Shown here: positions 1 through 64,000 of the stretch, one piece after another | How the letters are laid out: every line of letters begins with the position of its first letter | Position numbering within the stretch: position 1 is the first letter of the stretch | Source of the DNA: Streptacidiphilus melanogenes | GTDB taxonomy: Bacteria; Actinomycetota; Actinomycetes; Streptomycetales; Streptomycetaceae | Length of the DNA: 64,000 bases | NCBI RefSeq assembly: GCF_000787835.1 | Contig: NZ_BBPP01000008.1 | Coordinates: 14,319 to 78,318 of the forward strand | Direction of reading: 5' to 3' | Program-made: the position numbers and the translations under genes | Notes under the pieces: generated by a model | Told to the model about the DNA's origin: nothing | The model's database searches: none | What the model saw: the letters and a program-made list of their open reading frames with translations, nothing else

Positions 1-124
1 GGGTCGGGGCGGCGGGGTGTCGGCGGGGCGGGAGCGCTTCTCGCGCTGTTCGCCGCGCGTGCGGATGCGCGGCGCACCCCGGCGCCCCCGCCCCGATCCG
101 CCACCTCGGGCCCGGCCCCGGCGC

Positions 125-739
125 CTAGGCCCGCTGAGGGCTCACGGCGCGCACGTGCAGGGCGCGGGATCCGCCGACGGGCCGCCAGTCGGACTGGACC
201 TCGGTGAAGCCCGCCTCCTTGAGGGCGGGCAGCAGGACGTCGTCGTAGTGGGGACCGGCACTGCCACCGTCGTGCAGCACCGCCTGTTGGAGGACCGAGA
301 CGGCCAGACGGCCGCCCGGGCGCAGCACTCGGCGGACCTCGGCCAGGGAGGCGTCGAGGGGTTGCCAGAGCTGGACGCTGTTCGTGGCGCAGACTCCGTC
401 GAAGGTGCCGTCCGGCCACGGCAGGTCGTCGGCGGTGGCCTGGCACAGCTCTATGCGTTCGCGAACCCCGGAGCCCAGCCGCCGCGTGCGGCGGCGGGCC
501 GAGGTGAGCATCGGCTCCGAGGGATCCACCCCGGCGACCAGCAGATCCGCCGCGGCTCCGGCAAGCACCGCGAGCCCCAGGCCAGGGCCGAAGCCGATCT
601 CCAGGACGTGCTCGCCCGCCGCCGGGGCGAGGTCGGCGACGCAGGCCCGGATCTGTGGGCCGTGCCGACGCGCCATCAGCGCGCCGACGAGAGCGCCGCC
701 CAGGCCGCGGGGGAGAGCGAACTGCTGGTCCAGGTCCAT
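125..739 (-). CDS. Class I SAM-dependent methyltransferase
   Basis: A 204-residue cytoplasmic protein that probably transfers a methyl group from S-adenosylmethionine to an unidentified small molecule. The SAM-binding glycine loop is visible as VLEIGFGPGLG (about residues 45-55), followed by an acidic residue in AGVDPSEPML and a motif II/III region WPDGTFDGVCATNS. The C-terminal half keeps RRVLRPGGRLAV, typical of the Methyltransf_11/UbiE-like fold. I chose the ATG at 739 because the GTG five codons upstream has no ribosome-binding site either and the family usually starts close to this point. It lies downstream of marR on the same strand with a gap of about 127 bases, so it may be cotranscribed. 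The substrate cannot be read from the sequence. Confidence 0.85.
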   Translation of the reverse strand: MDLDQQFALPRGLGGALVGALMARRHGPQIRACVADLAPAAGEHVLEIGFGPGLGLAVLAGAAADLLVAGVDPSEPMLTSARRRTRRLGSGVRERIELCQATADDLPWPDGTFDGVCATNSVQLWQPLDASLAEVRRVLRPGGRLAVSVLQQAVLHDGGSAGPHYDDVLLPALKEAGFTEVQSDWRPVGGSRALHVRAVSPQRA

Positions 740-866
740 GCCGACAGCCTGCACCGAGCCGGATGCCCGGCGCGGCTGTTCTGTCCGAAGCCGGGGTTCG
801 ATCAGGGTTGGCCCCTACGGGATGCCGTGTGGACCCCGAGGACGTCTCCGCGCCGCGTCGACGCCC

Positions 867-1358
867 CTACGCCCCTTGCGGGGCCTGCGACGGGCAGCGC
901 GGCTCGGCACGCAGTCGGCGCGACACCTCGCCCAGGCCTGCCGCGATGTGGCCGAGCTGCTCGGGGGTGAGCACGTCGATCAGCGCCTGGCGCACCGCCT
1001 CGACATGGCCGGGCGCGGCGGACCGCAGCGCCTCGCGGCCCTGGTCGGTGATCTCCGCGAAGACCCCGCGCACGTCGCTGGGACAGGACCGGCGGGAGAC
1101 CAGCCCGGCCCGCTCCAGCTGCGTGATCTGGTAGGTCAGGCCGCTCTTGGAGGTGACCAGCCGGTCGGCGAGCTCGGTCATCCGCAGTGCGCCGTCCGCT
1201 GCGGCGTTGAGCTGGACCAGCACCTCGTACTGGGTGTGGGAGAGCCCCGCGTCATCCTTGAGCTGCTGCTCCAGCCTGCGGTTGACCAGGTTGGTGGCGC
1301 TGAGGAAGGCGATCCAGGCGGCTTTCTCGCCCTCGTCGAGCCAGCGGGGTTCAGTCAT
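867..1358 (-). CDS. MarR-family transcriptional regulator
   Basis: A 163-residue winged-helix repressor. The segment QYEVLVQLNAA...MTELADRLVTSKSGLTYQI is the MarR helix-turn-helix, and RAGLVSRRSCPSDVRGVFAE is the wing with its usual D-x-R-G motif. Flanking helices would form the dimer interface. I chose the ATG at 1358 over a longer upstream frame because the longer version would run through the operator region. It is divergent from ribA, and the space between them holds three copies of a 12-bp palindrome, so it most likely represses itself and ribA. Members of this family usually sense phenolic or redox-active ligands; the ligand here is unknown. A fourth copy of the palindrome lies in front of the dioxygenase at 51827. 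Confidence 0.9.
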   Translation of the reverse strand: MTEPRWLDEGEKAAWIAFLSATNLVNRRLEQQLKDDAGLSHTQYEVLVQLNAAADGALRMTELADRLVTSKSGLTYQITQLERAGLVSRRSCPSDVRGVFAEITDQGREALRSAAPGHVEAVRQALIDVLTPEQLGHIAAGLGEVSRRLRAEPRCPSQAPQGA

Positions 1359-1378
1359 GTGTCGACCATACTCCGTTG

Positions 1379-1528
1379 TTAAAATTTGAACCACCGGCGC
1401 GCGTGGTCCCCACGCGCCGCGGTCGGGCCGCCTCCATGGTGTCACCTTGATCCTGTCGCTTGCTGATTCCCGTTGTTCAAATTTGAAGCACGGTGTAGTG
1501 TCGGGGCGTCGCTTGGTTCAAATTGGAA
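1379..1528. promoter_or_regulatory. Three MarR-type palindromic operators between marR and ribA
   Basis: Three 12-bp sites are visible: TTAAAATTTGAA at 1379-1390, the perfect palindrome TTCAAATTTGAA at 1476-1487, and TTCAAATTGGAA at 1517-1528. They are strikingly A+T-rich in a very G+C-rich background. They sit just upstream of each divergent gene, the first 21 bp before the marR start and the last 27 bp before the ribA start. This is the normal arrangement for a MarR repressor controlling a divergent pair. Binding itself is inferred. Confidence 0.8.
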
Positions 1529-1554
1529 CGAAGCCAGAACGAGCGGAGCCCTCC

Positions 1555-2193
1555 ATGACTGTGATCCCCGAGGCGACGGTCCGTACCCGCGTCCGCGTTC
1601 CGCTGCGGTTCGGCGACGGGTACAGCGTCGACTCCGAGCTGGTCACCTTCCACGGTCTGGCCGACGGTCAGGAGCACCTCGCCGTGGTCCTCGGTGATCC
1701 TGACGCCGCCGCGACCCCGTTGGTCCGGCTGCACTCCGAGTGCCTGACCGGCGACGTCTTCGGCTCCGCGCGCTGCGACTGCGGCCCCCAGCTGCGCGAG
1801 GCGGTCGAGCGCATCGCCCAGCGCGGCGGCTACCTGCTCTACCTGCGCCAGGAGGGCCGCGGCATCGGCCTCTACAACAAGCTCGACGCCTACGCGCTGC
1901 AGGACGAGGGCTACGACACCTACGCCGCCAACGCCGCCCTCGGCCTCCCCGAGGACGGTCGCGACTACACCGCCGCAGCGCAGATGCTCGCCGCCCTCGG
2001 GGTCGACAGCGTCGACCTGCTCTCCAACAACCCCGACAAGGCCGCCCAGCTCCGCGAGCTCGGCGTCCCGGTCCGCGACCGGGTTCCCACCGGCGTCCAC
2101 GCCACCCCGCACAACCTCCGCTACCTCCGGGCCAAGTCGACGGGAACCGATCTCTCGTCGGCCCACGACCTGCTGGCAGGCCGCATCGCCTGA
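1555..2193 (+). CDS. ribA: GTP cyclohydrolase II
   Basis: A 212-residue enzyme that converts GTP to 2,5-diamino-6-ribosylamino-4-pyrimidinone 5'-phosphate, formate and pyrophosphate, the first step of riboflavin synthesis. The zinc site [18 protein letters not shown] has the three expected cysteines. The substrate loop [12 protein letters not shown] and the late SNNPDK motif are also present. It is a stand-alone RibA with no fused RibB domain, and no other rib genes lie nearby, so it is probably an accessory or conditionally used copy. I chose the ATG at 1555; a longer frame starts at 1447 but would include the operators. Control by the divergent MarR protein is likely from the palindromes immediately upstream. 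Confidence 0.95.
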
Positions 2194-2219
2194 CGGTCGC
2201 CGCCGGGGAGCCGGCGTGA

Positions 2220-3032
2220 TCAGGGGGTGGCGCCGGGGAAGTCCGCCATCGGGCAGTAGGTCGGCTGGCTCGGATCGTACTGGTGGATCCCGATCGCGAT
2301 GCCCGCCTGCGAGCTGCCCGTCAACGGGGTGTCCCCGACGAGCACCAGCGCGTGCCATCCGGTCTGCTTGGCCGTGTAGAGCGTGCAGTTGTCGACGACC
2401 TTGGTGCTCTGCGCGGCGGCGGCCGCGCTCCGGCCCTGCACGTAGGTCGACGACAGGCCCGGGGTGGCCTCCAGCAGGTACAACTCCTGCGCGGCGGTGG
2501 ACGTCGAGGCCCAGAACGACTCTCCAGCGGTCAGGTAGAGGTCCGAGACGGTCACCACCTGGTTGCCGGGGAGCACGGAGAAGGCGATGTCCGGGTCGCC
2601 CGCCCCCGTCGTGCCGTGGTGGGTCGGCGTGGGGATGGTGGTGATCTTCGCGCCGTACTGCGCCTCGGCCCAGTAGGAGCCGGCGGTGTGCGGGACGATC
2701 TGCGTGTACCAGGTGCCGAACGGCTCCGTGCCGGAGTTGGAGTCAACCGCGACGAAGTTCGTCCGGTCCTGGCCCACGTCGCTGCCGCCCGCGAAGCCGC
2801 CGCCCGCGTTCAGCAGGGTGAGCCCGTCGTTCGCGCCCGAGGACGGCTGGACTGCGGACACGGACCAGTAGTCGTACGACGTGGTGTAGGCGTACCCCTG
2901 GGCCGCCGTCGAGGAGACCGCGGTGCCGTTCGGGAGCACGCCCCCGGCCCAGGCGGTTCCGGTGAAGCCGACGGCGAAGGCCGTCGCCAGCGCGCCGGCC
3001 GTCAGCCATCGTCCGGTCTTTCTCACATACAC
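2220..3032 (-). CDS. Secreted protein of unknown function
   Basis: About 270 residues with a clear Sec signal peptide: basic VYVRKTGRW, then a hydrophobic stretch ending in GTAWAG, so cleavage probably follows AWA. The mature part is rich in Thr, Ser, Gly and Ala with many Tyr and Trp, as is common in extracellular beta-sheet proteins. It contains two cysteines (VDNCTLY and PTYCPM) that could form a disulfide. I recognise no catalytic motif. The GTG at 3032 is preceded by GGAGG at 5-nt spacing, so I prefer it to the longer reading frame that opens at 3110. It converges on ribA, ending 26 bases from that gene's stop. Confidence 0.75.
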   Translation of the reverse strand: MYVRKTGRWLTAGALATAFAVGFTGTAWAGGVLPNGTAVSSTAAQGYAYTTSYDYWSVSAVQPSSGANDGLTLLNAGGGFAGGSDVGQDRTNFVAVDSNSGTEPFGTWYTQIVPHTAGSYWAEAQYGAKITTIPTPTHHGTTGAGDPDIAFSVLPGNQVVTVSDLYLTAGESFWASTSTAAQELYLLEATPGLSSTYVQGRSAAAAAQSTKVVDNCTLYTAKQTGWHALVLVGDTPLTGSSQAGIAIGIHQYDPSQPTYCPMADFPGATP

Positions 3033-3254
3033 GAGCGCCTCCGGGCGCGTAGAAACGAAATGCCGTGGGAGAAGGTACGGACAGGCGGCCGACCGCGAAT
3101 GAGTACTCACTACTCCACGCGGCTCGGCATCAGACCGCGCCGCAATTGTGAGTACCGATTACTCACGCAAGGCGACGACGGGGAGTCCTACGTTGAGGCG
3201 TCTTCCGCAGGGCCGCGCGTCCTGACCCCTCCACTCCTCGAACGGAGACCGTTC

Positions 3255-3389
3255 TTGCTCCCCGGGAAACCTCTACAGCGTGCCCGCGAAATCCTGACGG
3301 CCCTCTGGCGAAACGATTCCCTGCGGACGCTGGTCTGGGCCACGGGCACCATGCTCGTCGTCGTCCTGGTCGTCGCCGTTCGCATCTGA
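3255..3389 (+). CDS. Small single-span membrane protein (putative)
   Basis: A possible 44-residue ORF starting at TTG 3255, with GGAGA 6 nt upstream. The N-terminal half is charged (LQRAREILTALWRNDSLR). The C-terminal half, VWATGTMLVVVLVVAVRI, is one hydrophobic segment ending in Arg-Ile. It occupies the otherwise empty 370-bp space between the divergent promoters of the secreted protein and the region after the LuxR gene stop. No homolog is recognised. The ribosome-binding site and the well-formed membrane helix support it, but it could be chance. Confidence 0.4.
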   Translation: MLPGKPLQRAREILTALWRNDSLRTLVWATGTMLVVVLVVAVRI

Positions 3390-3399
3390 GGCACTCACA

Positions 3400-6114
3400 T
3401 CATGCAGAGGGATCGCCGGCGATCCCCAGCGCGTGGGCGAGATCCTGGCGGCTTGCGATTCCGAGCGTCACGTAAGCGCGCTGGAGTTGGTTCTCGACGG
3501 TGCGCACCGACAGGGACAGCATTTCGGCGATCTTCTTGTTGGTCGCGCCGTTGGCCGCGAGCAGGGCGATTTCGAGCTGGCGACCGCTGACGGCCGTGTT
3601 GGTCTCGGCCGGAAGCAGCAGCGGAGTGCGCGCGCCTTCGCACTGCGCCGCCCATGAGCTCGCGCGACGGGCTGCCGCGGTGGCCGCGCGGGGGCGGCCG
3701 GCGCGGCGCAGGGAGACAGCGGCGGTGTTGGCGGCCTCGGCGGCCTGCAGGTCGGCGCCCAGGTCATGGAGCTCCGCCGCTGCGGCGAGCAGCAGCTCCG
3801 GGTCGTCGGCGGCCAGCGCCGAGGCCAGGGCCAGCCGCGCGCCGGGCCAGGCTCCCTGGCAGGTCGAAGCCAGCTCGCGCAGTCGGTCGACGACGTCGTG
3901 CGCGCCACCCAGGCGGGCGACGTCGGTCAGCAGCACCGCCTCGGTGGTCAGCATGCCGGCACCGGCGGCCTCGGCCGCCCCCTGTCGCAGAATGCGGCGG
4001 GCGGTGGCCAGTTCCCCGCTCGCCGCGGCCGTCCAGGCCCGGGCCAGGTACTCCGTGTCGCGGTACAGGGGCAGTCCCGTGTGGGTGTCCGCCTCGTTCA
4101 GGATCCGCCGGGCGGCCGCGCCGTCGCCGAGGACGGCGACACAGGCCGCGATGCCGTTCAGCGCCGTGTGCAGGGCGTTGGTGCTGCGCTGTGCGCGGGC
4201 CCGTGCGGCGGCCTCGGCGTACCAGCGTCGGGCGGTGGCTGGTCGCCCGGCCAGCCACTCGGTCAGGCCGAGGTTGACCGCGAGCCAGGTGGCGGGCACG
4301 GAGATGTCCGCCTCGGTCAGCTGCCTGAACGCGCGCTCGCCGACGCTGCGGGACTCCGACAGCCGCCCCAGGCTGCGCAGCGACGCGCTCAGGCCGATGA
4401 GCTGGGAGGCAGGGTGCGGATACAGGCTGCGCTGGTCGAGTCGCCGGTGGTGCTGGTAGACGCTCTCGGCGAAGGCGCAGGCCTCGGCGCTGCGGCCGGT
4501 CATGTCGAGGCCGGCCACCTTCATCATCGCCCCCGCCAGCCACGCGGCCGGGTCCGAGCCGCCGCCGTCCGGCCGGTCGCCGTCGCGATGGTCGCCCTCG
4601 TACGGATCGCCTTCGTGCTGGTCGATGTCGGGTTGCAGGTCGTGCAGCAGTTCCAGACCGCGCACGGGCTGACCGGCCGGGATGCGGACGGCGGCCTCGC
4701 TGTAGCGCAGCATCCGCAGCGCGTGCTCCCCGATGACCCGGGCCTGGGCCCGGGCGTTCACCGCCAGCGCCTCGTCGGTGCGGCCCGAGGCCCAGAACAG
4801 GTTCATGGTGCGCGCGATGGCCACGGCCACGACGTCGGGCTCGCTGGTGGCGGCGGCGTCGGCCTCGGCGAGCACCCCCTCGGCCTCGACGGTGTCGCCC
4901 AGCTCGAACAGGACCTCCCCGAGCATGTGCCGGGAGGCGACCGATCGCGGTCCCTCGACCTCGGCTGCGCGCAGCAGCTTGGCGGCCAGGGGATAGTCGT
5001 GCGCGTAGCGGGCCAGCGACGCGGCCTCCAGGAGCAGCGCGGGATCGGCGGTGCCCGTGGCGGCGAGCTGCCACGCGGCCAGACGACGCCTGTCGTCGCG
5101 ACGGCGCGCGCCGCAGGCGGTGGTGCGGTCGATCTGGGTGAGGAGGTGGTGGCGTCGCCGCAACGGTGGGATGCCCGCTCGAAGGAGCTCCCCGTACAAC
5201 GGGTGAGCGAGGGTGACTTCCGTTCTGCGCCGGTTCATGGCGGTGTGGATGATGCCTGCGGCCTCCAGGTCGGCCAGGACCGGTAGTTCGGCCAGTTCCT
5301 GCGCGTCCGCCAGCGGCACCGGTGCGCACAGGGCCAGCAGCTCCAGCACGGCACGCCCCTGCGTCGGCACCGCGCTCAGACGGGCGTCGACGAGTTCGGT
5401 CAACCGCGACGTCGTCTGCGGTTCCGCACCGGTGAGCGACCACAGCTCGCCGTCGAAGCCCAACCGGCCCGCTGCCGACGCCCCCTCGACCAGCTCGCGC
5501 AGGAACAGCGCGTTGCCGCCGGAGACGCGGTGCAGTTCCCAGACGGTGCGCTGCGCCGCCGGCGCGCCCAGAGCCTGCTGGAGCACCGCGTCCGTCTGCT
5601 GCGGCGTGAACGGGCTCAGGTCCACTCGACGGACCGAGGTGTCGCCGCACAGCGCGACAACGGCGGCACTGAGCGGCTGCCCGGTCCGGATGGTGCCGAG
5701 CAACCGTACGACGCCCGCATCCATCAGCTGCCGCAGCAGCACGGCGGAAGCCGAGTCCAGCAGGTGCAGGTCGTCGATCAGGAGCGCGCAGCGGCGTTCA
5801 CGTCCCGGACCGGCCGCCAACCGCCGCGCCACCGCCGTGAACCCGGCCACCGGATCGGACAGGTCCACCCCGGGCGGAATCAGATGGGCGATCGCCGCCA
5901 GCGGCATCTCCGCGGCCGCGGCCGTCGCCGTCGCCCGACCGCCCCGGAATCCCGATCGCACCGCGCGCGCCAGGAACTCCTCCGCCAGCCGCGTCTTGCC
6001 GACACCGGCCGGGCCCGAGACCACCAGTCCCCGGCACGAGTTCCACGTCGCGTCGAATTCGGCCAACTGCTGTTCGCGCCCGGCCAGCGGCCACAGTGGG
6101 GCCCCGATGTCCAT
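3400..6114 (-). CDS. LuxR-family regulator with N-terminal AAA-type ATPase domain
   Basis: A 904-residue LAL-type (large ATP-binding LuxR) activator. The N-terminal ATPase domain has GREQQLAEFD, Walker A SGPAGVGKTRLAEEF (about residues 33-47) and Walker B CALLIDDLHLLD. A long alpha-helical middle with TPR-like pairs probably forms the ligand-sensing and oligomerisation region. The C-terminal HTH is SGRQLEIALLAANG, then NKKIAEMLSLSVRTVENQL, the GerE/LuxR fold. The ATG at 6114 has AGGAGAGG upstream. Such proteins often control secondary metabolism or sugar use, but no biosynthetic cluster lies beside it. The nearest genes are the divergent deoD and the unrelated secreted protein, so the target cannot be named. 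Confidence 0.92.
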   Translation of the reverse strand: MDIGAPLWPLAGREQQLAEFDATWNSCRGLVVSGPAGVGKTRLAEEFLARAVRSGFRGGRATATAAAAEMPLAAIAHLIPPGVDLSDPVAGFTAVARRLAAGPGRERRCALLIDDLHLLDSASAVLLRQLMDAGVVRLLGTIRTGQPLSAAVVALCGDTSVRRVDLSPFTPQQTDAVLQQALGAPAAQRTVWELHRVSGGNALFLRELVEGASAAGRLGFDGELWSLTGAEPQTTSRLTELVDARLSAVPTQGRAVLELLALCAPVPLADAQELAELPVLADLEAAGIIHTAMNRRRTEVTLAHPLYGELLRAGIPPLRRRHHLLTQIDRTTACGARRRDDRRRLAAWQLAATGTADPALLLEAASLARYAHDYPLAAKLLRAAEVEGPRSVASRHMLGEVLFELGDTVEAEGVLAEADAAATSEPDVVAVAIARTMNLFWASGRTDEALAVNARAQARVIGEHALRMLRYSEAAVRIPAGQPVRGLELLHDLQPDIDQHEGDPYEGDHRDGDRPDGGGSDPAAWLAGAMMKVAGLDMTGRSAEACAFAESVYQHHRRLDQRSLYPHPASQLIGLSASLRSLGRLSESRSVGERAFRQLTEADISVPATWLAVNLGLTEWLAGRPATARRWYAEAAARARAQRSTNALHTALNGIAACVAVLGDGAAARRILNEADTHTGLPLYRDTEYLARAWTAAASGELATARRILRQGAAEAAGAGMLTTEAVLLTDVARLGGAHDVVDRLRELASTCQGAWPGARLALASALAADDPELLLAAAAELHDLGADLQAAEAANTAAVSLRRAGRPRAATAAARRASSWAAQCEGARTPLLLPAETNTAVSGRQLEIALLAANGATNKKIAEMLSLSVRTVENQLQRAYVTLGIASRQDLAHALGIAGDPSA

Positions 6115-6342
6115 GAACCTCTCCTGAGCGGCTCGTGCGCACGCCACCGGTCCGGCTCCACGACTCGGCATCCCGGCCCCGCACGGTCCGGATCGAGCCA
6201 CTGCCCGGTGACGTCGGGGCCGAGTGTACCGAGGCGGGCGACCTGGCACGCGTGTTGCCAAGCCGCCCCGCCTGACCGAAGGTGTGGGGATGGACGACCT
6301 GCCGGTGACGGATCCCGACGGCTGCACGAACGAGCGTGCGCC

Positions 6343-6356
6343 CCGCCCCGGGGCGG
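6343..6356. promoter_or_regulatory. Perfect 14-bp palindrome overlapping the deoD Shine-Dalgarno region
   Basis: CCGCCCCGGGGCGG ends 7 bp before the deoD ATG. Its right half is the only purine-rich sequence available as a ribosome-binding site. In RNA the element would fold on itself, or it could act on DNA as an operator. The role is inferred only. Confidence 0.35.
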
Positions 6357-6363
6357 CGAACTG

Positions 6364-7107
6364 ATGGCCACGCCGCACATCGGCGCCGAGCCCGGTGACT
6401 TCGCCCCCTGCGTGCTGATGCCGGGCGACCCGCACCGGGCTCGTCGCATCGCCCACGACCTGCTCACGGACGTCCGGCAGGTGACGGACGTGCGCGGCAT
6501 CCTCGGCTTCACCGGCCGCTACCTCGGTGAGCCGATGTCCGTGATGGCCTCCGGCATGGGCGCGCCGTCCATGAGCATCTACGCCACCGAACTGTTCCGG
6601 TTCTACGGAGTCGAGCGCATCGTCCGGGTCGGCACGGCGGGCGCGCTCCAGGACTCGCTGAGCCTCGGTGACGTGATCGTGGCCTCGGCCGCGCACACCG
6701 ACGCGACGACGGCCACGGCCCCGGTGCCGGGCGTGACCCTGTCCCTGGCGCCGTCGCCCCGCCTGCTGGTCGACGCGATCGCGGTCGCGGGTGACGCGGC
6801 CCGGGTGGGACCGGTGCTCAGCTCCGACTACTTCTACCTCGACCGTCCCGAGGTCCTCGACCGGCTCGCAGCGCTCGGCACCCTCGCGGTCGAGATGGAG
6901 GCCGCGGGCCTGTACGCGGTCGCCGCCGCCGAGCGGCGCGAGGCCCTCACCGTCCTCACCGTCACCGACCAGCTGCGCACCGGCGAGGCGATGGACGCGG
7001 CCACCCGCGAGACCCGCTACCAGCGAATGGTCGACATCGCCGCCCGCGCACTCCTCGCCCGCCCGTTCGGCGGAGCAACGGAACCGCACAAACCGGCCCA
7101 GGGGTGA
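6364..7107 (+). CDS. deoD: Purine-nucleoside phosphorylase, DeoD type
   Basis: A 247-residue enzyme that splits purine (deoxy)ribonucleosides with phosphate to free base and (deoxy)ribose-1-phosphate in nucleoside salvage. The start MATPHIGAEPGDFAPCVLMP closely follows E. coli DeoD. Further family motifs are GDPHRARRIA, MGAPSMSIYATELF, VRVGTAGAL, the ribose-binding MEAAGLYAVAA and the catalytic-Asp region VTDQLRTGE. The family is hexameric and cytoplasmic. The stop overlaps the GTG of the next ORF by GTGA, implying translational coupling to the ATP-grasp fragment. The predicted Shine-Dalgarno lies inside a 14-bp palindrome. Confidence 0.95.
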   Translation: MATPHIGAEPGDFAPCVLMPGDPHRARRIAHDLLTDVRQVTDVRGILGFTGRYLGEPMSVMASGMGAPSMSIYATELFRFYGVERIVRVGTAGALQDSLSLGDVIVASAAHTDATTATAPVPGVTLSLAPSPRLLVDAIAVAGDAARVGPVLSSDYFYLDRPEVLDRLAALGTLAVEMEAAGLYAVAAAERREALTVLTVTDQLRTGEAMDAATRETRYQRMVDIAARALLARPFGGATEPHKPAQG

Positions 7108-7556
7108 GTCCGCTCGTCAAGGGCCGTGTTCTCGCGGACGGCCGGACCGAGCTGCTGGAGGTCAACGCGCGACCTGGGGGCCGCATCTACCGGGCCGCGA
7201 TGCTCCACTCCTGCGGCGTGGACCCGTTCTGGGAAGCGATCATGATGGCGCTCGACGACGGCTACACGACGAACTGCGAGGGGATCGCGCAGAGCGCCAG
7301 CCCGGTCTTCGGGATGCGGCCCTTCGAGATCCAGGAGATCGGCCGGGTCGCCGAGTCCGTCACGCTGGGGGAGTGGGAACGGATCGACGGCGTCGACTTC
7401 GGCTACGTGCACGAGGGCTTCGTGGTGACGTCGCTGGCGAAGGAGAACGTCTTCGGCGAGGTTCTGCTGACGGCGTCGAACCTCGCCGAGCTGCGCGAGG
7501 TGGAGGCGCGGGTCGAGCAGAGGTTCCACGCCCGGGTGGAGCCCTTCGCCACCTGA
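7104..7556 (+). pseudogene. C-terminal fragment of an ATP-grasp ligase
   Basis: A 150-residue ORF whose first 30 residues contain LLEVNARPGGRIYR, the metal-binding E-x-N-x-R-x-G-G strand of ATP-grasp ligases of the carboxylate-amine or biotin-carboxylase-like type. The remainder resembles the region that follows that motif in complete enzymes. The central ATP-grasp subdomains and the preATP-grasp domain (about 250-300 residues) that should precede it are absent. The GTG start overlaps the deoD stop, so the fragment appears joined to deoD by a deletion. I call it a remnant, although the frame is intact and it may still be translated. Confidence 0.6.
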
Positions 7557-7626
7557 GATGCCGAGTCCGGTGCGGGTCGGGTCGGCGCATTGGCCCTGGC
7601 CTGGTCGGATCGGGGAGACTGCCCGG

Positions 7627-10200
7627 GTGAACCCCGCCTGGCTCGACCTCCCCGTGCGCAGTGCCGTCCCCGCGCTCCGGCGTGCGCTGGGGTCGCGCGG
7701 GACGGCCGTGCTCGCCGCGCCGCCCGGGACGGGCAAGACGACGCTGGTGCCGCTGGCGCTCGCCGGGCTGGTGGACGGGCTGGTGGACGGGGGGCCGGCT
7801 CGGCGGGTGCTGGTCGCGGAGCCGCGGCGGTTGGCGGTGCGCGCCGCGGCGCGGCGGATGGCGTGGCTGCTGGGTGAAGCGGTGGGGGAGCGGGTCGGGT
7901 TCACCGTGCGCGGGGAGCGGCGGGTCGGTCCGGAGACCGTCGTCGAGGTGGTCACCACCGGCGTGCTGTTGCAGCGGCTGCAACGGGACCAGGAGCTCGC
8001 CGGGGTGGACCTCGTCCTCCTGGACGAGTGTCACGAGCGGCACCTGGACGCGGATGCCGCGCTGGCCTTCCTGCTGGACGTGAGGGCGGCGCTGCGCCCC
8101 GAGCTCGAGGTCGTGTGCGCCTCGGCGACCTCCGACACCGCCGCCTGGTCGCGCCTGCTGGGCGGTGAGAGCGACGAGCCCGCGCCCGTCGTCGAGGCGC
8201 ACGGCATCGCGCACCCGGTCGAGGTGGTCTGGTCGCCGCCGCCCCGGCCGGTCCGGCCGCCGCAGGGGCTGCGCACGGATCCGGCCCTGCTGGAGCACGT
8301 CGCCGCGACCGTGCGGCGCGCGCTGCGCGAACGCGACGGCGACGTGCTGTGCTTCCTGCCCGGAGCGGGCGAGATCGCCAGGGTGGCCAGTCTGCTGGGC
8401 GCCCTTCGGGACACCGCGGACGTACTGCAACTGCACGGCCGGGCCGACCGCTCGGTGCAGGACGCCGCCCTCGCCGCCGGGCCCCGCCGCCGGGTGGTGC
8501 TCTCCACGTCCGTCGCCGAGTCCTCGCTCACCGTGCCCGGTGTGCGCAGCGTCGTCGACTGCGGGCTGGCCCGCGAGCCACGCACCGACCACGCCCGGGG
8601 CCTGGCCGGGCTGGTGACCGTCCGTTCCTCGCTGGCGACCGGGCGGCAGCGCGCCGGCCGAGCCGGTCGCGAGGCGCCAGGCGCCGTCTACCGTTGCTGG
8701 GCGGAGGCCGAGGACGCGCTCGCCCGTGCCCTGCCCACGCCCGAGATCCTTCAGGCCGACCTCACCGCTTTCGCGCTGCAGAGCGCCTGCTGGGGAGCGC
8801 CGGGCGCGCGCGGCCTCGCGCTGCCCGACGTGCCTCCGGCCGGTGCGATGGCCGCGGCGCTCACGACGCTGACCGCCCTCGGAGCCGTCGACGCCGAGGG
8901 CCGCGCCACCGCGCGGGGTGTGCGCATCGCCCGCACCGGCCTGCACCCACGGCTCGGCCGGGCGCTGCTGGACGGTGCGCCGCTCGTCGGCGAGCGTCAG
9001 GCGGCCGAGCTCGTCGCGTTGCTCTCCGAGGAGCCGCCGCGTGGGCTCGGCGACGACCTCGCCGCAGTCCGCCGCGCGGTGCGCACGGGCAGGGACCCCT
9101 ACGCGGCGTACGCGGCGCGCTGGCGCGACGAGGTCCGACGGCTGCGCCGGCACCCGGATGCCGACGACCCGCCGCAGCAGGTCGGCGACACCGAGGCGGC
9201 CGGACTGATCGCCGGTCTGGCCTTCCCCGAGCGCCTGGCCAGGGCGCGCGGGCCCAAGCCCGAACCGGGCGCCGGGGCCGCCTACTTGATGGCCTCCGGC
9301 ACGGCGGCCGCGACGACCACGGGCTCCGCCCTGTCGGGCGCCGAGTGGATCGCCGTGGCCGTCGCCGACCGCCCGGCGGGTTCGCCCTCGGCCCGTGTCC
9401 AGCTGGCCGCCGTCACCGACGAGGCCACCGCCCGGCGTTGCGCGGCACCACTGCTGACGGACCGTGAGGAGGTCCGCTGGGCCGTGCCGCCCGGGTCGCG
9501 CCGTGGTGACGTGGCGGCTCGCCGGGTCGCGGCCCTCGGCGCGGTCGAGCTCGCCGCCGAGCCCCTGACCGCGCCGGACCCGGCGCTGCTGCGGGCGGCC
9601 CTGCTGGAGGGGCTCGCCGCCGAGGGCGCCACCGAACTGCTGACCTGGTCCGCCGAGGCCGCCGGCCTACGGCAGCGGATGGCCTTCCTGCACCGCGTCA
9701 TCGGCGAGCCCTGGCTCGACGTGGACGACCGCGCCCTCCTGGACCGGGCCGAGGACTGGCTCGAACCCGAGCTCTCCCGGGCCCGCCGCCGTGCCGACCT
9801 GGAGCGCCTGCCCACCGCCGCCGCCCTGGCCCGACTGCTGCCCTGGTCCGACGGCTCCGCCGGACGCCTCGACGAACTGGCCCCCGAGCGGATCACCGTC
9901 CCCACCGGCTCCCGGATCCGCGTCGACTACTCCACCGACCGACCCGTCCTCGCCGTCAAGCTCCAGGAGCTGTTCGGCTGGCAGGCCGCGCCCTCGCTCG
10001 CCGACGGCCGGGTCCCGCTGACGATCCACCTGCTCTCCCCGGCGGGACGCCCCGCGGCCGTCACGGCCGACCTGGCCACCTTCTGGCGCGAGGGCTACCG
10101 CGCCGTCCGCGCCGAACTCCGCGGCCGTTACCCCCGCCACCCCTGGCCCGAGGACCCCACCGCCGCCGAACCCACCCGCCGCACCAACCCCCGCCGCTGA
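7627..10200 (+). CDS. hrpB: ATP-dependent RNA helicase HrpB (DEAH/DECH family)
   Basis: An 857-residue superfamily 2 helicase. Motif I is APPGTGKTT (residues ~30-38), motif II DECHERH, motif III SATSD, motif V region STSVAESSLT, and motif VI ATGRQRAGRAGR. The C-terminal HrpB_C-type region includes FGWQAAPSLADGRVPLTIHL. HrpB proteins are cytoplasmic, and their precise cellular RNA substrate is not established. GTG 7627 is preceded by GGGGAGA, so I use it rather than the ATG at 7558. Length agrees with the family (about 800-850). It stands alone between the ATP-grasp fragment and a convergent oxidoreductase. Confidence 0.93.
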   Translation: MNPAWLDLPVRSAVPALRRALGSRGTAVLAAPPGTGKTTLVPLALAGLVDGLVDGGPARRVLVAEPRRLAVRAAARRMAWLLGEAVGERVGFTVRGERRVGPETVVEVVTTGVLLQRLQRDQELAGVDLVLLDECHERHLDADAALAFLLDVRAALRPELEVVCASATSDTAAWSRLLGGESDEPAPVVEAHGIAHPVEVVWSPPPRPVRPPQGLRTDPALLEHVAATVRRALRERDGDVLCFLPGAGEIARVASLLGALRDTADVLQLHGRADRSVQDAALAAGPRRRVVLSTSVAESSLTVPGVRSVVDCGLAREPRTDHARGLAGLVTVRSSLATGRQRAGRAGREAPGAVYRCWAEAEDALARALPTPEILQADLTAFALQSACWGAPGARGLALPDVPPAGAMAAALTTLTALGAVDAEGRATARGVRIARTGLHPRLGRALLDGAPLVGERQAAELVALLSEEPPRGLGDDLAAVRRAVRTGRDPYAAYAARWRDEVRRLRRHPDADDPPQQVGDTEAAGLIAGLAFPERLARARGPKPEPGAGAAYLMASGTAAATTTGSALSGAEWIAVAVADRPAGSPSARVQLAAVTDEATARRCAAPLLTDREEVRWAVPPGSRRGDVAARRVAALGAVELAAEPLTAPDPALLRAALLEGLAAEGATELLTWSAEAAGLRQRMAFLHRVIGEPWLDVDDRALLDRAEDWLEPELSRARRRADLERLPTAAALARLLPWSDGSAGRLDELAPERITVPTGSRIRVDYSTDRPVLAVKLQELFGWQAAPSLADGRVPLTIHLLSPAGRPAAVTADLATFWREGYRAVRAELRGRYPRHPWPEDPTAAEPTRRTNPRR

Positions 10201-10252
10201 TCCTCTGCCTCGCCGGTCCGGCGTCAGTGCGACGGTCCCGGTCCGTTCTCGC

Positions 10253-11224
10253 TCAGGGGCGCAGGATGAGCTTGGCGCCCGGGGAGGCGGCCTGGGCGGT
10301 CCAGGCGTGCTCGATGTCCGCCAAGGGGTGGACCGAGAGGGAGGGGTGCAGGGCGCCGCTCGCGGCGAGGGCGGCGAGCTCGGCGTAGGCGGTGGCGATG
10401 CGGTCGGCGGGCAGGGCGGTGGCACTGAAGCCGGAGAGCCGCAGGTGGCGGTGGCGCAGTGCGGCCGCGTCGAGCTCGGCGGAAGCGCCTGCGGACTGGG
10501 CGAGGTTGACCCAGCGACCGGCGGGCCGCAGGGCCGCCTGGGCCAGTCGGGCGTGCGGGCCCCAGAGCAGGTCCACGACGACGTCGACCGCGCCGCCGAC
10601 CTCGGCGACGGCCTCCGCGAGGGAGGCCGGGTCGAGCGCCGACGGGCCGTCCTCCAGCAGCAGCGTGAAGTCCGCCGCGTCGCCCAGCGCCTTCAGCCGG
10701 TCCGGGTTGCGCCCGGCGGCGACCACGGGGTCGGCGCCGAGGGCGCGGGCCAGCTGGACCACGGCCTGGCCGAGTGCGCCGGTGGCGCCCAGGACCAGGA
10801 CCGACTCGCCCGGGCGCAGCCCGGCCTCCTCCCGCAGCGCGAGCAGCGCGCTCACGCCGACCACCCCGACGGCGGCGGCCAGGTCGTCGTCCAGGCCGTC
10901 CGGCAGCGGCAGGCAGGCTTCGTCGGGGACGGAGACGAGCTCGGCGAGGGTGCCGTCGACGAAGCCGCCGGGCACGGCGACGCGGACCCGGGCGCCAGGG
11001 GCGAAGCGGCCGCCCGAGACGACGGTGCCCGCCGCCTCGATGCCGGGCACGTACGGGACGGCCGGCGCGCCGGCCGGGTGGCCGCCCGAGGCGATGTGCA
11101 GGTCGACCGGGTTGAGCGCGGCCGCGGTGACCCGGACCAGGGTGTGGCCGGGACGCTCGGCCGGGTCAGGGCGCTCGCCGGGACGGGGTGCCTGTCCGAG
11201 CTGGTTCACGATCGCTGCGCGCAC
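10253..11224 (-). CDS. Zinc-independent MDR oxidoreductase (quinone-reductase-like)
   Basis: A 323-residue medium-chain dehydrogenase/reductase. The N-terminal GroES-like domain has ALNPVDLHIASGG and PYVPGIEAAGTV. The Rossmann domain has VLVLGATGALGQAVVQLAR, the NADPH-binding A-x-x-G-x-x-G. No zinc-binding Cys/His set is present, so it belongs with quinone oxidoreductases and enoyl reductases rather than alcohol dehydrogenases. GTG 11224 has AAGGAGAG upstream. The gene is divergent from a TetR regulator with a TetR-type dyad between them, so its expression is probably induced by the ligand of that repressor. The substrate is not predictable. Confidence 0.9.
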   Translation of the reverse strand: MRAAIVNQLGQAPRPGERPDPAERPGHTLVRVTAAALNPVDLHIASGGHPAGAPAVPYVPGIEAAGTVVSGGRFAPGARVRVAVPGGFVDGTLAELVSVPDEACLPLPDGLDDDLAAAVGVVGVSALLALREEAGLRPGESVLVLGATGALGQAVVQLARALGADPVVAAGRNPDRLKALGDAADFTLLLEDGPSALDPASLAEAVAEVGGAVDVVVDLLWGPHARLAQAALRPAGRWVNLAQSAGASAELDAAALRHRHLRLSGFSATALPADRIATAYAELAALAASGALHPSLSVHPLADIEHAWTAQAASPGAKLILRP

Positions 11225-11323
11225 GGCGCTCTCCTTCGTCTCTGTACGCCTTTGTCGCCGTCCCGGCAGGGCCGGACGGCGCGCCGTCCCGGCAGGGCGG
11301 CGGTCGTGGCGAATCTGAATGAC

Positions 11324-11337
11324 TGACCGGTCGGTCA
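11324..11337. promoter_or_regulatory. TetR-type operator
   Basis: TGACCG-GT-CGGTCA is a perfect 6-2-6 inverted repeat. It is centred in the 164-bp space between the oxidoreductase and the tetR gene, and the ACCGGTCGGT core is common in operators of small actinomycete TetR proteins. Control of both genes is inferred. Confidence 0.75.
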
Positions 11338-11388
11338 CCGTAGCGCAGGCTGCCGCGGCGCCGCCAGAGGGGGTCGTAGACTCCGGGC

Positions 11389-11952
11389 ATGACCTCCCGA
11401 GCCGCCGCAGCCGAGCGCACCCGAGAAGCCCTGCTCGAAGCGGGGCTGGAGATCGCCGGTCGGCACGGGCTCGCGGCGATGAGCGTGAACCGCGTCGTCG
11501 CGGCCGCGGGCGTCGCCAAGGGCACCTTCTACGTGCACTTTCCGGACCGGGGAGCCTTCCTGGGCGCCATGCACGGGCGCTTCCACGCGCAGGTGGCCGC
11601 CGCCGTCGGCGAGGCGATGGCCGCGCTGCCGCCCGGACGGGAACGGCTGCGCCGGGGCATGGAGACCTACCTGGACCTGTGCCTCCGTCACAACGGTGTG
11701 AAAGCGCTGCTGCTGGAGGCCCGCAACGATCCCGACCTGTCCGACCAGGTCGCCATGCGGTCCGAGACCTTCGTCGCGCAGGCCGAACCGGACCTGCGGG
11801 CCATGGGCTGGCCGGACGCGGTCTCCGCCGCCCGCCTGGTGGTCGCCATGTCGGCGGAGCTCTCCGTCGCCGAGACCACGGGCGGCGCCGAGGACACCGC
11901 CGGCCGCGCCACCCTCTGGACGTTCCTCGACCGGCTCGACCTCAGCCGCTGA
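11389..11952 (+). CDS. TetR-family transcriptional regulator
   Basis: A 187-residue repressor. The N-terminal helix-turn-helix is visible as ALLEAGLEIAGRHGLAAMSV then RVVAAAGVAKGTFYVHF, which includes the conserved KGTFYxHF end of the recognition helix. The all-helical ligand domain follows and is not diagnostic. It is divergent from the MDR oxidoreductase with a perfect TGACCG-N2-CGGTCA operator between the starts, the standard local repressor layout. The ATG at 11389 fits the usual family N-terminus, with few residues before the first helix. Confidence 0.93.
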   Translation: MTSRAAAAERTREALLEAGLEIAGRHGLAAMSVNRVVAAAGVAKGTFYVHFPDRGAFLGAMHGRFHAQVAAAVGEAMAALPPGRERLRRGMETYLDLCLRHNGVKALLLEARNDPDLSDQVAMRSETFVAQAEPDLRAMGWPDAVSAARLVVAMSAELSVAETTGGAEDTAGRATLWTFLDRLDLSR

Positions 11953-12133
11953 CCCGACCGACCCGGGGGAGTGGCCGAACGGCACTGCCGCGCCCGGAGG
12001 TTCGGTCATCCCGCCCAGGCGCGCCCCTCGGTGGGCGCCGCGCATCGGTCGTATCGTGGCAGGGCGCCCGACCGGCCCACCGCCCGCGCACCGGCCGGTG
12101 CACCGACCCGGACGCCCGCGACGCCCGCGACTA

Positions 12134-12169
12134 CAGAGACGCCAGAGACGCCAGAGACGACAGAGAGGC
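12134..12169. repeat. Four tandem 9-bp units upstream of the glutamine amidotransferase gene
   Basis: Units CAGAGACGC, CAGAGACGC, CAGAGACGA and CAGAGAGGC follow each other directly and end 10 bp before the ATG at 12179. The last unit supplies the GAGAGG ribosome-binding site. Two 9-bp GACGCCCGC units lie just before them. Slippage could alter leader length. Confidence 0.8.
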
Positions 12170-12178
12170 GGAGCCGGC

Positions 12179-13048
12179 ATGTGCCGTCTGTTCGGCCTGA
12201 GCAGTGCACCGCGCCGCACCCGCGCCACCTTCTGGCTGCTGGACGCGCCGGACAGCCTCAGCGACCAGAGCCACCGTGACCCCGACGGCACCGGGCTGGG
12301 GTTCTTCGACGCCGACGGGACGCCGCAGGTGCACAAGGCGCCCGTCGCCGCCTACGAGGACCGCGCCTTCGCGGAGGAGGCCAGGACCGTGGAGTCGGCG
12401 ACCTTCGTCGCCCACATCCGGTTCGCCTCCACCGGGGCGCTGGAGGTCCGCAACACGCACCCCTTCGAGCAGGACGGGCGGCTGTTCGCCCACAACGGCG
12501 TGATCGAGGACCTGCCCCGGCTCGACGCGCACCTCGGGCCGGACCGGTCACTGGTCGAGGGCGACACCGACTCCGAGCGCTTCTTCGCCCTGATCACCCG
12601 TGAGACCGCCGCCCGCGGCGGCGACGTGACGGCGGGTATCGAAGCCGCCGCGCGCTGGGCCGCGCAGAACCTGCCGATCTACGCCCTCAACATCATCCTC
12701 ACCACCGCGGACCAGCTGTGGGCGCTGCGCTACCCGGACACCCACGACCTGTACGTGCTCCAGCGCCCTGCGGGCGGCCGTCACGGCGACCGCCATCTCG
12801 ACCACAGCGGCACGGCGGGACGCCTGCGCGTCCACTCGACGGACCTGGCCGGCCACGGCGCGACCGCGGTCGCCAGCGAGCGGATGGACGACCACCCCGA
12901 CTGGCAACTGATGGAGTCCGGGGAGCTTCTCCACGTCGGCCCGGACCGCACCACCACGCGCCGCATCCTGTTGCCCGACGAGCCGGTGCACCGGCTCACC
13001 CTCGCCGACCTGCACCCGGCGGCCGCCGCCTCCCAGGCCTCCGCCTGA
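12179..13048 (+). CDS. Class II glutamine amidotransferase (YafJ/DUF4336-like type)
   Basis: A 289-residue N-terminal-nucleophile hydrolase. Cys2 (MCRLFGLSS) is the catalytic nucleophile after removal of Met. Further class II landmarks are DGTGLGFF, VAHIRFASTG, NTHPFEQDGRLFAHNG (oxyanion and glutamine-binding region) and EGDTDSERFFAL. Together they match the YafJ/EgtC-like stand-alone GATase type 2 domain, which releases ammonia from glutamine or hydrolyses a gamma-glutamyl amide. No synthetase partner lies nearby and no ergothioneine genes are visible, so the physiological substrate is unknown. The start follows directly from the need for Cys at position 2. Confidence 0.88.
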   Translation: MCRLFGLSSAPRRTRATFWLLDAPDSLSDQSHRDPDGTGLGFFDADGTPQVHKAPVAAYEDRAFAEEARTVESATFVAHIRFASTGALEVRNTHPFEQDGRLFAHNGVIEDLPRLDAHLGPDRSLVEGDTDSERFFALITRETAARGGDVTAGIEAAARWAAQNLPIYALNIILTTADQLWALRYPDTHDLYVLQRPAGGRHGDRHLDHSGTAGRLRVHSTDLAGHGATAVASERMDDHPDWQLMESGELLHVGPDRTTTRRILLPDEPVHRLTLADLHPAAAASQASA

Positions 13049-13097
13049 GCGGTAGGGCGTGGGGCGGAGCGATGTTGACGCGACGTCAGGTGGCAGG

Positions 13098-13823
13098 TCA
13101 GTCGGCGCCCTGGTCGAGGGTGATGCCGAACAGGTCGCGGAGGGCCTCGGCGCCGCCGGTCGTGACCCGCAGGGCACGGCCGGTGCCGACGCGGCGGAGC
13201 CAGCCCGCGTCCATCGCATGCGTGCACAGTGCCGCGCCGAGCACCCCGGCGAGGTGCGGGCGGCGCTCGGTCCAGTCCAGGCAGCTGCGCACCAGCGGGC
13301 GGCGGCCGTGGCGCAGCGCCTCCACGTCGACGCCGACGGTGGTGGTGAGCCAGGCCCGGCCCGGCACGGTCACGGCCAGCCCCGCCTCGTCGGACACCAC
13401 GCCGCGCGCCAGCAGGGAGTCGGCGACCGCGACGCCGAGCCGGCCGGCGAGGTGGTCGTAGCAGGTCCGGGCGCGCGCCTCCGCGCTGCGGCGGACGCTT
13501 TCGCGCAGGTTGCGCGGCGCGGGCGCGGGCGTCGCCGCGGATCCCGGCTGCGTCGCCGCGAACGTGGCCAGGTCCTCGACCAGCGCGGCGGTGCCGGGAC
13601 CGGCCAGTCGCAGATAGCGGTGGCGGCCCTGCCGCTCCTCGACCAGGAGGCCTCCCGCGACGAGCCGGGACAGCTGTTCGCTCGCCGTCGACGCCACGAT
13701 GCCCACGTGGTGGGCCAGTTCGCTTGCGGTCCAGGCGCGGCCGTCCAGCAGGGCGAGGCAGATCGCGGCGCGGGTGGGGTCGGCCAGCAGCCCGGCGAGC
13801 CGCGCGAGGGGTTGTGCGGACAT
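13098..13823 (-). CDS. ArsR-type winged-helix regulator
   Basis: A 241-residue regulator. The N-terminal domain has LAGLLADPTRAAICLALLDG, a helix-turn-helix TASELAHHVGIVASTASEQL, and the wing GLLVEERQGRHRYLRLAG. This is the ArsR/SmtB fold. The canonical metal-binding Cys-x-Cys is absent, so it probably does not sense metal. The C-terminal half (about residues 100-241) is a conserved extension seen in longer actinobacterial ArsR proteins. It is divergent from the PEP-mutase-family gene with a 64-bp gap and most likely controls it. Confidence 0.9.
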   Translation of the reverse strand: MSAQPLARLAGLLADPTRAAICLALLDGRAWTASELAHHVGIVASTASEQLSRLVAGGLLVEERQGRHRYLRLAGPGTAALVEDLATFAATQPGSAATPAPAPRNLRESVRRSAEARARTCYDHLAGRLGVAVADSLLARGVVSDEAGLAVTVPGRAWLTTTVGVDVEALRHGRRPLVRSCLDWTERRPHLAGVLGAALCTHAMDAGWLRRVGTGRALRVTTGGAEALRDLFGITLDQGAD

Positions 13824-13887
13824 GTGGCCATGATGCCCCCGCGACGGTTCGGCGCCCGCCGAAGTGTCCCGCGCCTAGCGTGGCCGT

Positions 13888-14742
13888 ATGACGATCTCCG
13901 AACCGTCCTCGCGTCCGCCTCGTCCGGCAGGCGTCAGCGGCACCTTTGGGCCTTCCGGCGCGGCTCGCTTCCGCGCGCTGCACCGGCCGTCCGGCGTGCC
14001 CCTGCTGCTGCCGAACGCCTGGGACCACGCCTCCGCCGCCGCGCTGGCGGCGGCGGGCTTCGAGGCTGTGGGCACCACCAGTCTGGGGGTCGCCGCCGCG
14101 GCCGGGCTGCCGGACGGGACCGGCCGCACCCGGGCGGAGACCCTCCGGCTCGCCCGCCTGATCGGCGATGGCGCCTTCCTGCTCTCGGTCGACATCGAGG
14201 GGGGCTTCAGCGACGACCCGGCCGAGGTGGCCGACCTCGCCCGGGAGCTCGCCGAAGCGGGCGCCGTCGGCGTCAACCTGGAGGACGGCCGCGCGGACGG
14301 CGACCTCACCCCGCCGCGCCTGCACGCCGCGAAGATCGCCGCAGTCCGGGAGGCCGTGCCGTGGTTGTTCGTGAACGCGCGCACCGACACCTACTGGCTC
14401 GGGCAGGGCGGCGAGGCGCAGACGGCATCCCGGCTCGCCGCCTACGCGGACGCGGGCGCGGACGGCGTCTTCGTGCCGGGCGTGACCGACCCGGCCGGCA
14501 TCGAGGCGGCGGCAGCCGCGACGGAGCTGCCCCTCAACGTCCTCGCCTCTCCGGACGGGCCCGCACTCGCCCGCCTCGCCGAACTCGGCGTCCGCCGCGT
14601 CAGCCTCGGCTCGCTGCTCTTCCGGGTCGCCCTCGGCGCGGCGGTCGACACCGTCACCGCCCTGCGCACGCACGGCGCGGTCCCACCCCTCCCACAGGTG
14701 CCGTCCTACGCCTCCGTTCAGGACCTCACCGCATCGAACTGA
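13888..14742 (+). CDS. Isocitrate lyase/PEP mutase superfamily protein
   Basis: A 284-residue TIM-barrel enzyme of the ICL/PEPM superfamily. Visible motifs are VPLLLPNAWDHASA, LSVDIEGGFSD (metal-binding Asp/Glu), GAVGVNLEDGR and VNARTDTY. The PEP mutase signature EDK-x5-NS and the isocitrate lyase KKCGH motif are both missing. It is therefore more likely a C-C lyase acting on an oxaloacetate- or methylisocitrate-like substrate, or a related but undefined enzyme. It is divergent from an ArsR-type regulator. The stop is 6 bases from the convergent small gene. Confidence 0.88.
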   Translation: MTISEPSSRPPRPAGVSGTFGPSGAARFRALHRPSGVPLLLPNAWDHASAAALAAAGFEAVGTTSLGVAAAAGLPDGTGRTRAETLRLARLIGDGAFLLSVDIEGGFSDDPAEVADLARELAEAGAVGVNLEDGRADGDLTPPRLHAAKIAAVREAVPWLFVNARTDTYWLGQGGEAQTASRLAAYADAGADGVFVPGVTDPAGIEAAAAATELPLNVLASPDGPALARLAELGVRRVSLGSLLFRVALGAAVDTVTALRTHGAVPPLPQVPSYASVQDLTASN

Positions 14743-14748
14743 ACGGCA

Positions 14749-14943
14749 TCACCCGGCGCGGGCGGGGAGCACGCGCTCGCCCGCCGTGCAGTGATAGCAG
14801 CGGGCGACGCGCCCGTCGTGGTTGAACCACTCGTGCGCTCCGCAGTCGCGCGGGCCTTTGCCGAGGAAGCCCCGGTCGACGAGGAACCAGGGCAGGTGCC
14901 TTCGCACGCGCGTGCGCCATCGGTAACGCCCGGTCCCAGCCAT
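14749..14943 (-). CDS. Small conserved hypothetical protein with possible zinc site
   Basis: A 64-residue basic protein. The segment RDCGAHEWFNHDGRVARCYHC contains three cysteines and three histidines in a pattern (Cys-x2-His ... Cys-x2-Cys region) that suggests a small zinc-binding fold. Proteins with this pattern recur in Streptomyces, but I know of no defined function. It ends 6 bases from the convergent PEP-mutase-family gene and lies just downstream of the FUSC gene on the same strand (43-bp gap), so it may be cotranscribed with it. Confidence 0.72.
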   Translation of the reverse strand: MAGTGRYRWRTRVRRHLPWFLVDRGFLGKGPRDCGAHEWFNHDGRVARCYHCTAGERVLPARAG

Positions 14944-14986
14944 CCCTGGAGGGTACCGGCGGCGCCTCGCGGCGGACGGGCGCGCG

Positions 14987-17356
14987 TCAGCCCGGGGCGC
15001 TGCCGTCCCGTGCCGCGGCGGCGAGGATCGGCTGGAGGCGGCGGGCCACGTCGACGTGGTCGCCGGTCCAGATGACGCGCACGGCCGTCGCGGTGGCCTG
15101 GCCGTCCGGGTCGACGAGGTCGGTGCGGACGGACTCCACGAGGCGGGCCGCCGCCTCCGGACGCAGCAGGACCGGGGCCGGGACGGGCGTGTGGTCGGCG
15201 AGGCTGCCGGCCAGGCCGCGGTACCAGTCGGTGACGCGGGTGGTCAGGCCGAGGATCGCGCGGTGAGCCTCGGTCTGGTCGGCGTTGGTGCGCGTGAGGG
15301 CGCACTGCTGCCAGAGGGAGACCACGGCGTCGGCCGCCAGGCGGAGGCCGACGACGCCGGTGACCAGGGTGGTCGTGTCGGCCAGCGACAGCGGTTTCGC
15401 TCCGCGTTCCGCCAGGTAGCTGCGGAACGCGTCGTCCAGGCGGCGCGCGGAGGCGGCCGCCTCGCGGCTCTGCCGCACCGGCTCGTCCGGAGGGGCCGCG
15501 AGGTCGGGGGCGCCCGGGGCGCCGCAGTGGCCGAGGGCGAAGTCGACGGCGCCCGACAGGTAGCCGGCGCTGTCGTTGTACGCCTGCGCGAGGGCCCGGT
15601 CGACGGCGGCCCCGGCGCCGCGCGGCCAGAAGAACAGGGCGACGAGGATGCTGACCGCGCAGCCCAGCGCGATGTCCTCGACCCGGAGCAGCGCGATGTG
15701 CCAGTCCGGGTTGTGGCCGATGTTGAACAGCACGACCAGGGTGACGGTGAACGCCGCCTGCCCGGCGGCGAAGGAGATCGCGGCGGGCGCGATCCCGGCG
15801 AGCAGGATGGCGAGCGGCAGCACGAACCACAGCACGGTGCCGTGGTGGCCGATCAGCACCAGCAGCCCGGCGCCGACGAACGAGCCGACCACCGTGCCGA
15901 GGACGGCCCGCACCGCGTTCTCCCCGGTGTTGAGGGCGTTGGAGCGCAGCACGGACAGCGTCCCGAGCAGCACCCAGAACGAGTGCTGGAGGCTGGTCAG
16001 GTCCGCCAGGAACACCGCGATGCCCAGCCCGACCGCGCCGCGCAGACTGTTGTGCAGCCACACCGAGCCCCGGCCCAGATGCGCGGCCGCTCGCTCGCGT
16101 GCCGAGGCCAGCGGTGCGGTCAGCGCCCCGGGCTCGCGGCCGAGCAACCGCGCGGGCCAGCTGCGCTGCCAGGCGGTGGCGGCCAGGTCGACGTTCTCGG
16201 CGACCTGCTGGACGGCGAAGCCCAGTTCCTGCGCGCGGAAGGAGAAGTCGAGGGTCGCGATGAAGCCGTAGACCTCCTCCGAGCTCTCCCCGGGAGGGCC
16301 TGCCACGGGCAGCCGGGCCGTGGAGCTGTCAGCCATCGCGGCCATGGTCACCCGCAGGTCCTGCACGGCGTCGCGCAGCGGGCCGACATCGCCGCGCAGG
16401 TCGGTGAGCAGGTCGGCGGCGCGGTCCAGGACGTCCGCGGCGGCGAGGCGCACGGTCCGGGCGGCCGGATCGCAGGCCGGCGGCTCCTCGGTCCAGGCGG
16501 GCCGGTCCGCGAGGATCGCGCTGAGCCAGGTCAGCTCGTCGACGAGGCGGACCAGCGTGCGCGAGGTGATGGACAGGCCGGTCGGCCGGTAGGGGGTCGC
16601 GTCGAAGGCCCGACGCAGCTCCGCGCTCGCCGTGGACGTCCGCTCCGCCACGGCACGGCACTGGGCGGCGTCCGGACGTAGTCCGGCCTCGCCGTGGCGC
16701 GCGGCGTCGGTGCGCAGCCGCGCGGCCGCCGCGCGGCAGACGCGTGCCGCCGGGGCGCCGAGCGGATCGGCGACCGGGCGCGGCCACAGCAGGGCGATCG
16801 CGGGCAGCGCCGCCGCTGCCGCCAGCCCCGTGCCGGCGAGCCGGTCGGGAAGCTGGGACAGCGGCACCGGCGTCGCGACCGGCAGCACGAACCCGAGCAG
16901 CAGCGCCGTCGTGCTCCCTGCGAGTACCGAGCTGACCACACCGGAGAAGAGCACCACGAAGGCGACCACCAGGGTGACCAGCACGGCGAGCCAGGTCCGG
17001 TGCGCCGCCAGCGTGCCCAGGCAGAGCAGCGCGGCCCAGGCGACCGCGAGCTCGGCCTGGGCGCGCAGCCGTTCCACCATCGGGCCGGAGTAGTCGACGA
17101 GCAGCAGCATCGAGAAGGACCCGAACGCGGCGAAGCTCGCCGTCGCCGGGGCGTGCAGCACCTGGGTGCACAGCGCGAAGAGGGCCGGCATCACGATGGC
17201 GGTGCGCCCCGCCCGACGCGTCGCCGCGAGCCCGGGGTCGTGTGTGCGCAGCCAGCTCAGCAGCCGCGACCCGGGCCGGGGCCGCGCCCGGACCGGGGGA
17301 CCGGCGTCGGACCGCGACCGGGGCTGGGGCCGGCGGAGCGGATCGCGCAGGGACAT
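14987..17356 (-). CDS. FUSC-family inner-membrane protein
   Basis: A 789-residue membrane protein. Two membrane blocks are visible. One is near residues 60-190, with hydrophobic stretches such as AALLCLGTLAAHR and LVVAFVVLFSGVVSSVL. The second is near residues 410-560, with SFWVLLGTLSVLRSNA and TVVGSFVGAGLLVLIGH. Cytoplasmic helical regions separate them. SLQHSFWVLLGTLSVLRSNA followed by AVLGTVVG is the FUSC signature of the aromatic-acid efflux/YccS-like family. Export of aromatic or other small acids is therefore possible. ATG 17356 is preceded by GGGAGGTG and chosen over a long upstream frame. Confidence 0.9.
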   Translation of the reverse strand: MSLRDPLRRPQPRSRSDAGPPVRARPRPGSRLLSWLRTHDPGLAATRRAGRTAIVMPALFALCTQVLHAPATASFAAFGSFSMLLLVDYSGPMVERLRAQAELAVAWAALLCLGTLAAHRTWLAVLVTLVVAFVVLFSGVVSSVLAGSTTALLLGFVLPVATPVPLSQLPDRLAGTGLAAAAALPAIALLWPRPVADPLGAPAARVCRAAAARLRTDAARHGEAGLRPDAAQCRAVAERTSTASAELRRAFDATPYRPTGLSITSRTLVRLVDELTWLSAILADRPAWTEEPPACDPAARTVRLAAADVLDRAADLLTDLRGDVGPLRDAVQDLRVTMAAMADSSTARLPVAGPPGESSEEVYGFIATLDFSFRAQELGFAVQQVAENVDLAATAWQRSWPARLLGREPGALTAPLASARERAAAHLGRGSVWLHNSLRGAVGLGIAVFLADLTSLQHSFWVLLGTLSVLRSNALNTGENAVRAVLGTVVGSFVGAGLLVLIGHHGTVLWFVLPLAILLAGIAPAAISFAAGQAAFTVTLVVLFNIGHNPDWHIALLRVEDIALGCAVSILVALFFWPRGAGAAVDRALAQAYNDSAGYLSGAVDFALGHCGAPGAPDLAAPPDEPVRQSREAAASARRLDDAFRSYLAERGAKPLSLADTTTLVTGVVGLRLAADAVVSLWQQCALTRTNADQTEAHRAILGLTTRVTDWYRGLAGSLADHTPVPAPVLLRPEAAARLVESVRTDLVDPDGQATATAVRVIWTGDHVDVARRLQPILAAAARDGSAPG

Positions 17357-17578
17357 GCGCACCTCCCGTGGACACGGCAGCGGCGGGCCCTGGCGCCGCA
17401 CTTCGTTCACCACCATTGGCCTGCACCGCGGACGGACCCGCCACACCAGCTTATTTCGAGGTTGTTCCGACCTCAGTCCAAGGGCCCGCAGGCCCCGGAA
17501 CCGGAAAACGGGTTGGGCGGGTCGCGCTTCGCTGATAGCGTGCGAGGCACCGTGACAGGACGCGAGGAGGTGAGACCC

Positions 17579-17632
17579 GTGAAGAAGGTTTTCCAGTGGG
17601 TGCTCCCTCATACCCTCACGGCGGGCGAGTGA
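17579..17632 (+). CDS. Possible 17-residue leader peptide (uORF)
   Basis: GTG at 17579 starts VKKVFQWVLPHTLTAGE and ends with TGA at 17632. GAGGAGGTG lies 7 nt upstream and is among the strongest Shine-Dalgarno sequences in the window. A stem-loop follows 12 bp downstream and abuts the ribosome-binding site of the acetyltransferase gene. This layout suggests a translated leader controlling the downstream gene. The peptide is not recognised. Confidence 0.5.
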   Translation: MKKVFQWVLPHTLTAGE

Positions 17633-17644
17633 CGTAGGTGTCCT

Positions 17645-17674
17645 CAGGAGTGCCTCCGACAGCACGGCACTCTG
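17645..17674 (+). promoter_or_regulatory. Stem-loop next to the acetyltransferase ribosome-binding site
   Basis: CAG-g-AGTGCC (17645-17654) pairs with GGCACTCTG (17666-17674), a 9-bp stem with one bulged base and an 11-nt loop. The right arm ends one base before the AAAGGGG ribosome-binding site. It could form an attenuator with the preceding leader ORF. Confidence 0.5.
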
Positions 17675-17689
17675 CAAAGGGGATACGCC

Positions 17690-18499
17690 ATGAACTCTTC
17701 ACCTTTTTCTTCCGCTTTCCCTTCCGGCACGGGCAGTCGTCCCGTGACGGTTACGCGGGCCGCGCCGACGCAGTGGCTCGCCCTCGCCGACGGCCAGAAG
17801 CTCGGGAGGGGCGACGCCTCGCGCAGGCCCGACGGGCGGATGTTCGTCAGCATCGACACCTGGCACGAGGACGTCTTCGACCGTCTTGCCGCCGCCATGC
17901 CGGCGGAGCTGCCGGGGCCGCTGCACGCGGTGGTCCACGAAGGCGACTCCGACACCAGGGCCGCCTGGGAGCGGGCCGGCTTCACGGTCGCCCGCCGCGA
18001 GCGGGAGTACGTCCTGCCCACCGACCCGCGGGTGACCGGCCTCGACGCCGTGCGGCCGCCGTCCGGTGTGACGGTCGTGCCGCTCGGCCGGGCCGAGGAG
18101 GGCCCGCTGCGCCTCCTGGACCGGGCCGTCCGCGCCGAGGTCGAGGCCACCGTCGGCTGGCGGACCATGCCGGCCGAGGTGTTGCCGCGACCCGACGGGG
18201 TCACCGTCGTGGACCCGTCGACGTACGCGGTGGCGGAGCTGTCCGGCCGCTACGTCGGACTGGTCCGGGTGGTGTCCCGGGGGCGCGAGGCGCGGATCGG
18301 GCTCGTCGCCGTCCTGGCCGAGCAGCGGCGCCACGGCATCGCCCGGGCCCTGCTGGCCGACGTCCTGCGCGCGCTGCACCACTCCGGCGTAGCGGCGGCG
18401 CGGGCCGAGGTGGACGAGTCCAACAGCGGTGCGGTGCGCCTCTTCGAGGGCCTCGGCGGCCAAGGCCGGGACACCATCCTCGAGTTGGTGCGCCCCTGA
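17690..18499 (+). CDS. GNAT-family N-acetyltransferase
   Basis: A 269-residue protein whose C-terminal half is a GNAT domain. [20 protein letters not shown] contains the acetyl-CoA pyrophosphate loop (Q-R-R-H-G-I-A). Downstream, [18 protein letters not shown] is the typical N-x-x-A-x-x-L-[FY] helix. The N-terminal half, with [17 protein letters not shown] and [11 protein letters not shown], looks like a degenerate second GNAT lobe. The acetyl acceptor is unknown. ATG 17690 has AAAGGGG 7 nt upstream. A possible leader peptide and hairpin precede it, so induced expression (for example by a translation inhibitor) is a reasonable guess. Confidence 0.88.
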
Positions 18500-18569
18500 G
18501 CGTCACCGACGCGCCACCTGGACCGAACGATCACATGCACACCATCACCGACTCGACGAAAGAGTGAAC

Positions 18570-18794
18570 TTGCCGAAGACATCGAACGGCATCGAAATCG
18601 AGGGCATCGTCACCGAATGCCTGCGCAACGCCACCTTCACGGTGGAGCTGCAGAACGGGCACAAGGTGCTCGCCCATATCAGCGGGAAGATCCGGAAGAA
18701 CTACATCAAGATCCTTCCGCAGGACCGGGTGCTCGTGGAGCTCAGCCCGTACGACCTCACCCGCGGCCGGATCCTGTACCGGTACCGGACGTGA
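18570..18794 (+). CDS. infA: Translation initiation factor IF-1 (paralog)
   Basis: A 74-residue S1/OB-fold protein. [40 protein letters not shown] and [17 protein letters not shown] match IF-1 nearly end to end. IF-1 binds the 30S A site and stimulates IF-2/IF-3 during initiation. The housekeeping infA normally lies in the ribosomal-protein operon beside rpmJ. Here there are no ribosomal genes, so this is a second copy. TTG 18570 has AAAGAG at 5-nt spacing. GTG 18564 is an alternative that adds two residues. It follows the acetyltransferase gene by 70 bp and could be read from the same promoter. Confidence 0.92.
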
Positions 18795-18850
18795 GCACTC
18801 TCACCCGCTTCCGTGCAGGTCGGGCGAAACGGGGCGATTAGGCTGGCTTG

Positions 18851-18994
18851 ATGCGCTTGACAACCATCCTCCGCCGACGTTCGAAGCTCCCCGTTCCGCC
18901 CGATCTGGCCCGCCTCCAGGCTCGGGCCGCCCACCTGCGCGGGGAGATCTTCTACCTCCGTCCGGCCTACACCCAGCAGCTGCGCTGGGTGTAG
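18851..18994 (+). CDS. Small coiled-coil-like ORF ended by a palindromic stop
   Basis: A 47-residue ORF: basic MRLTTILRRRSK, then an amphipathic helix DLARLQARAAHLRGEIFYL, ending LRWV before TAG. The same frame continues without another stop for 26 more codons to 19075, and that continuation (GLERRMQEMEAAALSAL) also looks helical. The TAG lies inside the right arm of a perfect 18-bp inverted repeat. The ancestral gene may therefore have been about 74 codons long and interrupted by the palindrome. There is no good ribosome-binding site. It follows infA by 56 bp. Confidence 0.4.
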   Translation: MRLTTILRRRSKLPVPPDLARLQARAAHLRGEIFYLRPAYTQQLRWV

Positions 18995-19001
18995 GCCGGA
19001 C
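18960..19001 (+). terminator. Perfect 18-bp-arm hairpin
   Basis: GTCCGGCCTACACCCAGC (18960-18977), loop AGCTGC, GCTGGGTGTAGGCCGGAC (18984-19001) form a fully paired stem. It is long enough to act as an intrinsic terminator without a U-run, as is usual in high-G+C actinomycetes. It overlaps the end of the small ORF and supplies its stop codon. Confidence 0.65.
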
Positions 19002-19089
19002 TGGAGCGTCGCATGCAGGAGATGGAGGCTGCCGCCCTCTCGGCCCTGCCGATGCAGGCCGGCCCGGTCGACTGACACGCCGCGGAGCC

Positions 19090-19114
19090 AACATCCGGAC
19101 GACGTCCGGATGTT
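19090..19114. terminator. Hairpin between the infA region and the PBP gene
   Basis: AACATCCGGAC-GAC-GTCCGGATGTT has perfect 11-bp arms and a 3-nt loop. It would stop transcripts from infA and the small ORF before the penicillin-binding protein promoter. Confidence 0.7.
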
Positions 19115-19248
19115 CGTTCCCATCCTGGGCCCACCGCTGCGGTGCGGCATGTAACAGAACGTCTACAGGCCAGGGGCAGGACCGGAACATTCCCGGAGGT
19201 CACATACGATCTCCTTGCCGCCGTTCCGTCCAGCTCCTCGGGGAGATC

Positions 19249-20937
19249 ATGCAGCGCGACCTCGACACGCCCACCTGGTCGGGGAACCAGCCCGTCGGGC
19301 CGGAGCCCACGCCGCCGGGCCGGAACCGGAAGTGGCTGATCGCCGCGGTGGCCGGGGTCGCCCTCGTCGGGGCGGGCAGCGCGGCCGTCTACGCCTACGC
19401 GGGCTCCTCGAAGTCGACGTCCGGCCCCGACGCGCAGAAGCACGTGCCGGTGATCACCACGCCGACCGTCGCGCAGGCCACGGCCGCGACCCAGCACTTC
19501 CTCACCTCCTGGGCCGCCGCGGACCTGAACGGGGCCGCACAGACCACCGACCAGCCCTCGTCCGCGCAGTCCGCGCTCGGGACCTTCGCCTCCGGCCTGC
19601 ACGCGTCCAAGATCGCCTTCACCGGCGTGGCCGCAGGCCCCGCGGACCCGGCCGTGGCCCACGCGCTGCGCACCACCTTCCACACCACCGCGACGCTCAC
19701 CGGCGGCGGCAGCTTCGCGTATGCGGGCTCCGCGGACGTGCTGGTCGTCGATGGCAAGCCGGAGGTGCACTGGGCGCCGTCCGTGCTGTACCCCGGACTG
19801 AAGCCCGGCCAGACGCTGGCCTTCGGCAGCATCCCGGCCACCACCGCCAAGGTCGTCGACCGCCACGGCGCCGCGCTGACCGGCCAGACCTTCCCCTCCC
19901 TGGCCGGCGTCATCAGCGAGCTGCAGACCCGCGACGCGGGCAAGGCCACGCGCACCAAGGGCCAGGGCGTGGAGATCGCCGACGCGAGCGGCAAGACCGT
20001 CAAGGTCCTGCACGTCGTCCAGCCCGCCGTGGCGGGCACGATCCGGACCACCCTCGACGCCGGTCTGGAGGTTGCGGCCCAGAAGGCGGTCAAGGACTCC
20101 CACATCGGCACCATGCCCTCGGACGTGGTGGCGATCGACTACACCACCGGCGAGATCCGCGCGATGGCCTTCCGCGGCGGCGACGCGGCCTTCAACGGCG
20201 CGGCAGCGCCCGGCTCCACCATGAAGATGATCACCTCGGCCACGCTCTTCGACAAGGCCGGGATGCGTCCCTCCGACAAGTCCGCGTGCGTGAAGCAGAC
20301 CGTGATCAACGGTCAGACCTTCCACAACTTCCAGAACGAGAGCGACCCCAACGCGGACCTCACCAAGGACTTCGCGATCTCCTGCAACACCGGGTTCATC
20401 GACGCGGCGACCAAGAACCTGCACTCCGGTGACCTGCGCGAGGAGGCCCGCGACGTCTTCGGCATCGGCGACTGGAACATCGGCGTGCCCACCACCGACG
20501 GCAACGTGCCCGACGAGAAGGGCAGCACGAACCAGATCGCGGCCCAGTCCATCGGGCAGGGCCAGGTCACGATGAACACCCTCGCCATGGCCTCCGTCGC
20601 CGCGACCATCGCGGACGGCGCGTTCCACCAGCCGATCATCGTCCCGGGCCTGCCCCAGCAGGCGGCCGCCCGCCCGATCTCCGTCGCCACCGCGACCGCG
20701 CTGCGCCAGATGATGACCGTCACGGCCAACGCGCCCTACGGCACCGCCGAGCCCCGCATGACCGGCATCCCCGGCGGCGCCAAGACCGGCACCGCCGAGA
20801 CGGCGAAGGGCACCAACGGCTGGTTCGCGGCCTACGACACCACCAACCACCTCGCCGTCGACGCCCTCGTCATCGGCGGCAAGGAAGGCGTCCTCTCGGC
20901 CGGCTACGTCGCCCGCGACGTCCTGACGGCCGGCTGA
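19249..20937 (+). CDS. Penicillin-binding protein (transpeptidase) with MecA_N-like domain
   Basis: A 562-residue membrane-anchored D,D-transpeptidase that would cross-link peptidoglycan. A short cytoplasmic tail precedes one membrane segment (WLIAAVAGVALVGAGSAAVYA, about residues 29-49). An NTF2/MecA_N-like region (about 70-190) follows, then the penicillin-binding domain. The active-site triad is complete: PGSTMKM (S-x-x-K), SCNTGF (S-x-N) and GAKTGTAE (K-T-G). The lack of a glycosyltransferase domain makes it class B. Upstream, GGAAC at 19183 with GATC 19 bp later is a weak resemblance to an ECF envelope-stress promoter. An inverted repeat (20959-20966 with 21000-21007) after the stop may end transcription. 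Confidence 0.92.
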   Translation: MQRDLDTPTWSGNQPVGPEPTPPGRNRKWLIAAVAGVALVGAGSAAVYAYAGSSKSTSGPDAQKHVPVITTPTVAQATAATQHFLTSWAAADLNGAAQTTDQPSSAQSALGTFASGLHASKIAFTGVAAGPADPAVAHALRTTFHTTATLTGGGSFAYAGSADVLVVDGKPEVHWAPSVLYPGLKPGQTLAFGSIPATTAKVVDRHGAALTGQTFPSLAGVISELQTRDAGKATRTKGQGVEIADASGKTVKVLHVVQPAVAGTIRTTLDAGLEVAAQKAVKDSHIGTMPSDVVAIDYTTGEIRAMAFRGGDAAFNGAAAPGSTMKMITSATLFDKAGMRPSDKSACVKQTVINGQTFHNFQNESDPNADLTKDFAISCNTGFIDAATKNLHSGDLREEARDVFGIGDWNIGVPTTDGNVPDEKGSTNQIAAQSIGQGQVTMNTLAMASVAATIADGAFHQPIIVPGLPQQAAARPISVATATALRQMMTVTANAPYGTAEPRMTGIPGGAKTGTAETAKGTNGWFAAYDTTNHLAVDALVIGGKEGVLSAGYVARDVLTAG

Positions 20938-21054
20938 CCACCGAACCCGCGTGCGCGGGCCGGGGCTGAAGCCGCCGTACGCACGGCAGACGGCCCTGGG
21001 CCCCGGCACCGCTCGCGCGTGATCCGGTGCGGCCTTTCTGGCAGCATGGCGACC

Positions 21055-21546
21055 ATGGAGCGTGTCGTCATCCTCGGCCGTGGCGGCTCAGGGAAGTCAA
21101 CCCTGGCAGCCATGCTCGGCACGGTTACCGGCCTTCCCGTCATCGAGCTCGACAAGCACTTCTGGGGACCGGGCCTTGAAGCGACTCCACCCGAGGAGTG
21201 GGCCACCGTCCAGGGTGAGCTCGCCCGGGCGGACCGATGGATCATGGACGGCGATCTCGGCCCCTACGACGTCCTCGACATCCGCCTGCGGCGAGCCGAC
21301 ACCGTCATCCTGCTCGACTATTCATTCTGGCCCTGCGCCTGGCGAGCCGTGCGCCGCTCACGGGAGCGGCTCGATTTCTGGCTCTGGCTCTGGTCATGGC
21401 GGCGTCGGAGTCTGCCGCTTCTGCTGAAAGCAGTCGCCGGTCCGGCCGGTGACGCCACGCTGCACGTGCTCCCGAACCCCCGCGCAGCAGCAGCCTTCAT
21501 TGCGGTGGTCAAGGCTCGCCAGGAGGCAGAGGCAGGCACTTCATGA
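21055..21546 (+). CDS. P-loop nucleotide kinase-like protein (FlaR/adenylate-kinase-like)
   Basis: A 163-residue protein starting MERVVILGRGGSGKSTLAAM, which contains the Walker A loop G-R-G-G-S-G-K-S-T. The rest, including LDKHFWGPG, RWIMDGDLGPYDVLD and ADTVILLDYSFWPC, matches the family annotated as 'DNA topology modulation protein FlaR' or adenylate-kinase-like. Those names are weakly supported; a small-molecule or nucleotide kinase is more likely. The ATG at 21055 is used because it directly precedes the first beta strand; ATG at 21046 and 21019 are in frame. A probable second gene starts 31 bp after its stop. Confidence 0.85.
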   Translation: MERVVILGRGGSGKSTLAAMLGTVTGLPVIELDKHFWGPGLEATPPEEWATVQGELARADRWIMDGDLGPYDVLDIRLRRADTVILLDYSFWPCAWRAVRRSRERLDFWLWLWSWRRRSLPLLLKAVAGPAGDATLHVLPNPRAAAAFIAVVKARQEAEAGTS

Positions 21547-21577
21547 CGACAGCAGCCTCGCCGGTTGGCCTGAGCTG

Positions 21578-21832
21578 GTGATCGAACTCAGGGAACCGAT
21601 GGCCGTGGCGGAGATCCGCTGGCTGCCGGAATCGCAGGGCGGCCGCGACTCGGGCCCACCGACCGCACCCGTCTACGCGGCGACGGCCACGTTCCCAGGT
21701 TCCAGCGCGGCGCTTCACAGCATCCTGGTGCAGCACACCGGTTTCCTGCCTGACGGCTTGGCTCGCGCCAACATCGGCTTCTCGTCCCCGAGCTGGCCGG
21801 ACCGCATCTCTGCGTCGGAAGTGAACTCCTGA
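21578..21832 (+). CDS. Hypothetical protein
   Basis: An 84-residue ORF from GTG 21578, starting VIELREPMAVAEIRWLPES. It shows coherent amphipathic beta-strand/loop composition and good third-position G/C. It resembles short proteins of unknown function in Streptomyces that start with an I-E-L-R-E-P-like segment, but I cannot assign a family name. It lies 31 bp after the P-loop kinase gene on the same strand, so the two are probably cotranscribed. ATG 21600 is an alternative start. Confidence 0.55.
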   Translation: MIELREPMAVAEIRWLPESQGGRDSGPPTAPVYAATATFPGSSAALHSILVQHTGFLPDGLARANIGFSSPSWPDRISASEVNS

Positions 21833-21934
21833 TCACTGAAGGCCCCACGATCGTCGCTCACGCTGTCATCTGCGACTTGCTGCCCACCCGGGGCTCGCAG
21901 ATCTGACACGGCAGCAGTTCCTTCGCGGCACGCC

Positions 21935-23707
21935 TCAGTACGGGGTCGCGCTGCAGATGGACTGGGACCAGGGCGAGACGCCGTGCGAGTTGACGGCGCG
22001 GAGCCAGAGGCAGATGTCGTCGCCGGACATCTGCGAGCTGATGGTGCGGCTGCTCGCGTCGCCCGCGGAGATGACGGTGTCCGTCTTGTCGTTGGGGTTG
22101 CCCTTGCCGTCGTTCGTGTAGTGGATCTGATAGCTGGTCGCGCCCGCGACCTGGGTCCACTTCACCAGGAGCGGGTACTGGCAGCTGCCGAAGCAGTAGC
22201 CCTGGAAGTACGCGCTCCAGGCCGTGACCGTACCCGGCGCGGAGCCGGACGGCGGGTGGGTCTGGCTGCCGGAGCCTGAGCCGCCGGAACCCGAGCCGCC
22301 CGAGCCGGAGCCGCCGCCGTTGCCTGCCGAGGCGCCCTCCGAGGCGCCGTGCGTGGTGCCGGAGGAGCCGCCCGCGGCATGGCCGTTCGTGCCGGGGCCG
22401 GCGCCGGTGCCGCCGGTGCTGGGGGATGCCGTCGGGGTGAGGGACGGCCGCGCGGTCGCGGAGGTGGACGCTCCGGCGGACGCGGTCGGCGGGAGGGCGC
22501 CGACGGGAGCCGAGGTGAGGGCGGAGGCGGAGGCCGACGGGCTGCCGCCCGCGCTCGCCGACGGCGAGGAGACGCCGGGCACCAGCTCCACCGCGACCGT
22601 CGCGCCGGTGGCCAGCACGACCGGCAGCATCACGAAGAGCAGCCGCGAGCGGCGGCGCGGACGCTCGGCGGACCCGCCCATGCGTACGAACGTGGTGTCG
22701 CCGACCTGCCCGGCCACCTCGGCCGCCTGCGGCACCTCCGCCACGGCCGGGAGCGGGATCTCCGGTGCTTCGAGTCGAGCGAAGGCCGAGCGCCGCTCCA
22801 GGGCCTGCATCACCGCCTGCGGCCAACCGGGCTGCGGCGCACCGCACTTCTGGCGGCCCAGCTGGTGCAGCCGGTCCGCACTGGGCCGGGCGAGCGGGTT
22901 CTTGTCCAGGCAGGCGGCGACGACCTCGGCCAGCTCCGCGTCGAGCGCCCGCAGTCGCTCCAGATCCGGCTCGGTGTGCACGATGCGGTAGAGCAGGTCC
23001 ACGCCCGAGCCCTCGCCGAACGGCGGCTCGCCGGACGCCGCGTACGCGATCAGCGCGCCCAGCGCCCACACGTCCGTCGCGCCGGTGAAGTGCTTGGAGC
23101 CGTTGGCCTGTTCCGGGGACATGTAGGCGGGCGTGCCCAGCATCATCCCGGTGCGGGTCAGCCGGCTCTGGTCGGCCGCGCGGGCCACGCCGAAGTCGAT
23201 GAGGGTGACGCCCTCCTCGGTGAGCATCACGTTCGACGGCTTGAGGTCCCGGTGCACCATGTCGAGCGCATGGACGGCCTTGAGTCCGGCGGCCGTCTCG
23301 CGCAGCAGCAGCCACAGCACCGGGACGGACAGCGAGCCGCCGTGCAGTTCGATGACCTGGCTGAGGGTCAGGCCCGGGATGTAGGCGGTGGCGAACCACG
23401 GCGGGCGCCCCGCGCGTTCGCTGGCCAGCAGCGGCGCGCTGACCTCCGCCGGAAGCCGGCCGAGGTTGTCCAGCTCGTGGCCGAAGTGGCGCAGGAAGTC
23501 CTGGTCCTCGGCGAAGGCGGGCAGCACCTGCTTGACGGCGGCGTAGCGGCCCTCGAACACCCCGAGGTAGACGCGGCCCATGCCGCCGGAGCCGAGCCGG
23601 CCCAGCAACGGGATTCCGCCGATCACGCGCGGGTCCTCCGCCTCGAGCGGTACGGCCCCGCTCCCGGAGAGGTCGAACCGCGTCTCCCCGTTCCCCGTTT
23701 CAGCCAC
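21935..23707 (-). CDS. Membrane Ser/Thr protein kinase with extracytoplasmic Fn3-like domain
   Basis: A 590-residue receptor-type kinase. The catalytic domain has the glycine loop LGRLGSGGMGRVYLG, the ATP lysine in YAAVKQV, catalytic loop VHRDLKPSNVML, DFGVA, and activation-segment end GTPAYMSPEQ. A single membrane span, LLFVMLPVVLATGATVAVEL, follows at about residue 375. Next comes a Ser/Ala/Gly-rich linker of about 110 residues, including a Gly-Ser repeat. The last about 100 residues, with YPLLVKWTQVAGATSYQIHY, are an Fn3-like beta-sandwich. Two closely placed cysteines (CFGSC) sit at its start. It probably senses cell wall or polysaccharide and phosphorylates cytoplasmic targets. GTG 23707 is the likely start. 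Confidence 0.92.
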   Translation of the reverse strand: MAETGNGETRFDLSGSGAVPLEAEDPRVIGGIPLLGRLGSGGMGRVYLGVFEGRYAAVKQVLPAFAEDQDFLRHFGHELDNLGRLPAEVSAPLLASERAGRPPWFATAYIPGLTLSQVIELHGGSLSVPVLWLLLRETAAGLKAVHALDMVHRDLKPSNVMLTEEGVTLIDFGVARAADQSRLTRTGMMLGTPAYMSPEQANGSKHFTGATDVWALGALIAYAASGEPPFGEGSGVDLLYRIVHTEPDLERLRALDAELAEVVAACLDKNPLARPSADRLHQLGRQKCGAPQPGWPQAVMQALERRSAFARLEAPEIPLPAVAEVPQAAEVAGQVGDTTFVRMGGSAERPRRRSRLLFVMLPVVLATGATVAVELVPGVSSPSASAGGSPSASASALTSAPVGALPPTASAGASTSATARPSLTPTASPSTGGTGAGPGTNGHAAGGSSGTTHGASEGASAGNGGGSGSGGSGSGGSGSGSQTHPPSGSAPGTVTAWSAYFQGYCFGSCQYPLLVKWTQVAGATSYQIHYTNDGKGNPNDKTDTVISAGDASSRTISSQMSGDDICLWLRAVNSHGVSPWSQSICSATPY

Positions 23708-23779
23708 GCAGCGTGCTCTCGCAATCCAGGACGGACAACCGACCTCGCAGACTCGGCCGCGCCCCCGAGGGCACGACAA

Positions 23780-23814
23780 GAACGGCCAGTTGCGGTTGTG
23801 TCAGCTGGCCGTTC
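23780..23814. terminator. Terminator downstream of the GH18 gene
   Basis: GAACGGCCAG (23780-23789) and CTGGCCGTTC (23805-23814) form perfect 10-bp arms with a 15-nt loop. It lies about 63 bp beyond the chitinase stop and upstream of the kinase start, so it separates the two transcripts. Confidence 0.75.
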
Positions 23815-23876
23815 CTGCCAAGTCTTGCACGAAGCGATGCGGTGCCGCTGTGATCCCGACAAGGGGAGCGGGGGAT

Positions 23877-25292
23877 TCAGCTGGGCAGGGTCCACTGTTG
23901 GTTGGCGTTGCCGGAGCAGGTCCAGATCTGGGTCTGGGTGCCGGGGGTGGTGGACCAGTTGGTGTCGTCCAGGCACTTGCCCGACTGGGGGTTCAGCAGG
24001 GAGCCGTTGGCCTGCGGCTGCCAGATCTGGGCGCCGGTGCCGTTGCAGTCGTACAGGTCCACGGTCGTGCCGTCGGCGGTGCCGGCGGCGTTCACGTCCA
24101 GGCACTTGCCCAGCACCCGCAGCGTCCCGTCCGAGCCAGGAGTCCACTGCTGTGCGGCGGTCCCGTTGCACGTGTACACCTGCACCGGGTTGAAGTTCGC
24201 CGTCGAGGCGGACCGGTCGTCCAGACACAGACCCTGATACCCCGTCACCTGACCGGTGTGGCTGCCGCCGCCACCGCTGGAGCCGCCGGTGAGGGCGTTG
24301 AAGGTGGAGGCGAACTGGTACGTGCTCTGCTGGGTGCCGCTGCACGTGTCGGAGTAGGTGCCGACGGAGGCGCAGGCCTGGTCGCGGCCGAGGGACCAGT
24401 AGGAGAGCTCCTGGATCCCGTTGGCCTGGGCGAAGCTCTCCAGGCTGGAGGCGTCGCCGGTGGTGAAGACCTCGTTGGTGGAGTCGTTGACGCCGAGCAT
24501 CGGCGTGTTGCCCTCCATGGCCCACAGTTGGGCGGAGCTCTTGCCGGTCCAGATCTGGCCGAGCTGGCTGTGCAGGCCCTGCGCGGCGCTGATCGCCGCC
24601 TGACCCATCTCCTCGTTGGGGCCGTAGTCCATGGTCATGATGTTGACCAGGTTGACGTTCACCCCGTGGCTCTTGGCGTTGTTCAGCAGGCTGAGCGCGT
24701 CGGACTCCAGGCCGGTGGTGTCGACCGGCAGCGTGTAGTCGACGGTGAGAGTGCGGCCCTGCGAGGCGTAGTACGACTGGAGGTTGGCCAGCGCTTGGTT
24801 GCGGCGGTCGTTGGCGGCCGTGTCGTCCAGGGTGGCCCCTTCGACGTCCAGGTCGATCCGGGTCAGGTTCAGCGTGTCGACGACGCGCTGGTACTGGGCC
24901 TGGAGGGACGCCACCGAGGTGCAGGCCTCGGCGAGTTCGGTGCCGGAGGCGCCGCCGAAGGAGACGATGGCGTCCCCGCCCGAGGCACGCAGCGTGTTGA
25001 CCGCGCCGGTCCAGCCGGAGTCGCTGATCGCGGTGTCGCCGTTGAAGGTGGCGTTGCAGCTGCCGTTGCCGTTGATGACGAAGGCGAGCGTGTAGTACTT
25101 CAGGCCCGTCGCCGACTCCGCCGCCGCGATGGCGCCCGGGGAGTTCCAGGTCTCCACGTAGGGCGCGGCGTAGTGGGCGGGGAAGCCGGGGCCGGGGTTG
25201 GCCGCGGCGTGTGCCGTCGGCGCGGCGAGCAGCATCGCTGACGCGGCGGTCAGCAGTACGGCGGACGGTGCGCAGGCATGCCGAAGACGCAT
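23877..25292 (-). CDS. Secreted GH18 chitinase-like hydrolase with C-terminal CBM13 (ricin-type) lectin
   Basis: A 471-residue secreted enzyme. The signal peptide is MRLRHACAPSAVLLTAASAM, followed by a hydrophobic run to PTAHAA. The catalytic domain (about residues 35-330) has the GH18 acid motif IDLDVE (D-x-D-x-E). A Gly/Ser linker precedes a CBM13 module of about 125 residues with repeated CLD and QQW elements. Chitin or a chitooligosaccharide is the likely substrate. ATG 25292 gives the correct signal peptide. The CBM13 coding stretch is an inverted, almost identical copy of one in the neighbouring divergent gene. An A+T-rich ATTAGTAAACCTTCCTGAC element lies upstream at 25382-25400 and resembles sites before secreted hydrolases. 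Confidence 0.9.
   Translation of the reverse strand: MRLRHACAPSAVLLTAASAMLLAAPTAHAAANPGPGFPAHYAAPYVETWNSPGAIAAAESATGLKYYTLAFVINGNGSCNATFNGDTAISDSGWTGAVNTLRASGGDAIVSFGGASGTELAEACTSVASLQAQYQRVVDTLNLTRIDLDVEGATLDDTAANDRRNQALANLQSYYASQGRTLTVDYTLPVDTTGLESDALSLLNNAKSHGVNVNLVNIMTMDYGPNEEMGQAAISAAQGLHSQLGQIWTGKSSAQLWAMEGNTPMLGVNDSTNEVFTTGDASSLESFAQANGIQELSYWSLGRDQACASVGTYSDTCSGTQQSTYQFASTFNALTGGSSGGGGSHTGQVTGYQGLCLDDRSASTANFNPVQVYTCNGTAAQQWTPGSDGTLRVLGKCLDVNAAGTADGTTVDLYDCNGTGAQIWQPQANGSLLNPQSGKCLDDTNWSTTPGTQTQIWTCSGNANQQWTLPS
23882..24254 (-). repeat. Left arm of inverted CBM13 repeat (373 bp)
   Basis: Read on the minus strand this matches 25696-26071 base for base, except for one substitution (opposite 26049) and three single bases present only in the right copy. 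It encodes the complete CBM13 module of the chitinase. The identity is too high for protein-level conservation alone and implies recent duplication or gene conversion. Confidence 0.95.
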
Positions 25293-25569
25293 GGGGACTC
25301 CGTGGGGTGGGGCCGGAACGTGGGGGAGCGGCCGGACGACGGGAGTCAACTAGAGGTCATGACAGGGCGTCAAGAGAGAACATTAGTAAACCTTCCTGAC
25401 GAACTGTGCGGCCAGGAGTCGGATGTGCACATCCGTCATGTCTGACCTCTGTCTTCGAGTTCTGATCACAGGAGAGCGTTCTCTCAAATTCTGCACGTGC
25501 ATTGACGTTGCCATGACTTCAAGAGTTCAATCAGCGAGCTTCCACCAACCCCCACCGAGAGGTCTCGCC

Positions 25570-27732
25570 ATGCTGTCTTCCCGCGGGCGTCCACGCGGCC
25601 GCCGCCCCGTGATCGTGGCCGCCGCTGCCCTGCTCCAACTCCCGCTCGGGGCCGTCGCCCTGCACCCCGCCGCCGCGGCCGCGCCGGGCGGGACGGGTCA
25701 GGTGACGGGGTATCAGGGTCTGTGTCTGGACGACCGGTCCGCCTCGACGGCGAACTTCAACCCGGTGCAGGTGTACACGTGCAACGGGACCGCCGCACAG
25801 CAGTGGACTCCTGGCTTCGGACGGGACGCTGGCGGGTGCTGGGCAAGTGCCTGGACGTGAACGCCGCCGGCACCGCCGACGGCACGACCGTGGACCTGTA
25901 CGACTGCAACGGCACCGGCGCCCAGGATCTGGCAGCCGCAGGCCAACGGCTCCCTGCTGAACCCCCAGTCGGGCAAGTGCCTGGACGACACCAACTGGTC
26001 CACCACCCCCGGCACCCAGACCCAGATCTGGACCTGCTCCGGCAACGCAAACCAACAGTGGACCCTGCCCACCGGGACGACGTCGGGCAGCAACCCCTTC
26101 GGCCCCAACGTGCTGGTCTTCGACCCCTCCATGTCCGCTGCCACCATCCAGAGCCAACTGGACTCCGTCTACAGCCAGCAGCAGTCCAACCAGTTCGGCA
26201 CCAGCCGCTACGCGCTGCTGTTCAAGCCGGGCAGCTACAACGTCAACGTCAACGTCGGCTTCTACACCCAGGTCCTCGGGCTCGGTCAGTCGCCCGACGC
26301 GACGACCATCACCGGCGGCGGCGTCCACGCCGACGCGCAGTGGAACGGCGGCAACGCCACCGAGAACTTCTGGCGCGGCGTGGAGAACCTGGACATCGAC
26401 CCCAGCTCCGGCAGCACCGAGTGGGCCGTCTCGCAGGCCTCGCCGATGCGCCGGGTGCACATCCAGGGCAACGTCGTCCTCGACGACAACGGCGGCTGGT
26501 CCAGCGGCGGCTTCCTGGGCGACGCCAAGGTCGACGGGCAGGTCAACTCCGGCAGCCAGCAGCAGTGGCTCTCCCGCAACGACGAGCTCGGCAGCTGGAC
26601 CGGCTCCAACTGGAACATGGTCTTCGTCGGCGACACCGGAGCGCCCGCGCAGAGCTTCCCCAAGCCGCCCGACACCACCGTCGGGCAGACGCCGACCAGC
26701 GTGGAGAAGCCCAGCCTCTACGTCGACGGCTCCGGCAACTACAACGTCTTCGTGCCCGCCCCGCGCAGCGACTCCACCGGCACGGACTGGAGCAACGGCC
26801 GGACCCCGCCCGGTACCTCGCTGCCGCTCAGTGCCTTCTACATCGCCACCCCGTCGGACACCTCCACGACGCTGAACGCGGCGCTGGCCCAGGGCAAGAA
26901 CCTCATCTTCACCCCGGGCGTCTACCAGCTGAGCTCCACGCTCCACATCACCCGCGCCGACACCGTCGTCCTCGGTCTCGGTCTCGCGACGCTGGTGGCG
27001 GACAACGGCGCGACCGCGATCAGCACCGACGACGTGGGCGGCGTTCGCATCGCCGGATTGGTCGTCGACGCGGGCACCGCCAACTCGCCCTCGCTGATGC
27101 AGATCGGCCCGGCCGGCGCCTCCGCCGACCACGCGGCCGACCCGAACGTGCTCTCCGACGTGTACTTCCGCGTCGGCGGCGCGACCCTCGGCAAGGCGAC
27201 CCAGACGCTGCAGGTCAACGCGAACAACACCATCGGCGACGACCTGTGGCTGTGGCGCGCGGACCACGGCAACGGCGTCGGCTGGACCAGCAACACCGCG
27301 AACAACGGCCTGGTCGTCAACGGCAACGACGTGACGATGTACGGGCTCGCCGTCGAGCACTACCAGCAGTACCAGGTGCGGTGGAACGGCAACGGCGGCC
27401 GGACCTACTTCTACCAGTCCGAGATGCCCTACGACCCGCCGAACCAGGCCTCCTGGATGAACGGGAGCAGCGACGGCTGGGCCTCCTACGAGGTCGCCCC
27501 CGGCGTCACCGACCACCAGGCCTACGGCCTCGGCGTCTACTGCTACTTCAACGCCAACCCGAGCGAGGTCGCCGACCACGCCATCGAGGTGCCGAGCACC
27601 TCGGGCGTCGCCCTCCACGACTCGATGGACGTCTCCCTCGGCGGCACCGGCACCATCGACCACATCGTCAACGGAAGCGGCGCGACGGTGAACAGCGGCA
27701 GCACCGTCGCCGACCTGACGTCGTACCCCTGA
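25570..27732 (+). pseudogene. Secreted CBM13-beta-helix protein, frame disrupted in the CBM13 module
   Basis: The ATG at 25570 starts a signal peptide (MLSSRGRPRGRRP, then VIVAAAALLQLPLGAVAL) and the CBM13 module. Against the chitinase copy there are single-base insertions near 25816, 25831 and 25925. The first two send translation into a TGA at 25858-25860, and the third restores the original frame. From about 25926 the frame is open to 27732. It encodes the rest of CBM13 plus about 540 residues of parallel beta-helix (NPFGPNVLVFDPSMS, LLFKPGSYNVNV, VYQLSSTLHITRADTVVLG). This C-terminal part resembles actinobacterial GH55-like or 'coagulation factor 5/8 type' proteins. Corrected, it would be about 720 residues and intact, so sequencing error is possible. 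ATG 26110 could start the downstream piece alone. Confidence 0.75.
25696..26071 (+). repeat. Right arm of inverted CBM13 repeat (376 bp)
   Basis: The partner of 23882-24254. The two copies face each other across 1.44 kb that holds the chitinase catalytic domain, both promoters and the second gene's signal peptide. The reading frame enters both copies at the same codon (GGT CAG GTG). Confidence 0.95.
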
Positions 27733-27782
27733 ACGGCCAGACTGGAGGGGTATGGCGAGGTCGGTGAGGCGGTGGTGAGGAG

Positions 27783-28178
27783 ATGGCGCGGCTCACGGTC
27801 GACGACGACGCGCTCGTGCTCGTCCCGGGCCTGCGGGACAGGCTGGCGACCCGGGTCGGGAAGCTGCGGGTGCCGCTGGCCTGCGTGGTGAAGGCCGAGG
27901 TCCTCGCGGAGCCGTGGCGCTGCCTGCGCGGGCGGCGCGAACACGGACTGGACGTGCCCGACGTGGCGTGGAAGGGCGTGTGGCGGCATCCCGGCGGACG
28001 GGACCTGATCCTGGTGCGGCCCGAGCACGGGCCGTGCGTGCAGGTCGACCTGCGGGCCCCGGCGGACTTCGCACGGATCGCCGTGACCGTCTCCGATCCG
28101 CAGGCCGTCGTGGAGCGGCTGCGCTCGGCCCTGGGCGCGTGGGAGGTGCGGCAGGCGGCGGCGCGTCACGCGGCCTGA
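27783..28178 (+). CDS. Hypothetical protein with PH-like fold
   Basis: A 131-residue cytoplasmic protein with no signal or membrane segment. Alternating beta strands (LTVDDDALVLVPGLRD, VPLACVVKAEVL, GVWRHPGGRDLILVRPEHG, RIAVTVSDPQAVVERLRSAL) suggest a small beta-sheet fold with a final helix. This is like the PH-domain-type hypothetical proteins common in actinomycetes. ATG 27783 has a GAGGAG sequence directly upstream. It starts 50 bp after the beta-helix gene and ends 11 bp from a convergent gene. No function is assigned. Confidence 0.78.
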   Translation: MARLTVDDDALVLVPGLRDRLATRVGKLRVPLACVVKAEVLAEPWRCLRGRREHGLDVPDVAWKGVWRHPGGRDLILVRPEHGPCVQVDLRAPADFARIAVTVSDPQAVVERLRSALGAWEVRQAAARHAA

Positions 28179-28189
28179 GCCCACAGGCC

Positions 28190-28576
28190 CTACCGCGAGG
28201 GCGGCCGTTCGACGAGGGTGTAGCGGGCCGGTTCGCCCGCGGCCAGAACCCGGCCGAAGCCCCAGTCGGCGTCCCCGGCCGCGCAGGCGGCAACCGTGAC
28301 GTAGCGGGTTCGGGCGGCCCAGTCGCCCGTGTCGGCGAGGTCGCCGGTGACGTCGAGACGGTGGACGCGCGTCTCCTCCACGGGCGGGAGGTAGACCGGC
28401 GCGCAGTCGTACAGCTGCGCCCGGAACACCTGACCGCCGGGAGTGATCCGCACCGAGCCGACGGCGGCCAGGCCGAGCGCGGCCGGGCTCCAGGCGGTCA
28501 GTCCGGTGTCGTCGAGCCGCCGCGAGGCGCCCCGGAATCCGGGTTCCTGGTAGAGGACGACACCGGGCTCGTCCAT
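28190..28576 (-). CDS. Beta/gamma-crystallin-like small protein
   Basis: A 128-residue protein with no signal peptide. GVVLYQEPGFRGASRRLDD carries the aromatic-x4-F-x-G pattern of a crystallin Greek-key motif. The later VGSVRITPGGQVFRAQLYD fits the partner strands. Such proteins may bind Ca2+ or stabilise other components, but the canonical D/N-D/N-x-x-S/T-S metal motif is not evident. ATG 28576 is preceded by GGGGAGAG. It is divergent from the SpoIIE-type phosphatase, and a 14-bp direct repeat lies in its upstream region. Confidence 0.65.
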   Translation of the reverse strand: MDEPGVVLYQEPGFRGASRRLDDTGLTAWSPAALGLAAVGSVRITPGGQVFRAQLYDCAPVYLPPVEETRVHRLDVTGDLADTGDWAARTRYVTVAACAAGDADWGFGRVLAAGEPARYTLVERPPSR

Positions 28577-28590
28577 GGGCTCTCCCCTTT

Positions 28591-28651
28591 CGGGACTCCG
28601 GGATTCCGGGGCTTGGGGCTTCGCGACCGCGGGAATCCGGGACTCCGGGAT
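28591..28651. repeat. 14-bp direct repeat upstream of the crystallin-like gene
   Basis: CGGGACTCCGGGAT occurs at 28591-28604 and again at 28638-28651, 47 bp apart, with related GGGATTCCGGGG and GGGAATCCGGG between them. It lies in the 243-bp divergent promoter region and may be a regulator-binding array. Confidence 0.6.
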
Positions 28652-28819
28652 GTTCGTCAGTTCGCGACCCGTCCTGCGCATGACCGCGCCGGGCGCGGGC
28701 AAACGCACGTCGGTGGTGTCCGGGCACCCACGGAGGGGTCGCCCGGGCAGACGCGGAGGAGACTGGAAGGAGCGCGTGCGAGCAGGCCGCAGGCCAGCCG
28801 AGGAGGGGGAGGAGGCGCG

Positions 28820-31111
28820 ATGGATCGGGACGGCGGTTCCCCGCACGGACCCGGCGCGGAAGACGTCGGCAGGCTCGCCATCAGGGCCTCTCTCGATCTC
28901 GCCGAGGAGCTCACCCGTACTGAGGGCCGGCATCTGCTCGATGTCGCCATCGGTGTGCTGGTCGCCCAGCAGGCGGTGGAGCCTTCGGTCGCGGCCGAGT
29001 CCCTCGAACGGCTGGCGGCCGGCGCCGGGCTCACCCCTGCGGATCTGGCCGCCGACATCATCAACGCCGCCTGCGGCGCGGAGGTCGAGCAGCCCGGACA
29101 GCGCACACCCGCGCTGCCCGGGCCCCGCGTCCGACGACAGGTCGCCAGCGCTGCCGAGGCCGGTGTCGACCTGGACGAGGTCGCCGCGACCGTGCTCGAG
29201 GAGCTGCGGCCGCTCGGCGTCCGCGGGTTGCTGCTGTGGCGTCGCACGGCCAGCGACTGCCTGCGTCTCGTCGCCGCGGCGGGGTTCTCGCCCCTCGAGC
29301 GTGCGCAGTGGGCGCAGATCCCGCCGCAGTGGCGGGCGCTGCCGCAGCAGGTGCTCTCGGACGAGGCCCCGCGCTGGCTGCCGGGGGGCGTCGCCGACGC
29401 ACGCGAGCTGCCGGGACCCGACCGCGAGGCGGCGCGTGCCCTGCTGCCGCTGCGGTTCGAGGGCCGTTCGGCGGGGGTGGCCCTGCTCACCTGGTGCGAG
29501 CCGCGGGAGCTGGACCTCGAGCTGCGGCGCCGGGTCGTCAGCCTGCTGGAGGTGCTGGCCCGCGTGCTCGCCGGTTTCGAGCACCTCACCGATCCGGGAG
29601 CCACGCTGCCGGTGCTGTCCGCCGCCCTCGACCTGCTGGCGGAGCCGGCCATGACCCTGCGTCGCAGCAAGGGCGCGGTCGACGGCGAGGAGCCGCCGCT
29701 CTACGTCGAGCACATGAACGCGGCCGCACACCGGATGAGCAGCGGCGTGCCGAGGCCGGTCGGCCGCCCGCTGGCACACGTCCTGCCGGCCACGGCCGAC
29801 GACCTGTCCGCGCTGGTCGCCGACGCGTACCGGCAGGGGGCCGTCAGACGCGCCGAGCGACTGCCGACGGTGCGGCAGCGCGACGGCGCCACGGTGCCGC
29901 CGATGCTCAACGTCCGGGTGCTCGCGGTGTCGTCCGACCGCTGCGTCGTTCTGTGGCATCCCGAGGGCCGCGACCACACCTTCTCCGTCCTCAAGCGGGC
30001 GGGCCGCCTCGGCTCCCTCGCCGCCTTCGAGGACGACACCGCGCGCGGCATCACCCAGTGGAGCGAGCAGGTCGCGCCGCTGCTCGGCCTGCCCCACGAC
30101 GCGGAGCCCGTCTCGCTGGAGCGGATCGCCGGCCTGCTCGTCGCCGACGACCGGAGCGTGCTGACACACATGCTGGAGGCGCTGACCAGGCGACTCGAAG
30201 GCGTGAGCGGGGTGCTGCGGGTGCCGCGGCCCGACGGCGGGGTGCGGCATGTCCGGCTGATCGCCGAGCCGCTGCTCACCCACGGCACCCTGACCGGCCT
30301 GACCGGCTTCTTCCAGGACGTCTCCCAGCAGCATCAGACGCAGGCGGCGCTCGCCGCCACGTTCGACGCCCTCGGCTCGGTGCAGGAGCAGGCGGCGATC
30401 CGCCACCGTCTTGCGCTCCAGCTGCAGCAGGCGATCGTCCCCGAGCAGTCGGACCTCGGGGCCTTCGACGGCCTGCAGGTCGCCGCCCGCTACCGGCCCG
30501 CGGCGGAGGAGTACCGGGTCGGCGGCGACTGGTACGACGTGCTGAGCCTGCCCGACGGACGGGTGATGATCGCGGTGGGCGACGTCGCCGGCCACGGCAT
30601 CGACGCGGCGACCGGCATGGTCGCGCTCCGCAACGCCCTGCGCGGGCTGGCCTGCTCCGGCGACGAGCCCGGCCCTCTGATGCACACCCTCAACGAGGTG
30701 GCGCTGCGCACCAGCGGCCGTCCGACGGCCACGGCCCTGTTCGCCCACTACGACCCTGCCGACCGGTCGCTGCACTGGACCAGCGCCGGCCACCTGCCCG
30801 CGCTCCTGCTGCGCGACGGCCGGGCCCGGCTGCTCGAGTCCGCGCCCAACCTGCTGCTCGGCGCCGTAGCGCAGACCCACTACGCGGAGTCACGGATGGC
30901 CCTGCACTCGGGCGACCTGCTGCTGCTCTTCACCGACGGACTGATCGAGCGTCGTCATGCCTCCCTCGACGACGCCCTCGCGCTGCTCGCCCACTCCGTC
31001 GAGGCTCTGGAGCCGGGCTCCGACCTGGAGGCCCAGGCGGACGCGCTCGTGGCGACGGCTGTCGGCGACACCGACGACGACGCCAGCCTGGTGCTGGTCC
31101 GGCTCGACTGA
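28820..31111 (+). CDS. SpoIIE-type (PP2C) phosphatase with ANTAR-like, GAF and PAS regions
   Basis: A 763-residue signalling phosphatase. Residues ~15-85 (HLLDVAIGVLVAQQAVEP ... LAADIINAA) look like an ANTAR RNA-binding domain. Residues ~100-260 are GAF-like and ~270-510 PAS-like. The C-terminal PP2C domain keeps the metal-binding signature VGGDWYDVL, GDVAGHGIDAA, LLLFTDGLIERR and DDDASLVLV. SpoIIE-type enzymes dephosphorylate STAS anti-sigma antagonists; a STAS/RsbW-like pair lies 4.7 kb downstream. GGAGG with 5-6 nt spacing precedes ATG 28820. ANTAR fused to SpoIIE is an unusual combination. A terminator hairpin follows the gene. Confidence 0.92.
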   Translation: MDRDGGSPHGPGAEDVGRLAIRASLDLAEELTRTEGRHLLDVAIGVLVAQQAVEPSVAAESLERLAAGAGLTPADLAADIINAACGAEVEQPGQRTPALPGPRVRRQVASAAEAGVDLDEVAATVLEELRPLGVRGLLLWRRTASDCLRLVAAAGFSPLERAQWAQIPPQWRALPQQVLSDEAPRWLPGGVADARELPGPDREAARALLPLRFEGRSAGVALLTWCEPRELDLELRRRVVSLLEVLARVLAGFEHLTDPGATLPVLSAALDLLAEPAMTLRRSKGAVDGEEPPLYVEHMNAAAHRMSSGVPRPVGRPLAHVLPATADDLSALVADAYRQGAVRRAERLPTVRQRDGATVPPMLNVRVLAVSSDRCVVLWHPEGRDHTFSVLKRAGRLGSLAAFEDDTARGITQWSEQVAPLLGLPHDAEPVSLERIAGLLVADDRSVLTHMLEALTRRLEGVSGVLRVPRPDGGVRHVRLIAEPLLTHGTLTGLTGFFQDVSQQHQTQAALAATFDALGSVQEQAAIRHRLALQLQQAIVPEQSDLGAFDGLQVAARYRPAAEEYRVGGDWYDVLSLPDGRVMIAVGDVAGHGIDAATGMVALRNALRGLACSGDEPGPLMHTLNEVALRTSGRPTATALFAHYDPADRSLHWTSAGHLPALLLRDGRARLLESAPNLLLGAVAQTHYAESRMALHSGDLLLLFTDGLIERRHASLDDALALLAHSVEALEPGSDLEAQADALVATAVGDTDDDASLVLVRLD

Positions 31112-31125
31112 GCGGCTGTCGGCGC

Positions 31126-31147
31126 GGCCGGACCGAGCGGTCCGGCC
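31126..31147. terminator. Bidirectional terminator between convergent genes
   Basis: GGCCGGACC-GAGC-GGTCCGGCC has perfect 9-bp arms. It fills the space between the stop of the SpoIIE phosphatase and the stop of the convergent 87-residue gene. Confidence 0.8.
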
Positions 31148-31411
31148 TCACTCGCCCTGTGGCGCCCCGCCGCCCGCGTCGTCGAAGGGACCGTGGTCCG
31201 GACCCTCCAACGAGGGCCAGGTCCACGCCTTCTCCCGCAGGTGGCGCAGGGCGGAATCCATCTCCTCCCGAAGCCGCCGTGCTGCGGCGTCCAAGGAGTC
31301 GTCGCCGGCCCGGTCGGAAGCCCGATGGCTGTGGGCGTTCACCCCCGTCGCTCCTCTCACCCGTTCACGCGTCGCATCGCGCGAGCGTCTACCCGGCTCT
31401 TCCGGAGCCAT
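31148..31411 (-). CDS. Hypothetical protein
   Basis: An 87-residue hydrophilic protein rich in Arg, Asp and Glu, with one predicted helix SLDAAARRLREEMDSALRHL in the middle. The C-terminus is acidic and glycine-rich. No membrane segment or known domain is seen. AGGAGACAGGC lies upstream of the ATG. It shares strand with the next small gene upstream (41 bp away). Low complexity leaves some doubt that it is expressed. Confidence 0.55.
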   Translation of the reverse strand: MAPEEPGRRSRDATRERVRGATGVNAHSHRASDRAGDDSLDAAARRLREEMDSALRHLREKAWTWPSLEGPDHGPFDDAGGGAPQGE

Positions 31412-31451
31412 GCCTGTCTCCTGTCACAGCTCACGGCGGAGCCCGGCCCAC

Positions 31452-31730
31452 TCATCCGGCCGGGGCGCTGCGCTGCAGGATGCCGTGGTCCTCGTCCCAC
31501 GCCGCCGTCGCCGCCGGGGACCCGGCCGCCTCGCCGTCCCAGACGCGGACCTCGACCCGGTACGGCATGGGCCGTTCCTGCACCCAGCGTCCCTGGAGCT
31601 CCGCGAAGAGATGCTGGTTCGCACAGCCCTGGGCGGTGGCGAACGATTCCTCGTCCGTGGTCGGGGCCAGGACCCGGACCGCGTCGCTGACGCGTTCCTC
31701 GGTGATGCGCACCTCGCTGTGATACGTCAT
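31452..31730 (-). CDS. Hypothetical protein
   Basis: A 92-residue cytoplasmic protein beginning MTYHSEVRITEERVSDAVRV. Strand-like RVEVRVWDGE and a helix-rich centre (ESFATAQGCANQHLFAEL) suggest a small alpha/beta fold. I do not recognise the family. ATG 31730 is preceded by GGAGG at 8-nt spacing. It lies downstream of the HAMP-repeat kinase gene, but a hairpin (31757-31786) separates them, so it probably has its own promoter. Confidence 0.65.
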   Translation of the reverse strand: MTYHSEVRITEERVSDAVRVLAPTTDEESFATAQGCANQHLFAELQGRWVQERPMPYRVEVRVWDGEAAGSPAATAAWDEDHGILQRSAPAG

Positions 31731-31756
31731 GGTCGCGACCTCCGATCGACGTCCTC

Positions 31757-31786
31757 GGTGTTCCCGGGCTACTGCCCCGGAACACC
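31757..31786. terminator. Hairpin after the hybrid kinase gene
   Basis: GGTGTTCC (31757-31764) pairs with GGAACACC (31779-31786). After a one-base bulge the stem continues with GGG/CCC and a 7-nt loop. It lies about 127 bp beyond the stop of the hybrid kinase gene. Confidence 0.6.
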
Positions 31787-31912
31787 CGTCGCACACGTTT
31801 CTGGTCGAAGCCGTGTTTGAGGCGGCGGATCCGGGTGAGAAGCAGAGCGCACCGCCCCGCGGCTCACCGGTGGCCACGGGGCGGTGACCACTGCCCGACG
31901 ACCGGGCGAAGC

Positions 31913-35410
<3,498 letters not shown>

Positions 35411-35661
35411 ACCCGCCTCTCCACCACTCGCGCGGACCGCCGGCCTGCTCGGCGGGCCTGGGCGTCAGAGCTTGGCCCACCATTCATCGTTCCACTCGGG
35501 CGGCGCGGATGCAGCCGTCTCCGTGTTCTTGGGAACCGCCGTGTTCCCGGAGGACTGGCGCGTTCCGGAAAGCCGCCGCCGGGCTGCATGCCTCGCGGCC
35601 CGCTGGGCAGACGCGCGTCGACACGGACACGGCACCGGCACGCGCAGCGAGGAGGTGCGTC

Positions 35662-35859
35662 GTGGAGGCCAGGCACGGCCCAGGACTCTCCGAGCGCGAG
35701 CAGCAGGCGCTCACCGGCATCGAGGAGACACTGCGTGAGGACCATGTCCTCGACCAGCGACTGCGGACGATGCGGCCGCACCGCCTGCGACGGCTGCGCT
35801 GGGGCCGGCGACGCGACATCGGCGGCCGCGGGAGTGCGGGCGGGAGCGTGGGGACATGA
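35662..35859 (+). CDS. DUF3040-domain protein
   Basis: A 65-residue protein. LSEREQQALTGIEETLREDH is the DUF3040 signature helix pair; in many actinobacteria it is followed by one or two membrane spans. Here the remainder is instead very basic (MRPHRLRRLRWGRRR) and has no membrane segment, so it is a short form. GTG 35662 has GAGGAGG upstream. The stop overlaps the ATG of the STAS gene by ATGA, so the two are translationally coupled. This links it to the partner-switching genes downstream. Confidence 0.75.
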   Translation: MEARHGPGLSEREQQALTGIEETLREDHVLDQRLRTMRPHRLRRLRWGRRRDIGGRGSAGGSVGT

Positions 35860-36242
35860 GCCCGTCGCAGCCCCCCGAAACATGGCAGCCGGAGACGGGC
35901 GGCGACCGCTTCACGGTGACGCACGACCCGGGCGCGGGCGAGTGCGTGCTGCGGCTGCGCGGGGAACTCGACCACGACACCGCGCCGGCCCTGCGGGCCG
36001 AGCTCAGGCGGTGCGAGGGGGCCGGGTCCACGCGCGTGCTGGTGGACTGCTCCTCCCTCGGATTCTGCGACTCCACCGGGCTCAGCGTGCTGCTGGACGC
36101 GAGGGCGCGGGCCAACGTGCGCGGGGCGGCGATCGTCCTGGTGGGCCTGGCCCCGGTGGTGGCCCGGATCTTCGAGATCACCGGGGCGGACTCCCTGTTC
36201 CCCCGGTACCGGACCGTGGCGCAGGCCCGCGCAGCGGGCTGA
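35856..36242 (+). CDS. STAS-domain anti-sigma factor antagonist
   Basis: A 128-residue SpoIIAA/RsbV-like protein. CVLRLRGELDHDTAPALRAEL is the first strand/helix unit. VDCSSLGFCDSTGLSVLLDA contains the phosphorylatable serine in D-S-T-G-L. In the partner-switching mechanism the dephosphorylated form binds the RsbW-like kinase and frees the sigma factor. The cognate kinase is probably the next gene, and the cognate phosphatase may be the SpoIIE-type protein encoded at 28820. It sits in one operon with DUF3040 and the kinase. Confidence 0.93.
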   Translation: MSPSQPPETWQPETGGDRFTVTHDPGAGECVLRLRGELDHDTAPALRAELRRCEGAGSTRVLVDCSSLGFCDSTGLSVLLDARARANVRGAAIVLVGLAPVVARIFEITGADSLFPRYRTVAQARAAG

Positions 36243-36319
36243 TGGCCGGCGGGCTGAGGGCAGGCGGGCACGAGCCAGCGAGGCGACGTGCGGCGGACTG
36301 CGTAAGGAGGCGGGGCACG

Positions 36320-36811
36320 GTGGAACGGGTGGTCGTGGACCGACTGGTGTTGACGGGCGCTTCCGGCCCGGTCGGGCGCTGTCGTGACTTCGTACGCGGC
36401 GCTCTGAGCGCGCGCAGCTGGCTCGACGTCGGGGCCGACGACGATGCGCTCGCCCACCCTGCGCTCGCCGACCCTGTCTTCGACGCTGCGGTCGCGGACC
36501 GGCGCGCGCTGGTCGAGGACGTGGTGCTGATGACCTCCGAGCTGGTCACGAACGCCTGTCAGCACGCCGGGGGACCGGTCGAGCTGACGGTCTCGGACGC
36601 GGGGCGGCGGCTGCGCGTCGAGGTCGTCGACGCGAGCCCGCAGCCCCCGCGGCTGCGGCCGCTCACGACCGCATCCCGGCCCGGCGGCCACGGGCTGCGC
36701 GTCGTGCAGGCGCTGGCGTGCCGGTGGGGGAGCGAGGCCCGGCCCGCGGGTAAGGCGGTCTGGTTCGAGGTGTCGCGGCCCGGGACCGGTCGGGTGGAGG
36801 CGATCGGATGA
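36320..36811 (+). CDS. RsbW-like serine kinase/anti-sigma factor (HATPase_c_2)
   Basis: A 163-residue GHKL ATPase. The N box is ELVTNACQHAGG, the G1 box VVDASPQP and the G2 box RPGGHGLRVVQAL. There is no histidine phosphoacceptor domain, so it belongs with RsbW/SpoIIAB. Such proteins phosphorylate a STAS antagonist and bind a sigma factor. AAGGAGG precedes GTG 36320 at 9-nt spacing; ATG 36242, overlapping the STAS stop, is an alternative that adds a low-complexity Arg-rich tail. No sigma factor gene is present in the window. Confidence 0.9.
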   Translation: MERVVVDRLVLTGASGPVGRCRDFVRGALSARSWLDVGADDDALAHPALADPVFDAAVADRRALVEDVVLMTSELVTNACQHAGGPVELTVSDAGRRLRVEVVDASPQPPRLRPLTTASRPGGHGLRVVQALACRWGSEARPAGKAVWFEVSRPGTGRVEAIG

Positions 36812-37029
36812 GCCCTTACGAACTCATGGCGGAACACCACCCCGGAGAGCTGGCCCCGAACCGGCGCCGCTGGCACGTGGTCCGCCGCGGCCGGGTCACG
36901 GGCCTGTGCGGGCTGCTGCTGTCGCCGGTCGGCGAGACGGGTCCGCTGGTCGCCTGGGCCGACCTGGCGCAGTCCGGCCGTTGCCTCGCGTGCTGGAGGG
37001 CCTACCGTGGGCGGGCCACGGCCGCCTGA
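36808..37029 (+). CDS. Small conserved hypothetical protein
   Basis: A 73-residue protein with NRRRWHVVRRGRVTGLCGL and SGRCLACWRAYRGR. The three cysteines, two as C-L-A-C, could bind metal or form a disulfide. ATGA overlap with the RsbW-like gene makes it the last gene of that operon. I know no assigned function, and its coupling suggests a role in the same regulatory unit. Confidence 0.7.
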   Translation: MSPYELMAEHHPGELAPNRRRWHVVRRGRVTGLCGLLLSPVGETGPLVAWADLAQSGRCLACWRAYRGRATAA

Positions 37030-37202
37030 CGATGCGCGAAGGTGAGGACTCCCGCCCCACCCACCGCCTGTCGGCGCGTCAACGGCAGGCGGTCCTGGCC
37101 CGGCCGACGGCGGGATTCCGGCTCTTGCCGGACGAACATAGCAGTCCAGAGTGCGGACACGTGCAACGCGACTCCGTCCGACACCAAAACACCTCCAATC
37201 AT

Positions 37203-37283
37203 GCACAACTGATTACCAGTCAGGCGTCCGGGGTGGAATCCGGAATCGCCCGTGTGATGTGATGGACGTGTCATTAGTTGTGC
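37203..37283. promoter_or_regulatory. Conservon upstream region with 8-bp inverted repeat
   Basis: The 297 bp before cvnA contain no gene. An A+T-richer zone holds GCACAACT (37203-37210) and its reverse complement AGTTGTGC (37276-37283), 65 bp apart, which could be two half-sites for a dimeric regulator. The promoter is expected here, but I cannot fix -35/-10 elements. Confidence 0.35.
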
Positions 37284-37326
37284 TTGCTTCCAACGCGCAT
37301 GCTGCTGCGCCGAACAGTGGGGATAC

Positions 37327-38607
37327 GTGTCCACACCGAACACCCCTGAGGCCATAGCCGGCGGCGCTGCCGTGTTCCTTCTGCTGGTGCTCCTGGCCTG
37401 GCAGCTGCGGACCCGCAGAACCAACCGGCGCGAGCTGGCCGCCCGCAACTCCGCGATGGACGGGCTGCGCCGCGCTTATGACGACCTGGAACGCGCCTTC
37501 GGGACGGCGCAGCAGCACAACGCACGGATGACGCAGGAGCTCGAGGACGCCGCCGAGGAGCTGCGGCGCAGCCGCAGCGAGGGCGGCGAGGTACTCGCCA
37601 ACCTCGCGCTGCGCTCCCTCGCCCTGGTGGAGCGCCAGCTCGGCAGTCTGGAGGGCCTGGAGGAGATGGAATCCGACTCCGTCCGGCTGGAGCAGCTCTA
37701 CGGACTCGACCACCTGGCCACCCGGATGCGCCGCAACAGCGAGAACATGCTGCTGCTCGCCGGGGCCGAGCAGCACCGGGCCGGCCGGCCCGGCGCGCCC
37801 GCCGCGCTGCTGGACGTGCTGCGCGCCGCCCTGTCCGAGATCGAGCGGTACGAGCGCGTCCACCTGACGGCGCTTCCGCAGGTCTTCGTCCGGCCCGAGG
37901 TGGCCGACGACCTCAGCCACGTCCTGGCCGAGCTGCTGGACAACGGGACCGCCTTCTCCCCGCCGACCGAGGCCGTCACCGTCACCGCCTGGCACCTCGA
38001 CAGCGGCGAGGTCATGGTGTCCGTCGCCGACCGCGGCATCGGCATGACCGACACGATGATGCGTCAGGCCAACGCCGCGCTGGCCGAGCAGGGCGACGGC
38101 CGCCAGGTCGGCCACGGCACCGGCCGCTCCCTCGGCCTGCGCGTGGTCACCCTGCTCGCGCGCCGCCTCGGCCTGCGCGTCCAGCTGCGCGCCAGCGCCA
38201 GCGGCGACGGCACCACCGCCCTGGTCGCCCTGCCCGCCGGGCTGCTGACGGAGGCTCCGGTCGCCTCCACGCAGCAGCTCCCGGCCGGTATCCCCGTCCC
38301 GGCGTCCGCCACACCGACCCCGGTCGCGGGCCGCCCGCGCGGCCCCGGCCTCGCCGCCGTCCCGCAGCCGGCCGGGGGCGTCCGGACGGCGGTCCGGGCC
38401 CCCGCTGCCACGCTGCCCAAGCGCGTCCCCGGCGAGAGCGGCCAGCTGGCACAGATCACCGACCCCGCCCCCGGCCCGGAGGCTGCGACCACCGCCCGGC
38501 CGCAGAGCGCCGGTTCCGCCGCCGACGAGCTCCGACGCCGCCTCGGCGGCTTCCAGAACGGACTGCGCGCGGCCGCAGCCCCGCGCAAGGAGGACGAGAA
38601 GGCATGA
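37327..38607 (+). CDS. cvnA: Conservon sensor-like kinase CvnA
   Basis: A 426-residue membrane-anchored ATP-binding protein. One membrane segment (AIAGGAAVFLLLVLLAWQL, residues ~9-27) is followed by a coiled coil and a GHKL ATPase domain. The N box is LAELLDNGTAFSPP, with G1 VADRGIGM and G2 GTGRSLGLRVV. It lacks the classical DHp histidine motif, as expected for CvnA. In conservons CvnA interacts with CvnB-D in a complex likened to eukaryotic G-protein signalling. The C-terminal ~120 residues are Pro/Ala-rich. Start is GTG 37327; the stop overlaps cvnB by ATGA. Confidence 0.93.
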   Translation: MSTPNTPEAIAGGAAVFLLLVLLAWQLRTRRTNRRELAARNSAMDGLRRAYDDLERAFGTAQQHNARMTQELEDAAEELRRSRSEGGEVLANLALRSLALVERQLGSLEGLEEMESDSVRLEQLYGLDHLATRMRRNSENMLLLAGAEQHRAGRPGAPAALLDVLRAALSEIERYERVHLTALPQVFVRPEVADDLSHVLAELLDNGTAFSPPTEAVTVTAWHLDSGEVMVSVADRGIGMTDTMMRQANAALAEQGDGRQVGHGTGRSLGLRVVTLLARRLGLRVQLRASASGDGTTALVALPAGLLTEAPVASTQQLPAGIPVPASATPTPVAGRPRGPGLAAVPQPAGGVRTAVRAPAATLPKRVPGESGQLAQITDPAPGPEAATTARPQSAGSAADELRRRLGGFQNGLRAAAAPRKEDEKA

Positions 38608-39023
38608 CCCAGGCGAACCCGCAGCTGCGGCTGCGCTGGCTGCTCGGAGACGTGCTCATGGGCACGGCAGGTCTGCGCGCGCTGGCGCTGGTCTCCACCG
38701 ACGGACTGCCCCTGGTCGCCGTCGACGAGAACTGCCCCGCCGAGGAGCTGGCGACCTTCGTCGCCGGCATCAACGGACTGGCCGGCGGTCTGACGGCGCT
38801 GCTGGACTACGGGCAGCTCAAGCGGACCGTGGTCACCCTCGACGAGGGCACGCTCATCCTCATGGCCGTGGACCGGACGGCCTGCCTCGCCGCCTACACC
38901 GCCGCCGACTGCGACCTGAGCGTGGCGGCCTTCCAGATGGCCCGGCTCGTCGACCAGGCCGGCCATGTGCTGACCCCGCACGTCCGCTCAGAGATCTCAG
39001 AGGTCCAGGAGGCGATCCGGTGA
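38604..39023 (+). CDS. cvnB: Roadblock/LC7-domain protein CvnB
   Basis: A 139-residue roadblock/LC7 protein. LRWLLGDVLMGTAGLRALAL, VSTDGLPLVAV, and TLDEGTLILMAVDRTACLAA follow the fold of MglB-type regulators. These commonly dimerise and act on a partner small GTPase. Here the expected partner is CvnD, two genes downstream. The ATG overlaps the cvnA stop and the stop overlaps the cvnC start by GTGA, giving tight translational coupling. Confidence 0.95.
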   Translation: MTQANPQLRLRWLLGDVLMGTAGLRALALVSTDGLPLVAVDENCPAEELATFVAGINGLAGGLTALLDYGQLKRTVVTLDEGTLILMAVDRTACLAAYTAADCDLSVAAFQMARLVDQAGHVLTPHVRSEISEVQEAIR

Positions 39024-39424
39024 CTGTCCCCGCGCGCTCGCTCCGCGTGCGTCCCTACGCGTTGACCGGCGGCCGGACCCGCTTCGGCCAGGTGCTCCTG
39101 GTCGAGACCCTGATCTCGGCCGTCGAGCAGGGGTCGGCGTACCCCGCGTGGCAGGCGCAGGCCGCGTCCACGATGCCCGAGCTGGAGCGCATCTGCGCCC
39201 TGTGCGAGGGTCAGATGCGGTCCATCGCCGAGGTCTCCGCCCTGCTGAGACTGCCGCTGGGCGTGGTCCGCGTCTGGGTCAGCGACCTCATCGACGCCGG
39301 CCGGATGCGCGTCCACGGCGGGACCGTCGCCATGGGCTCCTCCGGCTCGCCGATCGGCGTTCCCGGCCGCCCCAACCGCGTGGTGCTCGAAAGAATCCTC
39401 GGAGGCCTCCGTGACCTGGCCTGA
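39020..39424 (+). CDS. cvnC: DUF742 protein CvnC
   Basis: A 134-residue DUF742 protein. VRPYALTGGRTRF is the conserved N-terminal motif. A winged-helix-like region, CEGQMRSIAEVSALLRLPLG followed by VRVWVSDLIDAGRMRVH, fills the rest. Function is not established beyond membership of the conservon complex, although the helix-turn-helix-like segment invites a DNA- or protein-binding role. GTG 39020 overlaps the cvnB stop. The 3' end overlaps cvnD by 14 bases. Confidence 0.93.
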   Translation: MTVPARSLRVRPYALTGGRTRFGQVLLVETLISAVEQGSAYPAWQAQAASTMPELERICALCEGQMRSIAEVSALLRLPLGVVRVWVSDLIDAGRMRVHGGTVAMGSSGSPIGVPGRPNRVVLERILGGLRDLA

Positions 39425-40064
39425 CACCCGCACCGACGTCGCGCCCCGGGTCGGCGCACAGGGCGTCGGCGCACCCGGCGGCGCGGTGGCCACCCCCGGC
39501 ATACCGCTGACCGAGCTGCCGGTCACCTCCGCGAAGATCGTGATCGCGGGCGGCTTCGGCGTCGGCAAGACCACCATGGTCGGCTCGGTCTCCGAGATCA
39601 CGCCGTTGCGCACCGAGGCGATCATGACGGACGCCGGCAGCAGCACCGACGAGCTCGCACCCGACAGCGGCAAGACCACCACCACCGTGGCCATGGACTT
39701 CGGCCGCCTGCGCATCGCCGACGACCTGATCCTCTACCTCTTCGGCGCGCCCGGCCAGCGGCGCTTCTGGTTCATGTGGGACGACCTCGCCCGCGGCGCC
39801 GTCGGCGCGGTGGTCCTGGTCGACACCCGCCGGCTCGCGGACGCCTTCCCCGCGGTCGACTACTTCGAGAGCAGCGGCCTGCCCTTCATCGTGGCCGTCA
39901 ACGAGTTCGACGGGGCCCCGCTGTACCAGGAGGCCGACATCAGGGACGCCCTCAGCCTCCACGACGGCGTGCCGCTGCTGCACTGCGACGCCCGCTCCCG
40001 CGCCTCCTCGGCGCAGACGCTGGCGGCGCTGGTGCAGCACACCCTCTCCGTCACGGACATCTGA
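39411..40064 (+). CDS. cvnD: Conservon small GTPase CvnD
   Basis: A 217-residue Ras-like ATP/GTP-binding protein. The P-loop is VIAGGFGVGKTTMVGSVSE. The switch region has TTTTVAMDFGRLRI, and LFGAPGQRRFWFMWDD matches the D-x-P-G-Q-type switch II of bacterial MglA-like GTPases. FIVAVNEFDG is the N-K-x-D position, where the usual lysine is replaced by glutamate, as in other CvnD proteins. It would cycle between nucleotide states under control of CvnB. GTG 39411 lies within the end of cvnC. Confidence 0.95.
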   Translation: MTWPDTRTDVAPRVGAQGVGAPGGAVATPGIPLTELPVTSAKIVIAGGFGVGKTTMVGSVSEITPLRTEAIMTDAGSSTDELAPDSGKTTTTVAMDFGRLRIADDLILYLFGAPGQRRFWFMWDDLARGAVGAVVLVDTRRLADAFPAVDYFESSGLPFIVAVNEFDGAPLYQEADIRDALSLHDGVPLLHCDARSRASSAQTLAALVQHTLSVTDI

Positions 40065-40101
40065 CCCACCATCGCGGAACCATCGACACCTGGAGCACAA
40101 C

Positions 40102-41337
40102 TTGGCGAGAATACTCGTCGTCGGCGCCGGCCAGGCCGGCCTGCAGATCGCCCTCGGCCTGCAGAACGACGGCCACGACGTCACGGTGATGACCGACCGC
40201 ACCCCGGACGAGGTCCGCGCCGGCCGGGTGATGTCGACCCAGTGCATGTTCCGCACCTCGCTCGCCCACGAGCGCGACCTGGGCATCAACCTGTGGGAGG
40301 CGGACGCCCCCAAGGCCCTGGGCCTGGGCGTCTCGGTCAGCGGCCCCGAGGCCGCCCGCGTCATCGACTGGGTCGGCCACCTCGACGGCTTCGCCCAGTC
40401 CGTCGACCAGCGCGTCAAGATGCCCGGCTGGCTGGAGCTGTTCGCCCAGCGCGGCGGCAAGGTCGTCGTCAACGGCGTCACCGTCTCCGACCTCGACTAC
40501 CTCGTCCGCGGCTACGACCTGACCCTGGTCGCCGCGGGCAAGGGTGAGCTGGTCTCCATGTTCGCCCGCGACCCGGAGCGCTCCCCGTACAGCGCGCCGC
40601 AGCGCTCGCTGGCCGTCTCCTACGTGCACGGCCTCGGTCCGCGCCCGGAGCACGACTTCCCGGCCGTGCGCTGCAACCTGGTGCCCGGCGTCGGCGAGTT
40701 GTTCGTGATCCCCGCCTACACCCTCTCCGGCCCGTGCGACATCCTCTTCTGGGAGGGCATACCCGGCGGCCCGCTCGACGTCTTCGAGCCGGCCCTGGAG
40801 CCCGAGGAGCACCTGAACCGCACGCTGGACCTGATGCGCACGTACACCCCGTGGGAGTACGAGCGCGCCCGCGGCGTCGAGCTCACCGACGCGCGCGCCA
40901 CCCTGGCCGGCCGCTACGCCCCCACCGTCCGCAGGCCCGTGGGCGAACTGCCCGGCGGCGGCGTGGTGATGGGCGTCGCCGACGTCGTCGTCGCCAACGA
41001 CCCGATCACCGGCCAGGGCTCCAACACGGCGTCCAAGTGCGCCGCCCACTACCTGGACGCGATCCGCGCCCACGGCGACGGCCCCTTCGACCGCGCCTTC
41101 ATGGAGCAGACCTTCGAGTCCTTCTGGGCGAGCGCCGCGGGCGACGTCACGGCCTGGACCAACGCGATGCTGGCCCCGCCGCCGGAGCACGTGCTCAACC
41201 TGATCGGTGCGGCCGGTCAGATCCAGCCCGTGGCCGACCGCTTCGCCAACGGCTTCGACAACCCGTCGGACTTCCCCAACTGGTTCTTCACCCCGGACGC
41301 GGCCGCCGCCTACCTGGGCTCCTTCACCCAGGCCTGA
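40102..41337 (+). CDS. Styrene/indole-monooxygenase-like FAD protein (StyA family)
   Basis: A 411-residue FAD-dependent monooxygenase. ARILVVGAGQAGLQIALGLQ is the N-terminal FAD-binding G-x-G-x-x-G strand. VMSTQCMFRTS and DLGINLWEADAPKA are positioned as in StyA-type epoxidases. VANDPITGQGSNTASKCA is the second FAD contact (GD/DP motif region). StyA enzymes need reduced FAD from a StyB reductase, which is not encoded here. It follows cvnD by 37 bp, so it is the last gene of the conservon operon. Conservons elsewhere carry P450 genes in this position. Start is TTG 40102. A strong terminator follows. Confidence 0.9.
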   Translation: MARILVVGAGQAGLQIALGLQNDGHDVTVMTDRTPDEVRAGRVMSTQCMFRTSLAHERDLGINLWEADAPKALGLGVSVSGPEAARVIDWVGHLDGFAQSVDQRVKMPGWLELFAQRGGKVVVNGVTVSDLDYLVRGYDLTLVAAGKGELVSMFARDPERSPYSAPQRSLAVSYVHGLGPRPEHDFPAVRCNLVPGVGELFVIPAYTLSGPCDILFWEGIPGGPLDVFEPALEPEEHLNRTLDLMRTYTPWEYERARGVELTDARATLAGRYAPTVRRPVGELPGGGVVMGVADVVVANDPITGQGSNTASKCAAHYLDAIRAHGDGPFDRAFMEQTFESFWASAAGDVTAWTNAMLAPPPEHVLNLIGAAGQIQPVADRFANGFDNPSDFPNWFFTPDAAAAYLGSFTQA

Positions 41338-41356
41338 GCCCGCTCCACGTCACGAC

Positions 41357-41408
41357 CCGTCGGCCCGGCCCGGCCCCGCCCACAGGCGGCGTCGGGCCGG
41401 GCCGACGG
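41357..41408 (+). terminator. Strong terminator of the conservon operon
   Basis: CCGTCGGCCCGGCCCG (41357-41372) pairs perfectly with CGGGCCGGGCCGACGG (41393-41408): 16-bp arms and a 20-nt loop, 19 bp after the monooxygenase stop. A second, smaller hairpin, GCACAGCG-GGCT-CGCTGTGC, lies at 41432-41451. The rest of the 296-bp gap to the next gene shows nothing recognisable. Confidence 0.9.
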
Positions 41409-41633
41409 CCATACGGTCGTCTCCGGCAGGAGCACAGCGGGCTCGCTGTGCAGACCCACACCGGAGGGGCCACGTCACCGTGCACACAGGTCCTTCGCTT
41501 CACACGCAGTCGTCCAGGGTTGCCTGCCTCCGGAGGATTGCCCCGGCGCACCGTGCTCGGCGATTCTGATACTGCCTCACCGCCCTCGCCTGCTTTCGGC
41601 GACGGGCGCCAGACGGACGGGGGGACGTCGAGG

Positions 41634-42347
41634 ATGGATCGACCTGAACACTTCGCCTACGCGGAAGACCACTGCGCGCTGGATCTTCGCCTGCTGGCCA
41701 TGGGTCTCTACGGACCCGTCGCTCTGTTCGTCCTGTGCCTGGTCCTCGGTTTCACGGCCGGCTCGAACTGGTTCGTGTACGCGGCCTTCGCTCCGGTCTT
41801 CTGCATGGTCAACATCTCGTTGCTGTACCGGAACTGGGCGACCGGCATCAGGGTGGACGAGCGGGGCGTCCGGATCGGGGCGGTCGCCTCGAAGGGGGCG
41901 GAACGCCGGAACCCGACTGTCACGCACCAGAACTGGGCGGTGTTCTCGTGTCCCTGGTCGGGCGTCCGCGAGATGTTCGTGGTCACCGATCCTGGCCAGG
42001 TGAGGCGTCTGCGCACGTCACCCGAGTACTACACGCTCAGCAACCGGTGGGCGAAGCCGAAGACCATGGTCTGGTGCATGGCGGGCGTGCTGGTTTCCCC
42101 GCTCATGCGGTCGGCGCTGGTGGTACGCATCGACCCTGCTGTGGCAACCGTGCCCACGTTCCGGTCCGCCCTGTTCTTTTCGAACTACACGGATCCCAGT
42201 GACCCGCACCTCAGCCGCCGTCTCCAGCCCAGAGTCGGCGACACGTGGGTGGTGCCGACCCGCCACCCGGAACGTCTTCGAGCGCTGATCAAGGACCAGC
42301 TCCACCCTGTCGTCCCGACGCCGAAGCAGAAGCCGCAACAGCTGTGA
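41634..42347 (+). CDS. Membrane protein of unknown function
   Basis: A 237-residue protein with two N-terminal membrane segments (LYGPVALFVLCLVLGFTAG and FVYAAFAPVFCMVNISLLY). A cytoplasmic beta-rich region follows, with VFSCPWSGVREMFVVTDP and MVWCMAGVLVSPLMRSALVV, then a polar C-terminus. The IRVDERGVRIG segment after the second helix recalls PH-like YdbS/YvdD-style membrane proteins, but I cannot assign it. It is flanked by terminators on both sides, so it is monocistronic. G+C at third positions is slightly lower than in its neighbours. Confidence 0.75.
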   Translation: MDRPEHFAYAEDHCALDLRLLAMGLYGPVALFVLCLVLGFTAGSNWFVYAAFAPVFCMVNISLLYRNWATGIRVDERGVRIGAVASKGAERRNPTVTHQNWAVFSCPWSGVREMFVVTDPGQVRRLRTSPEYYTLSNRWAKPKTMVWCMAGVLVSPLMRSALVVRIDPAVATVPTFRSALFFSNYTDPSDPHLSRRLQPRVGDTWVVPTRHPERLRALIKDQLHPVVPTPKQKPQQL

Positions 42348-42377
42348 GCTGATCACTCGCCCCGGTTCCACACGCCC

Positions 42378-42407
42378 GCGACCTGACGACCGGAGTCGTC
42401 AGGTCGC
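42378..42407. terminator. Bidirectional terminator between convergent genes
   Basis: GCGACCTGACGAC-CGGA-GTCGTCAGGTCGC has perfect 13-bp arms and a 4-nt loop. It lies between the membrane protein gene and the convergent hydrolase gene and would serve both. Confidence 0.9.
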
Positions 42408-42453
42408 TGCCGTCGGAGAAAACCCCGCGGGGCGTCGGCAGGGTGAAGCAGCC

Positions 42454-43488
42454 TCAGGGCGTGACGACCGGCTCCTCCTCGGCGGAGCCGGGGGGCGTGG
42501 CGGACGCGGCTCCCTGCCGGCGGTCGAGCCACGAGGCCATCTCCGCGTAGGCGTGCTCGCGGGCGTCGAGGTCGGAGAGGACGACGTCGTGGCGGGCGCC
42601 CGGGATCGGGACGACGGTGGTCTCGTGGCCGAGGCAGCCGGACCAGCGGGCGATCTGGTCGACGTCGAGGACGGTGTCGGCGCGGTTGGCCTGCTCGGAC
42701 CAGGTGGAGGCCCAGTGGCTGCTGTCCGAGCGCAGCACCAGCGAGGGCACGCCGACGTCCAGGCCCCGGTGCAGGCGGGCGTGGCCGCGGCGGACCGCGT
42801 TCAGCCAGCCGTGGGTGACGGGGAAGCCCGTGAGCGGTTTCAGCTCGGTGTCGAAGTCCCACTCGCCCTTGCGCCCGGCGTACACCGAGTCGCCGTAGAC
42901 GGTGCTCGGCGGCAGCTTCAGCGGGCGCATCGGCGCCACCCGGGCCAGCACGCGCAGCGCCTGCGTCAGCGGGCCGCGCTGGAAGGCCTTGCCCTGAAGG
43001 TCGAACCACGGGCTGTTGAGGATCAGCCCCGTGACGGGCGCGACGCGGCCGGCCGCGCGGCGGCGGTCCAGCCACAGCGGCAGCACCAGGCCGCCGGTGG
43101 AGTGGGCCATCAGGACGACCGGCAGGTCGGGGTGCGCGGCGGCGACGACCGCCAGCGAGCGCTCCAACTCGGCGTCGTACAGGGCGAGATCGGAGACATA
43201 GTGCGCGGTCTGGCCGGGACGGCGCGCGCGGCCGCACTTGCGCAGGTCCAGCGCGTAGAAGGCGAGGCCGCGGGCGGCGGCGAAGTCGGCCAGCGCCGTC
43301 TGGAAGAAGTAGTCCGAGAAGCCGTGCACGTACAGCATCGCGCCGCGCACGTCCTCGTCGGCCCGTGGCTCGCGGCGCACCAGCACCGCGGTGACCGGGC
43401 CCTCGCCGTCCGGGTCGCCGCCCAGGTCGAGAGTGGTCTGGGCGTAGCCGTCGCCGAGGATGTCCGGCTGCCAGTCGGGTCCGTGCAT
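42454..43488 (-). CDS. Alpha/beta hydrolase (lysophospholipase/monoacylglycerol-lipase-like)
   Basis: A 344-residue serine hydrolase. The nucleophile elbow is VLMAHSTGGLVLPL, with Ser in A-H-S-T-G-G. GAMLYVHGFSDYF is the oxyanion-hole strand, and PIPGARHDVVLSD supplies the catalytic His. The sequence fits the Hydrolase_4 (PldB-like) family that cleaves esters of glycerol or lysophospholipids. No signal peptide is visible, so it acts in the cytoplasm. It lies downstream of the SDR and BVMO genes with a 30-bp gap. An esterase after a Baeyer-Villiger monooxygenase suggests that it hydrolyses the ester product. Confidence 0.9.
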   Translation of the reverse strand: MHGPDWQPDILGDGYAQTTLDLGGDPDGEGPVTAVLVRREPRADEDVRGAMLYVHGFSDYFFQTALADFAAARGLAFYALDLRKCGRARRPGQTAHYVSDLALYDAELERSLAVVAAAHPDLPVVLMAHSTGGLVLPLWLDRRRAAGRVAPVTGLILNSPWFDLQGKAFQRGPLTQALRVLARVAPMRPLKLPPSTVYGDSVYAGRKGEWDFDTELKPLTGFPVTHGWLNAVRRGHARLHRGLDVGVPSLVLRSDSSHWASTWSEQANRADTVLDVDQIARWSGCLGHETTVVPIPGARHDVVLSDLDAREHAYAEMASWLDRRQGAASATPPGSAEEEPVVTP

Positions 43489-43518
43489 GAAACTACCTCC
43501 GGGGAGTTGAAACCGGGT

Positions 43519-44352
43519 TCACTTTGGCCGACCGGCGGCCTTCAGGACAAGGCCCAGCAGCGTGGAGTAGCGGGCGGGGAACAGGCGGGCGACCAGATCG
43601 GGGACCCGGGCGCTCAGTGCGATCAGCAGGCGGGGCCGGCGCCGCTCCACGGCGGCGACGATCTCCTCGGCGGCCCGCTCCGGGGGATAGGTGAGCAGCC
43701 GGTTGAAGCCCGAACGCGCCGCGGCCTGCTCGGCGGTCGGCACGCTCGCCGCGAAGCGGCTGCTCTCGGCGATCCGGGTGCGGATGCCGCCGGGGTGCAC
43801 CACCGTCACCCCGACCTGGCCCGCGAGCTCCGCTCGCAGCGCCTCGGTGAACCCGCGCACGGCGAACTTGCTGGTGGCGTAGGCGACCTGGCCCGGCGGC
43901 GCGATCAGGCCGAACAGGCTGGAGAGATTGACCAGGTGCGAGCCCGGGTTGGCCCGCAGCACCGGCAGCAGCGCCCGCGTCAGCGTCACCACGGCCCGGT
44001 AGTTGACGGCCATCAGCCAGTCGAACTCCTCCTCGCTGACCTGCTCGAAGGTCCCGCCGAGCGCCACGCCCGCGTTGTTGACCAGCAGCGCGGCGTCCGG
44101 GTGCGCGGTCGCGAGCGTGTCGCCGAGAGCGTGCGTGGCCGCGTCGTCGGAGAGGTCGACGACGTAGGTCGCGACGGGGCGGGCGGAGATCTCGCCGACC
44201 GCCTTGGCCACCCGTCGCAGCCCCTCGGCGTCGCGGTCCACCAGCGCGAGCGCGCTGCCGCGCCGGGCGAGCGCGTGGGCCAGCTGCTCGCCGATGCCCC
44301 CGGCCGCGCCGGTGACCACGGCGGTGCCCCGGGTGAAGTCGAAGCGCTCCAT
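43519..44352 (-). CDS. Short-chain dehydrogenase/reductase
   Basis: A 277-residue classical SDR. AVVTGAAGGIGEQLAHALAR is the T-G-x3-G-x-G cofactor loop. LLVNNAGVALGG is the N-N-A-G motif. The catalytic Ser lies in LVNLSSLFGL, and Tyr/Lys are in YATSKFAVRGFTEAL. ALVDRDAEGL has Asp followed by Arg after the second strand, so the choice of NAD or NADP is not certain. It overlaps the BVMO stop by one base (TGATG). In this operon it could oxidise an alcohol to the ketone used by the BVMO, as proposed for similar gene sets. Confidence 0.92.
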   Translation of the reverse strand: MERFDFTRGTAVVTGAAGGIGEQLAHALARRGSALALVDRDAEGLRRVAKAVGEISARPVATYVVDLSDDAATHALGDTLATAHPDAALLVNNAGVALGGTFEQVSEEEFDWLMAVNYRAVVTLTRALLPVLRANPGSHLVNLSSLFGLIAPPGQVAYATSKFAVRGFTEALRAELAGQVGVTVVHPGGIRTRIAESSRFAASVPTAEQAAARSGFNRLLTYPPERAAEEIVAAVERRRPRLLIALSARVPDLVARLFPARYSTLLGLVLKAAGRPK

Positions 44353-45899
44353 CAGGCGGAGACCTCCTGGGAGGCGCGGGGACCGGCGACGGGACCTCCC
44401 GGGCTCACGCTGAACCGCAGCTCCGGGTCGGTGACCGGCAGGTGCCGCAGCAGCTGCACGTCCCCGGCGTAGTTCATCGAGGTCAGCCAGGGGGTGCGGT
44501 CGCCCTGGCGGGGCAGCTTGTCGATGGCGCGCTGGATGTAGCCCGCGCCGAAGTCGAGCAGCGGTCGGGTGGGCATGGCCGGGTCGGCGAGGACCGGCAC
44601 GGCCGTGTCGTAGCCGAGGGAGTCCATGTGGGCGAGCAGTCGGCACAGGTGCTCGCAGAGCAGGCCGACCTTGAGCGTCCAGGAGGAGTTGGTGTAGCCG
44701 ATCGAGTAGGAGAAGTTGGGCACGCCGGAGAGCATCATGCCCTTGTAGGCGACGGTGTCCGCGAGGCTCACCGGCCGGTCGTCGACGGTCAGTGAGATGC
44801 CGCCCATGGCCTGCACGTTCAGGCCGGTCGCGGTGACCACGACGTCGGCCTCCAGCTCCCGGCCCGACTCGAGGAGCACACCGCCCTCGGTGAACGTCGC
44901 GATCCGGTCGGTGACCACCGACGCCCGGCCCTGCCGGATCGCGCGGAACAGGTCCCCGTCCGGGACGGCGCACAGCCGCTGGTCCCAGGGGTCGTAGGGC
45001 GGGTTGAAGTGCTCGTCGACGGGATAGCCCTCGGGCAGCTGCTTGGCGTTGACGCGCCGGATCAGTCGGCGCGCCGCCTTCGGGTACTTCTGGAACAGGC
45101 GCCAGATCACCTGCTGGCGGGCGATGTTCTTGCGCCGCGTCAGCGCGTAGGCGCGGCCCTCGTCCAGGAGCCGGCGCAGCAGGTTGGCCACCTTGTCCTG
45201 GGCGGGCACCGGCATGATGTACGTCGGCGTGCGCTGCAGCATGGTCACGTGCGCGGCGTCGGGGGCCAGCGCCGGGACCAGGGTGACGGCGGTGGCGCCG
45301 CTGCCGATGACGAGGACCCGCTTGCCGGAGGTGTCGAGGTCCTCGGGCCAGTGCTGCGGGTGCACGATCGTGCCCGAGAAGCGCTCGCGTCCGGGGAAGT
45401 GCGGGGTGTAGCCCTCGTCGTAGCGGTAGTAACCGGCGGCGGCGAAGAGCCAGTTGCAGGTCAGCGTGGCCCGCTCGCCGGTGTCCTGGCGTTCGGTCTC
45501 CACCGTCCAGCGCGCGTCGGCCGAGCTCCAGGAGGCGCCGAGGACACGGGTGCCGTAGCGGATCCTGCGGTCGATGCCGTGCTCGGCGGCGGTCTCGCGC
45601 AGGTAGGCGAGGATCTTGTCGGCGCCCGCGATCGCGTCCTTGTCCCGCCACGGCTTGAACGCGTAGCCGAAGGTGTGCAGGTCCGAGTCGGAGCGGATGC
45701 CGGGGTAGCGGAACAGGTCCCAGGTGCCGCCGGACGCGTCGCGGGCCTCCAGGATGGCGTAGCGGCGTCCCGGGTGTTCGCGCTGGAGGTAGTAGCCCGC
45801 GCCGATGCCGGAGATCCCCGCGCCGATGATCAGCATGTCGAACGACGTGGCCCGCTGGTCCGGGGTTTCCTCTGTCGTGGTCTCGTCTGTCGCGGCCAT
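44352..45899 (-). CDS. EthA-like Baeyer-Villiger flavin monooxygenase
   Basis: A 515-residue FAD/NADPH monooxygenase. DMLIIGAGISGIGAGYYLQ is the FAD loop. GGTWDLFRYPGIRSDSDLHT is the typical substrate/FAD-interface segment. FSGTIVHPQHWPED is the BVMO fingerprint (F-x-G-x3-H-x3-W-P). VLVIGSGATAVTLVPALA is the NADPH loop, and NFSYSIGYTNSSWTLK matches the C-terminus of the mycobacterial EthA/MymA group. Those enzymes convert ketones to esters and also oxidise thioamides. The natural substrate here is unknown. It is the first gene of a BVMO-SDR-hydrolase operon, divergent from a PucR-type regulator. Confidence 0.93.
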   Translation of the reverse strand: MAATDETTTEETPDQRATSFDMLIIGAGISGIGAGYYLQREHPGRRYAILEARDASGGTWDLFRYPGIRSDSDLHTFGYAFKPWRDKDAIAGADKILAYLRETAAEHGIDRRIRYGTRVLGASWSSADARWTVETERQDTGERATLTCNWLFAAAGYYRYDEGYTPHFPGRERFSGTIVHPQHWPEDLDTSGKRVLVIGSGATAVTLVPALAPDAAHVTMLQRTPTYIMPVPAQDKVANLLRRLLDEGRAYALTRRKNIARQQVIWRLFQKYPKAARRLIRRVNAKQLPEGYPVDEHFNPPYDPWDQRLCAVPDGDLFRAIRQGRASVVTDRIATFTEGGVLLESGRELEADVVVTATGLNVQAMGGISLTVDDRPVSLADTVAYKGMMLSGVPNFSYSIGYTNSSWTLKVGLLCEHLCRLLAHMDSLGYDTAVPVLADPAMPTRPLLDFGAGYIQRAIDKLPRQGDRTPWLTSMNYAGDVQLLRHLPVTDPELRFSVSPGGPVAGPRASQEVSA

Positions 45900-46041
45900 G
45901 GCGCGGGCTCCCGTCGGCGTGGTGCGGAACTTCCGATGGCGATCATCGTCGGCGATGCGCGCGGCCCCGGCTATGGGCAGGTTGCACCTGAAGCGCTCCG
46001 ATGTGCAGCACAGTGCACCAGCCCCGCCGTAGGGTGGGCGC

Positions 46042-47253
46042 ATGCTGTGGGAACCGCCCTCGGAGAGGGTACGCGAGCTGATCCGCCAGGGCGCGGAGCT
46101 GGCCGTCCGGCCGCCCGAGGACTGGCTGCGGGAGCTCGACGCGGCCACGCTCTCCGGTCCCCACAACCGGCAGCTCGCCGACGACCCCGTGATGGCCGCC
46201 GCCACCCGCCGGGCCAACCGCTCGAACCTGCTGTTCTGGGCCGCCGCCAACGTCCAGGCCCCGGGCCACCGGGTGCCCGCCAACGTCGGCCCGCCGCAGC
46301 TGGACATCGCCCGCGACCTGGTCCGACGCGGCCTCAACGAGACCGCCCTGGACGCCTACCGCTCCGGGCAGGCGGTGGCGGTACGCCGCTGGACGGAGAT
46401 CTGCTGCGGTCTCACCACCGACCCCGCCGAGCTGCGCGAACTGCTCGACGTCTCCTCCCGCTCCATCGCGGCGTTCGTCGACGACACCATCGCCGCCATC
46501 GCCGAGCAGATCGCCCGCGAACGCGAGGAACTCACCACCGGCAGCCACGCGGAGCGCCTGGAGACGGTCAGCCTGCTCCTCGACGGCGCCCCGATCCCGG
46601 TCGGCCGCGCCGAGCAGCGCCTCGGCTACCCGCTCGCGGGCGAGCACACCGCGGCCGTCGTCTGGACCGACGGCCCCGAGGTCGACCTCGCCGCCCTGGA
46701 CCGGGCCGCCGAGCTGGTCGCCGCCGCCTGCGGCGACCGCCGTCCGCTCACCGTCCCCGCCGGGGCGGCGACCCGCTGGGTGTGGGTGCACGGCCGCCCC
46801 GACCCGGAGCTGCTGCGCACCCGCGCCGCCGCCCTCCCGGAGGTGCGGATCGCCGTCGGCTCGACGGCGGAGGGCCTCGACGGGTTCCGGCGCGGCCACC
46901 TCGACGCGCTCGCCGTCCAGCGGATGCTCGCGCGGCTCGCCTCACCGCACCGGGTGGCCACCCACGAGGAGGTCGAGCTGGTCGCCCTGCTGACCGCCGA
47001 CCCGAAGAACGCCGCACACTTCGTGCGGCGCGTCCTCGGCGCGCTGGAGACGGCCGAGGCGGAGGTCACCGACGCCGTCCGCGTCTTCATCGCCGCCCAG
47101 TGCAACGCCTCGCACGCGGCCGCCCTCCTCTACGTCCACCGCAACACCCTGCTCCGCCGCCTGGCGCGCGCCGACCGGCTGCTGCCGCGCCCGCTCGCCG
47201 AGAACGTCGTCGAGGTGGCAGCCGCCCTGGAGGTCCTGCGCTGGCGTGCGTGA
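46042..47253 (+). CDS. PucR/CdaR-type transcriptional regulator
   Basis: A 403-residue regulator. The N-terminal ~160 residues are a helical sensor-like region (RPPEDWLRELDAATL ... DTIAAIAEQIAREREEL). The middle, YPLAGEHTAAVVWTD with GVxVGS-like RIAVGSTAEGLDGFRRGH, is GGDEF-derived, as in CdaR. The C-terminal PucR HTH is VFIAAQCNASHAAALLYVHR followed by NTLLRRLARADRLL. It is divergent from the BVMO operon and very probably controls it. The 142-bp gap contains GTGCA-N6-TGCAC (46003-46018), a candidate half-site pair. Confidence 0.9.
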   Translation: MLWEPPSERVRELIRQGAELAVRPPEDWLRELDAATLSGPHNRQLADDPVMAAATRRANRSNLLFWAAANVQAPGHRVPANVGPPQLDIARDLVRRGLNETALDAYRSGQAVAVRRWTEICCGLTTDPAELRELLDVSSRSIAAFVDDTIAAIAEQIAREREELTTGSHAERLETVSLLLDGAPIPVGRAEQRLGYPLAGEHTAAVVWTDGPEVDLAALDRAAELVAAACGDRRPLTVPAGAATRWVWVHGRPDPELLRTRAAALPEVRIAVGSTAEGLDGFRRGHLDALAVQRMLARLASPHRVATHEEVELVALLTADPKNAAHFVRRVLGALETAEAEVTDAVRVFIAAQCNASHAAALLYVHRNTLLRRLARADRLLPRPLAENVVEVAAALEVLRWRA

Positions 47254-47393
47254 CAGCGCCCGCGGTGGGTGGGCGCGGCGCGGCGCAGCAGCGGCGACCT
47301 GTGCAGCGACTTGAACGGCGACTGGAGTGGCGACGCCGTCGCGCATCGGTGAGGCTGGAGGCGCACGCGGCCGCGACGAGGCGAGGGACCCCG

Positions 47394-48038
47394 ATGACCC
47401 AGGCAGAGAGCCGGACCGTCCGGGACGTGATGACCGCGGACGTGGTGACCGCGACGGGCCGGACGCCGTTCAAGGAGCTGGCCCGCCTGATGGACGAGCA
47501 CCGGATCAGCGCCCTCCCGGTGATCGACGGAGCCCGGCACGTCCTCGGCGTCGTCTCCGAGGCGGACCTGCTGCTCAAGCAGGCCGGCCGCCGCCAGAAG
47601 CTGGGCATGCGCAGCGCCCTGCTCGACCCCGACCAGGCCGCGCGGCTCACCGCCCTCGTCGCCGACGACCTCATGACCGCTCCCGCCGTCACCGTCGGCC
47701 CCGACCAGACCGTCGCCGGTGCGGCGCGGATCATGGTGCAGCGCGGCGTGAAGCGCCTGCCCGTCGTCGACGACGCACGCACGCTCCTCGGCATCGTCAG
47801 CCGCGCGGATGTGCTGCGGGTCTTCCTCACCGACGACGCCGCGCTGGAACACGAGATCCGCGCGGCGCTGTCCCGCACGATCGGCGCCGAGGCGGCGGCC
47901 GACCTCACCGTCGCCCTCGCGGACGGCGTCGTCACCATCGGCGGTGTGCTCGGGGACTCCTCCCGGATCCCGGCGGTCGCGCTCGCGGTGGGCGGCGTCG
48001 ACGGCGTCGTGGATGTGACCTTCGCCTTGCAGGGCTGA
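47394..48038 (+). CDS. CBS-pair and BON domain protein
   Basis: A 214-residue cytoplasmic protein. Two CBS domains are clear: VRDVMTADVVTA with HRISALPVIDG and VLGVVSEADLLL, then VADDLMTAPAVTVGPDQT with RGVKRLPVVDD and LLGIVSRADVLR. A C-terminal BON-like domain (DLTVALADGVVTIGGVLGD) follows. CBS pairs bind adenosyl ligands and usually regulate other proteins; such CBS-BON proteins are common near dormancy- or hypoxia-linked genes. No partner is obvious here. The gene sits 140 bp after the pucR-type gene. Confidence 0.9.
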   Translation: MTQAESRTVRDVMTADVVTATGRTPFKELARLMDEHRISALPVIDGARHVLGVVSEADLLLKQAGRRQKLGMRSALLDPDQAARLTALVADDLMTAPAVTVGPDQTVAGAARIMVQRGVKRLPVVDDARTLLGIVSRADVLRVFLTDDAALEHEIRAALSRTIGAEAAADLTVALADGVVTIGGVLGDSSRIPAVALAVGGVDGVVDVTFALQG

Positions 48039-48060
48039 CAGGGTCGCTGATTCGGGTGAC

Positions 48061-48303
48061 TTGACAAGAAGCCAGTCCGTACCTGTTACTATGGAACGCA
48101 GCGGAGTGGATCTCCTCCGCCAGGCTCCCGCTCCCGCGATTCTGACCGCGGTAGAGCAAGCAGAGCAAGCAATCAATTGAGCACCTGAGCACCGCACCAC
48201 GTATGACACCACGTCGTGCATCGCGTGACGACCCACCGCGATGCGCAGGTCCCTGGCGTCCACGCCCGGACCTCTCACACCACCTCAAGAAGTGGATCCC
48301 ACC
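48061..48303 (+). promoter_or_regulatory. Promoter and C-rich leader of the rho paralog
   Basis: TTGACA at 48061-48066 and TACTAT at 48087-48092 form a candidate sigma-70-type promoter with a long 20-bp spacer; TG in front of the -10 may compensate. The leader has no long ORF. From 48261 into the first codons (to 48350) it contains 42 C and only 14 G in 90 nt, a composition expected of a Rho utilisation (rut) site. Autoregulation by Rho is known in other bacteria and is inferred here. Confidence 0.5.
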
Positions 48304-49521
48304 ATGACCACCACACTCGAACCCACCACCAACGTCACGACACCCGGCAGCGTCGCCGCACCCGTCCTCGACGTGGACCTCGACCTCATCCAGGTCACCG
48401 GGGTCCTCGACCTCCGCGACGGCCACGCCTTCCTCCGCACCTCGGGCTACCAGCCCGGCCCCGCCGACCTGCACGTGTCGACGGCTCAGATCCGCGACCT
48501 CGGGCTGCGCCCCGGCGACACGATCACCGGGGTCACCCGAGCCATCGGCGGCGCCGGCGGCAGCAGGGGCAGGGGCGATCGCCGCCCCTCCCTCACCCGT
48601 GTCGACGCCGTCAACGGTCTCGCCCCCGAGCGGGCCCGCAAGCGGCCCGTGTTCGGTGAGCTGACGCCGCTTCACCCCGACGAGCAGTTCCGGCTGGAGA
48701 CCGAGCCCGGCGTGCTCGCCACCCGCGTCATCGATCTGGTCGCCCCCGTCGGCAAGGGCCAGCGCGGCCTGATCGTCGCGCCGCCGAAGACCGGCAAGAC
48801 GGTGGTCGTGCAGACCATCGCCGCCGCGCTCGCCCGCAACCACCCCGAGGCCCACCTCATGGTCGTGCTCGTCGACGAGCGCCCGGAGGAGGTCACCGAC
48901 ATGCAGCGCTCGGTCAGGGGCGAGGTCCTCGCCTCCACGTTCGACCGGCCCGCCCGCGAGCACATCGCCCTGGCCGAGCTGGCCATCGAGCGCGCCAAGC
49001 GGCTCGTCGAGCTCGGGCAGGACGTCGTCGTGCTGCTCGACTCGATCACCCGCCTCGCCCGCGCGTACAACACCGCCGCGCCCGCGACGGGACGCACCCT
49101 CACGGGCGGCGTCGACGCCACCGCCCTCCACCTGCCGAAGAAGTTCTTCGGCGCCGCCCGCAACATCGAGGACGGCGGCTCGCTCACCATCGTCGCCACG
49201 GCGCTCGTCGACACCGGCTCCCGGATGGACGACCTGATCTTCGAGGAGTTCAAGAGCACCGGCAACATGGAGCTGCGTCTCGACCGCAAGCTCGCCGACA
49301 AGCGCGTCTTCCCCGCCGTCGACGTCAAGGCGTCGGGCACCCGCCGCGAGGAACTGCTGCTCGGCCCCGAGCGCACCTCCGCCACGTGGACGCTGCGGCG
49401 GGTGCTGAACGCCCTCGACACGCAGCAGGCCACCGAGTTGCTGCTCACCCAGCTGAAGCAGTCCCCGACCAACGCGGACCTGCTCGACCGGGTCGCCGCC
49501 GGCCGACCGAGCGCCTCGTGA
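48304..49521 (+). CDS. rho: Transcription termination factor Rho, short paralog
   Basis: A 405-residue hexameric RNA helicase that would end transcription at C-rich sites. The OB/cold-shock-like RNA domain is present ([29 protein letters not shown]). The ATPase core has Walker [27 protein letters not shown], Walker [18 protein letters not shown]-loop region [10 protein letters not shown] and the arginine finger region. Housekeeping Rho of Streptomyces carries a large Arg/Asp-rich N-terminal insertion and is about 650-700 residues. This version lacks it, so it is most likely a second, specialised copy. ATG 48304 fits the aligned start. Confidence 0.93.
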
Positions 49522-49560
49522 CGTGCGCCATCGCCGCACACCCTGTGCCCGTCCGGGCGC

Positions 49561-49875
49561 TCAGTCGCCCAGCCGCCGCTCCTGGAGGACGATCCACTGC
49601 GTGGGCACGAAGTACGCCCACAGGCCCCAGACGGGCTGCGGGTGGCAGACGAAGCCGACCAGCTCGCCGTCCGCGACCATGAACCCGCGCCCCGGGCTCT
49701 TGCGCCGTCCCGCGCCGCGCAGCAGCAGAGTGTGGTGTCCGGGTTTCAGCTCCAGCTCCAGCCGCCCCCCGACCTGGATCGTCGCGACCTCCTCGGCGTC
49801 GAGCACGACCTTCCACGGGCCGCGGTCCCACACCGCGTAGGGGAAGATGCGCTGCAGCCTCAAGGTCGCGGTCAT
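49561..49875 (-). CDS. Hypothetical protein
   Basis: A 104-residue protein with strand-rich sequence: [56 protein letters not shown]. This is the pattern of a small carboxypeptidase-regulatory-like or PEGA-like beta domain. One C-terminal hydrophobic patch, [16 protein letters not shown], could associate with the membrane. No catalytic motif is visible. The gene converges on rho with a 39-bp gap and is divergent from the DUF1905 gene. Confidence 0.7.
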
Positions 49876-49968
49876 GGCCACCAGTGTGCGGGCCCCACCC
49901 CCTGGAACCGCCGCGCCGCGCCGGTACGCTGAGTGAGCCTCAGCCCCTCTCGCGGAACGGACCGGTCG

Positions 49969-50256
49969 ATGGATCTCGTCTTCTCCGGCTGCGTGATCGA
50001 ATGGCGCGGCCCGGCTCCTTACTACTACGTCCCCGTCCCGCAGGAGCAGGCGGCCGACATCCACGAGGTGGCTGCCCGGGCCAGTTACGGCTGGGGCGTC
50101 ATCCCCGTATCGGCCCGCATCGGCGACACGGCCTTCACCACCTCCCTCTTCCCCAAGGACGGCGGCTACCTCCTTCCGCTCAAGGCCGCGGTCCGCCGCC
50201 CGGAGGGCCTGGCCACGGGCGACGTCGTGGCGGTGGAGATGACCGTCCGGCTGTAG
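49969..50256 (+). CDS. DUF1905-domain protein
   Basis: A 95-residue small beta-barrel protein. FSGCVIEWRGPAPYYYVPVP and YGWGVIPVSARIGDTAFTTS, then GGYLLPLKAAVRRPEG, match the DUF1905 fold. This is often found alone or in front of a YdeI-type domain. The biochemical role is unknown. ATG 49969 gives the expected family start; a GTG at 49933 would add 12 residues. It ends 22 bp from the convergent Fic gene. Confidence 0.8.
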   Translation: MDLVFSGCVIEWRGPAPYYYVPVPQEQAADIHEVAARASYGWGVIPVSARIGDTAFTTSLFPKDGGYLLPLKAAVRRPEGLATGDVVAVEMTVRL

Positions 50257-50278
50257 CGGCCGGGGCCACCACTCCAGG

Positions 50279-51715
50279 TCATAGCCGGTTCGAGCCCGAT
50301 TCCCCACGGCCGATGCTGCGTCGGGTCTCCGCGAGGTGCAGGCCGACGTAGCGCGCGAGCGAGAGCGCGTCCTGCGGGGAGTCGGCGCGGAAGCTGACGC
50401 GCCGCAGCAGAGTGACGGAGTCGAGCGTCACGCCCTCGCGGGCGAGGACGAAGACGACGGTGAGGAAGGCGGCGCGGGCATTGCCGTCGTCGAACGGGTG
50501 GAAGAAGCAGACATCGAGGCAGGCGCGCGCCGCTCGGGCGGTCAGCGGGAGCGGCTGCTTCAGGCCCGCCGCATCAGGTGCGCTCTCGGCCAGGCAGGCG
50601 TCGAGACGCGCGTGGGTGTCGGCGTCGATGCCGTAGCGTTCCCGCCCACCCTTGGCGAATGCAGGAAGGGCGCGGAACGGCGGCGGTTCGGTTGCCGGCG
50701 TGCCGAGCACGTGCCGCTGCCAGCGGCGCAGCGTCTCGAAGTCGAGCGTGGCGCCGCGAGCCGCGTCTGCCCGCACCGACTCCAAGGCGGTGAGCAGACC
50801 TTGTGCCCGGACGGGGTCGAGCGCTCCGTCGAACGCGCGGATGTCCTCGGCAGCGCCGTCGCGCGCGGGGATGAGCGGCTCGCCCGGGGTGGTGCCCGAG
50901 TCCGGCGCATCGTGCCAGGCGACCTCCTCGCGCACCGCGAGCCAGCGCCGGAGATGGTCCGGCGGGTCGAGCGGCGCCGCACCGGCTGTCGCCCGGGACA
51001 TCGCCGTCACCGGCGCCTCGTCCGGCGCCGGCAGGGTCCTGGCCAGACGCTCCGCGACCTCCTCGACGGTGACGGCATCAGGGCCGCTCCAGCTCCGGAA
51101 CCGGCCGCCGACCGCCTCGGCGACCAGCCCCTCCGCGACGTCGGAAGCGACGCCCCATCGGTTCAGGAACCAGCCCAGCACCTGTCGGCAGTGCCGGTGC
51201 CAGCCGCTGCCGCCGCCCGTACGATCCGCCACCTGAAGGATGAGCTTGCGAGCTGCCAGCTCCCAGAGGATCCGGTTCTCGACGGCGGACGCCAGGTCGA
51301 GCGGGTACGCGTCGAACGACCCCGCCAGGTCTTCCAGCCAGCCGCGCCATTCCAGCAGAGCGGCGAGCACACGTGGCAGCGTCTCCTGGGGGTTCGTGAC
51401 GGAGTCCCGGGGGCAGCACCAGTTTCCGATCGGCCCGCCGTCGAAGTCCCCCTCGTCGTGCGACCAGCGCCAGCCGACGGTCCAGCGGCCGTAGCGCTCG
51501 ACGAGCGCGTGCGACATGGCGTCGGCCCAGGGCTTCGCTGTGTCCGACGTCCACGCCGCCATCACCGGGTCCGCGAAGCGCACATCGGGTCGGCGGGGCA
51601 CCCGTCGGGCCGGTCCGAGCGAGCGGATCACGTGCTCGGCGGCCGAGCCGTCGAAGGGATGTCGGGTCGGATCCACCTCGTCCCAGCTCAGGCGGCCGGG
51701 GGCAAGTTCGAACAT
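50279..51715 (-). CDS. Fic-domain protein with atypical active-site motif
   Basis: A 478-residue protein. The C-terminal ~200 residues form a Fic domain, whose central motif reads HPFDDGNARAAF. The Fic consensus is H-x-F-x-D/E-G-N-G-R-x2-R, so the third glycine is Ala and the last Arg is Phe. These residues bind the nucleotide phosphates, so AMP transfer may be altered or lost, although the catalytic His is kept. The N-terminal ~270 residues (RHPFDGSAAEHVIRSLGPAR, WTVGWRWSHDEGDFDGGP) are unrelated to any family I know. ATG 51715 is the best start but has a weak ribosome-binding site. It is divergent from the dioxygenase gene. Confidence 0.82.
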   Translation of the reverse strand: MFELAPGRLSWDEVDPTRHPFDGSAAEHVIRSLGPARRVPRRPDVRFADPVMAAWTSDTAKPWADAMSHALVERYGRWTVGWRWSHDEGDFDGGPIGNWCCPRDSVTNPQETLPRVLAALLEWRGWLEDLAGSFDAYPLDLASAVENRILWELAARKLILQVADRTGGGSGWHRHCRQVLGWFLNRWGVASDVAEGLVAEAVGGRFRSWSGPDAVTVEEVAERLARTLPAPDEAPVTAMSRATAGAAPLDPPDHLRRWLAVREEVAWHDAPDSGTTPGEPLIPARDGAAEDIRAFDGALDPVRAQGLLTALESVRADAARGATLDFETLRRWQRHVLGTPATEPPPFRALPAFAKGGRERYGIDADTHARLDACLAESAPDAAGLKQPLPLTARAARACLDVCFFHPFDDGNARAAFLTVVFVLAREGVTLDSVTLLRRVSFRADSPQDALSLARYVGLHLAETRRSIGRGESGSNRL

Positions 51716-51796
51716 CACCGCGCCAGCCTGCCCGCGCCGCAGCCCGCGTTTCAACGCGATTTCGGCCGGAGGAGAGGAGTAGGCTCGGAGATGTAG

Positions 51797-51808
51797 TTCA
51801 GATTTGAA
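51797..51808. promoter_or_regulatory. MarR-like operator in front of the dioxygenase gene
   Basis: TTCAGATTTGAA differs by one base from the perfect TTCAAATTTGAA between marR and ribA. It extends to the near-palindrome GTTCAGATTTGAAC. It lies 19 bp before the dioxygenase ATG, with the GAGGAGAG ribosome-binding site in between. Confidence 0.7.
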
Positions 51809-51826
51809 CCAGGAATGAGGAGAGTC

Positions 51827-52609
51827 ATGACCACCGCCGCCCCGGGGCGCATGCCCGCCCTCTACCTGGGCCACGGCGCGCCGCCGCTCGCCGACGACGC
51901 CCTGTGGACGGGCCAGCTCGCCGCCTGGTCGGCGGAGCTGCCCAAGCCCAAGGCCGTGCTGATGATCTCCGCCCACTGGGAGGAGGCTCCGCTCGCCATC
52001 GGGGCCACGACCACCCTGCCGCTGGTCTACGACTTCTGGGGCTTCCCGCAGCACTACTACGAGGTCACCTACGCCGCCCCCGGGGCGCCCGAGCTCGCCG
52101 ACTCCGTCCGCAAGCTGCTGCGCGGCGCCGGCACCCCGGTGCAGGACATCCCCGACCGCGGCCTCGACCACGGGGCCTACGTGCCGCTCGTGGAGATGTA
52201 CCCCGACGCCGACGTGCCCGTGCTCCAGGTGTCGATGCCGACGTTGGACCCGGTCGAGCTGATGCGGATCGGACGCAGGCTCGCGCCCCTGCGCGACGAG
52301 GGCGTCCTCATCGTGGGCAGCGGCTTCTTCACCCACAACCTGCGCGCCCTCACCCAGGACGGCAGCGTCCACTCGATCATGACGGAGTTCGACGACTGGG
52401 GCCGCCGCGCCCTGGAGGCCCAGGACGTCGACGCCCTGCTCGACTTCGAGCGAAAGGCCCCCGCCGGCCACCTCGCCCACCCGCGCACGGAGCACTTCGC
52501 GCCGCTGTTCGTCACGCTCGGCGCGTCCGAGAACGAGCTCGGCTCCGGCCGCAGCGTGATCGACGGCTTCTGGATGGGCCTGTCCAAGCGCTCCCTCCAG
52601 TTCGGCTGA
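51827..52609 (+). CDS. Class III extradiol dioxygenase (DODA/YgiD type)
   Basis: A 260-residue LigB-family dioxygenase. Metal ligands and catalytic His residues are visible in YLGHGAPPL (His), MISAHWEEAP (His), RGLDHGAYVPL (His) and FFTHNLRAL. The family opens catechol-type rings such as DOPA with O2, using Fe2+ or Zn2+. Length agrees with YgiD/DODA proteins (about 260). GAGGAGAG precedes ATG 51827. The promoter contains a palindrome matching the ribA-marR operators. In many actinomycetes such a dioxygenase lies next to a MarR gene, so control by the MarR protein at 867-1358 is plausible. Confidence 0.92.
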   Translation: MTTAAPGRMPALYLGHGAPPLADDALWTGQLAAWSAELPKPKAVLMISAHWEEAPLAIGATTTLPLVYDFWGFPQHYYEVTYAAPGAPELADSVRKLLRGAGTPVQDIPDRGLDHGAYVPLVEMYPDADVPVLQVSMPTLDPVELMRIGRRLAPLRDEGVLIVGSGFFTHNLRALTQDGSVHSIMTEFDDWGRRALEAQDVDALLDFERKAPAGHLAHPRTEHFAPLFVTLGASENELGSGRSVIDGFWMGLSKRSLQFG

Positions 52610-52724
52610 GCCCGCCGACCGCCGTTGCGAGCGCTCGGCGCCCGTCGTTCGCCCACCGCGCAAATTCTTCGCCCAGCGCAGAGCAGGTTTACGCCACGCC
52701 GGTCCGCCGAACAGACTTCTCGTC

Positions 52725-53765
52725 ATGAAACTTCTCGTGATCGGTGGATCGGTGTTCGTGGGGCGGGCCTTCGCCGAGGAGGGCGTCCGGCGCGGCTGGG
52801 AGGTGACGGTCTTCAACCGGGGGCAGAGCCAGCACGACCCGGCGGGCGTCCGCTCGCTGCGCGGCGACCGGACCGACGAGGCCGACCTCGCCTCGCTCGC
52901 CGCCGCCGGCCCCTACGACGCGGTGGTGGACGTCTGCGGCTACGTCCCCACCGAGGTCGCCAAGTCCGCCGCCGCGCTCGCGCGCAGCGCGGACGCGTAC
53001 CTGTTCGTCTCGACGATCAACGTCTACCCCGGCTACCCCGCCGAACCGACCGACGAGCTGTCGCCACGCCAGGGCGGCCGCGCGGACGCCGGCCCGGACG
53101 ACGGCGACTACGGCTGGTTGAAGGACGGCTGTGAGAAGGCCGTCCGCGCCGCCTTCCCCGGCCGCGTCGTCGTGCTGCAGCCGGGCCTCATCGTCGGCCC
53201 GCACGACCGTGCCCGCCGCACCACCGCCTGGCTCCGGCGTGCCGCGCAGGGCGGCCGGATGGCCGTCCCCGGTACCCCCGACCGCGCCCTGCGCCTCATC
53301 GACGTGCGCGATCTCGCCGCCTTCGGTCTCGACCTGGTCTCCGCCGCGCCGCGCGACGAGGTCGAGGACTACATGGTCCCCGGGGCGCCGGACAACGGCA
53401 GCTGGGGCGACTTCCTCACCGCCTGCGTGGCCGCCACCGGCGGCAAGGCGGAGCTCGCCTACGTCGACGACCAGATCTTCGTCGACCACGAGGTGGAGCC
53501 CTGGACGGAACTCCCGCTGTGGCTTCCGGCCGGCCGCGAGGACTGCGCCGCCACCTGGGACGCGTCCAGCGAGAAGGCGCTGGCCGCAGGCCTGCGCTGC
53601 CGCCCGATCACGGACTCCGTCCACGAGACGGCCGAGTGGCTCTTCGGCCCCGGTGGCGAGCAGGAGGCCTTCGAGGACTACGGCAAGTTCAGCGCCTGGA
53701 CGCCGTTCCTGTCCGCGGAGAAGGAGCGGGCCATCCTGGCGGCTCACGACGTCGAGAGCGCCTGA
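52725..53765 (+). CDS. NAD-dependent epimerase/dehydratase family protein
   Basis: A 346-residue extended SDR. KLLVIGGSVFVGRAFAEEG is the G-G-x-x-F-x-G nucleotide loop. VVDVCGYVPTEVAKSA and YLFVSTINVYPG follow the beta4/beta5 positions. YGWLKDGCEKA supplies Tyr and Lys (Y-x3-K). GRVVVLQPGLIVGPHD and LIDVRDLAAFGLDL complete the family pattern. Reductases or epimerases of this subgroup act on nucleotide sugars or carbohydrate derivatives; the substrate here is unknown. It stands alone with a clear terminator after the stop. Confidence 0.88.
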   Translation: MKLLVIGGSVFVGRAFAEEGVRRGWEVTVFNRGQSQHDPAGVRSLRGDRTDEADLASLAAAGPYDAVVDVCGYVPTEVAKSAAALARSADAYLFVSTINVYPGYPAEPTDELSPRQGGRADAGPDDGDYGWLKDGCEKAVRAAFPGRVVVLQPGLIVGPHDRARRTTAWLRRAAQGGRMAVPGTPDRALRLIDVRDLAAFGLDLVSAAPRDEVEDYMVPGAPDNGSWGDFLTACVAATGGKAELAYVDDQIFVDHEVEPWTELPLWLPAGREDCAATWDASSEKALAAGLRCRPITDSVHETAEWLFGPGGEQEAFEDYGKFSAWTPFLSAEKERAILAAHDVESA

Positions 53766-53770
53766 GTGCC

Positions 53771-53800
53771 GAGCGGGGCGCGGGAGACCGTGCCCCGCTC
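53771..53800 (+). terminator. Terminator after the epimerase gene
   Basis: GAGCGGGGC (53771-53779) and GCCCCGCTC (53792-53800) pair perfectly with a 12-nt loop, beginning 6 bp after the stop. A T/C-rich TCTCTG follows. Confidence 0.85.
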
Positions 53801-53845
53801 TCTGTGCCCTGCACCTGCGGACCTGCGGGAACGCCCCCGCGACCG

Positions 53846-54091
53846 CTACACCGGGAACGCGTTCGCCTTGGCGCGGTTCAGCTCGTTCGCAATCGCGACG
53901 AACGCGCGGCGCTCCGCGCGGGACAGCGCGACCTGCTCGTCAGGGTCGATGCCGACACCGCTGACGCCGACCGCCCACGGGCGGAACGCGGCCAGCCAGA
54001 CGGCGCGCACGCCCATCAGGGTCCACAGGCCCGCGACGCCCAGCAGCGTGTACAGGGCGACTGCATGGAGGGGAGTCAGCTGCTGGTGCAT
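53846..54091 (-). CDS. Small membrane protein
   Basis: An 81-residue protein with one N-terminal hydrophobic region (HAVALYTLLGVAGLWTLMGV, then RAVWLAAF). A cytoplasmic helix, LSRAERRAFVAIANELNRAK, follows. The topology suggests a single or re-entrant span with a charged tail. ATG 54091 is one option; GTG 54121 would add ten residues. Neither has a strong ribosome-binding site. No family is recognised. It lies between the epimerase terminator and the MmyB-type gene, on the same strand as the latter. Confidence 0.65.
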   Translation of the reverse strand: MHQQLTPLHAVALYTLLGVAGLWTLMGVRAVWLAAFRPWAVGVSGVGIDPDEQVALSRAERRAFVAIANELNRAKANAFPV

Positions 54092-54234
54092 ACCCTGGAC
54101 CGTCCTCTCGGAGCCGGACACGAGCGGGACACAGGCGGCTGGTCCGCGCTTCCGGCCTAGTTAACACCCCGTTCCGGATCTTCGGAACCTCGGGGTCGGC
54201 CGCGACTCGAGGACGGCGCGAGGACGGCTCGGGT

Positions 54235-55170
54235 TCAGGCGGTGCCGGTGATCGGCGACGAGGCCGCCTCCGGCCCGGTCGCGGTCCAGCTGGCCAGCAG
54301 GCGCAGGGCCTCAGCCGAGGGGGAGCCCGGCTCGGCGGCGTAGGTCACGAGCATCTGACCGGCGTCGGCGGGCAGCACCAGCGACTCATTCACCAGGGTG
54401 AGGCGGCCGACGAGCGGGTGGTGCAGCTCCTTCGTGCACGGGCCCGTGCCCCGCACGTCGTGCGCAGCCCACCACTGCCGGAACAGGGGGCTCTTGACCG
54501 ACAGCTCGCCGATCAGCGCGGCCAGGCGCGGGTCGTCGGGGGAGCGGCCGGCGTGCATCCGCAGACCGGCCACCACATCGCGCGCCTTGCCCTCCCAGTC
54601 GAGGTACAGGTCGTGCGAGGCCGGATCCATGAAGACGATCCAGGCCATGTTCCGCTGCTCCGGCGGCCGCGCCTCGAAATCGCCGAGCAGCGCGCAGGCC
54701 ATCCGGTTCCAGGCGAGAATGTCGCAGCGACGGCCCAGCACGTAAGCGGGGACGGAGTCCATCGCGTCCAGCAGGTGCTGCAGCTGCGGGCGCACCCGCT
54801 CCGGGCGCACCACCGCCGTCCGGCCGCGGCGCGGCGCGGGCTTGGCGAGGTGCTCAAGGTGCTCGCGCTCGGCGCGGTTCAGGCGCAGCGCGTCCGCGAT
54901 GGCCTCCAGCACCGCCGCCGAGACGTTGTGCGCGTTGCCCTGCTCCAGCCGCGTGTAGTACGCGACGCTCACCCCGGCCAGCTGCGCCAGCTCCTCGCGG
55001 CGCAGGCCCGGCACCCGGCGACGTGCCCCGAAGTACGGCAGCCCCACGTCCTCCGGCTGCAGCCGCGCCCGCCGGGTCCGCAGGAACTCGCTCAGTTCGG
55101 CGCGCGGGTCGAGGGGAGCGGGCGTGTCCTGCACGGCGGCGGGGTCCGTCGGGGCGGTTTCGGGGCTCAT
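54235..55170 (-). CDS. MmyB-like helix-turn-helix regulator
   Basis: A 311-residue regulator. The XRE-type HTH (about residues 50-105) reads [20 protein letters not shown], then [20 protein letters not shown]. This is the hallmark of the MmyB/HTH_31 group. The C-terminal MmyB ligand-binding domain has [20 protein letters not shown] and [20 protein letters not shown]. Members usually lie divergent to an oxidoreductase gene, which they control; here it is the alcohol dehydrogenase at 55290. ATG 55170 is chosen over a TTG at 55179. Confidence 0.92.
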
Positions 55171-55179
55171 GTCAGTCAA

Positions 55180-55239
55180 GTATGCGGGCCATCGTGCCTA
55201 CCAGGGTGACCCTCCCAGTGGTAGGAACCGCAGGCATAC
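55180..55239. promoter_or_regulatory. Nested dyad between mmyB-like gene and alcohol dehydrogenase
   Basis: The inner repeat is CCTACCA (55197-55203) and TGGTAGG (55219-55225). An outer repeat, GTATGC (55180-55185) and GCATAC (55234-55239), encloses it almost symmetrically. It lies centrally in the 119-bp divergent promoter region and is the best candidate operator for the MmyB-like protein. Confidence 0.7.
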
Positions 55240-55289
55240 GTTCACGGAGGGTCTGGCTGCGCCATGGCGAACCCGGCAGGCTGTCCACC

Positions 55290-56342
55290 ATGACTACGAG
55301 CACGATCCCCGCGTTCGCCGCCCCGGCCGCCAAGGCCCCGCTGGAGCGCACCACCGTGCCGCGCCGCGAGCTCGGCCCGCACGACATCCTCATCGACATC
55401 GCCTACGCAGGTATCTGTCACTCGGACATCCACCAGGTCAACGAGGAGTGGGGTCCGGCCATCTTCCCGATGGTGCCCGGCCACGAGATCGCGGGCACCG
55501 TCGCCGCGGTCGGCTCCGCCGTCACCCGCCACCAGGTGGGCGACCGTGTCGGCGTCGGCTGCCTGGTCGACTCCTGCGGAGAGTGCGAGCAGTGCAAGGC
55601 GGGCTTCGAGCAGTTCTGCTCCGGCCCCGACGGCGCCACCGGTACCTACAACGACACCGGCCGCGACGGCGAGCCCACCTATGGCGGCTACGCCAAGCAG
55701 GTCGTCGTCACCGAGCGCTTCGCGCTCAAGATCCCCGAGGGCATTCCGCTGGACGCGGCCGCGCCGCTGCTGTGCGCCGGCATCACCACCTACTCCCCGC
55801 TGGCCCGCTTCGGCGCCGGTCCGGGCAAGAAGGTCGCCGTCGTCGGCCTCGGCGGTCTCGGGCACATGGGCGTCAAGATCGCCCACGCCAAGGGCGCCGA
55901 GGTGACGGTCCTGTCCCAGTCGCTGCGCAAGCGCGACGAGGGCCTGAAGCTGGGCGCCGACCACTACTACGCCACCGGCGACCCGACGACCTTCGAGAAG
56001 CTGGCCGGCTCCTTCGACCTGATCGTCAACACGGTCTCGGCCGAGATCGACCTCAACGCCTACCTCGCCCTGCTCAAGCCGAACGGCGCCCTGGTCCAGG
56101 TCGGCGCGCCGCCGGTCCCGGTCCCGGTGGCGGTCTTCTCCCTCATCGGCGGCAACAAGACCCTGGCCGGTTCCATGATCGGTGGAATCCCGGAGACCCA
56201 GGAGATGTTGGACTTCTGCGCGGAGCACGGCATCGGAGCGGAGGTCGAGGTGATCCGGGCGGACCAGATCAACGAGGCCTACGCGCGCGTCCTCAACAGC
56301 GACGTCCGCTACCGCTTCGTGATCGACACCGCGACGATCTGA
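55290..56342 (+). CDS. Zinc-dependent NAD(P) alcohol dehydrogenase (cinnamyl-alcohol/YahK type)
   Basis: A 350-residue MDR enzyme that would interconvert aldehydes and alcohols. Catalytic zinc ligands are in GICHSDIH and GHEIAGTV. The four structural-zinc cysteines are in [32 protein letters not shown] is the cofactor loop, and the following VLSQSLRK, with Ser before Arg, suggests NADPH. Length and motifs agree with the CAD/YahK/AdhC family of broad aldehyde reductases. It is divergent from the MmyB-like regulator and is followed after 50 bp by an old yellow enzyme. The pair may detoxify reactive carbonyl compounds. Confidence 0.93.
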
Positions 56343-56392
56343 CGTCCCCTCCGTCCTCCGCCTCTTCCGTTCGTCAGGAGCCCTTTCCCCGC

Positions 56393-57487
56393 ATGAGCCT
56401 GCTGTTCGAGCCCCTCGCCCTGCGTGACGTCACCGCCCCCAACCGGGTGTGGATGGCGCCGATGTGCCAGTACTCGGCACCGGCCGAGGGGCACGCGGCG
56501 AACAACGACAGCGTCGGCACGCCGGGGGAGTGGCACTTCCAGCACCTGGCCTCCCGCGCGGCGGGAGGCACGGGTCTGATCCTGACCGAGGCGACGGCGG
56601 TCACGCCGGAGGGCCGCATCAGCCCCTGGGACCTGGGCATCTGGAACGACCACCAGGCCGCTGCCTTCCGGCGGATCACCTCCTTCCTGCGCGAGCTGGG
56701 CACGGTCCCTGGCATCCAGCTCGCGCACGCGGGCCGCAAGGCCTCCTCGGCGCGCCCGTGGGACACACCGGGCGGCTCGCTCCCGGCGGACCACCCGCTC
56801 GCATGGCAGAGCGTCGCGCCGAGCGGCGCGGCGTTCGGCGCGATGACCGCGCCTGCCGAGCTGAGCGTCGATCAGATCGGCGAAGTCGTGCGCCGCTTCG
56901 CCGAGGCGGCGGAGCGGGCGCTGGCGGCGGGCTTCCAGGTCGTCGAGATCCACGGCGCGCACGGTTACCTGGTGCACGAGTTCCTGTCCCCGTACTCGAA
57001 CCACCGCATGGACGCCTACGGCGGCCCGCTGCAGAACCGCATGCGCTTCGCACTGGAGGTGACGGAGGCGGTCCGCGCCGTCTGGCCGGACGAGCTGCCT
57101 GTCTTCTTCCGCGTCTCGGCCACGGACTGGCTGGACGAGGGCGGCTGGACCGCCGACGAGTCCGTGTTGCTGGCCAAGGAGCTGCAGGCCCGCGGGGTGG
57201 ACCTGGTCGACGTCTCCACGGGCGGCAACGTCCCGGACGCCCGGATCCCGGTCGAGCCCGGCTACCAGGTCCCCTTCGCCGCCCGCATCCGCAACGAGGC
57301 GGGCCTCGCCACCGGGGCGGTCGGCCTGATCACCGACCCCCGCCAGGCCGAGCAGATCCTCGCCTCCGGCGAGGCCGACGCCGTCCTCCTGGGCCGCGAA
57401 CTCCTCCGCAACCCCTACTGGGCCCGCCACGCCGCCACCGCCCTCGGCCACGACCTGCCGAAGCTCGACCAGTACGCCCGCGCCTGA
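56393..57487 (+). CDS. Old yellow enzyme family NADH:flavin oxidoreductase (YqjM type)
   Basis: A 364-residue FMN-dependent ene-reductase. VWMAPMCQYSA holds the regulatory Cys of YqjM-like enzymes. IQLAHAGRKAS, VVEIHGAHGYLVHEFLSPYS (the substrate-binding His pair) and NHRMDAYGGPLQNR are class-typical. AVLLGRELLRNPYWARHAA contains the conserved C-terminal Arg-x-x-x-x-Asn-Pro. It reduces C=C bonds of alpha,beta-unsaturated carbonyls. Cotranscription with the alcohol dehydrogenase is likely (50-bp gap), and together they would reduce enals to saturated alcohols. A hairpin terminator follows about 150 bp downstream. Confidence 0.94.
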   Translation: MSLLFEPLALRDVTAPNRVWMAPMCQYSAPAEGHAANNDSVGTPGEWHFQHLASRAAGGTGLILTEATAVTPEGRISPWDLGIWNDHQAAAFRRITSFLRELGTVPGIQLAHAGRKASSARPWDTPGGSLPADHPLAWQSVAPSGAAFGAMTAPAELSVDQIGEVVRRFAEAAERALAAGFQVVEIHGAHGYLVHEFLSPYSNHRMDAYGGPLQNRMRFALEVTEAVRAVWPDELPVFFRVSATDWLDEGGWTADESVLLAKELQARGVDLVDVSTGGNVPDARIPVEPGYQVPFAARIRNEAGLATGAVGLITDPRQAEQILASGEADAVLLGRELLRNPYWARHAATALGHDLPKLDQYARA

Positions 57488-57633
57488 CCCGAAGCCTCAT
57501 CCGCAGCGGGACGGGCATCCACGGGCCCGAGGCAGGGGCCTGGGGCAGCCCTCGGCTGGAGGAACCAGGTGCCCGAAACGGACGGCCGCCCCGGCGTTCC
57601 GTCGCCGTCACCGTCGGCATGGCGAGCGGACCC

Positions 57634-57672
57634 GGGGCTCGCCCCAGGCGTGGCCGCGCAGGGGCGAGCCCC
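57634..57672 (+). terminator. Hairpin downstream of the ene-reductase gene
   Basis: GGGGCTCGCCCC (57634-57645) pairs with GGGGCGAGCCCC (57661-57672), perfect 12-bp arms with a 15-nt loop. It lies within the 383-bp gap before the DUF11 gene. The gap otherwise holds no gene, and its right half is the upstream region of that gene. Confidence 0.75.
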
Positions 57673-57734
57673 CTGCCGCACCACCCCGCACGGCCCTCGC
57701 CTGCATGGACGGTGTTCTCGGCAGCACGGCATGC

Positions 57735-57771
57735 GACCAATCAGGCAGACTTGCACGGCACATGATTGGTC
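57735..57771. promoter_or_regulatory. 9-bp inverted repeat upstream of the DUF11 gene
   Basis: GACCAATCA (57735-57743) and TGATTGGTC (57763-57771) are perfect complements 19 nt apart, in an A+T-richer stretch about 100 bp before the ATG. It could be an operator; the regulator is unknown. Confidence 0.5.
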
Positions 57772-57870
57772 ATCCGATGATTCGCATAGTCATTAGGTCG
57801 GACATGCCCGGACCGCATGCGCGCGGACCAGGCAGGAGTCACGCATCTCGCCTCTGCGAACGGAACCGAC

Positions 57871-59232
57871 ATGACCTACCGGAAGAAACTCGCGCGTGGC
57901 GCTGTCGCCACGGCGATCGTGTGCGCGCTGACCGGGGCTGCCGCCGGGTCGGCGGTCGGGGCCCCCACCGTCGATCAAGGGCGGCGCAGCTACGCGCCCC
58001 CTTGCCTGCCCGTGCCGGTCTGGGCGAACACCAGCCCGGGCCGCCTGATCGAGTACGACCCCCTCACTGGTGCGCAGCTTCACAACGTGCCCGTGCCGGC
58101 GAACCTCGGGGACATCGCCTGGAGCGCGGACGGGCGGACCCTCTATGCGGTGAACTTCTCCTCACCGGCGCGCCTGTCCACGATCGACCCGGCGACGGGG
58201 GCGGTGACAGCGACCACGCCCCTGACCGGTCCGGCCCAGAGCGTCGCCCTCAACGCGCTCACCGCGCTGCCGAACGGGCAGCTCCTGGCCGCCGCGCCCA
58301 GTAGCCGGAATCTGTGGACGATCGACCCGGCCACCGGCACGAGCACCACCTTCGCCGCTCAGTTCCCGTCCGGCTTCGCCTCGACGGGCGACCTCACGGT
58401 CCTGCCCGACGGCGACATCCTGGGCCTGGCGAACAGTGGCAGTCCCACGGGGGTCTTCCGTATCCACCCGGACAATTCGGTGACGGAGGTCGGCACGCTG
58501 CCCTCCGGCATGTACGGGATCTCGCAGTCCGGGCAAATGGTCTATACCTTCGCGGGCGGCGGCCAGATCGACCGGCTCTCGTCGGTGCCCACCGCAGCCT
58601 CCACGGCACCCCTTCCGTTCACCGTCGTGGCCAGTACCGGCAACAGCTTCTACGGCGCAAGCTCGGTGCAGGACGCCGAGGCCTGCAGCGTCCCCCCGGG
58701 AACCTCTTACGGCCTGACGAAGACCGTCGCACCCGTCGGCAAGGCCAGCCCCGGCGACACCCTCACCTACACCGTGACGGTGAGGAACACCGGGACGAAC
58801 CCCTACCTCGACAACTCCGCCGCGTTCACGGACGACCTGTCAGACGTCCTGCGGAACGCATCGCTCATTCGGAGCTCCGTCTGGGCCTCTGCCGGGATCG
58901 TCAAGGTCTTCGGAGACACGCTCGCCTGGAACGGCCCGCTGCCCGTCGGAGCCACGGTCACGGTCGTCTACAAGGTCAAGGTGAACGACAAGGCCAGGGG
59001 CCGCCTGGCGAACGCTGTCATGCCGACCGCGCCGGGCGGCACCTGCAAGCGGGTCGCCGACTGCAGCACCAGCGTCGACATCAGCCGGAGGGACCACCAC
59101 GGGATCTCGATCAAGATCGTCAATACGAGCGTGAACATCGCGCATGCCAGTGCCTCGACCTCGACCCCGCACCGCCCCTGTCCTCCGGCCGCGAAGCACC
59201 ACCGGCCCCCCAACTGCCCCAAGCGGGGCTGA
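57871..59232 (+). CDS. Secreted beta-propeller-like protein with DUF11 domain
   Basis: A 453-residue exported protein. The signal peptide (MTYRKKLARG, then AVATAIVCALTGAAAGSAVGA) is clear. Residues ~45-285 contain repeated blade-like units such as LIEYDPLTGAQLHN, LSTIDPATGAVTAT and LWTIDPATGTSTTF, typical of a beta-propeller. A DUF11 domain (~290-400; ASPGDTLTYTVTVRNTGTNP) follows. The C-terminal tail is rich in Pro, His and Cys and carries no sortase or lipid anchor. It probably binds or scaffolds at the cell surface. The upstream region carries a 9-bp inverted repeat. Confidence 0.85.
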   Translation: MTYRKKLARGAVATAIVCALTGAAAGSAVGAPTVDQGRRSYAPPCLPVPVWANTSPGRLIEYDPLTGAQLHNVPVPANLGDIAWSADGRTLYAVNFSSPARLSTIDPATGAVTATTPLTGPAQSVALNALTALPNGQLLAAAPSSRNLWTIDPATGTSTTFAAQFPSGFASTGDLTVLPDGDILGLANSGSPTGVFRIHPDNSVTEVGTLPSGMYGISQSGQMVYTFAGGGQIDRLSSVPTAASTAPLPFTVVASTGNSFYGASSVQDAEACSVPPGTSYGLTKTVAPVGKASPGDTLTYTVTVRNTGTNPYLDNSAAFTDDLSDVLRNASLIRSSVWASAGIVKVFGDTLAWNGPLPVGATVTVVYKVKVNDKARGRLANAVMPTAPGGTCKRVADCSTSVDISRRDHHGISIKIVNTSVNIAHASASTSTPHRPCPPAAKHHRPPNCPKRG

Positions 59233-59295
59233 CAAGCCGGTACCTGGTCGGCGGTAGCCGGCGCGAGCCATGAAGGCGGTGCCGGTCCGGGCGGC

Positions 59296-59616
59296 TCAGC
59301 TGCGCGGCGGGCGGAAGTCGACCGCCCGCTTCGCCGCCTCGTCGACTTCCTCGACCGTCAGCAGGGGGATCGCCCTGGAGCGCACGGCGCCACTGGCCCG
59401 CACCGTCATCGCGACGGCGGCCATCGACAGGTGGTCGGGGAAGTCGACGACGATGTACAAGTCGTCGTCCCCGTAAGCGAAGTGCATCGACTCAAGCGTT
59501 CCGCCGCACGAGGCGACAACCTGCTGGACGGCCTCCCTGCGACCGCTGCCGCCCTCGACGAGCAGACCCTTGGCCCCCTCGGCGGTGTAACTGCCCTGCA
59601 CCAGGTACTTCGGCAT
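59296..59616 (-). CDS. GYD-domain protein
   Basis: A 106-residue protein of the GYD family. MPKYLVQGSYTAEGAKGL and VVASCGGTLESMHFAYGDDD with LYIVVDFPDHLSMAAVAMTV follow the family pattern of a ferredoxin-like alpha/beta fold. These proteins are soluble and of unknown function. ATG 59616 matches the usual start. It converges on the DUF11 gene (63 bp) and is followed upstream by an unrelated small gene on the same strand. Confidence 0.88.
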   Translation of the reverse strand: MPKYLVQGSYTAEGAKGLLVEGGSGRREAVQQVVASCGGTLESMHFAYGDDDLYIVVDFPDHLSMAAVAMTVRASGAVRSRAIPLLTVEEVDEAAKRAVDFRPPRS

Positions 59617-59735
59617 CCCACACTCCCACTGCTCGGCCAAGCCACGACAACGCCTTCGCCCGACCACCATCGCCCATGCGCCGCGCGCTGTCCGTTCGGG
59701 CACCGCCGAACGGCGGACTCATCCGAGGCTCCCCT

Positions 59736-60110
59736 TCACAGGGGTGTGAGGACGTCCTCGTGCGCTCCGTCGAGGACGAAGCCGTTGTCCAAGCGGACCC
59801 GGACCGTCACGCGGCGGCCGCGTTCCTGGTACGCGGCCCACTGCGGCTCCAGCGCGGCGATTTCCGTCTCCAGCCGCTCGCGGCTCGCGGCCGGCATGGT
59901 GTGCCCGTAGTCGTCGAACAGCGCCTTGAGCCGCCGGTACTCGCGGACCTCCTCGTCTTCCGGGAGCTCCCCGTCCACCCGCTCGACGGTGCCCTCGATC
60001 CCCGCCCCCAACGAGAGGAACCCGACGACGGCCCCGGGCTCACCGGCGAAGGCTTCACCGATCCCGAGGTCCTCCGTCAACCGGACGCGTCGGCCTTCCT
60101 CCAGGGTCAT
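59736..60110 (-). CDS. Hypothetical protein
   Basis: A 124-residue acidic cytoplasmic protein. The N-terminus (MTLEEGRRVRLTEDLGIGEA) and the GAVVGFLSLGAGIEGTVERV segment suggest a small SH3-like barrel. A helix pair (VREYRRLKALFDDYG, SRERLETEIAALEPQWAAYQ) follows, and the end, VRVRLDNGFVLDGAHEDVL, returns to beta strands. I do not recognise the family. ATG 60110 is used; an upstream start at 60128 would add six residues. Confidence 0.7.
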   Translation of the reverse strand: MTLEEGRRVRLTEDLGIGEAFAGEPGAVVGFLSLGAGIEGTVERVDGELPEDEEVREYRRLKALFDDYGHTMPAASRERLETEIAALEPQWAAYQERGRRVTVRVRLDNGFVLDGAHEDVLTPL

Positions 60111-60171
60111 CCGTTCTCTGCCTCTCAACCGATCGGTGCCGCAGACGCAGCTGGTTCGTCAACCACGCACA

Positions 60172-60602
60172 CTAACCGTCACCGACCCCGGGACCACCAA
60201 CCGACCAGGGCCTTGTCGGCGAAGCCGAACGGGGCCGGTCCTCCCGCCGCACCTCCAGGCAGATCTCCGGGGGCAGCGGCCACAGCGACTCCAGCTCGGG
60301 AGTGAGCTCGACCTCGACCCCCAAGGGGGGTCGTCGCCGCGCGGTATACCCAGGCGCGCCAACTGCGACCCGAAGTCCTCCAGCCCCGCCTCGGGGAACG
60401 GGTGGCCCGACCGCGTCCAGAAGGACCCACGGTCGAAGAACTTCCGCGCCTGGCGGAACTGCTCGACCGTCACGACGGGCCCGAGTTCGGGCGCTTCTGA
60501 CCCGGCTGTCCATCCGGTCAGTTCACGCAGGAGCTCGCGCGCGCGGCGCAAGGCACTCGCCGCGTCGAGCAGGGGTTCCAGGTCTTTCTACAGCAGCGGC
60601 AT
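60172..60602 (-). pseudogene. Disrupted small gene (in-frame stop and frameshift)
   Basis: Read on the minus strand, ATG 60602 gives M-P-L-L, then TAG at 60590-60588, then an open frame KDLEPLLDAASALRRARELL ... EQFRQARKFFDRGSFWTRSG to about 60330. There coding character moves to another frame, which continues as LGVEVELTPELESLWPLPPE to the stop at 60172. The shift coincides with a GGGGGG run (60325-60330). Together the pieces would make a protein of about 142 residues that I do not recognise. Either two inactivating mutations or sequencing errors at a homopolymer could explain it. Confidence 0.6.
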
Positions 60603-60678
60603 TCCCAAGGCCGCACCTCCGTCAGGAGCCTAACCGGGGCGCGCAGGACCGTCGCTCGATCAGCGGCCCGACACCCCT

Positions 60679-61200
60679 TCAGCGGCCGGCGGTTGCGCTG
60701 GGGACGGGGGTGGGGCGGAGGATCACGCAGCTGTCGCTGCTGCCCTTGGTGAACTGCCCGTCGGGCGCGGCGACGACGACGGTCACGCCGGTCGCCGCGG
60801 TGTCCGGGTCGGCGGTCAGGCGTGCCGCGGCGACCGTGCAGATCAGCTGGCGGATCGCGATCGCGGGCAGGGGCCTGGTGCCCGCGGACAGCTGCAGCGT
60901 CACCTCGGCGCCGTTCACGCTGATCGCGGGAGCGGGTACGTCGTACAGCGCGGTCGTCATGCCGAGCCGCCTCTCCCGCAGGTCGGGGCCGGACAGGAGG
61001 AGTTTCACAGTTGCGCCCGTATCGGTCGGGGTGGCGACAGGAGGGCTGGTGGGGACGAGGTGACCGTCGATGACGAAGTAGAGGACCGGGCCGGCGGGCG
61101 TGACACCGGTCGCCGGCTCGCCGGACTGGATCACGCCGGTCGCGGGGATTCCGCAGCCGGACAGCAGCAGGACTGCGGCGAGCAGCATCACCCGCTTCAT
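60679..61200 (-). CDS. GerMN-type lipoprotein of the two-component operon
   Basis: A 173-residue lipoprotein. MKRVMLLAAVLLLSGCG is a lipoprotein signal with lipobox L-L-S-G-C. The mature part has VLYFVIDGHLVPT, ATVKLLLSGPDLRERRLGM and AEVTLQLSAG, matching the GerMN fold seen in LpqB and spore germination proteins. The ATG overlaps the sensor kinase stop (ATGA), so it is coupled to it. It probably modulates the sensor at the outer face of the membrane, as accessory lipoproteins such as CseA do in Streptomyces. Confidence 0.88.
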   Translation of the reverse strand: MKRVMLLAAVLLLSGCGIPATGVIQSGEPATGVTPAGPVLYFVIDGHLVPTSPPVATPTDTGATVKLLLSGPDLRERRLGMTTALYDVPAPAISVNGAEVTLQLSAGTRPLPAIAIRQLICTVAAARLTADPDTAATGVTVVVAAPDGQFTKGSSDSCVILRPTPVPSATAGR

Positions 61201-62804
61201 GCTCGGGCCTCCTCTTCGGGCTCCGACTCCGGTTCCAACTCAGGTTCCGCCTCCGGATCTGACGCCGACCCCGGCTTCGCCTCCGGCAGCGGGAGCTCGA
61301 CGGTCAGCAGCGCGCCGCCGTCCGGGTGGTTGGCCGCCCGGATCGTGCCGCCGTGCAGATGCACGTTCTCGGCGGTGATGGCCAGGCCCAGGCCGCTGCC
61401 CTCGGTCCGGGTGCGGGCGGTGTCGGACTTGTAGAAGCGGTCGAAGATGTGCGGCAGGACCGTCTCCGAGATGCCCGGCCCGCTGTCCAGCACCTCGATC
61501 ACCACCCACCGCTCTGATCCGTCCGGCGCGGGCGCCCGCCGCAGCTCGTGGAGCGTGAGCCGGACCGGAGGCGCGCCATGGCGCAGCGCGTTCCCGACCA
61601 GGTTCGCGACGACCACGTCGAGGCGGCGCGGGTCGACCCGGCCCCGGAGCACCGGGGGGTCGGGCAGGCGGGTGGTCACGCTGTCCGGCCAGGCCCGGGA
61701 GGAGAGGGTGCGCCGGACCGACTCGACGAGGTCGATCTCGTCCAGGTGCAGGGCCGCGGTGCCGGCGTCGAAGCGGGAGACCTCCATGAGGTCCTCCACC
61801 AACCGGGCCAGGTTGGCGGTCTCCTGGCTGATGAGCCGCACGGCGATGGCGGTGTCGGGGTCGAGGCCCACGGCGTCCTCGTCGAGGACGTCGGTGACGA
61901 CGGACATGGCCGCCAGCGGGGTGCGCAGTTCGTGGGAGACGTCGGCGGCGAAACGGCGGGCCTTGGCCTCCATGCGGCGCAGTTCGGCGATGGACTCCTC
62001 CAGTGCAGCGGCGGTCTCGTTGAAGCTGTGGGACAGCTCGGCGAGTTCGTCCGAGCCGTGGACGGCGAGGCGGGTGTCGAGCCGGCCCTCGGCGATACGC
62101 CGGGTGGCGTGGCGCAGTTCCCGTACCGGGCGCAGGACGCCCCGGGCGGCGAGCAGGGCCAGCAGCACGGCCAGGACCAGGGCGGGCACGGTCGCTCGCT
62201 CCGCGGCGGTGACCAGGGCTTGGACGTACGCCAGTTCACTGTCCTGCGGCACCACCACGAAGACCGTGAGGCCGGTGGCGTTCCGCTCGTCGTCCGACGA
62301 GGCGAACATGACCGGCATGCCGACCACCAGGCAGGAGCGGCCGCCGTCGGCGGTCACGCGCTGGAAGACGGTCGCGGTGTGGGTGGTCGCCTCCGTGCGC
62401 AGGGCGGGCGTCAGCTCGGCGAACGGGTCCTGAGGCATCGAGGTCGCGCTCAGGCCGTGGTAGGTGACCAGCACCCGCCACTGCTGGGAGGGATCGGTCA
62501 TGGCGACGGAGGTCGCGAACCCGTCCAGGGCCCCTTGGCCGGGCGGGAAGGTGAGGTCGGGGGCGAGAGTGTCGACCCGGTCGCGCAGGAGCCGGATGAC
62601 GGTGTCCTGGCTCTGCTGGAGGATGCCGGTGCGCGCCTCACGGAACGTCAGGGCGCCGGTGGAGAGCGCGGCGGCGACGGCGACCAGCCCGAACGCCGCC
62701 ACCAACCGGACGCGCAGGCCGCCCGGCAGCAGGAGACGGGGCCGCCGTCGGCGCGGCGGGGACGTGTGTCGAGGGGAGGTGTGGGAGGGCAAGGGTTCGG
62801 TCAC
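61197..62804 (-). CDS. Two-component sensor histidine kinase (AfsQ2/CseC-like)
   Basis: A 535-residue membrane kinase. Membrane segments LRVRLVAAFGLVAVAAALST and VPALVLAVLLALLAARGVL flank an extracytoplasmic sensor of about 150 residues. A HAMP domain (RPVRELRHATRRIAEGRLDT) follows. The H box is FAADVSHELRTPLAAM, the N box VVANLVGNALRHGAPP, with G1 VLDSGPGIS and G2 EGSGLGLAI. The C-terminus is acidic and Pro/Glu-rich. GTG 62804 overlaps the response-regulator stop (GTGA). The gene order RR-HK-lipoprotein and the sequences are closest to AfsQ1/AfsQ2-type systems, though orthology is not proven. Confidence 0.93.
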   Translation of the reverse strand: MTEPLPSHTSPRHTSPPRRRRPRLLLPGGLRVRLVAAFGLVAVAAALSTGALTFREARTGILQQSQDTVIRLLRDRVDTLAPDLTFPPGQGALDGFATSVAMTDPSQQWRVLVTYHGLSATSMPQDPFAELTPALRTEATTHTATVFQRVTADGGRSCLVVGMPVMFASSDDERNATGLTVFVVVPQDSELAYVQALVTAAERATVPALVLAVLLALLAARGVLRPVRELRHATRRIAEGRLDTRLAVHGSDELAELSHSFNETAAALEESIAELRRMEAKARRFAADVSHELRTPLAAMSVVTDVLDEDAVGLDPDTAIAVRLISQETANLARLVEDLMEVSRFDAGTAALHLDEIDLVESVRRTLSSRAWPDSVTTRLPDPPVLRGRVDPRRLDVVVANLVGNALRHGAPPVRLTLHELRRAPAPDGSERWVVIEVLDSGPGISETVLPHIFDRFYKSDTARTRTEGSGLGLAITAENVHLHGGTIRAANHPDGGALLTVELPLPEAKPGSASDPEAEPELEPESEPEEEARA

Positions 62805-63496
62805 CGGGGGCTGTGGAACCGGTAGCCGAAGCCCCGGACGGTCTGGATGTAACGGGGCTTCCGGGGTGGCTCGCCCATCTTGGTGCGCAGCCGTTTGACG
62901 CAGGCGTCTACCAGCCGTGCGTCGCCGTGGTAGCTGTGCTCCCAGACGGCCTCCAGCAGTTGCTGGCGGCTGAACACCCGGTCGGGGGCGGCCGACAGGG
63001 TCAGCAGCAGCCGCAGCTCCGACGGAGCCAGCAGGATCGGAGCGCCCCCGCAGCTGACGGTGAGCGCGGCCCGGTCGATGCTCAGCTCGCCGTGCGTCTC
63101 GGCCGCCGGGGGACGGCCGCCGGGGGACGGCGCCGCCTCGGCGCGGCGCAGGACGGCGCGGATCCTGGCGTCCAGCACCCGGGCCTGGACGGGTTTGACC
63201 ACGTAGTCGTCCGCGCCGGTCTCGAGGCCGAGCACGACATCCACATCGTCGCCCAACGCGGTCATGATGATGATCGGTAGCTGACTGTCCGCGCGGATGC
63301 GGCGGCACACCTCCAGCCCGGTCATCCCGGGCAGCATCAGGTCCAGCACCACGACGTCCGGCAGGAACGACCGGAGCTGGTCCAGCCCCTCCTCACCGGT
63401 CCTGGCCGGGGCGACCTCGTGCCCTTGGCGGCGCAGCGCCAGTCGGGCGCCTTCACGGACGGCGGGGTCGTCTTCGACGAGCAGGACACGGGACAT
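62801..63496 (-). CDS. OmpR-family response regulator (AfsQ1-like)
   Basis: A 231-residue regulator. The receiver domain has VLLVEDDPAVRE (acidic pocket), phosphoacceptor Asp in VVVLDLMLPGMTG, the Thr in IIIMTALGDD and Lys in DDYVVKPVQARVLDARIRAV. The C-terminal winged helix has LAPSELRLLLTLSAAPDRVF, SRQQLLEAVW, DARLVDACVKRLRTKMGEPP and VRGFGYRFH. KPVQARVLDARIRAVLRR is strikingly like AfsQ1, which links nitrogen state and antibiotic production in S. coelicolor; a similar role is only a possibility. It is the first gene of the operon. Confidence 0.95.
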   Translation of the reverse strand: MSRVLLVEDDPAVREGARLALRRQGHEVAPARTGEEGLDQLRSFLPDVVVLDLMLPGMTGLEVCRRIRADSQLPIIIMTALGDDVDVVLGLETGADDYVVKPVQARVLDARIRAVLRRAEAAPSPGGRPPAAETHGELSIDRAALTVSCGGAPILLAPSELRLLLTLSAAPDRVFSRQQLLEAVWEHSYHGDARLVDACVKRLRTKMGEPPRKPRYIQTVRGFGYRFHSPR

Positions 63497-63900
63497 GGGC
63501 TCAGTATCGTCGGCGGCCGACGTCCGACCCCGACACTGTTACACGATGATCGCATAGGCCCGGCTGTTGCCATTCGGTCATATTCCCGGCTGATCCCGAT
63601 CACATGGCCGAACCAGCCTGATCGTTCGTGAGCCCAGCGAGCCGACGTCACCTCAGCGCGACGGCCGGCCAGGGCACCAGGGAGCCGGAGCGCCCGCGCG
63701 CCGGGCCGAGGCCCGGCTTCTGGAAGCCCTGACATCCCCAGCTCCCCGGCGGCGCGGTCCCCCGCCCCGCCGCCGGGGTCTTCCACCCCAGGCCTCGCGC
63801 CCTCAACGCGCAGGGAGCGGAAGGCCGGTGGCTCAGGCGCGTTGCCGGTCCCCGGCCGGCAACCCGCACCAGGCCTGAGGCGCAGAACCCATGGCTCGAC
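63497..63900. other. Intergenic region with two strong hairpins
   Basis: No gene is supported in these 404 bp. Two perfect stem-loops are present: GCCGGGCC-GA-GGCCCGGC at 63700-63717, and CCCCGGCGGCG with CGCCGCCGGGG (63744-63754/63768-63778, 13-nt loop). The left part must contain the promoter of the two-component operon. The hairpins may be leader structures of the gene that starts near the right edge. Confidence 0.6.
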
Positions 63901-63915
63901 ATGAAGGAGTTCCCG

Positions 63916-64000
63916 TTGCCCGAGCGAATCGTGCCGCCACGGCGAAAGGGGCGGCGCCACCGCGGCGCGCCGAAGAAGGGCGGCGAAGGTCTGCAGGACC
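63916..64000 (+). CDS. Partial gene at the window edge
   Basis: TTG 63916 has AAGGAG at 6-nt spacing. The open frame starts LPERIVPPRRKGRRHRGAPK, is very basic, and runs off the window. Its third codon positions are mostly G or C, unlike the competing frame from ATG 63891. This supports real coding. ATG 63901 is an in-frame alternative. Too little is visible to name a product. Confidence 0.5.
   Translation, partial: MPERIVPPRRKGRRHRGAPKKGGEGLQD

Follow-up and report, generated by a model that had tools for sequence, protein, structure and literature searches.

A small protein gene of Streptacidiphilus melanogenes seems to have been truncated by a template-switch mutation that completed a palindrome within its reading frame. 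We put the probability of this reading, which comes from comparing the sequence with that of related genomes, at roughly 0.84. The gene lies in a stretch of 64,000 nucleotides (hereafter the window) taken from a draft genome of 8.77 Mb in 107 contigs. The first-pass annotation had already proposed that a template switch turned a quasi-palindrome into a perfect one and truncated a gene of about 74 codons, and this proposal is supported both by the comparison with homologs and by two mismatches whose repair looks templated. The features involved are as follows.

18564..18794, + strand: IF-1 type gene (translation initiation factor; PF01176, E 4.8e-27), the upstream neighbour of the ORF
18851..18994, + strand: truncated small ORF of 47 codons, from the ATG at 18851 to the TAG at 18992-18994; it corresponds to the N-terminal portion of a conserved protein (65-74 aa) that has close homologs in five other genomes of the genus
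18960..18977, + strand: left arm of the palindrome, presumably the template; S. neutrinimicus and S. anmyonensis have the same sequence here
18978..18983, + strand: loop of 6 nt, holding one more own-lineage change (18979) that fold-back leaves unexplained
18984..19001, + strand: right arm, presumably the rewritten copy; fully complementary to the left arm
18990..18993, + strand: smallest rewritten tract; A>T at 18990 gives E47V, T>A at 18993 turns L48 into TAG, and each change mends a mismatch that the hairpin has in relatives
18995..19075, + strand: remnant of the original frame past the premature stop, 26 open codons up to the TGA at 19073-19075 (from ORF reading and homolog comparison)
19084..19120, + strand: separate hairpin downstream of the original TGA, with arms 89% complementary; it has more mismatches in S. 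neutrinimicus, and S. anmyonensis and S. pinicola show other foldings
19249..20937, + strand: penicillin-binding transpeptidase gene with a MecA_N domain (PF00905, PF05223), the downstream neighbour of the ORF

The palindrome itself is as the first-pass annotation described it: the two arms are complementary at 18/18 positions across the 6-nt loop, and the in-frame TAG falls within the right arm. Folded as RNA, the stem comprises 22 pairs with one bulged base and reaches -47.6 kcal/mol, compared with a mean of -21.6 (sd 3.2) for shuffled sequences (z -8.1), none of the 200 shuffles being as good. It is the only perfect 18-bp stem with a loop of 3-20 nt in the 64-kb window, and such stems were absent from 40/40 first-order Markov windows; its presence in the window is more than chance would give. 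The region's DNA matches its own genome at its own place only, its own reverse complement there included, and we therefore rejected a repeat or mobile element as a candidate. As a separate observation, 260 kb of the same contig contain three sites with perfect stems of this kind of at least 18 bp, and the other two (contig G000:C100, 97024-97070 and 242997-243036) lie outside the window. GC skew is small throughout the window, ranging from -0.057 to 0.012.

Relatives of the ORF were sought at both the DNA and the protein level. The DNA search matched the region in six of 14 Streptacidiphilus genomes and the protein profile search found matches in seven of the same 14, while among 394 genomes drawn evenly across the family the profile search found eight, the window's own genome being included in each count. 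Judging from these searches, the small gene appears to occur almost only in this genus. Close homologs are present in S. neutrinimicus, S. anmyonensis, S. pinicola, S. jiangxiensis and S. fuscans (the S. fuscans genome has a listed contamination of 10), and in all five of them the ORF runs uninterrupted for 65-74 codons. This is the outcome that the first-pass annotation had suggested looking for, and neither of the results it had named as speaking against its proposal was obtained: homologs do exist, and they do not all end at the same TAG. The TAG counted in the profile match of S. pinicola is that ORF's own end and not an internal stop. A sixth, more distant homolog within the genus (genome G005) is likewise free of an internal stop. 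So is a distant homolog in another genome (G046), but that match covers model positions 1-41 and stops short of the place in question. This last match comes from a short ORF at about 1501-1731 of locus L025, in another genus of the family, which begins like the protein (E 6.4e-4 over positions 1-41); the resemblance hints that the small protein might belong to a wider, fast-evolving family.

The surroundings of the ORF are largely shared as well. The order GNAT gene, IF-1 gene, ORF, penicillin-binding transpeptidase gene is common to the window, S. neutrinimicus, S. anmyonensis and S. pinicola. The GNAT and IF-1 genes of S. jiangxiensis are placed after the ORF instead, and in S. fuscans no neighbour genes of the ORF were found within the sequence stretch examined. 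The IF-1 type gene at 18564-18794, which sits between the GNAT gene and the ORF, is possibly a second IF-1 copy of the genome.

Comparison with the homologs reveals both the earlier state of the palindrome and the direction in which it changed. The nearest relatives by identity across the contig are S. neutrinimicus (0.892), S. anmyonensis (0.887) and S. pinicola (0.853). Residues E47-L48 are invariant in all five close homologs, encoded by GAG TTG in these three species and by GAG CTC in S. jiangxiensis and S. fuscans, whereas the window has GTG TAG. As the first-pass annotation had anticipated, the right arm is imperfect in the three nearest relatives: the same stem is present there with exactly two mismatched pairs (-37.8 kcal/mol in S. 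neutrinimicus, -37.8 in S. anmyonensis and -39.9 in S. pinicola), and the window is complementary at both. In other words, an imperfect inverted repeat occupied the site ancestrally. The left arm does not differ from that of S. neutrinimicus and S. anmyonensis, and the right arm differs from theirs solely at the two mismatches, which lie three bases apart; with both changes it has become the exact reverse complement of the left arm. Neither change occurs in any of the five close homologs, the window's species being represented by one genome among those searched. The own-lineage change at loop position 18979 is of a different nature. This position varies among the relatives as well (T, C, C, A), and the change does not fit the reverse complement of their loops; we therefore rejected an inversion of the loop in the same event and treat it as an ordinary substitution.

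Based on these observations, we propose the following course of events. The ancestor would have carried an intact gene of about 74 codons, the middle of which (coding for YLRPAYTQHLRWELAGLE) formed a quasi-palindrome with an 18-bp stem and two mismatched pairs. The polymerase making the + strand would have copied the left arm, after which the nascent strand might have folded back; at least positions 18990-18993 of the right arm would then have been written from the left arm, until synthesis resumed on the true template. Such a switch would in one step have converted GAG TTG into GTG TAG, perfecting the palindrome and cutting the protein short after codon 47. We infer that it was a single event and that it went by the fold-back route on this strand; a nascent + strand would fit an arm rewritten on the right with its left counterpart intact.

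What was interrupted looks like a genuine protein-coding gene, since over codons 1-47 dN is lower than dS in 10/10 pairs of the five intact relatives, with ratios of about 0.12 to 0.42 (for the pair S. neutrinimicus and S. anmyonensis, dN is 0.030 and dS 0.25). No known family in Pfam or NCBIfam could be assigned to the protein: the intact form has no Pfam match above the cut-off, with CT398_CC (16.8 and 16.3 bits, cut-off 27) and DUF2730 (14.9, cut-off 24.9) all sub-threshold, and it has no NCBIfam match. The searched part of the antisense frame 19148-18801 also gave no Pfam match. The AlphaFold2 model of the S. neutrinimicus protein, built with four relatives, consists of two helices (residues 17-35 and 42-69) in a predicted helical hairpin, with a mean pLDDT of 79.9 and block means of 92-96 across residues 21-60. 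According to this model, a protein ending before the stop at codon 48 would retain the first helix but lose most of the second, of which six residues would remain.

The frame past the stop has remained recognisable. The first-pass annotation had noted that it continues, and codons 49-74 are indeed open as far as the TGA at 19073-19075. For codons 49-60, dN is 0, and the 12 comparable codons show no amino acid differences from S. neutrinimicus and S. anmyonensis; in this small sample the unchanged codons fit a recent event. With S. neutrinimicus as sister, the other non-synonymous changes on the window's branch are E18D and M19L. Both residues are invariant in the five close relatives, and two changes are too few to show relaxed constraint. 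A frame that is open in 5/5 close homologs and interrupted in the window is what one would expect of a nonsense pseudogene. In the light of these comparisons we regard a recent pseudogene or an impaired allele as the likeliest status of the gene, its function presumably lost.

Instead of a template switch, two independent point substitutions might have hit the mismatched positions, the perfect palindrome being either coincidental or the result of selection for pairing in the hairpin. We consider this unlikely. Substitutions were counted along the lineages in the 40,308 contig columns in which at least two of S. neutrinimicus, S. anmyonensis, S. pinicola and S. jiangxiensis are aligned. S. jiangxiensis, with 6,113 aligned positions, was used only as an outgroup, and the lineage counts, stem scans and repair probabilities were made without S. 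fuscans. In favour of independent changes, 1386 substitutions in these columns are specific to the window's lineage, and genome-wide about 0.5 repairs of at least two mismatches in 18-bp stems would be expected from independent substitutions when all mismatch types are pooled. The case for a template switch therefore rests on the rare class of the changes and on the small region from which the stem was picked. Both changes are A<->T, the rarest class (18 of the 1386, the two hairpin changes included), and they lie 3 bp apart in one arm. With rates calculated without these two changes, the probability that both mismatches were repaired independently is 1.2e-5 for either arm and 3.0e-6 for the right arm only. 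Both positions are the same in all five close relatives. As for selection on pairing, it is hard to square with the breaking of a conserved frame, and the structure is much weaker, and different, in S. jiangxiensis (-20.7 kcal/mol) and S. fuscans (-24.9 kcal/mol).

The aligned columns were also scanned for repaired stems. Stems with at least two repaired mismatches, with arms no shorter than 10 and loops no longer than 60, number three on the window's own lineage, with arms of 18, 11 and 11, and two stems of 10 bp went the opposite way, being perfect in relatives and broken in the window lineage. When the same substitutions were placed at random 20 times, each placement produced 0-3 such stems, the longest arm being 14. 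Thus, it is the arm length that is exceptional and not the number of repaired stems; the 18-bp arm, against at most 14 at random, and the probability of 1.2e-5 for the stem speak for more change than independent substitution would give, set against the roughly 0.5 repairs per genome over all mismatch types. Under stricter settings (arms of at least 12, loops up to 20, at least two repaired mismatches) a single stem was found on the own branch (40,308 columns) and another, of 13 bp, on the branch of S. pinicola (25,664 columns), while the branches of S. neutrinimicus and S. anmyonensis (19,551 and 36,765 columns) had none. Neither the stricter scan nor the comparison of three stems with 0-3 at random points to a general excess of template switching on the window's lineage.

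An error of sequencing or assembly, whether through fold-back during library preparation or amplification or through base-calling disturbed by the hairpin, seems to us quite improbable. Polymerases are able to fold back in vitro, and both the draft state of the genome, with its 107 contigs, and the strength and GC-richness of the hairpin would be compatible with such an origin. However, an artefact would need to dominate the reads. In addition, the window contains no N, the nearest run of N being 19 kb away in the 260 kb of contig examined, and a general fold-back artefact might be expected to give other own-lineage stems of at least 12 bp with loops up to 20 and two repaired mismatches, of which the 40,308 columns contain no further example.

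If the palindrome arose by a template switch, the question is whether it also acquired a role. The first-pass annotation had suggested that the mutation built a strong terminator, and this part of its proposal found no support. The hairpin component of an intrinsic terminator is there in the form of the stable, GC-rich stem (-47.6 kcal/mol, z -8.1), but the T-run is not: the letters directly 3' of the right arm are TGGAGCG, and no stem followed by a T-run occurs anywhere across 17000-21000, the downstream hairpin at 19084-19120 likewise being without one. No Rfam family was found in 17500-20500. Since the stem has no T-run and a separate hairpin stands just past the original stop, nothing indicates that the mutation gave the gene a terminator where it had none before. 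We see only a slim chance that a single switch both ended the protein and made a stable RNA hairpin that has been kept as a terminator, an attenuator or an mRNA-stabilising end. In that case, replication slips that break genes would provide bacteria with new, ready-made regulatory RNA structures.

The other possibility raised in the first-pass annotation was that the short ORF evolved to end in its own terminator. Taken more broadly, as a functional short form that ends in a terminator or regulatory hairpin, with a role for the 47-aa product or the hairpin RNA, it is the least probable of all: a very stable hairpin does coincide with the stop and the first predicted helix is whole within the 47 codons, but five close relatives use the longer frame, the stem lacks a T-run while another hairpin follows the original stop, and codons 49-60 still match the two nearest relatives in amino acids, as they would after a recent loss.

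Truncation by a template switch would place the gene in a known mutational class, of which it is a clean new case; we make no claim that nonsense mutations of templated origin have gone unreported in wild bacteria. In the portions of the literature drawn on here, template switching at quasi-palindromes has been described at hotspots and with reporters in the laboratory, in genes of yeast and in RNA genes (PMC7202029, PMC8604942, PMC8794818). The part of the Escherichia coli work considered here describes quasipalindrome-associated mutation, in which the polymerase templates on the nascent strand and the repeat becomes perfect or more perfect, at the thyA hotspot and in lacZ QP reporters, the events being raised by replication-blocking drugs (PMC7202029). 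The case in the window resembles these systems in that an imperfect inverted repeat would have been perfected with the nascent strand as template. Unlike the laboratory reporters in that account, it would be a natural event in a high-GC actinomycete, recognised from genome comparison alone (PMC7202029).

In genes of Saccharomyces cerevisiae, template-switch multinucleotide mutations have been surveyed and homogenisation of arms in coding DNA has been observed, as far as the sections used here describe it (PMC8604942). As in that survey, clustered substitutions in the window homogenise the arms of an inverted repeat in coding DNA and can be placed on a branch of the tree (PMC8604942). The window case differs in being bacterial and in its outcome: according to the same sections, the yeast survey dropped orthologous sets with a premature stop codon, and a nonsense outcome thus fell outside it (PMC8604942). 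Our case suggests that nonsense mutations need not be random but can arise by templating; the design of the yeast survey, as given there, would have removed such an outcome (PMC8604942). For RNA genes, the passages considered implicate template switching in the origin and upkeep of hairpins, including stem repair (PMC8794818). One event can turn several stem mismatches into perfect pairing there, as it seems to have done in the window (PMC8794818). The pairing is useful in the RNA genes of that account, whereas in the window it arises in a protein gene and breaks its frame (PMC8794818).

The value of the present case is that a natural bacterial gene shows the states before and after the change, its direction and its coding consequence. 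How often genes are lost by this route could be gauged from the premature stops that lie within newly completed palindromes of closely related actinomycete genomes.

Two other stems deserve mention in their own right. The 13-bp stem on the S. pinicola branch, at the aligned position 56784-56813 of the window, became perfect through the repair of two mismatches among five changes. A perfect 16-bp stem at 41357-41408 of the window differs from its counterpart in relatives by G-T to G-C and A-T to G-C, with changes on both sides, and is possibly the product of another templated change.
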